Positions 1-35,002 of a stretch of 35,002 nt of DNA are shown piece by piece. Origin of the DNA: Spirochaetales bacterium. GTDB taxonomy: Bacteria; Spirochaetota; Spirochaetia; Sphaerochaetales; Sphaerochaetaceae. The stretch covers positions 1-35,002 of the forward strand of contig JAAZAT010000164.1 of assembly GCA_012514185.1 (NCBI GenBank). The letters run 5' to 3'. The translations under genes were made by a program, and so were the position numbers. Position 1 is the stretch's first letter, and each line of letters opens with the position of its first letter. A model generated the notes under the pieces. The model had not been told where the DNA came from. It saw only the letters and a list, made by a program, of their open reading frames with translations, and did no database searches.

Positions 1-2489
1 ATCAGATCGAGTCGGTATTTTCACAATACGTGTCTGATTTATTGGTGGTCTACAACTCAAATGAGTTCTCGGACTATGCACAGGATCCCAACGAGACGAC
101 GCTTTTGGATTTGGCCAGGCTGTTTGTTAGAATAACAAATCAGAAAGAGTATATTTTTCACCAGCGATTCCTTGATCCCGAGGGTAAGGAACTTATCCAG
201 GTGGATCGAAACCCCGGTGGTCTCATTACCTTGGTAGGTGAAGAGCAATTGGAGGACTTGCATAAGTTTGAACTATTCTTGTCTGCTCGCAATCTAGCCC
301 CACGGGTGCTCTATATATCAAAGGTAACCGCTGAAACGGATGAGAAGGGTAATCAAAAATCAGTCATCACCCTTGCATTGCCCGCCTATCGTGGATCGGT
401 GTTTCTCGGTGTGGTAGCCATTGATTTCGATGCCTGCCATCTACTCTCCTTTATGGCAGCCTATCAGGGTACATTGAACAAGGATCTGAGCTTCTCCATT
501 ATAGACCCGCAAGGAAGAGTGCTTCTCAGCGGTGAAAATTCATGCCTGGCCCTTTACGAGACCAATAGGAATCTTTTTACCGAAATCCCGGAACTTCGCT
601 CCTCCCTTTATGATTCGGATCAAGGTTCGGTTGTAATAGGAAATGTTATTTACACCTATCAAGCCGTCTATCCCAGAACCAGCGAGAGGCTCTCCTGGAC
701 CCCGGGTCGTGTTCGTCTCTGGACGCTGGTAAGCTCATTCAACACCGCCGATGTGCCGCACCTCACCCACGATTTCCTGCTCTCCCATGGTTCAGTTAAA
801 TATGCAATTACTCTATTGGTCTTTGTATTGGGCAGCATATTGGTCGTCTTTTTACAGGTACGTGCAGGTGACAAACAGCAAATGCGCATCAGTTCCCTGA
901 TTGCCGATTACGCCACCAATGGCATTGTTGTATGTGATGCCCAGCAGAACATCACCTTTTGCAACCAAGCGTTCGAAGAGTTGTCGGGTTATAAGCAAAA
1001 CGAACTGATCGGCAGGAGCTCCCATCGATTGCGGCAAGATCTTCAGGTGGTCACACATACGCGCCATCAGGAGGAGGTGCATCCCGCTTGGGTGTTCCAT
1101 CGTTCAGGCAACAAGTTCTTGACCAGCCTTTCCATCATCAACCTATTTACCAGGGAGAAGAAACTCGAGTACAGCGTTGAAGTGTACAGCCCCTCTGTTT
1201 GGAATCCTGCCGATATCAGCGAGCTGTGCGAATTGGCCAACCATGACCCATCCCAATGTTTTTCCTCGGTCTTTTCCTTATTGAGTTACAAAGCCACCGT
1301 GAGTTGTCTCTGTTTCAAGGTGCAGAACAGCAAGGAACTGGGGATGCAACTCAATCAGGGAGAACGGGTCAAGTTCTCTCAGAACCTTGCACAGACGCTC
1401 GCAGATCTTGTGGGTTCCACCATCGGCGTGTATGCTTTCTCTTTTGATTCCTATTTCGTGTTCCTCAAGGACAGCGGGCTTGACCAGTCCCTGTCCAAGA
1501 AGATCCAATGCCTGATGAAAACGTTCCAAGAACCCTACAATGGGTTCGATATCCGCTTGGATTGCGGGGTTTCCAACCACCCCTCCACTTCCTCGAATGT
1601 CTTCGACCTTTTGGTGGATGCATATCTGGCTAGCCAAATGGTGGAGAAACTGAAGGATGATCGGTATGTATTCTACACAAGTGATGTGAGAAAGCAGCAC
1701 CAACGCAATACGGCAATCCGGCAGGCGCTCTCGACCGCATTCAATACCAATCAGATGCGGTTGTTCTATCAGGCCCAACTCTCGGTCGAGAAGGGAACCA
1801 TCATCGGGGCGGAAGCCTTGATCAGATGGGAGCATCCGACTCTCGGACCCATACGGCCCGACGAGTTTTTGCCCATTCTGCAGGAGCAGCAGCAACTTGA
1901 TCAGTTGGGTAAATTTGTAATTACACAGTCCATCCAGTTCTTGAGCCGGAACCTTGCCTTCCTCCAAACAGCCTGTCCTGCCTTCTCATTGTCCATCAAC
2001 CTGAGTCCCGAAGAGTTCGCCAACCCCTCCCTCATCGACCTGCTGGGCTCCCTGCTCAGGGAGCACCGTATTCCTGACAACTACCTGACGGTTGAATTGA
2101 CCAAGCATACAGCCGTTGAGAATCTCACCTCTGCAAACGCAACCTTGGACAAGCTTCATGCGCAAGGAATCGCCATCGCAATCGATGACTTCGGCACCGG
2201 TTTTTCCTCTCTCTCGTACCTCATGGAACTGTCGATCGATATGATCAAGATCGACCGCTCATTCATTTCCCGGTATCCGGACTCACAATCCATCACCATC
2301 TACAAGACCGTTCTGCTCCTGGCCAAGGAAGTTGGTGCAACCGTTCTGGCCGAGGGTGTGGAAACAGCCGAACAGCTCGCTTTCCTCTCAAAAATCGGTT
2401 GCGACCAGTACCAGGGCTACTTGTTCTCCAAAGCTGTTGATGAGACAACGTTTCTCAAGCAGATTGAAGCAGTAACTATTCAAACATGA
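1..2489 (+). CDS. Cache-PAS-degenerate GGDEF-EAL c-di-GMP phosphodiesterase (5' truncated)
   Basis: Membrane sensor predicted to hydrolyse c-di-GMP. The reading frame is open from nt 3 to the window edge, so the start lies outside; the GTG at 30 is not a convincing start. Counting that GTG as residue 1, residues 1-250 look like the distal part of an extracytoplasmic Cache-type domain, whose first membrane segment must be upstream. A membrane helix follows at about 257-278 and a PAS domain at about 285-390. A GGDEF-like fold at about 420-550 carries SFDSY where GGDEF should be, so no cyclase activity is expected. The EAL domain spans about 560-815 and keeps EAL-R (595), the Asn of NLSPEEF (657), VELT (688-691), DDFGTG (719-724), KID (740-742) and AEGVET, so it should be active. 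The QGY element ends in SKA instead of SKP. The next gene starts 16 bp downstream and may be co-transcribed. Family call is firm; the ligand is unknown. Confidence 0.9.
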   Translation, partial: QIESVFSQYVSDLLVVYNSNEFSDYAQDPNETTLLDLARLFVRITNQKEYIFHQRFLDPEGKELIQVDRNPGGLITLVGEEQLEDLHKFELFLSARNLAPRVLYISKVTAETDEKGNQKSVITLALPAYRGSVFLGVVAIDFDACHLLSFMAAYQGTLNKDLSFSIIDPQGRVLLSGENSCLALYETNRNLFTEIPELRSSLYDSDQGSVVIGNVIYTYQAVYPRTSERLSWTPGRVRLWTLVSSFNTADVPHLTHDFLLSHGSVKYAITLLVFVLGSILVVFLQVRAGDKQQMRISSLIADYATNGIVVCDAQQNITFCNQAFEELSGYKQNELIGRSSHRLRQDLQVVTHTRHQEEVHPAWVFHRSGNKFLTSLSIINLFTREKKLEYSVEVYSPSVWNPADISELCELANHDPSQCFSSVFSLLSYKATVSCLCFKVQNSKELGMQLNQGERVKFSQNLAQTLADLVGSTIGVYAFSFDSYFVFLKDSGLDQSLSKKIQCLMKTFQEPYNGFDIRLDCGVSNHPSTSSNVFDLLVDAYLASQMVEKLKDDRYVFYTSDVRKQHQRNTAIRQALSTAFNTNQMRLFYQAQLSVEKGTIIGAEALIRWEHPTLGPIRPDEFLPILQEQQQLDQLGKFVITQSIQFLSRNLAFLQTACPAFSLSINLSPEEFANPSLIDLLGSLLREHRIPDNYLTVELTKHTAVENLTSANATLDKLHAQGIAIAIDDFGTGFSSLSYLMELSIDMIKIDRSFISRYPDSQSITIYKTVLLLAKEVGATVLAEGVETAEQLAFLSKIGCDQYQGYLFSKAVDETTFLKQIEAVTIQT

Positions 2490-2505
2490 TATCAGGAAGG
2501 TGCCT

Positions 2506-5190
2506 ATGCACAAAAGTATGGTGTTGTGCGCATGTGTGTTGGTTATGGGATCCTTGTTCTCAGCTTCCTTTGATTATCGAGACCTCATGGCCGGATCTGG
2601 CATGAGCGATGAGGAAATCGATTTTGCCATGCAGTACATGGATGGTTTGGGCATCGAGCTTCCAACTGATGAGCAGCCGGAAGTCTTGGCTGCCGAACCT
2701 ATGGGCGATGAATTCCAGGTACCGCCTTTCGATGAAGGGACCGAGCAGCGGCTTCTCTGGCAGGCTAAGCAAATCTTTGCAGAGCTGCAAAACGAGCTTT
2801 CAGCAAGGGAGTCGATCGTACTGCGTTCCCTGTTTCCCCGCAATCCAACCTTTGACGGCCAGGGTGCAAGCACGTACGGACTCCAGGATATCTCACTGAT
2901 GACAAGCACTCTGCTTGCATCGGCTCTGGATGCGCATCTGGCAGCTGCACTTTGTACAGCGGCCTTTTCCTACTGGCCTGATCAGAGTCCGATCGTTTCC
3001 AACTATGCAGTCTCGCTTGCATCTCTTGTATCTACTGGTGAAGCCCTTTCTTTCGGGCAGGACGAAGTCATCACCATAGCTTCCTATGCAGTGCATTGCT
3101 CCTTGGACCAAGGTCGATACACTGCAGCAAGTGTACGCAGGCTGCTCAGTTTGGGAGAGTTGTATAATGCCTTTGAGCGGTATGAGGAAGCTTTGGTGGT
3201 GCTGAGCAAGGCGTATGCACTGGATGCCGCCGACAGCGAAGTCTCGCTTGCCCTTGCAGCCGTCTATCAAAAGCTGGGCAGGGTGCACCAGGCAAAAAAC
3301 CTGTTGGCTAATCGGCAGGTTCTGCCTTCTGCCTCCGTGCAGCAGAGCAGGGCCGTCAAACAGGAGGCCGAGCTGGTAGCAGACTATTTGACCGCCCCTG
3401 TAGAGGCCATGGAGCCTGCTTTCCCTCTCCTGGAAAAGCAAGAGCTGGTTACAGCTGCCGATTTTTACAAGGATCTGGTTCCCCAGGAAGCTGAACGGGT
3501 TCGCAGGTTTGTCACTTCTTTGGCAGCTCAGCAAACCTATACGCTTCCCAATCCTGTATTGTTGACCCAATACGCCACCGTACAGGCGGTCAATGCCCCT
3601 CTGGGAAGCAGCGCCCTGATCGAATTCACCCAAGCACTTGGAATCTACGCAGTACGAAGTGTCGCTGCTTCAGCTGCCTATCAGGCAAAGATGCTGGAGA
3701 ACCTGGGTATTGCATTCAGATTGAAGGTCGATCCCCTGAGGATGCTTGCAAATCCACAAGCCTATGAGGATTATACCGAGGATATGATCATCGAATACGA
3801 TGAAGGAGAGTTCGAGGAGAAAATCGCAGAAATTGAAGAAGCTGCAATGGATTTTGGGTCGCTCATCGAACAAGGTCGCTTTGATGCCATCATGGGTACC
3901 CTTGCCAAGTTCGACCCAAGCTACGGTCTCTTTCATCTCCGGCCCCAAGAGTATGCCGATGCTCAAAACATCGTCTTCCAGCAACAGAATTTTCTTACTA
4001 TGCAACAGGTGTACCAATTCTACTCATCCTATGTAGGGAGACTGACGTTGGAAACGGGCAAGGTCGTACAAGAAAGCCTGCATGCCTACAATGAGCTGTA
4101 TAAAGCCCTTGCCATACAAGAAAACGCAGAATTGGAAAAAGCCAATAGCATTGAAGACGACGACCAACGGGCTCTTGCAGTCCACAAGGTTCATACAACC
4201 TTTATTCCCCGCTACAACGGCATTGCAAACCGGTACTTCATGCAGGCCTCCAACGCATCAGTTCCGGCATACAAGAAGCTTGAACGGATGGTCCAGCCGA
4301 TGTACCAGAAGGTGTTTTCCCACATCCTGCTGATCAGCGACCCTCGGGTGCGGGAGGAAAAGGAGCTGATGCTTCGCTCTTTCATCCTCACCTATGTCAC
4401 GTTGGCTTTGGAGAACATTCTCAGCAGTTACGCCGGGTATGAATACAAGGATCCTTGGGATTGCGGCTGTTCCTTTGAAGCCTTGCGTCAGGCTGCCAAT
4501 CGGGAACAAAGCGAGCGGGAAAAGCTTGAAAAGGAGAGGGAAGCGCGCGAGCGTGAAGGAAAGAGGCAGTTTGAATCCAAGGAAATTCCTCCTGCTTCTC
4601 CGCTCTACCAGAAGTTGGACTCCTATGGGACGGACTTGTCGATTCCCTTCATCCCCACCCTCAAGGGACGCATAAGCTGCGCACGTACCGAGGCGACCTT
4701 CACCGCTGATTTTTCTCCGGTGGGGGGACCGAACCTGGATTATACGTTCAAGGAGAGCGCCAACAGCGGCTCTGTCAATCACAGCGGCGGCATGAGCATG
4801 GAGTTGGCTGATGGAAAAGCTTCTCTTTCACTCAGGACATCGATTTCGACCGACGGAAAGGGAGTGGTGACAGACTACCAGTTCAGCGGCAAGCTGGATG
4901 TTTCTGCTTCTGCTGGCCCTGGAAGCGTCGGTGCTTCAGCCGATCTCTCCTACGGCTCCCAAGGCGGATGGCAAGGTGATATTCAGGCACAGGCTACCCT
5001 TGCTGCCAAGACATTCGCCGGTTCGGCACAGGCTGGATACACCACATCGGTGAATGCCGGCAGCAGCCTTACGACATCGTTTGAGAGGAATCTGAATCCC
5101 CTGCAGTCGCTGAGTGAGAGTGCCCTCGATCAGCTATCGGGTATCGATGACGCCCCCAAGCCCCTCTGGTCAGGCATGTTCACTGAATGA
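2506..5190 (+). CDS. Large exported TPR-containing protein of unknown function
   Basis: Not recognised as a named family. ATG 2506 is preferred over the in-frame GTG at 2500 because the GTG falls inside the Shine-Dalgarno run AGGAAGG (2494-2500), which sits 5 bp before the ATG. The 894-residue product starts with a signal peptide (about 1-20, ending SFSAS) without a lipobox cysteine, so a periplasmic or surface location is likely. About residues 210-270 form two TPR-like helical pairs. A charged Arg/Glu coiled segment lies near 670-695, after a short CGC-containing stretch. The last 170 residues are rich in Gly, Ser and Ala with alternating hydrophobic residues and repeated SxSxxxG patterns, suggesting a beta-rich surface or fibre-like domain. 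It follows the EAL gene by 16 bp, so c-di-GMP-linked envelope function is possible but is only a positional guess. Confidence 0.8.
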   Translation: MHKSMVLCACVLVMGSLFSASFDYRDLMAGSGMSDEEIDFAMQYMDGLGIELPTDEQPEVLAAEPMGDEFQVPPFDEGTEQRLLWQAKQIFAELQNELSARESIVLRSLFPRNPTFDGQGASTYGLQDISLMTSTLLASALDAHLAAALCTAAFSYWPDQSPIVSNYAVSLASLVSTGEALSFGQDEVITIASYAVHCSLDQGRYTAASVRRLLSLGELYNAFERYEEALVVLSKAYALDAADSEVSLALAAVYQKLGRVHQAKNLLANRQVLPSASVQQSRAVKQEAELVADYLTAPVEAMEPAFPLLEKQELVTAADFYKDLVPQEAERVRRFVTSLAAQQTYTLPNPVLLTQYATVQAVNAPLGSSALIEFTQALGIYAVRSVAASAAYQAKMLENLGIAFRLKVDPLRMLANPQAYEDYTEDMIIEYDEGEFEEKIAEIEEAAMDFGSLIEQGRFDAIMGTLAKFDPSYGLFHLRPQEYADAQNIVFQQQNFLTMQQVYQFYSSYVGRLTLETGKVVQESLHAYNELYKALAIQENAELEKANSIEDDDQRALAVHKVHTTFIPRYNGIANRYFMQASNASVPAYKKLERMVQPMYQKVFSHILLISDPRVREEKELMLRSFILTYVTLALENILSSYAGYEYKDPWDCGCSFEALRQAANREQSEREKLEKEREAREREGKRQFESKEIPPASPLYQKLDSYGTDLSIPFIPTLKGRISCARTEATFTADFSPVGGPNLDYTFKESANSGSVNHSGGMSMELADGKASLSLRTSISTDGKGVVTDYQFSGKLDVSASAGPGSVGASADLSYGSQGGWQGDIQAQATLAAKTFAGSAQAGYTTSVNAGSSLTTSFERNLNPLQSLSESALDQLSGIDDAPKPLWSGMFTE

Positions 5191-5195
5191 CAGAT

Positions 5196-5222
5196 AAAAA
5201 AAGGGAATCCCGAAGGATTCCC
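5196..5222 (-). terminator. Rho-independent terminator of the RRM gene
   Basis: An 8-bp perfect stem (GGGAATCC / GGATTCCC) with a four-base loop lies at 5203-5222. Read on the minus strand it is followed by seven T residues (complement of 5196-5202). It sits 22 bp after the stop of the minus-strand RRM gene. The convergent gene ending at 5190 lacks its own U-tract and may share the hairpin. Confidence 0.85.
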
Positions 5223-5244
5223 TGGTGTGCTCGGTCAAACGCTT

Positions 5245-5517
5245 TTAGTAGCGGTTGAAGCTCGGGCGGGGTTTGGCGATGGCTTCGTTGACACGAAGGT
5301 TGCGACCACCAAAGTCCTGGCCGTCAAGCTGGCTGATGGCGGCGATAGCAGCAGAATCGTCTTCCATCTCTACGAAACCGAAGCCCTTGGGGCGGCGAGT
5401 CTCGCGGTCAATGATGATGTTTGCACTCAGTACGGTGCCGTACTGTGCGAACAGGTCGCGAAGTTCCTCTTCGCTGGTGTTGTAACTCATGTTACCAACA
5501 TAGATTTTCTTTGCCAT
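5245..5517 (-). CDS. Single RRM-domain RNA-binding protein
   Basis: A 90-residue protein made almost entirely of one RNA recognition motif. RNP2 is IYVGNM (5-10) and RNP1 is KGFGFVEM (44-51), with the aromatic residues that stack on RNA bases present. It ends in a short basic tail (KPRPSFNRY), as in small bacterial RRM proteins of cyanobacteria and spirochaetes. Those are often cold- or stress-induced; that role is inferred here from family and size. A GAAGGA Shine-Dalgarno lies about 9 bp before the ATG. The gene is monocistronic, with a good promoter about 160 bp upstream and a strong terminator downstream. The resulting long 5' leader could carry post-transcriptional control. Confidence 0.93.
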   Translation of the reverse strand: MAKKIYVGNMSYNTSEEELRDLFAQYGTVLSANIIIDRETRRPKGFGFVEMEDDSAAIAAISQLDGQDFGGRNLRVNEAIAKPRPSFNRY

Positions 5518-5678
5518 TCAAAGCATCCTTCACAGGCCATTGCCTGTACAATAGAGTATTTGCTCTTTTTGGCGCAGTCTCGAACGTTTAACCTGTCTGC
5601 TTGTGGATTCAGTGAAGAACGCATACATACTAAGATAGGATAAGGGACTAGCTGCAACGCAAAAACCAAAGCAACTGT

Positions 5679-5707
5679 ACGGTAGCATGCCCAATTACTC
5701 TTGTCAA
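5679..5707 (-). promoter_or_regulatory. Sigma-70-type promoter for the RRM gene
   Basis: On the minus strand a perfect -35 TTGACA (complement of 5702-5707) is followed after exactly 17 bp by TACCGT (complement of 5679-5684), which keeps the key T, A and final T of the -10 box. Transcription would start near 5672 and give a leader of about 155 nt before the ATG at 5517. No gene lies in 5518-5843; the stretch holds this promoter and leader, a hairpin at 5710-5738 and the promoters of the Nudix gene. Confidence 0.55.
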
Positions 5708-5709
5708 TG

Positions 5710-5738
5710 AAGGGCCTTCGGCTCTTTAAACATTTTTT
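5710..5738 (+). terminator. Terminator-like hairpin in the RRM/Nudix intergenic region
   Basis: AAGGGCC (5710-5716) pairs with GGCTCTT (5720-5726) through one G-U pair, with a 3-base loop; a T-run at 5733-5738 follows after AAAC. It looks like an intrinsic terminator on the plus strand, yet no plus-strand gene ends upstream. It may block antisense transcription or be fortuitous. Confidence 0.3.
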
Positions 5739-5767
5739 GCAAATTTGTAAGAGAAAAGTGTTACAAT
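5737..5767 (+). promoter_or_regulatory. Candidate upstream promoter of the Nudix gene
   Basis: TTGCAA (5737-5742) and TACAAT (5762-5767, five of six to the -10 consensus) are separated by 19 bp, slightly longer than ideal. This would give a leader of about 70 nt before the ATG at 5844. A second candidate promoter lies closer to the gene. Confidence 0.35.
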
Positions 5768-5807
5768 ATGTGAAGAAAACAGTACAGGGGGCAAAGACTC
5801 CAGCCTG

Positions 5808-5837
5808 TTGGAAAACAAAGACCCGGGATGCTATCAT
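5808..5837 (+). promoter_or_regulatory. Candidate proximal promoter giving a leaderless Nudix transcript
   Basis: TTGGAA (5808-5813) and TATCAT (5832-5837) are 18 bp apart. The start point expected about 7 bp after the -10 box falls on or next to the ATG at 5844. There is no good Shine-Dalgarno before that ATG, which fits a leaderless transcript. Confidence 0.35.
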
Positions 5838-5843
5838 ACGGCT

Positions 5844-6236
5844 ATGAAACACATCGAAGTCGCAGCTGCTGTCTTGATCGAGCATACTACCGTATTTGCC
5901 GCCCGGCGGGGCGACAAGGGACCTCTTGGCGGACGTTGGGAACTGCCCGGTGGAAAACTTGAAGAGGGTGAGGACGGCAGTACTGCAATCGTCAGGGAGA
6001 TTGCCGAGGAGCTGAAAACCCGGATCGAGGTTGTTCGTCCCCTGATTACGGTCAGCCATCAATATCCGACGTTTTCTATTACACTGCATGCCTTTCTCTG
6101 CCGGCGGCTGCAAGGAGATCTTGAGTTGACCGAACATGTTGCTTCGTGTTGGGTCGGCAAGGATGACCTCTACAACCTTGATTGGTCAGAGGCCGACCTC
6201 CCGGTTGTTCGTGAAGTTGAGAAGCTGCTTGGTTGA
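5844..6236 (+). CDS. MutT-type Nudix hydrolase
   Basis: A 130-residue protein predicted to hydrolyse nucleoside diphosphate derivatives, most likely oxidised dNTPs (8-oxo-dGTP sanitation) as in MutT. The Nudix box lies at about 37-58: GKLEEGE, seven residues, then REIAEEL; the Glu residues that bind metal are present. The Gly normally after REUXEEX is replaced by Lys. The conserved WELPGGK precedes it. ATG 5844 is chosen because it puts the first beta strand (IEVAAAVLI) at the start, as in MutT; a TTG at 5808 would add 12 unlikely residues and overlaps a probable -35 box. The alpha/beta hydrolase gene starts 55 bp downstream and is probably co-transcribed. Substrate is inferred. Confidence 0.88.
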   Translation: MKHIEVAAAVLIEHTTVFAARRGDKGPLGGRWELPGGKLEEGEDGSTAIVREIAEELKTRIEVVRPLITVSHQYPTFSITLHAFLCRRLQGDLELTEHVASCWVGKDDLYNLDWSEADLPVVREVEKLLG

Positions 6237-6291
6237 ATTGACTTGCTTCCTGCTTGTTCTCTTGCGATACTGAAGACACAAAGAGGGCCCA

Positions 6292-7197
6292 GTGGAAAGT
6301 GTCCTGATTCCTTCATTCGACAAGTTCTTTCTCTCCTGCAATCTCTATCGGGCGGAGCAAAGCAAGGCAGTCGTCCAGATCATCCATGGGGCTGCCGAAT
6401 ACAAGAATCGGTATCATATTGTGGCAACCTTCTTGCAAAACCAAGGCTTCAGCGTACTGGTCAGTGACCAGAGGGGGCATGGAGATTCCACCGATGCGCG
6501 TTTTGTACGAGGTTTCATGCCGTCTGTAGAAGTCTTGGTTGAAGATCAGTGGTATATAACCCGATTCCTCCAACAAGAGTTCGGCTCACAACCCATTCAT
6601 CTGCTGGCACACTCGTTCGGCTCAAACGTCGCCCGGCTCTATCTGCACTCGCATGATAAAGCAATTGCCTCGTTGATCATGACAGGAGCCCCTTGCTATG
6701 TACCTGGAATCGGATTGGTGATGGCATTTGTCAGGCTCTTGATGCTGGTGCTCTCCCCGCACGGTTATGGTTTCATTTCCAGCAAGCTCACCACAAGCGC
6801 ATCGCTGAAATGGGTTTGTTCCGATCCTTCGGTCATCGAGGAGCGTCGAACCGATCCGTATCGGAAAAACTTTCGGTATCAGCTGGCTTCCATCCACACC
6901 ATTTTTGATTCAGTGAAAAAATTGCATGCCACACCAGCAGAACCCATCAGCCAACCTTCGCTGCCCATACTCTGCATATCGGGTTCAGAGGATCCTGTCC
7001 CCGGCTTCAGCAAAGGTTTGGCCGACACCGAGGCTTCATTGAAGCGAATCGGATACACCCGGTTCTTGACAAAGGTATTTCCTTCCATGAGGCATGAGGT
7101 TCTGATGGAAAAAGAAAAGGAGCTGGTATTCTCCCTGATCGCCGACTTTCTGTATGAGCAAAGGCGGGACGAAAGACTTGACGATTTGCTTTCATGA
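6292..7197 (+). CDS. Alpha/beta hydrolase, monoacylglycerol lipase-like
   Basis: A 301-residue serine hydrolase of the lysophospholipase/monoglyceride lipase group. The nucleophile elbow is AHSFG with Ser108; the probable acid is Asp234 (SGSEDPV) and the base His268 (SMRHEV). An oxyanion-side HG motif (IIHGAAEYKNRY) and the DQRGHGDS motif (59-66) are typical. There is no signal peptide, so it should act in the cytoplasm, probably on lipid or ester substrates. The start is GTG 6292, with AGAGG 5 bp upstream. It follows the Nudix gene and precedes a small charged protein. Exact substrate unknown. Confidence 0.88.
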   Translation: MESVLIPSFDKFFLSCNLYRAEQSKAVVQIIHGAAEYKNRYHIVATFLQNQGFSVLVSDQRGHGDSTDARFVRGFMPSVEVLVEDQWYITRFLQQEFGSQPIHLLAHSFGSNVARLYLHSHDKAIASLIMTGAPCYVPGIGLVMAFVRLLMLVLSPHGYGFISSKLTTSASLKWVCSDPSVIEERRTDPYRKNFRYQLASIHTIFDSVKKLHATPAEPISQPSLPILCISGSEDPVPGFSKGLADTEASLKRIGYTRFLTKVFPSMRHEVLMEKEKELVFSLIADFLYEQRRDERLDDLLS

Positions 7198-7268
7198 TAT
7201 GATTGTATAAGAAAGATTGTTTTCTTTCAGGGCAAAAGCCGATTTCATCTTGTAAGGAGCGATGGATT

Positions 7269-7442
7269 ATGAGAAAGAACACACGAGACACGATTCGAAG
7301 GCCCAAGGATTGGGAACGAGACCCGGCTTGGGATTCTGATGAGCGAGAGGTTTTTACGGAGGAAGGCGGCAAGTCAAAAACTAAAACAAAAACAATACGG
7401 AAAGAAGAACCGATTCAGACTGATATCGGAGAATACTCCTGA
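7269..7442 (+). CDS. Small highly charged protein, 57 aa
   Basis: Not recognised. ATG 7269 has a good AAGGAG (7254-7259) 9 bp upstream, and an intrinsic terminator follows the stop, so this is probably a real gene although short. The product is very hydrophilic, with Arg/Lys and Asp/Glu throughout, a KTKTKT run near residue 40, and no membrane segment or cysteine. It looks disordered. An out-of-frame ATG at 7262 would give only about 25 residues. Role unknown. Confidence 0.6.
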   Translation: MRKNTRDTIRRPKDWERDPAWDSDEREVFTEEGGKSKTKTKTIRKEEPIQTDIGEYS

Positions 7443-7461
7443 ATACTGGTGTACCGTTTCC

Positions 7462-7491
7462 ATCCTCTCAAGCAATTGGGAGGATTTTTTT
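7462..7491 (+). terminator. Rho-independent terminator after the 57-aa gene
   Basis: ATCCTC (7462-7467) pairs with GAGGAT (7480-7485) around a 12-base loop, followed by a run of seven T residues. It ends the plus-strand Nudix-hydrolase-small protein unit and overlaps the last codon of the convergent lipoprotein gene. Confidence 0.8.
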
Positions 7492-8806
7492 ATGGGGCGT
7501 AGTATGCCTCACTGAGGTTCAGCCCATCCGCTCTCACTTCCTGGTTGGGAAGAAATACTGTGTGCAACACCCGTCCGGATGCATTGAGGAAGGAGATCTC
7601 AAGGTCGTAGACGCCCGCTGGGAGATCGAAGGAACCGACCCAGGCCTCTGCAGGTAAATAATGTGTGGACCGGACATCGGCCCGCTCGGAGACGTCCTGT
7701 GCCACCCGGAAGATGAAGCCCAAGAGCTCCTCGGCCGCCGTCACCTTGTCATCCTGCTGGGCAACAGCATCGTAGATTGCAACGCCGACTGCCTTGGCAA
7801 GGGCTCGCAACACCGCCTTGGTCTTGGCCAGCTCGCTCTTTGTGCGGAAGGTGTCAATGGCAACATCGCTGATGGATTCAATCTTGTGCAGCGTCGTCTC
7901 GGCTTGGGAGCCGGCTTTGACCCTGATACCTTGCACATTTGAGTATCTTCCCACCAACACAGGATAGGCGATTTTTGCCCGGTTGGTCGGGCTTACCCAG
8001 ACATACTCCCATCGTTCCTGCTTTTGGGGAGCTTGACCGCTGAAAGCGACGACATGCAGCCTCGTCTTGCCCTCTGCCGGGGGCTTTTCATCCACAAGAG
8101 GGGGAAGAGGGAAGTTGTACAACTGCGGCTGTGAAGCAAATGCATGCTTGACCTGTTCTGTGGCATAATACGCTGTCGAAGCCTCACCGAGCGACTGGGC
8201 AACCAGTGCTGCAAGATAGTTGGTAAGGGCGCTGGTGGAAAAGGAGGAGGCAACAATGTGGGTATCGACACTTCCCAGTCCCTGCTGTGAAGCGTAGTCT
8301 TGCGCCTGTTTGCTGTATCGTTCGTATTTCTGCTTCAGCAACGCCTGCTTTTCCATGCTGCGGTTGAGCTCCACCAAAGCAGACTCTTCCTGGCCGAGGG
8401 CTATGTAGTTCAAGGCCTTGAACAAGTTCAGGTAGATATCCTCATACTCCTCGCCTTGGTATGCCTTGGTATTGTCGTTTACGATGAAGGAGGCGATATT
8501 GGCAGTGATGCTCTGGGTGTATGCTTCGCGAATCAGCCGCTCTGATTCCGAGAGCAGCTTGTTCGATTCTTGGAAGTTGTTGTTCAAGCGGGAAAGCATG
8601 CCCAGATCGTAGTTGACGATGATCGGCCCCTGGGCTTTCAGGAGAGACGGAGCCTGCATCTGGAGATTTTGATAGGCTTTCTCATAGTTGCCCTGCATGA
8701 CATACGCTTGCGAACTTGAGAGATCAACATAGGAGGAACACCCCGGAAACAGCGAGGAACAAAGCAGAAGCACACAGAGCAGCCTGACTGCAAACATCGT
8801 CCTCAT
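7490..8806 (-). CDS. COG3014-like lipoprotein with TPR-like region
   Basis: A 438-residue lipoprotein. From ATG 8806 the N-terminus reads MRTMFAVRLL, a hydrophobic core, then LFPGC, with Cys23 as probable lipidation site. ATG 8797 (three codons later) is equally possible, with GAAGG about 10 bp upstream; the longer open frame to 8857 would bury the signal peptide. The following 150 residues contain helical repeats resembling TPRs (QGNYEKAYQNL, ALNYIALGQEESALVEL). The C-terminal half is mixed alpha/beta. Layout and neighbours match the COG3014 group, commonly found next to LpoB and LPP20 lipoprotein genes; here it is divergent from them across 190 bp. It probably acts in the outer envelope, but no biochemical role is established. 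Confidence 0.75.
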   Translation of the reverse strand: MRTMFAVRLLCVLLLCSSLFPGCSSYVDLSSSQAYVMQGNYEKAYQNLQMQAPSLLKAQGPIIVNYDLGMLSRLNNNFQESNKLLSESERLIREAYTQSITANIASFIVNDNTKAYQGEEYEDIYLNLFKALNYIALGQEESALVELNRSMEKQALLKQKYERYSKQAQDYASQQGLGSVDTHIVASSFSTSALTNYLAALVAQSLGEASTAYYATEQVKHAFASQPQLYNFPLPPLVDEKPPAEGKTRLHVVAFSGQAPQKQERWEYVWVSPTNRAKIAYPVLVGRYSNVQGIRVKAGSQAETTLHKIESISDVAIDTFRTKSELAKTKAVLRALAKAVGVAIYDAVAQQDDKVTAAEELLGFIFRVAQDVSERADVRSTHYLPAEAWVGSFDLPAGVYDLEISFLNASGRVLHTVFLPNQEVRADGLNLSEAYYAP

Positions 8807-8997
8807 ACCTTCTTTGATTCTCCTCGACATGGCCACAATGTAGCATTCCTGCCTCATGCACGCAACAAGACAATGCTCGAAAATCGAGGTATTTGTCTGT
8901 TTAAACCTCTTTCATCCTACACAATAGGCGTCTTATCTGGTACACTGGAAATCAATCGGGGCCCGAATAATGGACATGGAAACAAGGAGAACCTGAA

Positions 8998-9609
8998 ATG
9001 AAACGAACCTTGTATGGGAGCCTGCTCCTTTTAGCGGTGATGCTGCTGTTTGTCTCCTGTCAGTCCGCCGTTTCAGTCAACCGTCTGAACGCCGAGACCG
9101 ACATCGATTTGAGTGGAAACTGGAATGACACCGATATCCGCATCGTCTCTGAAGCCTTGGTTGAGTCGAGTTTCGCCACACCGTGGATCAGCCAATTCCG
9201 CATGAAGCATCCGGGTAAGAATCCGGTGGTGATCGTCGGGACCTTCCTCAATCGCAGCAGCGAACACATCGACACTTCCATCATTGCAAAACGCTATGAG
9301 ATGGCGTTGATCAACTCCGGCAAGGTGGATATGGTTGCCGACCAATCTTTCAGGGCTTCGGTCCGTGATGAACGGGAGGAGCAGCAGTATTTCGCAAGCG
9401 AGGATACTGCAAAGGCCCTTGGCAAGGAGATCGGTGCTGATTACCTGTTGCAAGGAGCGGTTCGAACCAACCTTGACCAGAGCGGCAACCAGACTGTCAG
9501 AACATACTATGTCTCAGCCGAGCTGATCGACATCGAGACCAACCGCAAGGTCTGGGTTGGAGAAGAGACCATCAAAAAGCTCATCAAGCAGAGCAAGTAC
9601 AAGTTCTAG
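8998..9609 (+). CDS. LpoB-like penicillin-binding-protein activator lipoprotein
   Basis: A 203-residue lipoprotein with signal peptide and lipobox FVSC (Cys21). The mature part matches the LpoB/YcfM family: an LSGNWNDTD segment early, a central PVVIVGTFLNRSSEHIDT strand-turn, then ALGKEIGADYLLQGAVRTN and the closing VSAELIDIETNRKVWVGEETIKKLI. In E. coli LpoB reaches from the outer membrane to activate PBP1B; the role here is inferred from family only. AAGGAG lies 8 bp before ATG 8998. Its stop codon overlaps the AGGAGG of the next gene, so it heads a five-gene lipoprotein operon ending at the terminator near 12600. Confidence 0.85.
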   Translation: MKRTLYGSLLLLAVMLLFVSCQSAVSVNRLNAETDIDLSGNWNDTDIRIVSEALVESSFATPWISQFRMKHPGKNPVVIVGTFLNRSSEHIDTSIIAKRYEMALINSGKVDMVADQSFRASVRDEREEQQYFASEDTAKALGKEIGADYLLQGAVRTNLDQSGNQTVRTYYVSAELIDIETNRKVWVGEETIKKLIKQSKYKF

Positions 9610-9617
9610 GAGGACCG

Positions 9618-10643
9618 ATGACCAAACTTGGCAGATGCATGGTCCCTCTTTTCGTGCTCTTCATGCTCGTCTCCTGCACCCAGCTGGGAACAACCGGTTC
9701 GGGCAAGCCTTCGTGGCTCGATCGCGGCTATGATGGAAAATATGATGAGGCAACCTATCTCTGTGCTGTCGGCTCCGGGTCGACCAGGGAGCGGGCTGTC
9801 GATTCGGCACTCTCTTCGCTGTCGCAGATTTTCAATTCCCAGGTACGATCACTGACTGAAGTGATCAGCCTTTCCAGCAGGGAGACTGATGCCGCCGGCA
9901 AAGTCACCTTCGCCGAATCATCGGAGATGATGGACAGCGGCAGTGTAGCTTCACAGACGGAGAACATTATCGGAGCCGAGGTTGTCGGAACCTATATCGA
10001 TGACCTGGGACGCGTATATGTGCGGGTTGCCCTGCATAGGAAGCGTACCGCTGAGCTGTACAAGAACAGGATAGCAGAACTTGCCGCCTCATTGTCGCAG
10101 GCACGAACCAAGAGTGCCTTGGCTTCCGATCCTCTTCGCTCCTACCTTCTGCTGCTGCAGGCAAAGAGCCTTGCCAGGGAGCAACAATCACTCTACGACC
10201 AGCTGCAGGTACTGCTTCAGCAGCCCCAGAGACAGGTCCTCTTGGGCTATGAACGCGAGCTGGCAGCTCTTGCAGAGAACATACAGATCGGTGTCCAGGT
10301 TGTCTCCGATGACGCAAGTACTCCTGTGTTGCAGGCGGCTTTCGAAAGAGGGTTGCAGGATTTCGGATTCAGGATATCCAAGCAGGAAGAGGGGGCCGTT
10401 CTCTTGGTCGTGTATGAGGTAGAGCCGCTGCAGATGGCTGACAGCCCATACCAATATGCAAGGTACTCCCTGTCTGTACAACTCAAGCAGGGAAACGAGA
10501 CGTATGTCTCTTATAAGAAAAGTGAGAGGGAAGCTGCTCTTTCACAAGTTGATGCCGTGGCGAAAGCCCTGCGTTCGGCTGGCACCAGCGGTGTAGAAGA
10601 ATTCTTTAGCCTCATGCTGACAACGCTTGGGGATGAAACGTAG
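9618..10643 (+). CDS. LPP20-family lipoprotein with C-terminal extension
   Basis: A 341-residue lipoprotein; lipobox LVSC, Cys20. Residues about 30-150 follow the LPP20 pattern: PSWLDRGYDGKYDEATYLCAVGSG, a helix with regularly spaced Ala (ERAVDSALSSLSQIF), and GTYIDDLGRVYVRVALHR. A helical segment with LQVLLQQPQ follows at about 165-215, then a beta-rich C-terminal domain of about 120 residues that the smaller paralogues lack. AGGAGG (9608-9613) overlaps the lpoB-like stop, implying translational coupling. It probably sits at the inner face of the outer membrane. Function unknown. Confidence 0.78.
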   Translation: MTKLGRCMVPLFVLFMLVSCTQLGTTGSGKPSWLDRGYDGKYDEATYLCAVGSGSTRERAVDSALSSLSQIFNSQVRSLTEVISLSSRETDAAGKVTFAESSEMMDSGSVASQTENIIGAEVVGTYIDDLGRVYVRVALHRKRTAELYKNRIAELAASLSQARTKSALASDPLRSYLLLLQAKSLAREQQSLYDQLQVLLQQPQRQVLLGYERELAALAENIQIGVQVVSDDASTPVLQAAFERGLQDFGFRISKQEEGAVLLVVYEVEPLQMADSPYQYARYSLSVQLKQGNETYVSYKKSEREAALSQVDAVAKALRSAGTSGVEEFFSLMLTTLGDET

Positions 10644-10656
10644 TGGAGGTTTCACA

Positions 10657-11241
10657 ATGAAAACAAAGTATGCGGTGATCGCACTCGTAGTGTTGGCTCT
10701 CACCTTGACCGGATGTGCATCCGCCAAAGTCAAAGAGGCTCCCGCTCCCGCCCGTCCAGTGGTGATCGGCGCTGAAGGCATTCCCCAGCCGGAGTGGGTG
10801 TACAAGACTGTTTCCACCCAGGACGTCCATTTTGAGACCGGGTACGGGAAGATGAGTGACAAGCAGAATTCCATCAAGCGTGCGACGGTGGAAGCCAAGA
10901 ACAAGATTGCAGCCTGGGTGAGCACTACCGTCAAGGAAGTGGTTGTCACCTATGTAAATGATGCCGGCAGCGGCGACAACCGCCAAGCCCTCGACGCAAT
11001 GGAAGTGATCAGCCAGCAGGTTGCCGAAGCGACGCTCAGCGGTGTCACCACCGAGGAAATCTGGGTTGACGCTGATGGGGCTGTCTGGGTCCTGTGTTCC
11101 ATTCCGATGGCCAACATCGAAAAGAACTTCGAGCCTGCAGCAGAGGCTGTGGCTGAAGCCTTTGTTGAAAGCGATGCCGCAGCTGCTGCCAATGCCAAGA
11201 TGAAGGACGCCTTTGCAAACCTCCTCAAGGGAGCGATGTAA
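10657..11241 (+). CDS. LPP20-family lipoprotein (copy 2)
   Basis: A 194-residue lipoprotein. ATG 10657 is preferred to the in-frame start 30 bp upstream because GGAGG (10645-10649) is 7 bp before it and it places the signal peptide at the terminus; lipobox LTGC, Cys20. A short Ala/Pro linker leads into the LPP20 core: PQPEWV, FETGYGKMSDKQNS, then ATVEAKNKIAAWV. It is clearly paralogous to the gene at 12017-12577: both share a helix followed by WVDADGAVWVLCSIP or YTAADGTVWVLASYP. The C-terminus is Ala-rich helix. Only 13 bp separate it from the preceding gene. Confidence 0.8.
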   Translation: MKTKYAVIALVVLALTLTGCASAKVKEAPAPARPVVIGAEGIPQPEWVYKTVSTQDVHFETGYGKMSDKQNSIKRATVEAKNKIAAWVSTTVKEVVVTYVNDAGSGDNRQALDAMEVISQQVAEATLSGVTTEEIWVDADGAVWVLCSIPMANIEKNFEPAAEAVAEAFVESDAAAAANAKMKDAFANLLKGAM

Positions 11242-11244
11242 GCA

Positions 11245-12006
11245 TTGAAGGCGGGAAGAAGCCATCTCTTGCTCTCTCTGCTCGTGTTCCTGCTTTTCTC
11301 AGGCTGTGGTACAGTTCCAAAAGAGGAGCGCTTCGATGTGCTCTCCTCCCTGGATATCAGCAGGTACCCAAGCAATGTGTATGTTGGCATTTCCGGTCCC
11401 TACTCCACACAAGAGAGGATGGTTGAAGAGGCCATCCTCTCCGCTGCTAAAAGCATCCTTCTCAACCAAGCTCTTGCATTGGACAGTCGTTTGGTCAGCT
11501 CCTATCACTCAAGTATGGGACTCACCTCGTTTGCCACCGAGGAGGCGGCATACTATGATGACAGGGCTATGGCTGAGACGATCGATGCACTGAAGGCCCT
11601 CTCGATCCAGTTTGATGAGCAGGCTGGAGCTGTGGTGTTGGTTTCTTATCCCGGGCAAGCGGAAGCGAGTCGCATATACCAGACGGTGTATGACGAACAG
11701 GGGCTTCCTACGTGGCTGAAAACATATCCCAAGGTCGATGGGTATCGGTTCGGAGTCGGCTCGGCAAAACGCTACTATTTCCTCAACGACTCGTTGGAAG
11801 CTGCCGACTTTGCAGCCGCTCAGAATCTCTTGGACTTGAAAACCGATCATGCTTTATCGGTTGAAAAGGTTCGCACCGAGGGCGAAGTCATGCAGCGTGA
11901 TCTGTATCAGGCCCAGCGCGGACTCTTGTCCGGTTTCAGCATCCTTGCCCGCTATTATGACAAGGATGCTCAGACCTATTGGAGCTTGGCCTCCTGTTAT
12001 GAATAA
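11245..12006 (+). CDS. LPP20-like lipoprotein with two-part core (copy 3)
   Basis: A 253-residue lipoprotein with lipobox LFSGC (Cys21). The start is TTG 11245, 3 bp after the previous stop; AAGGGAG inside the preceding gene is about 11 bp upstream, and no better start keeps the signal peptide. Two regions recall LPP20: YPSNVYVGISGPYSTQERMVEEA (about 33-55) and YRFGVGSAKRYYFLNDSLEAADFAAAQNLL (about 166-195), so it may be an internal duplication. It belongs to the tight lipoprotein operon; its stop overlaps the AAGGA that serves the next gene. Function unknown. Confidence 0.75.
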   Translation: MKAGRSHLLLSLLVFLLFSGCGTVPKEERFDVLSSLDISRYPSNVYVGISGPYSTQERMVEEAILSAAKSILLNQALALDSRLVSSYHSSMGLTSFATEEAAYYDDRAMAETIDALKALSIQFDEQAGAVVLVSYPGQAEASRIYQTVYDEQGLPTWLKTYPKVDGYRFGVGSAKRYYFLNDSLEAADFAAAQNLLDLKTDHALSVEKVRTEGEVMQRDLYQAQRGLLSGFSILARYYDKDAQTYWSLASCYE

Positions 12007-12016
12007 GGATGTATGT

Positions 12017-12577
12017 ATGAAACGAAGTGTATTTGTAATCCTGTTAGGTGTCTTGGTTCTCGCAGGCTGTGCCACTCCCAAGACCAATCCGGATGGATCG
12101 CCGTACTGGACGACCCACACACCCAAGAGCACCAGGTCGGTGCACTACGAGGTAGGCTCGGCCAAGCAATCGACACCCCAACTCAGCCAGCTTCGGGCGG
12201 AATCGGCGGCCAAGGATGCCATCGGCAGGTGGGCATCGACCAATGTGGATAACGCTCTGGTAACGTTCATCGAGGAATCCGGAGAGGTGTTGAGGACGAA
12301 GCAAATGCTGGAAGTCCTTCAGAACCTGAGCGTCCAGACGGTCAATATCGGCCTCAGGGGTGTTACCTTCGTCGAGCGTTATACCGCAGCCGATGGGACG
12401 GTATGGGTGCTCGCCTCCTATCCGGTCAAGAACCTCAAGGATGCCTACAAGCAGCAGGCTGCCGAGCTGCAGCAGAAAATGGCTCTTGCGCAAGCCCAAG
12501 CCGAAGCACAGGCACTGCAGGCCGAAGCCATGCTTGCTTTCTTGGAAGCGCAACTCGAATCGGGCATCGAAGAATAA
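12017..12577 (+). CDS. LPP20-family lipoprotein with coiled-coil tail (copy 4)
   Basis: A 186-residue lipoprotein, lipobox LAGC, Cys18. AAGGA (12005-12009) overlaps the upstream stop and lies 7 bp before ATG 12017; the longer open frame upstream is a shadow of the previous gene. The LPP20 core includes YWTTHTPKST, YEVGSAKQSTPQLSQLRAE and GTVWVLASYPV. The last 35 residues are Ala/Gln/Glu-rich and should form a coiled coil, possibly for oligomerisation. It is the last gene before the strong terminator at 12599-12628 and a close paralogue of the gene at 10657. Confidence 0.8.
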   Translation: MKRSVFVILLGVLVLAGCATPKTNPDGSPYWTTHTPKSTRSVHYEVGSAKQSTPQLSQLRAESAAKDAIGRWASTNVDNALVTFIEESGEVLRTKQMLEVLQNLSVQTVNIGLRGVTFVERYTAADGTVWVLASYPVKNLKDAYKQQAAELQQKMALAQAQAEAQALQAEAMLAFLEAQLESGIEE

Positions 12578-12598
12578 GCACCAAAGAACGGAAACATC

Positions 12599-12628
12599 GG
12601 CCAGGAGAGTTTTCTTCTGGCCTTTTTT
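12599..12628 (+). terminator. Rho-independent terminator of the lipoprotein operon
   Basis: GGCCAGGAGA pairs with TCTTCTGGCC (12599-12622; one G-U pair) around a four-base loop, followed directly by TTTTTT (12623-12628). It lies 21 bp after the stop of the last LPP20-like gene. Confidence 0.92.
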
Positions 12629-12690
12629 GCAGCCTGCCAGTTGACGTATTGCCTGGATTTTGCCATCTTGAGCAGAGGAGAACCTAGTAA

Positions 12691-13098
12691 ATGAGTAAGC
12701 TATATATCATTCTGCTTATCATCCTTGTTGTGGTCTTGTTTGTATCCTTCAAGAGCCAGCAAGCAAAGACTGCAGCAGGCACTGCTGCTCCCTATAAGAA
12801 AATCACCGCCCAAGAGGCGATGAGTCTCATGCAAACCGGTCAAAAGCTGACCATCGTCGATGTCCGTACTCCTGCTGAATTTACCGCCGGTCACATCCAG
12901 GGAGCGATCAATGTTCCCAATGAGACCATTGGTTCGAGTGCCCCATCCGCTCTTGCTGACCTGGATGCCACCATTCTGGTCTATTGCAGAAGCGGCTCGC
13001 GTAGCGCGCAGGCTGCCAAAAAGCTGTTGGCGATAGGGTATTCGAACGTCATCGATTTCGGCGGGATCATCAATTGGCCGTACGAGGTGGTGCGATAG
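12691..13098 (+). CDS. Membrane-anchored rhodanese-domain protein
   Basis: A 135-residue protein with one N-terminal membrane helix (about 4-20) and a single rhodanese domain (about 37-133). The active-site loop is CRSGSR with Cys99, and the family elements IVDVRTPAEFTAGHIQGAINVP are intact, so persulfide transfer or cyanide sulfurtransferase chemistry is possible. There is no long cytoplasmic segment before the helix, so the domain probably faces the periplasm. GAGGAG lies about 11 bp before the ATG. A perfect -35-like TTGACG at 12641 lacks a convincing -10 partner. Its stop codon overlaps the start of the next gene by one base. Confidence 0.88.
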   Translation: MSKLYIILLIILVVVLFVSFKSQQAKTAAGTAAPYKKITAQEAMSLMQTGQKLTIVDVRTPAEFTAGHIQGAINVPNETIGSSAPSALADLDATILVYCRSGSRSAQAAKKLLAIGYSNVIDFGGIINWPYEVVR

Positions 13099-13718
13099 TG
13101 GGTGATGCACTGTTTCTCAAGCATCCTGAATACCTGACGGTATTGGATGATAAGGGAGCGCTCTACCACGGGGCCGACCAAGAGTGGTTTCCTCTGCTCT
13201 GGCAACGCAAAGCCGGTTGCGGGCCGACAACGGCAAGCAACCTGGTACTGTACAACCGCCGCCAAGCTCGACCGATCGGGAAAACAGACATGGTAAGGTT
13301 GATGGAGGGCATGTGGAACCATATCACTCCTGGCATCATGGGCGTACATCTGGTCAGCCAGTTCACCAAAGGCATCAAGGAGTACCTTGCCCTGCAGTCA
13401 CTTGCCTACAGTGTTGCCAGCCTGCAGGTGGCGAAGGACCGCGTAAGACGGGTACCCTTGCAAGCCATTACAGCCTTTCTCGAACAAGCATTGCGATCGG
13501 ATCAGCCTGTGGCTTTTCTCAACTTGTCTGCGGGAGAGGTGAAAAACCTGGATCCCTGGCACTGGGTAACCATCGTAGGACTGGAACAACGTGATGGAGA
13601 AGCCTTCATCCATGTATACGATGGGGGAACACAGTGGCTTATCAACCTGAAACTGTGGTATGAGACAACGACCAGGTCGGGAGGGTTTGCCTGCCTACAA
13701 CGCGCTGAGAATCTGTGA
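13098..13718 (+). CDS. C39-like cysteine-peptidase-fold protein
   Basis: A 206-residue protein, probably cytoplasmic since no signal peptide is seen. The motif KAGCGPTTASNL (Cys41) is the nucleophile signature of C39-like papain-fold proteins. DPWHWVTIVGLE supplies a likely catalytic His and IHVYDGGTQWLI a likely Asp. I cannot tell peptidase from a non-peptidase relative. The start is GTG 13098, whose G is the last base of the rhodanese stop TAG; GAGGTGG is 7 bp upstream. The longer frame beginning at 13074 lies inside the rhodanese gene. The last 24 bp overlap the convergent GGDEF/HD-GYP gene. Its tight coupling to a rhodanese suggests a shared thiol-related role, unproven. Confidence 0.72.
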   Translation: MGDALFLKHPEYLTVLDDKGALYHGADQEWFPLLWQRKAGCGPTTASNLVLYNRRQARPIGKTDMVRLMEGMWNHITPGIMGVHLVSQFTKGIKEYLALQSLAYSVASLQVAKDRVRRVPLQAITAFLEQALRSDQPVAFLNLSAGEVKNLDPWHWVTIVGLEQRDGEAFIHVYDGGTQWLINLKLWYETTTRSGGFACLQRAENL

Positions 13719-16463
13719 GACCATGGTGGGATCGACTTCAGTTCCTGCCAGACGTTTCAAGACGGTCTGCTTTGTCTCGTCTGATGCCTCTTCCAAACCT
13801 TCGCGCTCCCAGACTTCAGCAAGCCTGAGCACTCGGGAAATGTAGGGTATTTCCTCGCCATGCAAGCCTTTCAAATAACCTGTGCCATCCCACCGCTCGT
13901 GGTGGTGCAACACCAGGGGGGCCAAGTCGATGGTCTCCTCGAAGGTGTTTAAGATACGGAAACCGGAGACTACATGCTCCTGATACTGGCGTTGCATCGT
14001 AGTATCCCTTCCCTTGGCGTTGATCAGCGTTGTATCCAAAACCACCTTGCCTATGTCGTGGTAGTAGCCGGAACGAGTGATGAGACTCAGGTCTTCACTG
14101 CTGACCTCAAGGAGCCTGGCGATGCGCATGGCATGCTGCTGCACCCGCAGCGCATGCTCCCTCTCCTTGGGTGCCTTGGTAAAGAGCATATTGGTGAGCA
14201 CTTCCAATTGCTGGCGCTGTGTCTCGGTGCGCCTGAGCGTCTTTTGGCGGTACATCCGATCCTCTGCGGCATCGTACAAGTCATGGATTCTCTCTTCCTT
14301 GAGCATTTTTGTCGCCCATCCCAACGAAATGCTCCTTCGGCCGGCAAGCACGCCCATGCTGTCCATCCTCTGTTGGATTTGATCGATGATTTCTTGGGCT
14401 GTTTCACTGCCGGTGTTCGGCAGCAACACGACAAACTCGTCCCCGCCGATCCTGCTGATGATGTCCGTGCTTCGGCACGAAGCAGAGAGAACCTTGGCCA
14501 CATCGGTCAGCAACGTATCCCCTGCGGTATGGCCGAAAATGTCATTGGTAAGTTTCAAACCGTTGACGTCTCCGATGATGATGGAGATCGGGAGATTTCG
14601 CTTTATATCGATGGCTACAAGCGCTTCATCGAAATACGCCCGGTTGTACAATCCAGTCAGTTGGTCATGGAAGCTCAGATATTCAATCTTTGCCAGGTTT
14701 GCCTTGCGTTCAGTGTTGTTGGTAAAGGTTACCACGGCTCCGACGACCAGATTATCCTGGATCTGGGGGTAGGAGTAGCACAGTACATCGAAACAAGTCC
14801 CGTCTTTTCGCCAGAACACATCATATTCCATCTCTACGCCGATTCCGGTGACCAAGGTTTGATGGATCGGACAATCCTGCTCATCGATTTTCTTTCCATC
14901 GGCGGTACTGTGGTGGATGAGTGCATGGATGTTTTTACCCAGCAGCTCCTCTTCCCTCTCATACCCCAACAAGGTAAGGCAGCTGATATTGCAAAAGGTG
15001 CACAATCCTTTCTGATCGATTCCGAAAATGCCTTCAGCTGTGGAGTCGAGGATCAAGCGCAGACTCTGTTTGCTTGCTTCAAGTTCCACCTCTTTTTGTT
15101 GCTTGAGCATGGAGGTATGGAGACTTGCGAAGAGCAGTTTGACCTGGTAGCCGTCCTGTTCCGTATACCCTGAAGGACTGTTTGCAAGGAATACAATGCC
15201 TGCAAGCTTCTGATCGACGGCATACCCGATGGTGATCATGGAGGTGAGTGCTTCACCGCCGGGATTGAGAACCTCAGAGAGGGGAGGCTCGATCGATCCT
15301 TGGTTTTGGATGTGGGTGGAATTGTCAGCCAACAGGTTCTGAAAGTAACCGGTGAAGGAAAGCGGGAGCAAGCTGCCCTCTGGTTGCAGGTTTCCATACG
15401 ACGCATGGACACGCAACGGATCTGATGGTCCTTCACAGTGGAGCAAGAGACCGAATGTACTGTTGGTAAGCTCCGATACCCTGTTCAAGGCAAGCTGGAA
15501 TTGGTTTTCCGCCTTCTCTCTGGAGGAGAGTAAGTCCACCAGCAAGGCCGACCTCTTGAGGTTTTGCTGCAACTCCTCTTCCTGCCTGACCTGTTCGGTG
15601 ATGTCCAGAGCAAACGTCCCCAATCCGGGGTTCCCATCGGGAAGCACAAGCGGGAACTTGCTGATCCTGTACATGGAGTTGTCCCAAGCCATATCCTCCA
15701 CCATCCGCCTCTGCTGCGCGATCACAGCTTCATCAAGCTGTTTCAGTTTTACAGAAAAATCAGGATGGACGAGGCTCTCAATCGAGCTGCCCAGGATTTG
15801 ATCGAATCGCTTGCCGACAAACAACTCAAGGGCGGCATTCACGAACATGAGCTCTCCCTGCTCGTCTTGGATATAGCTTATCCGTCGGTCGGCATCAAGG
15901 AAGCTTTGCAGAAGCTTGATGGCATAGTTCTGTTTCTTTTGCTGTTCTTCCAGCCTATGCATCAACCTGACCTGAAGGACAAGGAAGAGGACGATGAACA
16001 GGATGGAGACGATGAGTACGGTAAACAGGGCGATGGAAAGGATCCGGCTTCTTACCAGCTGGTGTTCCTGCCGGGTCCGATCCTGAAGCATGACCAGGTA
16101 GAAATAGGTGTCATTGCTGACCAAGCTCTGCACGGTGACCTGCAATGTGCGTACTTGACCGTCTGTATGAGGAATCGTCAGCGTTTTTCCATGAAGATCG
16201 GCAAGACTTTGGTCTTTCAGGCCGAGCAAGGAGAGAAGAGAACGACCGACCAACCGATCGTGGGGGATGGCGAAGAAGGTGGATGATATGGGATTCGCAT
16301 AGACAATCGATTTGTCCTGTGCATGTACGAGTAGAACCGGTTCGCTCATGTAGTCTATGGCTGCATCGAGGCTTGGCAGGTCCACCGACCAGAGCAAAAG
16401 AGGCGTTGCAAGGAGGATGATCAGGGCGAGGCGGCGCCTGGCACGTTGTTCATGCTTCATCAT
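13695..16463 (-). CDS. PAS-PAS-GAF-PAS-GGDEF-HD-GYP c-di-GMP signalling protein
   Basis: A 922-residue membrane protein with both c-di-GMP synthase and hydrolase modules. From ATG 16463: membrane helix 12-28, extracytoplasmic PAS-like domain about 33-130, second helix about 140-165, PAS about 190-290, GAF-like about 325-455, PAS about 465-585, GGDEF about 590-742, HD-GYP about 755-895. The GGDEF motif is intact (673-677), with an RSTD inhibitory-site motif exactly five residues upstream, implying active, product-inhibited cyclase. The HD domain keeps HDIGK and HHERWDGTGY, but the P of GYP is Leu and the later AD is AE; hydrolase activity is therefore less sure. The start overlaps the upstream EAL gene by 14 bp (ATGATG, 16463 or 16460) with no clear ribosome site, so translation is probably coupled. 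Confidence 0.88.
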   Translation of the reverse strand: MMKHEQRARRRLALIILLATPLLLWSVDLPSLDAAIDYMSEPVLLVHAQDKSIVYANPISSTFFAIPHDRLVGRSLLSLLGLKDQSLADLHGKTLTIPHTDGQVRTLQVTVQSLVSNDTYFYLVMLQDRTRQEHQLVRSRILSIALFTVLIVSILFIVLFLVLQVRLMHRLEEQQKKQNYAIKLLQSFLDADRRISYIQDEQGELMFVNAALELFVGKRFDQILGSSIESLVHPDFSVKLKQLDEAVIAQQRRMVEDMAWDNSMYRISKFPLVLPDGNPGLGTFALDITEQVRQEEELQQNLKRSALLVDLLSSREKAENQFQLALNRVSELTNSTFGLLLHCEGPSDPLRVHASYGNLQPEGSLLPLSFTGYFQNLLADNSTHIQNQGSIEPPLSEVLNPGGEALTSMITIGYAVDQKLAGIVFLANSPSGYTEQDGYQVKLLFASLHTSMLKQQKEVELEASKQSLRLILDSTAEGIFGIDQKGLCTFCNISCLTLLGYEREEELLGKNIHALIHHSTADGKKIDEQDCPIHQTLVTGIGVEMEYDVFWRKDGTCFDVLCYSYPQIQDNLVVGAVVTFTNNTERKANLAKIEYLSFHDQLTGLYNRAYFDEALVAIDIKRNLPISIIIGDVNGLKLTNDIFGHTAGDTLLTDVAKVLSASCRSTDIISRIGGDEFVVLLPNTGSETAQEIIDQIQQRMDSMGVLAGRRSISLGWATKMLKEERIHDLYDAAEDRMYRQKTLRRTETQRQQLEVLTNMLFTKAPKEREHALRVQQHAMRIARLLEVSSEDLSLITRSGYYHDIGKVVLDTTLINAKGRDTTMQRQYQEHVVSGFRILNTFEETIDLAPLVLHHHERWDGTGYLKGLHGEEIPYISRVLRLAEVWEREGLEEASDETKQTVLKRLAGTEVDPTMVSQILSAL

Positions 16464-18702
16464 CTTGTACCGATGCCATGAGCAGGAGAGCCTGCTCTGC
16501 AGCCAGGGGTTTGCTATAGAAGTAGCCTTGCAGGTAATCACAGCCGAGCTTTTGGAGCTCTGCTTCCTGCGCCTCAGTCTCTACACCTTCGGCGATCACC
16601 AATTTGTCTATATGGTGAGCCAAGGAGATGATGTCGCTGACAAATCCATGTTCACTGGATGCATGCAATTTTTCGACGAACGACCGATCCAATTTGAGAT
16701 AGTCGACCGGCAGGGCTTCCAACCGGCTGAGGGAGGAGTACCCGGTACCAAAATCGTCGAGGGATATCAGGATGCCGAGGTCTTTCAATGCCTCCAATTG
16801 GACTGAGATGAATTGGAGGTCCTGGGCGAAGACCGACTCCGTCAACTCAATCTCGAGCTGGGTCAACGGAATGTGTTTCTCAGCTGCGAGTGTTGTAACA
16901 TAGGTGATGAAGGATTCTTCCATCAATTGGTAGGCCGATACGTTGACAGCTACTGAAACCGACTCGATTCCACGCTCTCGCAGTTGCTTGATGAAATCAC
17001 AAGCCAGGGAGAGGATTTTCTGTCCCAAGGGGATGATGAGTTGCCTTTTCTCAGCTATTGCAATGAATTCAACCGGATTGATCACCCCCAACTTCTTGCT
17101 GTTCATCCTTGCTAGTGCTTCAAAGCTGGTGATATCTCCGACATCGCCATCGTAAATCGGCTGGAAAACGAGACTGATGATACCTTCCTCTCCGTCGAGT
17201 GCCTGCTTGATCTCCTGTTCGATGGCATCGACCCTGATCAGCTTTTCCTCAAGCTCGGTGTTGTATACCTGGATCAGATGGGTAGGGGATGTCGCATTCA
17301 GGGCAATGAGGGCTTGCTTGAGCAAGAGTGTCGCATCGTGGGTTGGGCCGATGCTTTGCACCAAACCGATCGATACTTCCATGGATCTGATCAGCTTGGC
17401 CTCTTCCTTGATACACAGCAGTTCCCTGCAGATGCCGAGCAAGCCATCCAAGGATGCCTCATCTTTGATCACCAAGAGAAAGCGGTCATCGGAGAGTCTG
17501 AATGGTAGCACATTTGGTTTTCGCATCGAAATTTCCCTCAGATGCCGTGCAATTTGGATCAGCACGCTGTCCCCATGGTCATACCCGTACAGGATGTTGA
17601 TCAATCGGAAGTTCTGGGGATTGAGGACCGCAAGAGCAAGATGTTGACAGCGAAGCTCTTGCAGGGAGGCATGATAGTTTCTCAGGTTCGGAAGGCCGGT
17701 CAGCTCATCGAGGTAGGCAAGGTTGAGGATGCGTCGGTTTTTTTGGTACACCATGAAGAGGGAGTAGGCGAAGAGCAGGTAGAACACCAGCAAGGTGAGG
17801 CTGATGATGACCGCCAGCCTTACGATGAGCTTCTCCATTTGCGTCAAATCATAGTAAAGGACCAAGGAACCGGCCAACACATCCTTGATGGTGATGGGCA
17901 GATGGAGGGCAAGGTAGTTCCTGCCATCCCAGATTGTCTTGATATATGCTGTTTCGGAAATAATCAGGCCGACCTGTTCAGGCTTCATCAAGGAACCCCG
18001 GAGCGAGGGATCGGTAGCTGCCAGCACCTTGCCCTCAGGGTCGAGAAAGGCGAGCCGGGTATGACTTGCATCCTTGCTCAAGCGATCGATGATGTACTGG
18101 GGCTCGAACTGTGCATAGAGTTCATCGATGTTGGATGCCAAAATGCCTACCTGTACCATTCTTCCATCATCGAAGCGATAATAGCCGTACTTGTAGAGAA
18201 TCCCGCTCTCCGTATCGGCCCTGATATCCTCGACACGGAATTGTTCTGTGCTCTCATAGAAGTCTCGTACCGGGTGAGAAGCAGGTGTGGCCCATCCGAT
18301 ATACTTGCCGTCGCTTGCATGTGTGATGACCAAATCGTTGTTGTAATAGTAGATGACATCGATGTCCAGGTTTGTTGCCATCGTTGCCAACAGGCTATTG
18401 GTAATTTGACCGACATACTTACTCACCGTTACTCCCGCCACTTTCAGGGTGCTGTGCATTTGCAGGTCCAGCTGGTGTTCTGCATCGATGACGGTGCTCA
18501 GGACACTGGTATAGCTTTTAGCAAGAAGCGAAGCTTCCTGTACCCGTTCCTTATAATAAAAAGAGGAAAGAGAGTTGATCACCAGAATCCCTGCTGCGAA
18601 AAACAGGATGAGGATGAGCAGGGAAGGCACGATGAAAGACTTCCAAGAGTTGAGGGTTTTCTTGTTTTTCGGTAAGTCCTGCACACTGTTCTCCCTTGGC
18701 AT
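16450..18702 (-). CDS. Cache-degenerate GGDEF-EAL c-di-GMP phosphodiesterase
   Basis: A 750-residue membrane sensor. Helix 22-47, a double-Cache-type extracytoplasmic domain about 48-290, helix 292-319, GGDEF-like domain about 322-480 and EAL domain about 495-745. The GGDEF site reads SDDRF (404-408), so the cyclase half is inactive. The EAL half keeps FEAL (527-530), NVS, IELTES, LDDFGTG (648-654), KLD, AEGVET and QGYFYSKP, all that catalysis needs. AGGA lies about 10 bp before the ATG. It begins 24 bp after the polyferredoxin gene and overlaps the GGDEF/HD-GYP gene, so opposing c-di-GMP activities share one transcript. The ligand of the Cache domain is unknown. Confidence 0.9.
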   Translation of the reverse strand: MPRENSVQDLPKNKKTLNSWKSFIVPSLLILILFFAAGILVINSLSSFYYKERVQEASLLAKSYTSVLSTVIDAEHQLDLQMHSTLKVAGVTVSKYVGQITNSLLATMATNLDIDVIYYYNNDLVITHASDGKYIGWATPASHPVRDFYESTEQFRVEDIRADTESGILYKYGYYRFDDGRMVQVGILASNIDELYAQFEPQYIIDRLSKDASHTRLAFLDPEGKVLAATDPSLRGSLMKPEQVGLIISETAYIKTIWDGRNYLALHLPITIKDVLAGSLVLYYDLTQMEKLIVRLAVIISLTLLVFYLLFAYSLFMVYQKNRRILNLAYLDELTGLPNLRNYHASLQELRCQHLALAVLNPQNFRLINILYGYDHGDSVLIQIARHLREISMRKPNVLPFRLSDDRFLLVIKDEASLDGLLGICRELLCIKEEAKLIRSMEVSIGLVQSIGPTHDATLLLKQALIALNATSPTHLIQVYNTELEEKLIRVDAIEQEIKQALDGEEGIISLVFQPIYDGDVGDITSFEALARMNSKKLGVINPVEFIAIAEKRQLIIPLGQKILSLACDFIKQLRERGIESVSVAVNVSAYQLMEESFITYVTTLAAEKHIPLTQLEIELTESVFAQDLQFISVQLEALKDLGILISLDDFGTGYSSLSRLEALPVDYLKLDRSFVEKLHASSEHGFVSDIISLAHHIDKLVIAEGVETEAQEAELQKLGCDYLQGYFYSKPLAAEQALLLMASVQDDEA

Positions 18703-18726
18703 GTGACTTGCATCCTACCATCGGCA

Positions 18727-19815
18727 CTATGATGCGTCAACAATACCGCCAACTTGCTCCTTGTTCTTTTCCATGCCACTGAGGCATGACAAGAATGCTG
18801 TTTCATAACGAAGGGTTTGCTTCGGACAGGCATCGATGCAATGACCACACCCTACACATCGAAAAGAGTGAACCGGAAGGCCTGCTTTTGCTTGTTTCTG
18901 TATCGAAATGGAGAGGGGGCATGCGCGATCGCAGGCACCGCATCCGATGCAGGAGCTGACGTTGGTTCGGATGCGCATGCCTCCCAATTTTGCCAGAAGG
19001 GCCAGTGTGGTTCCCAATGGACAGAGATGGCAGTAGAACCGTCCATTGGCTGCAACCCAGAAAGCCATTGCGAGAATCAGATTGGCACCGAGATACCAGA
19101 ACAGTTCAAGCGTTTTGATTGGCGAAATATATCTTTGCAGTTCATGTATGGAGGGAATGAGCATCCAATAGAGGGTGAAGGCCAAGGCCAGAACCAGATA
19201 GAAGGTTCGCAGGATGCGTAGCAGACTCAGCGTTTTCTCGCTCTCCCTTTTTCTCTTCTTTCCCACGAGCGGGATGGCGGGATCGAAAATCTCTGCTGCA
19301 AACCCGTTGAAGAGGCAAAGCGACGAGCATTGCAGTCTTCGGCCGAACAACACTGTCCCGATCGCTATGAACGAGCTATAGACCCAGAAGAATCGAAGCA
19401 GGAAGCGTATGCCCCCTAGCCCGAGCGTCTGTAGATGGCTTTGGTGGAAAGCAGAGCCTTCAAAACCCGCCTGCAGCGGCAAGGTGGTCCAAGGAAGCGG
19501 CATGGCAAAAAAGTACAGTTCGGGATTGGCAGTGGCGATGGGTAAGGCGATATGGAGGACGAGCGCTGCAAGCAAGAACCTTCTGAGGTTTTTTGAGCGC
19601 ATGGTGTTGCGGCCTTTCGCTTTGGTGATGCGATGGGTGAGCAGGCCGCAGACCAGGATCAGCAGTGTTTTCCCCTCATTTTCATAGGCATGCCAATACG
19701 GTGCGACAGCCCTTGCAAGCTCCTTGTCCGGTCCTTGGTTCAGGCCGGCAAGAATGAGGCAGAAGAGGATGTAGAGAAAGAGCATGATCCGAAGGGCTGT
19801 TGTCTCTCGTTTCAT
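18727..19815 (-). CDS. NapH-like membrane polyferredoxin
   Basis: A 362-residue integral membrane iron-sulfur protein. About six hydrophobic segments are visible. Two half-motifs on the membrane part, CSSLC (163-167) and CHLCP (262-266), are typical of NapH/CcoG/NosR-type proteins. Two [4Fe-4S] ferredoxin motifs follow: CIGCGACDRACP (289-300) and CVGCGHCIDACP (320-331). Such proteins pass electrons between quinols or cytoplasmic donors and periplasmic partners. ATG 19815 forms an ATGA overlap with the stop of the TspO-like gene; the open frame further upstream is antisense-free read-through in a wrong frame of that gene and is not used. The electron partner is not evident; flavolipoproteins are one possibility. 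Confidence 0.87.
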   Translation of the reverse strand: MKRETTALRIMLFLYILFCLILAGLNQGPDKELARAVAPYWHAYENEGKTLLILVCGLLTHRITKAKGRNTMRSKNLRRFLLAALVLHIALPIATANPELYFFAMPLPWTTLPLQAGFEGSAFHQSHLQTLGLGGIRFLLRFFWVYSSFIAIGTVLFGRRLQCSSLCLFNGFAAEIFDPAIPLVGKKRKRESEKTLSLLRILRTFYLVLALAFTLYWMLIPSIHELQRYISPIKTLELFWYLGANLILAMAFWVAANGRFYCHLCPLGTTLALLAKLGGMRIRTNVSSCIGCGACDRACPLSISIQKQAKAGLPVHSFRCVGCGHCIDACPKQTLRYETAFLSCLSGMEKNKEQVGGIVDAS

Positions 19816-20567
19816 GCCTGTTTGTGCTGTTTGAAGAAGAGGCCCAAACAAACAACAAACGCGGCCAAGGCGAGGCCTGTTGCAACAATGACCATCATGT
19901 ACTGTGATGCAAATCCTTCTTGGGACGTATGCTTGATCAGGATGCCGGTATACGCCCAGATCAGGGTGAACAGGTATGCCTTGTCCTTGGTTCTGAACGC
20001 CCAAGCCAGGCCGATGACAACTCCAACCAACAAGACCACCACCGTCCACACGGGCTCGGGGATTGAGAACCCGGTAAACTGTGCCGAAACAAGCAGTGTG
20101 GTGATATTGGCTATGGTTGCAACAGTGATCCATCCCAGATAGACGCTGAAGGGAATGCGCACCGACCAGAGGAACATGCGGTCTCCCTTCATCGGCTCGA
20201 TCAGGATGTTGATGCGGATCAACAGAACAAGGATGCACAGCATCAACACCACCGAAAGGCCGATCTTGTGGTAGTGCCAACAGAAAATCCAAAGACTGTT
20301 GGCGACAGAGGAGAGGGCGAACAACAAGCCGACTGTGTTTAAAACTTTTTTATCTTTGTTGGTGAACTGATAGAGGGTATGCAAGGCGAGCAGCAGGTAA
20401 ATGAAACCCCAAATCGAGAAGGTGATGCCGGCAGGGGCGAACAGGTTGGGATAAGAGTCGGAGACCGCGCCTGTATTCATGCCTCCGATCGGCAGAATGT
20501 TGGCAAGGGCGTTTACAGCAACCATGACCAGATAACTCAGGGCGACGAGAACGGGAGTGCGCTTCAT
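19812..20567 (-). CDS. TspO/MBR-related tryptophan-rich membrane protein
   Basis: A 251-residue protein with about eight hydrophobic helices. The segment NLFAPAGITFSIWGFIYLLL (41-60) is the hallmark of the tryptophan-rich group distantly related to TspO/MBR; tryptophans recur at helix ends. Ligand and role are unknown; TspO relatives bind porphyrins and respond to oxygen or stress. GGAGG is 4 bp before the ATG. A very good promoter lies 35-65 bp upstream. It heads a probable operon with the polyferredoxin and two c-di-GMP enzymes. Confidence 0.72.
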   Translation of the reverse strand: MKRTPVLVALSYLVMVAVNALANILPIGGMNTGAVSDSYPNLFAPAGITFSIWGFIYLLLALHTLYQFTNKDKKVLNTVGLLFALSSVANSLWIFCWHYHKIGLSVVLMLCILVLLIRINILIEPMKGDRMFLWSVRIPFSVYLGWITVATIANITTLLVSAQFTGFSIPEPVWTVVVLLVGVVIGLAWAFRTKDKAYLFTLIWAYTGILIKHTSQEGFASQYMMVIVATGLALAAFVVCLGLFFKQHKQA

Positions 20568-20602
20568 ACAACCTCCAATACACAGTGCTATCGTATGCAG
20601 TC

Positions 20603-20631
20603 AGTGTAGCCATTGGGGATAGGGAAGTCAA
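20603..20631 (-). promoter_or_regulatory. Strong sigma-70-type promoter for the TspO-polyferredoxin-c-di-GMP operon
   Basis: On the minus strand TTGACT (complement of 20626-20631) and TACACT (complement of 20603-20608) are exactly 17 bp apart, giving a leader of about 29 nt. A weaker TACACT on the plus strand, within 20661-20666, may serve the divergent aldo/keto reductase gene. Confidence 0.7.
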
Positions 20632-20687
20632 AAGAAATAGAACAGGGCCGATGTTTCGTGTACACTAGGGGGTACAAGGAGTTGCTT

Positions 20688-21713
20688 ATGTATAAACCAA
20701 ACCCTCAGCGTTATGATGCCATGCTGTATAATCGGTGCGGCAAGAGCGGATTGAAGCTTCCTGCCGTCTCATTGGGACTGTGGCAGAACTTCGGAGACCA
20801 GACCTCGTTGGTCAATGCAAGGAAAATGTTGCATACGGCATTCGACTTGGGCATTACCCATTTTGACTTGGCGAACAACTACGGCCCTCCTCCGGGATCG
20901 GCCGAGTTGAACTACGGCAAGCTGTTGGCACAGGATTTCGCCCCCTACCGGGATGAGTTGGTCATCTCCACGAAAGCCGGGTATCTGATGGGACCAGGTC
21001 CCTATGGGGAGTGGGGGAGCCGCAAATACCTGCTTTCCAGCCTTGATGCAAGCCTCAAACGGATGGGACTTGAGTATGTGGATATTTTCTACTCGCATCG
21101 ATTCGATCCCGACACCCCGCTAGAGGAGACCATGGGAGCTCTGGCCACCGCCTATCAGAGCGGCAAATGCCTGTATGTGGGAATCTCCTCCTACTCGGCG
21201 GCGAAAACCAGGGAAGCATATGCCATTCTCAAGCAGATGGGCGTTCCTCTGTTGATCCACCAACCCTCCTATTCCATGCTCAACCGGTGGGTGGAGGCAG
21301 AGCTGCTTGCAACGCTTGATGAGCTGGGAGTGGGAACCATCTGCTTCTCTCCCTTGGCTCAGGGGATGCTGACCGACCGGTATCTGCAGGACATACCCCA
21401 GGGAAGCCGTGCCTCGCGGCAAGGCAGCCCGCTGTCGCAGAACATGCTCACCGAAGAGAACTTGGCAAACATCCGCGCCCTCAATGGAATTGCCTCCGAG
21501 CGTGGGCAATCCCTGGCACAAATGGCTTTGGCTTGGTGTTTGAGACGCAAGGAGATAACCAGCGTTCTCATCGGGGCTAGCTCGGCCGAACAGATTGTCG
21601 AGAATGTAGGTGCGTTGCAGAATCTTGTATTCAGCGATGAGGAACTTGCCAGGATCGACGGCTTTGCAAAGGATGGGAACATCAATCTCTGGGCCCGGTC
21701 GAGCAAGGATTGA
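20688..21713 (+). CDS. yghZ: Aldo/keto reductase, YghZ (L-glyceraldehyde 3-phosphate reductase) type
   Basis: A 341-residue NADPH-dependent reductase. The sequence follows E. coli YghZ almost throughout: RYDAMLYNRCGKSGLKLPA at the start, FDLANNYGPPPGSAE, SHRFD, LLIHQPSYSMLNRWVE, and SVLIGASSAEQIVENV near the end. The catalytic tetrad is Asp60, Tyr65, Lys96 and His137. In E. coli the enzyme detoxifies L-glyceraldehyde 3-phosphate and methylglyoxal; the same role is inferred here. ATG 20688 has AAGGAG 6 bp upstream; 25 extra residues upstream in frame have no homology and no ribosome site. The stop codon overlaps the -35 box of the gpx promoter. Confidence 0.93.
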   Translation: MYKPNPQRYDAMLYNRCGKSGLKLPAVSLGLWQNFGDQTSLVNARKMLHTAFDLGITHFDLANNYGPPPGSAELNYGKLLAQDFAPYRDELVISTKAGYLMGPGPYGEWGSRKYLLSSLDASLKRMGLEYVDIFYSHRFDPDTPLEETMGALATAYQSGKCLYVGISSYSAAKTREAYAILKQMGVPLLIHQPSYSMLNRWVEAELLATLDELGVGTICFSPLAQGMLTDRYLQDIPQGSRASRQGSPLSQNMLTEENLANIRALNGIASERGQSLAQMALAWCLRRKEITSVLIGASSAEQIVENVGALQNLVFSDEELARIDGFAKDGNINLWARSSKD

Positions 21714-21738
21714 CAAGCATATTTGCTTCTGTTATATT
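21710..21738 (+). promoter_or_regulatory. Strong sigma-70-type promoter for gpx-ohrR
   Basis: A perfect TTGACA (21710-21715) and TATATT (21733-21738) are exactly 17 bp apart. The -35 box includes the TGA stop of the aldo/keto reductase gene. Transcription would begin near 21745, inside a probable OhrR operator. Confidence 0.8.
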
Positions 21739-21809
21739 GTTCGCAACTTAATTGAAAGAAAGGAAAGCCTATGGCAACCATATATGAATTCAAGGCAGTT
21801 GCGAACAAT
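21736..21809 (+). repeat. 13-bp perfect inverted repeat flanking the gpx start
   Basis: ATTGTTCGCAACT (21736-21748) recurs as its exact reverse complement at 21797-21809, inside codons 9-13 of gpx. The spacing between centres is 61 bp, near six helical turns. The left arm overlaps the -10 box and start point; the Shine-Dalgarno and ATG lie between the arms. It could be a pair of operators or an RNA hairpin sequestering the start. Confidence 0.7.
21744..21754 (+). promoter_or_regulatory. Putative OhrR operator
   Basis: CAACTTAATTG is a near-perfect dyad (CAAYT/AATTG) resembling the CAATT and AATTG half-sites of OhrR boxes. It covers the expected transcription start of gpx, where a bound repressor would block initiation. 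An ohrR-type gene is the second gene of this same transcript, so autoregulation is likely. Assigned by position and resemblance only. Confidence 0.5.
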
Positions 21810-22247
21810 CAGAGCGAGTTCGACTTTGCAAGCTTGCAAGGGAAAACGTTGTTGATTGTCAACACTGCAAGCAAATGCGGTTTTACCCCCCAGTATGATG
21901 ATTTGGAAAAGCTCTACCGGCAATACAAGGACAAGGGACTTGTCGTAGTAGGCTTTCCTTGTGACCAATTCGCCCATCAGGAACCAGGCAGCGATGCCGA
22001 TATTGCCGAGTTCTGCAAGGTCAATCATGGAGTGACTTTCCCGTTGATGAGCAAAATCGATGTCAACGGAAAGGCTGCGCACCCCATTTTTGCATGGCTG
22101 AAGCAGCAGGCCCCTGGAAAGCTGGGCAGCACCATCAAGTGGAATTTCACCAAATTCCTGGTTGAGAAAGATGGATTGACGGTTCATCGGTATGCCCCAT
22201 CCGACTCTCCTCTCTCCCTGATCCCGACCCTTGAGGAGGTACTATAA
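21771..22247 (+). CDS. gpx: Glutathione peroxidase family thiol peroxidase
   Basis: A 158-residue cytoplasmic peroxidase. The peroxidatic site is NTASKCGFT with Cys36 in place of selenocysteine. The family residues FPCDQF-HQEPG (62-73) and KWNFTKFLV (123-131; Trp124, Asn125) complete the active site. Cys82 (EFCKVNHGVTF) is a plausible resolving cysteine; bacterial members of this type usually use thioredoxin rather than glutathione. Substrates are likely hydrogen peroxide and organic hydroperoxides. It has its own promoter with an OhrR-like box and overlaps the ohrR start (TAATG), indicating peroxide-inducible co-expression. Confidence 0.95.
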   Translation: MATIYEFKAVANNQSEFDFASLQGKTLLIVNTASKCGFTPQYDDLEKLYRQYKDKGLVVVGFPCDQFAHQEPGSDADIAEFCKVNHGVTFPLMSKIDVNGKAAHPIFAWLKQQAPGKLGSTIKWNFTKFLVEKDGLTVHRYAPSDSPLSLIPTLEEVL

Positions 22248-22720
22248 TGGCCTATGACCAACTCTTGCTTTCCAATCAACTGTGTTTTCGGTTTTATGCC
22301 TTGGAGCGGGAGCTCATGGCTGCCTACCGACCTCTGCTCGACCATCTGGGTTTGACCTATGCCCAATACATCACGCTTCTTTATCTGTGGGAGCATGAAA
22401 AGGCAACGGTTGGAGAACTCTGCACAGCCCTGAGCCTGGATACTGGAACCATGTCACCGCTGCTCAAGCGCCTGGAGTCGGCAAAGCTGATCGAGCGACA
22501 CCGTCTTCCCAGCGATGAACGGACGGTGGAGGTGTTGCTGACCAAAAAGGGACGGGCTTTAGAACAGAAGGCTGTCTCCATTCCGGGTAATATTGCAACA
22601 TGCCTGCTCAGCAGCGACCGCGATGAGCAAGGTAAAAAATATGCAGAACTCAGAGAGATGCTCGACCAGACGCTTGAGCAGCTCAAGCGGACACGCAAAG
22701 AACGGGAGGCAGGAAAGTAG
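22247..22720 (+). CDS. ohrR: OhrR-type organic-peroxide-sensing MarR repressor
   Basis: A 157-residue MarR-family regulator very close in layout to Bacillus OhrR. The N-terminal NQLCFRFYALERELMAAY supplies the reactive Cys13 and the two tyrosines that hydrogen-bond it (Tyr17, Tyr27). The winged helix covers about 40-100, with the recognition helix near LDTGTMSPLLKRLE and a DERTVEVLLT wing. A further Cys119 lies 106 residues after Cys13, close to the spacing in two-cysteine OhrR proteins, so an intersubunit disulfide is possible. GAGGAGGT is 6 bp before the ATG, which overlaps the gpx stop. Gpx and probably its own gene are the targets. Confidence 0.92.
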   Translation: MAYDQLLLSNQLCFRFYALERELMAAYRPLLDHLGLTYAQYITLLYLWEHEKATVGELCTALSLDTGTMSPLLKRLESAKLIERHRLPSDERTVEVLLTKKGRALEQKAVSIPGNIATCLLSSDRDEQGKKYAELREMLDQTLEQLKRTRKEREAGK

Positions 22721-22721
22721 T

Positions 22722-23276
22722 ATGAAGAAAATCCACACAGTGGCAGTAGTGTCGGTGATTGTGACAGCGTTGGTTTCGCTCGTCGGTTGTGCAACCGTAA
22801 TTCCTGAATCAGAACGACTTGCGACCGTCGATTCCTTGGATCTGAACCGGTATCTTGGTTCTTGGTATGAAGTGGCCCGATACCAACACCGTTTTGAGAA
22901 AAACCTTGTTGGTGCAAAAGCCGAGTACTCGCTTCGCGACGACGGGCGTATCCAGGTGGTGAACAGCGGGCTGAAAAAGGATCTTGACGGAACGTTGACT
23001 TCAGTAAAGGCAGTAGCCTGGAGACCGGATGAGAGCGAACCCGGTCGACTCAAGGTGAAATTTTTCGGTCTGTTCACCTCCGACTACTTGGTCTTCGGCT
23101 TGGATGAGCAGAACTATCAATGGGCTTTGGTCGGCAATGACTCACGGGAGTTTCTCTGGTTCCTTTCTCGAACTCCCACGGTCAGCGATGAGCTGCTTGC
23201 GTCAATGAAGAACATGGCCCAAGAGCAGGGCTACGACCTTGAGAAGCTGTATTTGGTACCACAGAAGGAGCGATGA
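22722..23276 (+). CDS. blc: Blc-type outer-membrane lipocalin
   Basis: A 184-residue lipoprotein; lipobox LVGC, Cys23. The lipocalin fold is shown by DLNRYLGSWYEVARYQHRFE (first GxW motif, about 40-59), the central strand region YLVFGLDEQNYQWALVGND and the closing LSRTPTVSDELL. Blc proteins bind fatty acids or lysophospholipids at the outer membrane and are stress-linked. ATG 22722 is one base after the ohrR stop; in-frame codons further upstream belong to ohrR. With gpx and ohrR it suggests a response to peroxidised lipids. Family call firm. Confidence 0.92.
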   Translation: MKKIHTVAVVSVIVTALVSLVGCATVIPESERLATVDSLDLNRYLGSWYEVARYQHRFEKNLVGAKAEYSLRDDGRIQVVNSGLKKDLDGTLTSVKAVAWRPDESEPGRLKVKFFGLFTSDYLVFGLDEQNYQWALVGNDSREFLWFLSRTPTVSDELLASMKNMAQEQGYDLEKLYLVPQKER

Positions 23277-23308
23277 TCGCACTTCTTTTTCGTTTTCGTT
23301 TTTCAAGC

Positions 23309-23335
23309 AAGGGCTTGCCGGTATGGCAAGCCCTT
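23309..23335. terminator. Perfect hairpin between convergent blc and pflA
   Basis: AAGGGCTTGCC (23309-23319) and GGCAAGCCCTT (23325-23335) form an 11-bp perfect stem with a five-base loop. It lies between two converging genes and probably terminates both, although neither side has a canonical U-tract; a T-rich stretch precedes it on the plus strand. Confidence 0.6.
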
Positions 23336-23341
23336 CTTGGG

Positions 23342-24106
23342 TCAACCGACCTTGCTTTCCTTCTCTTCACCGAGAGATGTCATCAGGACCTTCAGGCCCT
23401 CTTCTTCAAACACCGATCGAGCCATTGCCAGTTGCCTGGCATCAGGTTCGCTCACATCCTTGAAGCTGTAATGCAGCTTCAGCTGTTCCCACTTGTACTG
23501 CCCCATGCGGTGGTAGGGCAGCAGCTCAATCTGCTCTATGCAGCTGAAGGCTGTCAAAAACCTTGCCAAATCTCGCAACAAGTGTTCATCAAGGGTCCAT
23601 CCGGGCACTAGTACATGTCGTATCCATACCTTCTTGCCGATGCTCTGGCAGTAGGCCAGGGTGGAAAGCGTGTGTGCGTTGCTCATACCTGTGAGGCTGA
23701 AGCACATCCGGTCATCAAGGCTCTTGATATCAAGGAGAATCAAGTCGGCGGCATCAAGGACAGGCTTGGACAGCGTCAGAGGAACACTGCCTGCAGTATC
23801 GAGGGCGGTATGCAAGCCCTCCTTCTTGAGGCGGGTGATTACATCGAGGACGAAATCCGGTTGCTTCAGCGGCTCCCCTCCGCTGATGGTGACCCCGCCC
23901 TTGGTAATGAAATTCCGGTATCCCAGAATCTCCTTGACCAAATCCTCGCTGACAGTCGGCTTGCCTCCCTTCTCATTCCACGTATCGGGATTATGACAAT
24001 AGCGGCATCTGAGGGAGCATCCTTGCAAAAAGACCACATAGCGCAGACCCGGGCCGTCCAAGGTACCCAGACTCTCCACCGAATGGACAGATCCAATTAC
24101 TGACAT
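23342..24106 (-). CDS. pflA: Pyruvate formate-lyase activating enzyme
   Basis: A 254-residue radical SAM enzyme that generates the glycyl radical on PflB. The cluster motif CSLRCRYC (Cys30, Cys34, Cys37) is followed by HNPDTW, and GGVTISGGEP (70-79) binds S-adenosylmethionine; DIKSLD and RHVLVPG are also family features. Length is usual. An AAGGAGG overlapping the pflB stop lies 4 bp before the ATG, so it is the second gene of a pflBA operon with a 9-bp gap. Cytoplasmic. Confidence 0.96.
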   Translation of the reverse strand: MSVIGSVHSVESLGTLDGPGLRYVVFLQGCSLRCRYCHNPDTWNEKGGKPTVSEDLVKEILGYRNFITKGGVTISGGEPLKQPDFVLDVITRLKKEGLHTALDTAGSVPLTLSKPVLDAADLILLDIKSLDDRMCFSLTGMSNAHTLSTLAYCQSIGKKVWIRHVLVPGWTLDEHLLRDLARFLTAFSCIEQIELLPYHRMGQYKWEQLKLHYSFKDVSEPDARQLAMARSVFEEEGLKVLMTSLGEEKESKVG

Positions 24107-24115
24107 ACTTCCTCC

Positions 24116-26326
24116 TTACAAGGATTCGTGGAAGGTGCGGTGAATGACGTCAAGCTGTTGTTCGCGGGAAAGCTTGATGAAGTTGACCGCGTACCCGCTG
24201 ACCCTGATAGTCAACTGGGGATACTTCTCCGGATGATCCATGGCATCGAGCAGGGTGCTCTTCTCCATGACGTTCACATTGATATGATGTCCGTTCTGGG
24301 CAAAGTAGCCATCCATGAGGGTTGTCAGGTTCTCCACCTGCATCTCCTTGTTCTTGCCAAGCGTGGAAGGAACAATGGAGAAGGTGTAGCTGATGCCGTC
24401 CTGGGCATACGCATACGGCAATTTCGCCACGCTTTTCATACTGGCGATACAGCCCTTGTGGTCCCGTCCGTGCATGGGGTTTGCTCCCGGTGCGAACGGC
24501 TCGCCCGCCTTTCTTCCGTCGGGAGTCGAACCGGTCTTCTTTCCGTAGACCACATTGCTGGTGATGGTCAGCACCGAAAGGGTGGGGATGCTCTGTCGAT
24601 AGGTGGTATGCTTCTTCATTTTCTGCATGAACGACTTCACCAGCTCCCGGGCGATGGAGTCGACGCGCTCATCGTCGTTGCCATAGGAGGGATAGCTTCC
24701 TTCAATCTCGAAATCGACGGCAAGGCCGCTTTCGTCCCTGATCGGCTTGACCTTGGCATACTTGATGGCTGACAGGCTGTCGGCAACAACACTCAAGCCT
24801 GCGATGCCTCCTGCCATGGTCCTGACTATCTGCTCATCGTGCAAGGCCATCTCCAATCGTTCATAGCTGTATTTATCATGCATGTAATGAATGACGTTCA
24901 GCGTATCGATATAGAGCTTTGCGAGCCAGCTGCTCATCGCTTCAAAGCGATCGGTCACAGTAGCATAGTCCAGGTATTCATCGGTGATGGGAGCCAGCTT
25001 GGGACCGACCTGCTCACCGCTCTTCTCATCGCGGCCGCCGTTGATTGCATAGAGCAAGGTCTTGGCCAGATTGACGCGTGCGCCGAAGAATTGCATCTGC
25101 TTGCCGATCCGCATTGCAGAGACACAGCAGGCAATACCGTAATCGTCACCGTAGTCGGCTCTCATCAAGTCATCGTTCTCATACTGGATCGAGGAGGTTT
25201 CGATCGAGAGCTTCGCACAGTAGTTCTTGAAGGCCTGGGGAAGACTCTGGCTCCACAGTACGGTAAGATTCGGCTCGGGTGCCGGTCCGAGATTGGTCAG
25301 GCTGTGAAGGAACCGGTAGCTCATCTTGGTGACCATGTGCCTTCCATCGAGGCACATGCCTCCGATGGATTCGGTAACCCAGGTCGGATCCCCGCTGAAC
25401 AGCTGGTCGTAGGAGGGTGTCCTGAGGAAGCGGATGATCCTGAGCTTCATGATGAAGTGGTCGACCAGCTCCTGGATTTCCGCCTCACTGAAGGTTCCCT
25501 TCTTCAGGTCCTCTTCAGCATAGATGTCCAGGAAGGTGGAGACGCGACCCAGACTCATGGCCGCTCCGTTCTGTTCCTTGGTCGCTGCAAGGAAGGCGAA
25601 ATACAACCACTGAATGGCCTCCTTGGTGTTCTTGGCAGGATGAGAGATGTCATAGCCGTAGGAGAGAGCCATCTCCTTGAGCTCGGAGAGGGAGCGGATT
25701 TGCTCGCTGAGCTCCTCACGGCCCTGGATGACCGCTTCGGTCATCGCATCAAAGGTGAAGTGCTCCTTTGCACGTTTCTTCTGTTCAATCAGGAAATCGA
25801 CACCGTACAGGGGAACCCTTCGGTAATCGCCGATGATCCGTCCCCGGCCGTAGGCATCGGGAAGCCCGGTGATGATCCCACTGTGGCGGACTTTTTTCAT
25901 CTCGGTGGTGTAGACATCGAACACACCGTCATTGTGCGTCTTCCGGTAGGTGAAGATCTTGTCGATGTCTTCGCCCAGGGTTCTGCCGTAGGCCTGAAGT
26001 TCAGTATGCACCAGCCTGATTCCTCCAAAAGGCATGATGGCACGCTTGAGCGGCTCGTCGGTCTGAAGTCCTACAATCTGTTCAAGATCCCGGTCGATGT
26101 AACCATTCTTGTGGCTGGTGATGGTGGAAATGGTTCTTTCATCGATGTCGTACATGCCGCCGCGCTGGCGTTCGACGGTCAACAGGTCCTTGAGTTTGTC
26201 CCACAGCTGCAGGGTGCGCTCGGTAGGCCCTTGTAAAAAGGATGCGTCCCCGTCATAGGGAGTATAGTGCTCTCCAATGAAAGCTCGTGTGTTGATTTCG
26301 TACGTGCGGTCTTCTCTATCGTCCAT
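24116..26326 (-). CDS. pflB: Formate C-acetyltransferase (pyruvate formate-lyase)
   Basis: A 736-residue glycyl-radical enzyme converting pyruvate and CoA to acetyl-CoA and formate in anaerobic fermentation. The active-site pair is Cys400-Cys401 ([11 protein letters not shown]), and the radical site is Gly711 in RVSGYAVNF, 25 residues from the end as usual. [17 protein letters not shown] is a further signature. ATG 26326 is chosen: AGAGGA is about 6 bp upstream and [17 protein letters not shown] matches where family proteins begin; the 29 codons upstream cover the promoter. Expression is probably switched by the FNR-type regulator encoded divergently, through the palindrome at 26399-26414. 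Confidence 0.97.
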
Positions 26327-26371
26327 GGTGTTTCCTCTTTCACAGGTTTCCCGTATACTTTTCTTGTCTTT

Positions 26372-26377
26372 GATATA
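26372..26377 (-). promoter_or_regulatory. -10 box of the FNR-dependent pflB promoter
   Basis: TATATC on the minus strand (complement of 26372-26377). A start point 7 bp on, near 26365, would be 41.5 bp from the centre of the palindrome at 26399-26414, exactly the class II activation geometry of FNR and CRP. No -35 box is needed or seen. Confidence 0.55.
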
Positions 26378-26398
26378 CCATGTCCGTTCTGTTTCTAC

Positions 26399-26414
26399 TG
26401 TGATTGAAATCACA
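26399..26414. promoter_or_regulatory. Perfect FNR/CRP-type palindrome between pflB and fnr
   Basis: TGTGATTGAAATCACA: six-base arms TGTGAT and ATCACA are perfect inverted repeats around TGAA. The half-site combines the G of the CRP half-site TGTGA with the GAT of the FNR half-site TTGAT. It lies 26 bp before the regulator gene, so autoregulation as well as pflB activation is likely. Confidence 0.8.
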
Positions 26415-26440
26415 AATTGAGTATTTTACTAGGAGATACC

Positions 26441-27160
26441 ATGGAAGTGCCCAATCAGTGTCCGCATTGCACCAACGACCATTGCATACGAAGCGTCCCC
26501 CTCTTTGCTTCCCTGGAGCCTGATGCAGTACACGCCCTTACCGATCAGATGGAGCACAAAAGCTACCAGAAAGGTGAGATATTGGTGAGGGAGGGTGATA
26601 CTGCAACCGGTTTTACCGTCATCAGGCAGGGCAGCGCCAAAGCATACCGAACCAGTGCCGACGGCCGCGAGCAGATTCTCTACATTTTTCCTGCAAATGA
26701 TTACTACGGCGCGCGGTTTCTCTTCACCGAGGAGAAAGTTCCCTACACGGTCGAAGCACTGGAGGAGACTCATGTTTGCATACTCAGCAAGGCCCAATTC
26801 TCCCTGCTGCTGGAGAAGCACAGCTCAATAGCCCTGCAGATCATCGAAGCGATGGCCAATCGGATGAGCAGGCTTGAGACAGCGATGCAGAGCATGGGCG
26901 GAAGGAATGCAGACTTGAGAATTGCCAGTCTGCTGCTCGAGTTCAAGGAACCCTACGGACGATACAATGGATCGCATCTGGAAATAACCCTTCCCTTGAG
27001 CAGGGAAGGATTGGCGAACTACCTCGGTCTTGCCCGTGAGACGCTCAGCCGTAAGCTGGTACAGTTCGAAGAAGAGGGCTTGATCGAGCTCATCGGGCAA
27101 AAAGTGGTGCGCATCCTGGATTTGGAACGTTTGGCCGATCTCTCCGTCCTTGTCGACTAA
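26441..27160 (+). CDS. fnr: FNR-type [4Fe-4S] CRP-family regulator
   Basis: A 239-residue CRP/FNR protein. N-terminal cysteines Cys7, Cys10 and Cys15 (CPHCTNDHC) plus Cys113 (THVCILSK) match the four-cysteine pattern that holds the oxygen-labile [4Fe-4S] cluster of FNR, though the spacing of the first three is C-x2-C-x4-C. The cyclic-nucleotide-type beta roll covers about 20-125, the dimer helix about 127-155, and the helix-turn-helix about 185-215 with RETLSRK as recognition helix. Arg199 preceding the Glu resembles CRP, while Glu200, Ser203 and Arg204 match FNR. AGGAG is 5 bp before ATG 26441. Its stop overlaps the convergent permease stop by 4 bp. Confidence 0.9.
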   Translation: MEVPNQCPHCTNDHCIRSVPLFASLEPDAVHALTDQMEHKSYQKGEILVREGDTATGFTVIRQGSAKAYRTSADGREQILYIFPANDYYGARFLFTEEKVPYTVEALEETHVCILSKAQFSLLLEKHSSIALQIIEAMANRMSRLETAMQSMGGRNADLRIASLLLEFKEPYGRYNGSHLEITLPLSREGLANYLGLARETLSRKLVQFEEEGLIELIGQKVVRILDLERLADLSVLVD

Positions 27161-27690
27161 GCTTTGGACGCTTTCTCATAGATTGCCTCGATCTCCTGTC
27201 TGCCCACCAAGGCCTGCAGCAGATAGGCAATGATGAGTATGCCTGGAATATCCACCAGAAGCCGGGTCAGTCCGAAGGGGACACCAAGTGAGGAGAATTC
27301 AAACAGGATCATCGGGATCTTGGTTGTTGACCAAGCTCCGATGAAAATCAGGATGTTGGAGAACTTCACTCCTTTCTTCATGAATACGGCAGCGACGGGG
27401 AAGGCTCCATAGAGCGGACCCGCTGCAGCCGACCCAATGAGCAAGGCGAGCAGTATTCCTTTCAAGCCGCTTCCTTCCCCCATGTATTTGACCATGGTCT
27501 GCTTGGGTACCCAGACATCCAGAAGGCCCAAGAGCACGAAAATGGGAGGGATGATCAACACCATCTCCTTGAGTTGGTATGCCGTGGTGTCCAGCACCTG
27601 CCTGCCTAGCTCCTGGTTGAAGAGTCCGAGAAGGATCAGGACAACCGATACAACCAAGAAAGAACGGTATCGCTTCAAGACCTGTTTCAT
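27157..27690 (-). CDS. Half-size permease (DUF318/ArsP-like), second half
   Basis: A 177-residue membrane protein with about five helices. The segment GSAAAGPLYGAFPVAAVFMKKG, followed by FIGAWSTTKIPM, is typical of the PF03773 permease family, whose usual members are about twice this size. It corresponds to one half of such a permease; the other half is the gene immediately upstream. ATG 27690 has GGAGG 8 bp before it and overlaps the upstream stop as ATGA; a longer in-frame stretch upstream is a shadow of the other half. Family members have been linked to organoarsenical or metalloid export, but the substrate here is unknown. Confidence 0.75.
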   Translation of the reverse strand: MKQVLKRYRSFLVVSVVLILLGLFNQELGRQVLDTTAYQLKEMVLIIPPIFVLLGLLDVWVPKQTMVKYMGEGSGLKGILLALLIGSAAAGPLYGAFPVAAVFMKKGVKFSNILIFIGAWSTTKIPMILFEFSSLGVPFGLTRLLVDIPGILIIAYLLQALVGRQEIEAIYEKASKA

Positions 27691-28172
27691 GCCAAGACCT
27701 CCATGACCTGTCCGATGACAAAGGCCACCAGGAAGGAGAAGACGAAACCGAGGGTGTTGCGATAGATCGCAAGCTTTTTGCCGAAGTATTGCATCTCCAC
27801 CGGGAGGGTGACGATGCCGACCATCATCAGCGTTGAGATGAAAGCGCCGATCTGCATGTATCCTGCTCCTCCGCTTACCAAGATGGCTGCGGTGGGGAAG
27901 GCCACAAACCCGGGGATCAGGGTTACCGACCCTACGATGGCGGCAAGGAGTATGCCAAGCCATCCCGATTCAGAACCTATGAGCTTGAGGATGAGTTGAT
28001 GGTCGAGCAGACTGAGCAGCAGGCTGACCAAGGCAATGACCACTAAAAACTGGGGAAGGATGTTTTCGAATGCCTTCCATGCCTTTTTGAGCGCGTTCTT
28101 GGTTTTCTCCCTGTCCTTGAGAAAGGAGAGGATGAGCAGAGAAGCCGCGACACTGTAGAGGATGATGTTCAT
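27687..28172 (-). CDS. Half-size permease (DUF318/ArsP-like), first half
   Basis: A 161-residue membrane protein with about four to five helices. GSVTLIPGFVAFPTAAILVSGGAGYMQIGAFISTL parallels the GSAAAGPLYGAFPVAAVFM region of its partner, so the two are homologous halves of a PF03773-type permease and probably assemble as a heterodimer. An AAGGAA lies about 8 bp before the ATG, and a promoter matching consensus well lies just upstream. The two-gene operon is transcribed alone. Confidence 0.75.
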   Translation of the reverse strand: MNIILYSVAASLLILSFLKDREKTKNALKKAWKAFENILPQFLVVIALVSLLLSLLDHQLILKLIGSESGWLGILLAAIVGSVTLIPGFVAFPTAAILVSGGAGYMQIGAFISTLMMVGIVTLPVEMQYFGKKLAIYRNTLGFVFSFLVAFVIGQVMEVLA

Positions 28173-28195
28173 CGATGGTGTTCCTTATAGGCATG

Positions 28196-28224
28196 TATAT
28201 AGCAGATTTGTTTGTCATTGGCAA
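28196..28224 (-). promoter_or_regulatory. Sigma-70-type promoter of the half-permease operon
   Basis: On the minus strand TTGCCA (complement of 28219-28224) and TATATA (28196-28201) are exactly 17 bp apart. The leader would be about 17 nt. Confidence 0.7.
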
Positions 28225-28246
28225 CTAATAAGCCCGATAAAAATCT

Positions 28247-28275
28247 TTGTATATAGATAGAAAAGTAGCTATACT
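28247..28275 (+). promoter_or_regulatory. Candidate promoter of the CBS-domain gene
   Basis: TTGTAT (28247-28252) and TATACT (28270-28275) are exactly 17 bp apart, giving a leader of about 108 nt. A second candidate, TTGCGC with TACGCT at 17-bp spacing, lies near 28318-28346 and overlaps a dyad. Confidence 0.55.
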
Positions 28276-28294
28276 ACTATTTTAGTAGGAATTT
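28276..28294 (+). promoter_or_regulatory. Shared 19-bp promoter element, copy 1
   Basis: ACTATTTTAGTAGGAATTT. It differs at two positions from the element at 28898-28916 upstream of the next gene and shares its last 11 bases with a third site at 33722. It includes an imperfect dyad (CTACT and AGTAG around ATTTT). It lies just downstream of the -10 box TATACT, or contains an alternative -10 box TATTTT (28278-28283). Confidence 0.6.
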
Positions 28295-28330
28295 GTATCC
28301 AGTCGAGCACAATTGTCTTGCGCAATTGAA

Positions 28331-28347
28331 AAGCGTGGGGTACGCTT
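28331..28347 (+). repeat. Short dyad in the CBS-gene leader
   Basis: AAGCGT (28331-28336) and ACGCTT (28342-28347) form a perfect 6-bp inverted repeat around GGGGT. It may be an operator or a small leader hairpin. Confidence 0.4.
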
Positions 28348-28389
28348 GGAGTAGATAGAGTGTGAATATTGACATAGTGGAGGTAATGT

Positions 28390-28833
28390 ATGGCAAATGT
28401 ACAATCGATTCTGGATAAAAAAGGGAAAATGGTAATCAGCATCGGACCGGATGATGCACTTTCACATGCTCTCTTGAAACTGACGGAGCATAAAATCGGT
28501 GCATTGTTGGTACTCAACGAGCAGGGTGACATCAAGGGAATCCTTTCTGAACGTGACATCATACGGCATTTCTCCAAGAGACTCGAACACCTCAATACCG
28601 GCTCCATCAAGGTGCGTGAAGTAATGACCACCGGAGTAACGTATGTCAAGCCGCATCAGAGTGCCGAAGACTGTCTGCAGCTCATGACTGCAGGACGCTT
28701 CCGCCACCTTCCGGTGGTGGACGGTGACAAGGTCATCGGTATGATATCCATCGGGGATGTGGTCAAGGCAGCCTTGGATGAACGTGATTTCCAGATCGGC
28801 GAGCTTGAGCATTATATCACAAATGCTTACTAG
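28390..28833 (+). CDS. CBS-domain-pair protein
   Basis: A 147-residue protein made of two CBS domains (about 8-65 and 76-135), with the usual GILSERDIIR and GMISIGDVVKA ends. Such stand-alone pairs bind adenine nucleotides and modulate partner proteins or act as energy sensors. No catalytic domain is attached. GGAGG is 6 bp before the ATG. It is followed by an intrinsic terminator, so the DUF438 gene is transcribed separately, though both have the same 19-bp promoter element. Partner unknown. Confidence 0.9.
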   Translation: MANVQSILDKKGKMVISIGPDDALSHALLKLTEHKIGALLVLNEQGDIKGILSERDIIRHFSKRLEHLNTGSIKVREVMTTGVTYVKPHQSAEDCLQLMTAGRFRHLPVVDGDKVIGMISIGDVVKAALDERDFQIGELEHYITNAY

Positions 28834-28864
28834 GCTGGATTCTGAATTCGTTCCTTTTTTTGAG

Positions 28865-28892
28865 AAAGCGCTTCCCTAGTGGGGCGCTTTTT
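28865..28892 (+). terminator. Rho-independent terminator of the CBS-domain gene
   Basis: AAAGCGC (28865-28871) pairs with GCGCTTT (28884-28890), and CCC with GGG inside a small bulge, followed by T residues. It lies 31 bp after the stop. Confidence 0.82.
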
Positions 28893-28897
28893 ATCAT

Positions 28898-28916
28898 ACT
28901 ATAATAGTAGGAATTT
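28898..28916 (+). promoter_or_regulatory. Shared 19-bp promoter element, copy 2, with perfect -10 box
   Basis: ACTATAATAGTAGGAATTT. It contains a perfect TATAAT (28900-28905) within the dyad TACTA-TAA-TAGTA, 29 bp before the DUF438 gene. The -35 position (about 28877-28882) falls in the loop of the terminator and has no match, so an activator or alternative sigma factor is likely. Confidence 0.6.
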
Positions 28917-28933
28917 TAAGAGAAGGAGAAATC

Positions 28934-30157
28934 ATGGACGAAAAAAAGATTTCCAAGTTGAAAGAAATCATTGAAAAATTGCATAGCGGGGTCTCCAGTG
29001 ATGCAGTGAAGCAGGAGTTTGAAGCTGAATTCGGCACGGTTAGCGCGGAAGAGTTGGCTGCTGCCGAGCGAAAACTCATGGAAAGCGGGGCTATCAAAGT
29101 CGAGCAGGTCCAAAAGCTTTGTGATGTGCACGCCGCAGTTTTCGGTGACAGTATTGAGGCAATTCATCAAGGCAAGCAAGCCGACAAGACCCCAGGTCAT
29201 CCTGCCTTCGTCTTCATCAAGGAAAACGAGGGGCTGACCAAGTTCCTCGATACCGAGTTCAGCAAGAGTATAGCATCGTACAAGCAGCATCAGAGTGAGG
29301 CAGCCAAAGCGGATTTGCTTGCCTCGTTGAAGAGCTTGAGCAAGTTGGACAAGCACTATGCACGAAAGGAAAACCTCTTCTTCCCGTATATGGAAAAGGC
29401 CGGCATCACGGCTCCTCCGAAGGTCATGTGGGGAGTGGATGATGAGATCCGCGACCTTTGGAAGGCTTGCATCCGAAGCTTGGAGTCGGAAGGTACCGTT
29501 GAAATCGCTTCCTTGGACAAGCTGGATGAGCAGGTACGCAGCATGATCAACAAGGAGAACAACATCCTTATGCCAATGCTCAGCGGTGTGATGGATGGCG
29601 ATTCCTGGCTGACGGTAGCCCGCGACAGTGCCGACATCGGATACTGTTTCAACGGAGGCATCGAAGGAGCGAGCCCATCTGACGCCCTGACCTGGTATCG
29701 ATGGAATGCAAGCATGAGCGGCAAAGAAGACTTTGCGCCCAAGCAGGAGGCAAGCGGCGAGATTGTACTGCCCAGCGGCCACCTGAACCTGGAGGAGCTT
29801 ACTTGGATGCTCAACACGCTTCCTGGTGATGTGACATTCGTGGGGGCCGATGACAAGGTACGGTACTTCAGCGAAGGCAAGGATCGTGTGTTCCCGCGCA
29901 CCCGCAGCATCGTTGGACGAGAGGTTGCCCATTGCCATCCGCCCAAGAGCCTGGCTGTTGTAGAGAAGCTGGTTGAGGATTTCAAAGCTGGTCTGAAGGA
30001 CAGTGAATCGTTCTGGATCCAGAAAGGCACCCAGTTCATCCTGATCCGCTACTTTGCAGTCCGCAACGAGAAGCAGGAGTATCTGGGGGTGGTGGAAGTG
30101 ACGGAAGAAATTTCCGCCCTGAGGAGTCTGGAGGGTCAGAAGACCCTGCTCAGCTGA
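28934..30157 (+). CDS. DUF438 protein with hemerythrin-like and PAS domains
   Basis: A 407-residue cytoplasmic protein. Residues about 1-70 are the DUF438 helical region, about 85-220 a hemerythrin-like four-helix bundle, and about 285-400 a PAS domain. Likely metal ligands include His89 (PGHPAF), His141 and Glu146 (HYARKENLFFP) and Glu208 (NKENNILMPM). Where I would expect a histidine after MWG-x the sequence has Asp (MWGVDDEIR, 165-173), which may alter the metal site. Family members are thought to sense oxygen, NO or redox state through non-haem iron and a PAS cofactor. AAGGAG is 5 bp before the ATG. Promoter element shared with the CBS gene. Confidence 0.85.
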   Translation: MDEKKISKLKEIIEKLHSGVSSDAVKQEFEAEFGTVSAEELAAAERKLMESGAIKVEQVQKLCDVHAAVFGDSIEAIHQGKQADKTPGHPAFVFIKENEGLTKFLDTEFSKSIASYKQHQSEAAKADLLASLKSLSKLDKHYARKENLFFPYMEKAGITAPPKVMWGVDDEIRDLWKACIRSLESEGTVEIASLDKLDEQVRSMINKENNILMPMLSGVMDGDSWLTVARDSADIGYCFNGGIEGASPSDALTWYRWNASMSGKEDFAPKQEASGEIVLPSGHLNLEELTWMLNTLPGDVTFVGADDKVRYFSEGKDRVFPRTRSIVGREVAHCHPPKSLAVVEKLVEDFKAGLKDSESFWIQKGTQFILIRYFAVRNEKQEYLGVVEVTEEISALRSLEGQKTLLS

Positions 30158-30165
30158 CCGACCAG

Positions 30166-30203
30166 AGGGCTGTAGGAGTGCTTATTGCTCTTCTTGCAGC
30201 CCT
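30166..30203. repeat. Inverted repeat between convergent gene ends
   Basis: AGGGCTG (30166-30172) and CAGCCCT (30197-30203) could pair around a 24-base loop, covering the stop of the minus-strand 94-residue gene. It may help terminate both convergent transcripts, but there is no clear U-tract. Confidence 0.3.
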
Positions 30204-30466
30204 TGCTCTTTCTTGAGCTGGTTGATGAATGCCAGGTAGGCGTAGATTTGCCCTTGGATTTCTGCATTTTTCAACACACCCCTGCCACCCCAATCCTGAC
30301 CTTCATAGATGGTAAGGTGATGCAGCTCTCCTTCGAGATCAATGAGTTTCTGAGGTGTGATTCTCTGCCTCGTCCTGAGATAGAGCAGGGTGGTATCATA
30401 CGCCTCATGGAAAGCATGCTGCTCTCCTGTAATATCCGAATCGTGATCATTCATTCGTGTGTTCAT
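30182..30466 (-). CDS. Hypothetical 94-aa protein, last gene of the NDH operon
   Basis: Not recognised. Soluble, hydrophilic and probably helical, with no signal peptide, membrane helix or cysteine. It contains HAFHEAYDTTLLYLRTRQR and a Gly-rich DWGGRGVLKNAE stretch near the middle. AGGAAGG is 4 bp before ATG 30466. It starts 9 bp after the polyprenyl synthase gene, so it is very probably co-expressed with the NDH-2/quinone-tail genes. Confidence 0.65.
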   Translation of the reverse strand: MNTRMNDHDSDITGEQHAFHEAYDTTLLYLRTRQRITPQKLIDLEGELHHLTIYEGQDWGGRGVLKNAEIQGQIYAYLAFINQLKKEQGLQEEQ

Positions 30467-30474
30467 GCACCTTC

Positions 30475-31461
30475 CTATACAGAGCGCTTCGATAGTTTGG
30501 CAAAGAGATTGCCAAGCTGTCTCTCAACCTGCGGATGCCCAAGACGCTTCATATCGGAAAGAGCCCGCATCTTGTATGATTCTGCAAGAATTCGGGCTTT
30601 TTGTACACCACCCAATGAGTCAACCAAACGCAGCGCCTCGTCGACGGTTTTCTGTTTCAGAGGAGTTTTTAAGTTTTGCAACAAATCCCGTAAGACAGTG
30701 GTTCCATCCATCTGTTCCTGTTCCAAGGCATACAAAAGAGGCAGGGTGGGGATGCCGCACTTCAGGTCATTGCCTGTGTTCTTGCCGAGCTTGGAAGCGC
30801 TTCCTGCATAATCGAGAATATCGTCTTGGATCTGGAAGGCCATTCCCATGCAGTATCCGATTCTATGACACAGCAACAGTTTTTGCGGTTCGGCTTCCTG
30901 CAAGGCAACGCCCGCATAACAGCTGAGGGCGAACAGGCTGGCTGTCTTGCCCGCAATGCGGCGCAGGTAGGTGTGTCGAGAGATGAAGAAATCCCCTTGG
31001 CCTGCATCCTGTTCAAGCTCACTTTCACACAACCGCGAGAGGGCGGCGGAGATTACTCTGCTATCCATGCCCCGCTCTTTGCCGCTGGTCAACAGCAGGG
31101 CTTTCGCCAATAGGAAGTCACCGGCCAGTACAGCCTGCTTGGCTCCGAGTTTTGCATAGATGGTGGATTTTCCCCTGCGTGTGGCGGCAGAGTCGATGAT
31201 GTCATCATGAACCAAAGAAGCCAGATGGATCAGTTCAATGACCGATCCGACCCTGATGGCATCTTCAGTGACGGAGTGTTCGCCAAGTGCGCTGGTGATC
31301 ATGACAAGCGCGGGTCGAAGCATTTTCCCCACCGATTGCACATGTTCGAGCAAAATCGGGCGGATGAAGGTGTGAGCAGTGGCCACCGTGTTCTCGATGG
31401 TCCTGCTCACTTGGAGAAGATGTTCTTTGAGTTCCTGTTCATCGTTCCAGAAATCGGTCAT
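30475..31461 (-). CDS. Long-chain polyprenyl diphosphate synthase
   Basis: A 328-residue trans-prenyl synthase extending isopentenyl units, most likely for the side chain of a (demethyl)menaquinone. GKMLRP (45-50) binds the substrate; the first Asp-rich motif is DDIID (86-90) followed by RRG, the second DDILD (213-217). The residues four and five before the first motif are Ser82 and Ala81, with no bulky aromatic stop, which fits a long-chain product; the length is an inference. It lies 6 bp after the NDH-2 gene, whose stop is inside its ribosome site, indicating coupling. In flavin-based electron transfer loci the comparable gene is dmkB. Confidence 0.9.
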   Translation of the reverse strand: MTDFWNDEQELKEHLLQVSRTIENTVATAHTFIRPILLEHVQSVGKMLRPALVMITSALGEHSVTEDAIRVGSVIELIHLASLVHDDIIDSAATRRGKSTIYAKLGAKQAVLAGDFLLAKALLLTSGKERGMDSRVISAALSRLCESELEQDAGQGDFFISRHTYLRRIAGKTASLFALSCYAGVALQEAEPQKLLLCHRIGYCMGMAFQIQDDILDYAGSASKLGKNTGNDLKCGIPTLPLLYALEQEQMDGTTVLRDLLQNLKTPLKQKTVDEALRLVDSLGGVQKARILAESYKMRALSDMKRLGHPQVERQLGNLFAKLSKRSV

Positions 31462-31467
31462 GCCTTC

Positions 31468-33585
31468 CTACTTTTTCCCCAACTTTCGTTCCATCTGTCG
31501 CTTGGTGAACTCGGGTTCATCGAGATAGAAGTAGGTTTTCTTGGCGAGCGGAGTCTTGTTCCACAATTTCTTCAGGTAGGGCATCACCCAGTAATCGAGA
31601 CCGAAGGCCTTGCCGGCTCCTCCGAGCATGACAATCGAGACGGCCATGTACCAAAGGATTTCCTTGCCTGCCAACGCTCCGATGAGGAACATGACCGACA
31701 GTCCCAGCGACACGATGGCGGCGGGGAAGGTGAACAGACCTGCAAAGAGTGCGAGCCCGATGCCGACTTCTGCCAGTACGATCATCAGCTGGAACAGATA
31801 GGGAGCCTGCGCTACGAAGGTGTCGTTGATCCAGGTGAAGATCGCCAAAGGCTGGGAGAGCAAAGGAGGTGCGAACTGCTCGACTACACCGCTTTCAGCT
31901 ATCGATTGACTGACCGATGCAACGGTATCAACCACCGTTTGGCTTGCACTAGCGGCGGTATCCACCACCCACTGGGTAGCGGAGGATGTCGCTTCGATCG
32001 CCGGCTGGCTTGCGGATGCCACCGCCTGTACGGCAGGCTGGCTGGCCGAGGCTACAGCCTGTGGTCCAACAGTCTGGCTGACCGCAGCTACAGTATCGGC
32101 AACCGCCTGGCTGGCTGATGCGACCGTTTCGGCAACACTCTGGCTGGCAGAAGCCCATGCATCGGCGACGGTGGTTGCAGGACTGCCCCAGTAGACTTTG
32201 CTTCCGGTGGTATCGGTGAGCCAGCCCTTCTGGATCTTCCCGACGCCTTCAATGAACCACATCACGCCCAAAAACATTCGAAGGAAGGTGGTCCAGTAGG
32301 AGGGAACCTTGTAGACGGCCAGACCGCCGATCAGGGAGCGTCCGTGTTTTATTTCCAAGATTTCGTGCTTGATGTACGCCCAAGCACCGTTTATTCCGCA
32401 TACTCCGCTCTGGTAATAGATGTTTACCAGATGTTTGAGGGCCATGGCAAAGAAGCCGGAGAGGGACAAGCCGGCAGTATGACTGACTGCATACCTTCCG
32501 CCGATGGAGACCATGAAGCCGTGGAAGTTCGACTTGAACGGCTTGGGATGCTCGGCTTTCAGACCGAGTTCAGTCTTGACTGCATAGATGACGCCGTCGG
32601 CGGCTGTTTTGGCGGTTTGCTCTGCGGCTTCCACTATTTGGGGAACGGCCTTGTTGTTTTCCAAGAACCACATGCCGTCTCCGACAAGATAGACATTTTG
32701 GTAGTCAGGGCTCTGCATGTACTCATTGACGAGTTTCCTGCCGATCTTGCCGTCGGTAAGCGGAAGCTTCTCGCAAAATTCTGTGCCGCGGACGCCGCAG
32801 GTCCAGACCAGGGTCTTGGTTTTGATCACTTCACCGTTTTTGGTGGTGAATCCCTCAGCATCGACCTGGGTGATCAGGGAGTTGAGCTTGATCTCAACAC
32901 CTTTCTTCTCCAAATACTTGACTGCCTTTGCCCTGGGCTTCTCAGGAAGCATGTTCAGGATGCTTCCCAACGCCTCGGCGCTGATGAGCCTGCCTTCCTT
33001 CTTGAAGTCAATGCCGTTCTCCTTGCAGAGAATCGGCAGCCATTCAATCAATTCTCCCACCAGCTCGATGCCGGTGAACCCACCGCCGGCAACGACGAAG
33101 GTAAGCATCTGCCTGCGCTTCTCGGCATCGGCTTCACGACTGGCATCCTTGACGACCTGCTCAATATGGCAACGGATGCGAAGTGCATCGTCGAGGCTCC
33201 ACAGGTAAAAGGCATGCTCCTTGACACCGGGGATGTTGAAGTCTGCCGTTGTGGCCCCGGTTCCGATGATCAGTTGGTCGTATGCATAGCTGGCACGCTC
33301 ACCCTTGAGGTGCTGGTCCTTGAAATCGATGTCTACGATGGTATCCTGTACGACATTGACCATTTTGCCGGAGAAAATTCGGTCGAAGGAAATCTTCACT
33401 GAATCCTCTTCGACTCGGTTGCCGGCAACTTCATGCAGCTCAGTCATGAGAATGTGGTGGCGGTTCTTGTCGATCAAGGTTATTTCAACCTTGTCTTGAT
33501 GCTTCTTGAATGCTTTGTGCAAGGTTTTTGCAGCGTGTACTCCGGCGTATCCCCCGCCTAATACCACAATCTGTTTCTTGTCCAT
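31468..33585 (-). CDS. ndh: Type II NADH dehydrogenase fused to DoxX-like membrane domain with 11-residue repeats
   Basis: A 705-residue flavoprotein passing electrons from NADH to quinone without proton pumping. FAD-binding GGGYAG (10-15), NADH-binding AGGGFTGIE (166-174) and YLVGDGM (299-305) define an NDH-2 of about 425 residues. A C-terminal membrane domain follows: helix about 433-450 (FLRMFLGVMWFIEGVGK), then three helices at about 597-617, 619-638 and 643-660, together DoxX-like, and a basic tail. Between the first two helices, residues 478-566 are eight 11-residue repeats of consensus ASASQxVxxTV. Topology with both ends inside puts the repeats outside the membrane. AAGGAAGG is 4 bp before the ATG. 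First gene of an operon with the polyprenyl synthase and the 94-residue protein. Confidence 0.92.
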   Translation of the reverse strand: MDKKQIVVLGGGYAGVHAAKTLHKAFKKHQDKVEITLIDKNRHHILMTELHEVAGNRVEEDSVKISFDRIFSGKMVNVVQDTIVDIDFKDQHLKGERASYAYDQLIIGTGATTADFNIPGVKEHAFYLWSLDDALRIRCHIEQVVKDASREADAEKRRQMLTFVVAGGGFTGIELVGELIEWLPILCKENGIDFKKEGRLISAEALGSILNMLPEKPRAKAVKYLEKKGVEIKLNSLITQVDAEGFTTKNGEVIKTKTLVWTCGVRGTEFCEKLPLTDGKIGRKLVNEYMQSPDYQNVYLVGDGMWFLENNKAVPQIVEAAEQTAKTAADGVIYAVKTELGLKAEHPKPFKSNFHGFMVSIGGRYAVSHTAGLSLSGFFAMALKHLVNIYYQSGVCGINGAWAYIKHEILEIKHGRSLIGGLAVYKVPSYWTTFLRMFLGVMWFIEGVGKIQKGWLTDTTGSKVYWGSPATTVADAWASASQSVAETVASASQAVADTVAAVSQTVGPQAVASASQPAVQAVASASQPAIEATSSATQWVVDTAASASQTVVDTVASVSQSIAESGVVEQFAPPLLSQPLAIFTWINDTFVAQAPYLFQLMIVLAEVGIGLALFAGLFTFPAAIVSLGLSVMFLIGALAGKEILWYMAVSIVMLGGAGKAFGLDYWVMPYLKKLWNKTPLAKKTYFYLDEPEFTKRQMERKLGKK
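31888..32154 (-). repeat. 33-bp periodic coding repeat (eight 11-residue units) in ndh
   Basis: Eight in-frame units, each 33 bp (one is 36 bp), encode variants of ASASQxVxxTV at residues 478-566. Units such as ASASQSVAETV, ASASQAVADTV, ASASQPAVQAV and ASASQTVVDTV differ in both protein and DNA sequence, so the array is old enough to have diverged. Hendecad spacing suggests a long amphipathic helix or right-handed coiled coil. Confidence 0.9.
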
Positions 33586-33625
33586 GGTTCCTTCCTTGGT
33601 TGACCCCCCGTTGAAAAGGGTTTGC

Positions 33626-33654
33626 TATATAGTAAACTTGGTATAGCGATGCAA
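33626..33654 (-). promoter_or_regulatory. Sigma-70-type promoter of the ndh operon
   Basis: On the minus strand TTGCAT (complement of 33649-33654) and TATATA (33626-33631) are exactly 17 bp apart. The leader would be about 34 nt. Confidence 0.7.
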
Positions 33655-33721
33655 CAAGGTTCTTTATGGATGTACAGTCACGGAACCTTACTGCGTTGGC
33701 AGAAAAACACTCTAGCACAGA

Positions 33722-33732
33722 AGTAGGAATTT
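33722..33732 (+). promoter_or_regulatory. Core of the shared promoter element, copy 3
   Basis: AGTAGGAATTT, identical over 11 bases to the elements at 28284-28294 and 28906-28916 and in the same orientation. The upstream dyad and -10-like part are missing here, and no gene starts within 300 bp, so significance is less certain. Confidence 0.4.
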
Positions 33733-33820
33733 ATGCAATTGTGTCATTTTTTATCGAATATAGTTTTTCATATTTTTTACAATAACACCATACTGTCTGT
33801 GTGAAAAAATCAAATAAATG

Positions 33821-33868
33821 TCGATAGGGAACAAATTATGAGAAAAATATGAGAAAAAATTCTATCGA
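33821..33868. repeat. Inverted repeat enclosing a tandem 11-bp repeat
   Basis: TCGATAG (33821-33827) and CTATCGA (33862-33868) are perfect inverted arms. Between them TATGAGAAAAA occurs twice in exact tandem (33837-33858). It could be a regulator-binding cluster or a hairpin. Confidence 0.55.
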
Positions 33869-33985
33869 TATTTTTATATCTAAGTAAAACAATCGGATTA
33901 CTTCGCTATGGAACTCTTTACAACATAATTACTTATCAAGAGTATTTCGTTATTGCTACTAGGTATTGATAATTTTAGGACGATA

Positions 33986-34015
33986 TTGCAAAAGTGTAAC
34001 AGTTCTGTATATGAT
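33986..34015 (+). promoter_or_regulatory. Promoter of the flavolipoprotein gene
   Basis: TTGCAA (33986-33991) and TATGAT (34010-34015) are 18 bp apart; an overlapping TATATG gives 16 bp. The leader would be about 34 nt, with AGGAG (34042-34046) 9 bp before the ATG. Confidence 0.6.
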
Positions 34016-34055
34016 TATATCTACAAACGTTGAATTTACCTAGGAGTTAATGATC

Positions 34056-35002
34056 ATGAGAAAGAACGTGTTGGCTGTACTCTCAGCCGTTGTTTTGATC
34101 TCTCTGTTCGTCTTCACCGGCTGCTCCAAGTCTGAAGCGAAAACCGCAACCCCGGCCCCTGCTGCAGCTCCTGCTGCCGCTGCTCCGGCCCCCGCCGCAC
34201 CAGCTCCGGCTGCTCCAGCCGCTGTGGCTCCCGTAGCTGCAAAGTATGCCGATGGCATCTATTTTGCCGCCGATGATGCGTTCGCCTCTTCTGGCTGGAA
34301 GGAAACCGTCACCTTGACCGTCTCCGGTGGGAAGATTGTCAATGCAGACTGGAACGCAGTAAACGTAGCCGGTGGTGCTGACAAGAAGACCTACGACAAG
34401 GCTGGAAAGTACAACATGGTCAAGTTCGGAAAAGCCCAGGCCGAGTGGTACCAGCAGGCAGAGAGAGCCGAAGCATACCTGCTCAAGACCCAGGATCCTG
34501 CAGCGATCAGCTACAAGGACAGTGAAGGCCACACCGATGACATCGCCGGAGTCTCAGTCCATGTGAATGCGTTCTTTGAACTTGCAGCAAAGGCTCTTGC
34601 AGCCGGTCCTGTCGGCCGCGGTCCGTATGCCGATGGTGCTTACTTTGCAATCGATGCTGCCTACCCCTCCTCGGGTTGGAAGGAATACGTCTCCTTGACC
34701 GTTCTCAACGGCCGCATTGCAGCTGTCAACTGGAGTGCAGTAAACCGGAACGGGGATGACAAGAAGGCCTACGACAAGGCCGGAAAGTACAACATGGTGA
34801 AGTTCGGCAAGGCTCAGGACGAGTGGTATGTACAGGCTCAGAAGACTGAGGACTACCTGCTCAAGACCCAAGACATCAATGCCATCACCTACAAGGATGA
34901 GGCCGGTCATACCGACGACATCGCAGGGGTCTCCGTACACGTAAACTCCCTCTTTGATCTTGTCAAGAAGGCCCTGGACAACGGTCCTGTCGGACTCGGT
35001 CC
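34056..35002 (+). CDS. Lipoprotein with tandem FMN-binding-type domains, PplA-like (3' truncated)
   Basis: An open frame running from ATG 34056 to the window end without a stop, at least 315 residues. The signal peptide ends in the lipobox FTGC (Cys23). An Ala/Pro linker (about 30-63) is followed by two 127-residue domains (from about residues 64 and 191) resembling the FMN-binding domain of pheromone-precursor/PplA lipoproteins. Each has YADGxYF, a SSGWKE strand, DKKxYDKAGKYNMVKFGKA and TDDIAGVSVHVN. The last motif parallels the ApbE flavinylation site DxxTGAT, with Ser in the acceptor position but Val for Ala. Probably surface-exposed and a carrier of covalent FMN; this needs an ApbE enzyme, not seen here. 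Divergent from the ndh operon. Alternatively a non-flavinylated immunogen-type lipoprotein. Confidence 0.82.
   Translation, partial: MRKNVLAVLSAVVLISLFVFTGCSKSEAKTATPAPAAAPAAAAPAPAAPAPAAPAAVAPVAAKYADGIYFAADDAFASSGWKETVTLTVSGGKIVNADWNAVNVAGGADKKTYDKAGKYNMVKFGKAQAEWYQQAERAEAYLLKTQDPAAISYKDSEGHTDDIAGVSVHVNAFFELAAKALAAGPVGRGPYADGAYFAIDAAYPSSGWKEYVSLTVLNGRIAAVNWSAVNRNGDDKKAYDKAGKYNMVKFGKAQDEWYVQAQKTEDYLLKTQDINAITYKDEAGHTDDIAGVSVHVNSLFDLVKKALDNGPVGLG
34245..35002 (+). repeat. Tandem 381-bp coding repeat in the flavolipoprotein gene
   Basis: Unit 1 spans 34245-34625 and unit 2 starts at 34626; the window ends just before unit 2 would close. Parts are nearly identical in DNA, for example the stretch encoding DKKxYDKAGKYNMVKFGKA. 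Unit 2 ends with GPVGLGP as unit 1 ends with GPVGRGP, so a third unit may follow. Confidence 0.88.

What the first reader, a model, noticed from the sequence alone, without database searches (positions are those of the whole stretch)
30182..35002. Possible flavin-based extracellular electron transfer locus in a diderm, probably spirochaetal, bacterium
Seen: an NDH-2 with C-terminal membrane domain, a long-chain polyprenyl diphosphate synthase coupled to it by a 6-bp gap, and a divergent lipoprotein with tandem FMN-binding-type domains. Known: in Listeria and other Firmicutes, flavin-based extracellular electron transfer uses Ndh2, a dedicated demethylmenaquinone branch (DmkA, DmkB), the FMN-carrying lipoprotein PplA, EetA/EetB and an ApbE-type flavin transferase. 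Inferred: this window holds counterparts of Ndh2, DmkB and PplA. The 94-residue third gene could be a local accessory. DmkA, ApbE and EetAB counterparts are not in the window, and in a diderm the outer membrane must also be crossed or the flow must end in the periplasm.
Basis: partly seen in the sequence, partly recalled or inferred. Interest (0 to 1): 0.75.

Follow-up and report, generated by a model that had tools for sequence, protein, structure and literature searches.

The report
Spirochaete flavin-based electron export genes
This stretch of a Sphaerochaeta-like (two-membrane) bacterium carries relatives of the enzymes that Listeria uses to push electrons out of the cell through protein-bound flavins, so a pathway mostly described from Gram-positive bacteria may also operate, in altered form, in spirochaetes.

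Summary
The window is a whole contig of a draft Sphaerochaeta-type genome. It encodes a 705-aa NDH-2 with a C-terminal membrane region, a polyprenyl diphosphate synthase 6 bp downstream, a conserved 94-aa protein, and a divergent lipoprotein cut by the contig end. The lipoprotein misses the Pfam FMN_bind cut-off. It is nevertheless PplA-like: both complete repeats carry DDIAGVS at the flavinylation site, the family's predicted fold matches FMN-binding domains, and it co-occurs with this NDH-2 (13 of 14 lipoprotein genomes among 296 sampled in the phylum, own genome included; 20 of 20 genomes behind the loci). In 10 of the 14 loci holding both genes, ApbE (FmnB), EetA and EetB genes sit between them. 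A Firmicute relative has Ndh2-EetA-EetB-DmkB in a row. The own genome holds an FmnB-type ApbE fragment and a DmkA-like prenyltransferase elsewhere; EetAB were not found in the draft but are in the nearest complete genomes. No MqnA/D match and no above-cut-off MenD match were found in it, suggesting a scavenged quinone head group. Best reading: a split, diderm variant of flavin-based electron export. Covalent FMN, outer-membrane crossing and the final acceptor are untested.

The parts
34050..35002 (+). PplA-like multi-flavin lipoprotein (5' 317 codons; cut by contig end; about 440 aa and three repeats in most relatives)
   Evidence: lipobox FTGC with Cys25 codon at 34122
34536..34556 (+). repeat 1 putative flavinylation motif DDIAGVS (acceptor Ser codon at 34554)
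   Evidence: the family motif aligns with GAT of FMN-binding protein 3O6U
34914..34934 (+). repeat 2 putative flavinylation motif DDIAGVS (acceptor Ser codon at 34932)
31468..33585 (-). Ndh2: type II NADH dehydrogenase with C-terminal DoxX/DoxD-like membrane region and A/S/T/V-rich insert
   Evidence: matched PDB NDH-2 chains cover residues 1-398 at most, the C-terminal part is shared with the Fusibacter Ndh2
30475..31461 (-). DmkB-like long-chain polyprenyl diphosphate synthase
   Evidence: PF00348 2.4e-59; heptaprenyl diphosphate synthase component II model 1.1e-61, under cut-off
30182..30466 (-). conserved 94-aa protein of unknown function, third gene in the row
   Evidence: dN/dS 0.06-0.10; no Pfam or NCBIfam family
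33586..34049 (.). 464-bp intergenic region between the divergent ndh2 and pplA genes (promoter region by inference)
   Evidence: promoter-like matches not clearly above chance

Best explanation
The locus is a reduced, split version of the flavin-based electron export system (FLEET) in a diderm spirochaete. Ndh2 oxidises NADH at the cytoplasmic membrane and passes electrons to a demethylmenaquinone-like quinone whose prenyl tail is made by the DmkB-like synthase and attached by the DmkA-like UbiA encoded elsewhere. Reduced quinone hands electrons, probably at or near the Ndh2 C-terminal membrane region, to the lipoprotein PplA, which carries FMN esterified to the Ser/Thr of D-x-x-[A/S]-G-[V/A]-[S/T] in each of (usually) three repeats. 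FMN is attached by an FmnB-type ApbE fed with FAD exported by EetB. The Ala/Pro-rich tether lets PplA reach acceptors in the periplasm or at the cell surface. Shown here: gene presence, homology, synteny, motif and predicted fold. Inferred: covalent FMN, quinone identity, electron flow, EetB in this very genome, and whether the end point is extracellular.
For: Lipoprotein: two or three Dxx[ASTG]G[AV][ST] motifs in 20 of 20 homologues, one per repeat; the family profile hits 2KZX at 1.2e-52 and 3O6U at 1.2e-5; the model of the L010 homologue (pLDDT 85.9) matches 2KZX and 3O6U, and weakly SaFMN3 domain 2 (rank 50, E 0.36). PMC10339131 (passages) calls 3O6U the closest structural homologue of two covalent-FMN domains. 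The homologue L085, from a cluster with the same genes, reaches PF04205 and the PplA model at 4.8e-39. Linkage: Ndh2 in 14 of 20 loci, and in 7 of 7 genomes searched for it, which include all six loci lacking it; phylum sample 13 of 14 lipoprotein genomes against 6 of 282 others, Fisher p 2e-17, own genome included and relatedness not corrected. ApbE-EetB-EetA between the two genes in 10 of those 14 loci. Firmicute row Ndh2-EetA-EetB-DmkB. Own-genome ApbE fragment 62% to the L014 cluster ApbE versus 40% to the other own ApbE; DmkA-like UbiA.
Against: The window protein misses PF04205 and is far below the PplA model cut-off. The acceptor is Ser in GVS, not the canonical SGAT, in both window repeats. 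EetA and EetB were not found in the window's own draft (85.9% complete, so absence is weak). EetAB occur in 54 of 60 genomes searched (own included), several of them without a strong PplA match, so they are not specific; among 14 control genomes they ring in Thermotoga maritima and Lactococcus lactis. The genome has NQR- and RNF-type subunits that would also need ApbE and, for NQR, quinone. No FmnA (ECF-T) could be shown. One of 14 lipoprotein genomes (G308) lacks this Ndh2 and six have the Ndh2 without the lipoprotein. Two Treponema homologues have no lipobox. No biochemical evidence.
Confidence: 0.68

Rival explanations
1. Same chain to PplA, but the flow ends in the periplasm: PplA is a periplasmic multi-flavin carrier that feeds periplasmic reductases or detoxifies oxidants, and nothing leaves the cell. 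(This overlaps with the best explanation, which leaves the end point open.)
For: Diderm host; I recognised no outer-membrane conduit gene in the ORF lists of the loci (read by eye, not searched systematically); Treponema homologues L027 and L028 have a signal-peptide-like start without lipobox.
Against: In most Sphaerochaetaceae homologues the protein keeps a lipobox and a long, often Ala/Pro-rich tether; I also recognised no conserved reductase gene beside the cluster (by eye).
Confidence: 0.45
2. The lipoprotein repeats are not flavinylated; the Ser-containing GVS motif is a relic and the protein has a structural or binding role.
For: GVS deviates from SGAT; PF04205 not reached.
Against: Ser or Thr is kept at the acceptor site in every motif listed while Val/Ala varies; the third repeat has GAT in 7 of 16 homologues with three repeats (SGAT in 3); Ser can replace Thr (PMC8906456, passages); linkage to ApbE.
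Confidence: 0.08
3. Ndh2 and DmkB are an ordinary quinone respiratory module (for example serving the NQR-type complex), and the lipoprotein is an unrelated neighbour.
For: The genome encodes NQR- and RNF-type subunits; the 6-bp coupling concerns only Ndh2 and DmkB; six phylum-sample genomes have the Ndh2 without the lipoprotein.
Against: Co-occurrence of lipoprotein and Ndh2; the divergent pairing is kept in the short and long forms (L085 and G042 differ in order but keep the genes together); the C-terminal membrane region lies outside the match of every solved NDH-2 found.
Confidence: 0.06

Closest known systems
FLEET (flavin-based extracellular electron transfer) locus of Listeria monocytogenes: fmnA-dmkA-fmnB-pplA-ndh2-eetAB-dmkB (gene list as printed in PMC7005843, passage)
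   Same: Ndh2 with C-terminal membrane region, DmkB-like synthase, multi-FMN-bind lipoprotein; with ApbE, EetA and EetB contiguous in relatives
   Different: Diderm host; usually three FMN-type repeats (two in PplA, which has two FMN sites per PMC8906456, passages); pplA divergent from ndh2; in the genus Sphaerochaeta ApbE, EetAB and DmkA are not at the locus; no MenD over cut-off or MqnA/D match in the own genome
FLEET of Lactiplantibacillus plantarum, a quinone auxotroph (PMC10746273, abstract and passages)
   Same: Ndh2 and PplA with prenylation genes but no own quinone head-group synthesis (here inferred from MenD and MqnA/D markers only)
   Different: Gram-positive host with a cell wall and no outer membrane (recalled)
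NUO-DMK-EET-FMN scheme proposed for Ca. Effluviviacota (PMC11323493, passages)
   Same: Earlier genomic proposal of flavin-based EET outside Gram-positives
   Different: Uses complex I (Nuo) as entry; here a true Ndh2 adjoins PplA
[quoted passage not shown]
   Same: Three or four tandem FMN-type domains, motif DxxxGAT, weakly matching fold
   Different: Repeats here are larger (about 126 aa), closer to 2KZX and 3O6U; acceptor mostly Ser

Membership tests
FLEET system | type II NADH dehydrogenase with C-terminal transmembrane domain | tested here: met
   (membrane region by hydropathy and homology; the structure model was too poor)
FLEET system | lipoprotein with two or more FMN-bind domains and flavinylation motifs, linked to ndh2 | tested here: met
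   by motif, fold and synteny; covalent FMN itself not tested; see the two model cut-offs below, not met
FLEET system | ApbE-type FMN transferase (FmnB) | tested here: met
   own genome C223 fragment closest to cluster ApbEs; contiguous with ndh2 and pplA only in relatives
FLEET system | EetA and EetB | tested here: inconclusive
   not found in own draft; present in the nearest complete genomes G005 and G018, away from the locus
FLEET system | DmkA (DHNA prenyltransferase) | tested here: inconclusive
   UbiA at C233: PRK06080-type model 2.3e-53 but under cut-off; homologue adjoins PplA, DmkB and Ndh2 in G042
FLEET system | DmkB polyprenyl diphosphate synthase | tested here: met
   coupled to ndh2; no equivalog cut-off reached, chain length not determined
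FLEET system | FmnA (ECF-T subunit) | tested here: inconclusive
   unassigned 207-aa membrane protein beside EetB gives no ECF-T match; ECF-T genes elsewhere in the genome were not searched
FLEET system | Ndh2- and PplA-dependent reduction of extracellular acceptors | not testable with these tools
   needs cultures and mutants
NCBIfam PplA (NF041941) | score over the curated cut-off of 325 bits | tested here: not met
   61.9 bits for the window protein, 93.7 for the full-length relative in L049
Pfam FMN_bind (PF04205) | score over gathering cut-off | tested here: not met
   no match for the window protein, the full-length relative in L049 or the Fusibacter homologue; homologue L085 does match, 34.2 bits
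FMN-binding-domain fold | same fold and acceptor position as solved FMN-bind domains | tested here: met
   (2KZX and 3O6U; covalent FMN is documented for their relatives, not for these two entries)

The most novel reading that the evidence does not exclude
Sphaerochaeta and its relatives run a diderm flavin-wire respiration without their own quinone head group: Ndh2 feeds a quinone assembled from scavenged DHNA or a similar acid (the DmkA-like gene is flanked by a TAXI-TRAP importer in two genomes), and a tethered three-flavin PplA, in some species joined by a second lipoprotein with a TTGAS motif, bridges the periplasm to the cell surface, making these fermenters partners in community electron exchange.
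Probability: 0.25. Interest if true: 0.8.

Novelty: new variant of a known kind. Interest (0 to 1): 0.58.

Why it matters
If true, flavin-based electron export with a dedicated Ndh2 extends to spirochaetes and must work across two membranes, and would give Sphaerochaeta, whose 16S sequences turn up in electrode-reactor communities (PMC13374861, passages, mainly in the planktonic fraction), a concrete and testable way to discharge electrons. It would also separate the core of the system (Ndh2, prenyl synthase, multi-flavin protein) from the parts that can move elsewhere in the genome, and suggest dependence on neighbours for the quinone.

Tried and rejected
Futalosine route: PF02621 (MqnA/D) has no match in the own genome; 11 of 60 genomes searched have one, 9 over the family cut-off, best E 1.3e-12 and 24-48 bits, with open frames of 331-570 aa that I read as related binding proteins, untested. 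Classical route: MenD over its cut-off in 1 of 60 genomes (G043); 50 of 60, the own one included, have matches below or over it that I read mostly as acetolactate-synthase-type enzymes, untested; the control rings in 14 of 14 genomes but passes the cut-off in 7. MenB/C/E/F and the other Mqn enzymes were not searched, so a lacking head-group pathway is inferred.

FmnA: the 207-aa membrane protein gave no ECF-T match by Pfam (10 homologues) or by profile comparison with one EcfT-like ORF, so that idea stays a guess. The NDH-2 model was too poor to use (mean pLDDT 55.8). An FNR-box scan with up to 2 mismatches gave 27 matches against 19 expected; the single exact one is at 20209-20222, far from the locus. 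Promoter-like sites were 5 against 3.1 expected: no claim on regulation.

Print: in the listings (capped at 20 rows, of 23, 25, 38 and 1,449 papers) I saw no title or abstract start that reports flavin-based EET genes in spirochaetes. I did not open every listed paper; PMC8921683 and PMC6896113, which hold spirochaete and flavin-EET terms together, were not opened. The main text of PMC8238504 does not name Spirochaet*, but its figures and supplementary tables, which may list such clusters, could not be seen, and Light et al. 2018 is not held.
Full report
Setting. The window is the complete 35,002-bp contig C7 of a draft genome (2.76 Mb, 315 contigs, 85.9% complete, 3.8% contamination). Close homologues come from Sphaerochaeta and other Sphaerochaetaceae, so the host is a spirochaete. 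The lipoprotein runs off the contig end.

Gene content. Coordinates, the 6-bp gap and the divergent lipoprotein are as described. NDH-2: Pyr_redox_2 8.6e-38 with DoxX/DoxD matches at the C-terminus that stay below their cut-offs. Solved NDH-2 chains match residues 1-398 at most, whereas an NDH-2 of the Firmicute Fusibacter bizertensis shares the C-terminal part as well. A hydropathy scan gives one long hydrophobic stretch (594-643) in the window protein and three stretches in the Fusibacter protein. An A/S/T/V-rich insert, 29-103 residues long in 14 of 14 aligned sequences, precedes it. The synthase matches PF00348 at 2.4e-59. The 94-aa third gene has no family but is found beside the synthase in many relatives, though not in L016, L018, L024 or L102 at the sensitivity used, and looks purifying-selected.

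The lipoprotein. The window protein has a lipobox (Cys25), an Ala/Pro-rich linker and two complete repeats. Of the 20 homologues 16 show three motifs and four (L026, the Treponema loci L027 and L028, Fusibacter L029) two. Each repeat holds D-x-[IFV]-[ASTG]-G-[VA]-[ST]; in the third repeat GAT occurs in 7 of 16 and the canonical SGAT in 3 (L014, L019, L020). Pfam FMN_bind is not reached and the PplA model gives 61.9 bits against a cut-off of 325, so it cannot be filed under either model. Yet the family profile hits two solved domains, 2KZX (1.2e-52) and 3O6U (1.2e-5), with the acceptor residue aligned in both. The predicted structure (L010 homologue, 433 aa, pLDDT 85.9) finds 2KZX and 3O6U as the only matches with E up to 0.001, and SaFMN3 domain 2 at rank 50 with a weak score. 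L085, a homologue from a cluster with the same genes (36% over one stretch), reaches PF04205 and the PplA model at 134 bits, still under cut-off.

Synteny and co-occurrence. Of the 20 loci, 14 hold this Ndh2 close by; the six without it were included in a whole-genome search of seven genomes, and 7 of 7 had it. In 10 of the 14 loci (L014, L016-L021, L023, L024, L026), ApbE, an unassigned membrane protein, EetB (PF07456) and EetA (PF07009) lie between the two genes; Pfam was run on the L016 set only, the rest were assigned by tblastn. The other four (L010-L013), like the window, L049, L050 and L053, have the short form. In L085 PplA lies on the same strand as Ndh2, and in G042 the two gene pairs converge. 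Several loci fetched under G handles are the same contigs as loci (equal contig lengths), so these counts are not independent. In a 296-genome phylum sample (own genome included) 14 have the lipoprotein (E up to 1e-15), 19 the Ndh2 (E up to 1e-60), 13 both; Fisher p 2e-17, not corrected for relatedness; only the best 6 and 3 first-look candidates per genome were scored. G308 is the exception with the lipoprotein alone; six have the Ndh2 alone. In G042 PplA, a DHNA-prenyltransferase-type UbiA, DmkB and Ndh2 form one cluster. In L012 and L014 UbiD, a MqnP-like UbiA and UbiX lie downstream of PplA (families from L014 only). Fusibacter has Ndh2, EetA, EetB and DmkB in one row and PplA beside an ApbE on another contig.

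Rest of the own genome. ApbE: C271 and a truncated copy at the start of C223; the latter is 62% identical to the L014 cluster ApbE and 40% to C271. UbiA: one, at C233, best matched by DHNA polyprenyltransferase models but below cut-off, next to a TAXI-TRAP transporter; the same gene order is seen in G005 (families run on the own copy only). EetA and EetB: not found in the draft, but present in G005 and G018 (the nearest lipoprotein homologues, 95% and 94%), where EetB continues into a second domain related to the unassigned membrane protein. NQR- and RNF-type subunits are present (nqrF and rnfD models over cut-off), so ApbE alone proves nothing about electron export. No MqnA/D match and no MenD match over cut-off was found, with the limits told under Tried and rejected.

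Mechanism. By analogy with Listeria, Ndh2 reduces a demethylmenaquinone-type quinone and PplA takes the electrons. EetB binds FAD and with FmnA exports it for flavinylation, and a clean eetA deletion had no EET phenotype (PMC9973259, passages), so EetAB should be read as the flavin supply. PMC10979944 (one section) notes that proteins with several larger FMN-bind2 domains often have an even number; three repeats are therefore unusual, if these are of that subtype, which I did not test. Whether electrons cross the outer membrane is open.

Novelty. Flavin-based EET genes outside Gram-positives have been proposed for Ca. Effluviviacota (PMC11323493, passages), and PMC8238504 surveyed all phyla with an Ndh2-plus-flavinylation rule (passages). 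I saw no spirochaete report in the listings, but that survey's tables were not readable and several listings were capped. I therefore rate this a new variant of a known kind.

Noticed in passing
L019:9031-9849, L020:9028-9849, L023:8946-9746: Extra lipoprotein (266-273 aa, Ala/Pro-rich linker; the L023 copy has no Pfam family over cut-off) just upstream of PplA; carries D-A-T-T-G-A-S in L019 and L020 and D-E-T-T-G-A-S in L023, a Dxx[ST]GA[ST] motif: candidate new flavinylated protein.
   Followed up: partly
window 31468-33585 (NDH-2 residues about 468-570): Low-complexity A/S/T/V-rich insert, 29-103 residues in 14 of 14 aligned sequences, before the last hydrophobic stretch.
   Followed up: partly
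L027, L028: Treponema PplA homologues have two repeats and no lipobox, so are probably soluble periplasmic proteins.
   Followed up: no
L096:6671-11224, L097:7584-12146: DmkA-like UbiA next to a TAXI solute-binding protein, a small protein and a fused TRAP permease in the own genome, same order in G005; possible importer of a quinone precursor.
   Followed up: partly
L078:5888-7024, L079:6073-7215: EetB continues into an unassigned membrane domain that is a separate 207-aa protein in other genera.
   Followed up: partly
window 28934-30157: DUF438-hemerythrin-PAS protein conserved next to the short-form locus, possibly an oxygen or nitric oxide sensor.
   Followed up: no
window 26417-27160: Crp/Fnr-family regulator conserved beside the short-form locus, next to what looks like a glycyl-radical enzyme gene (24116-26413, name from reading the sequence, not scanned).
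   Followed up: no
L056:6188-8951: Small FMN_bind protein with uncharacterised membrane-protein-like neighbours elsewhere in the own genome.
   Followed up: no
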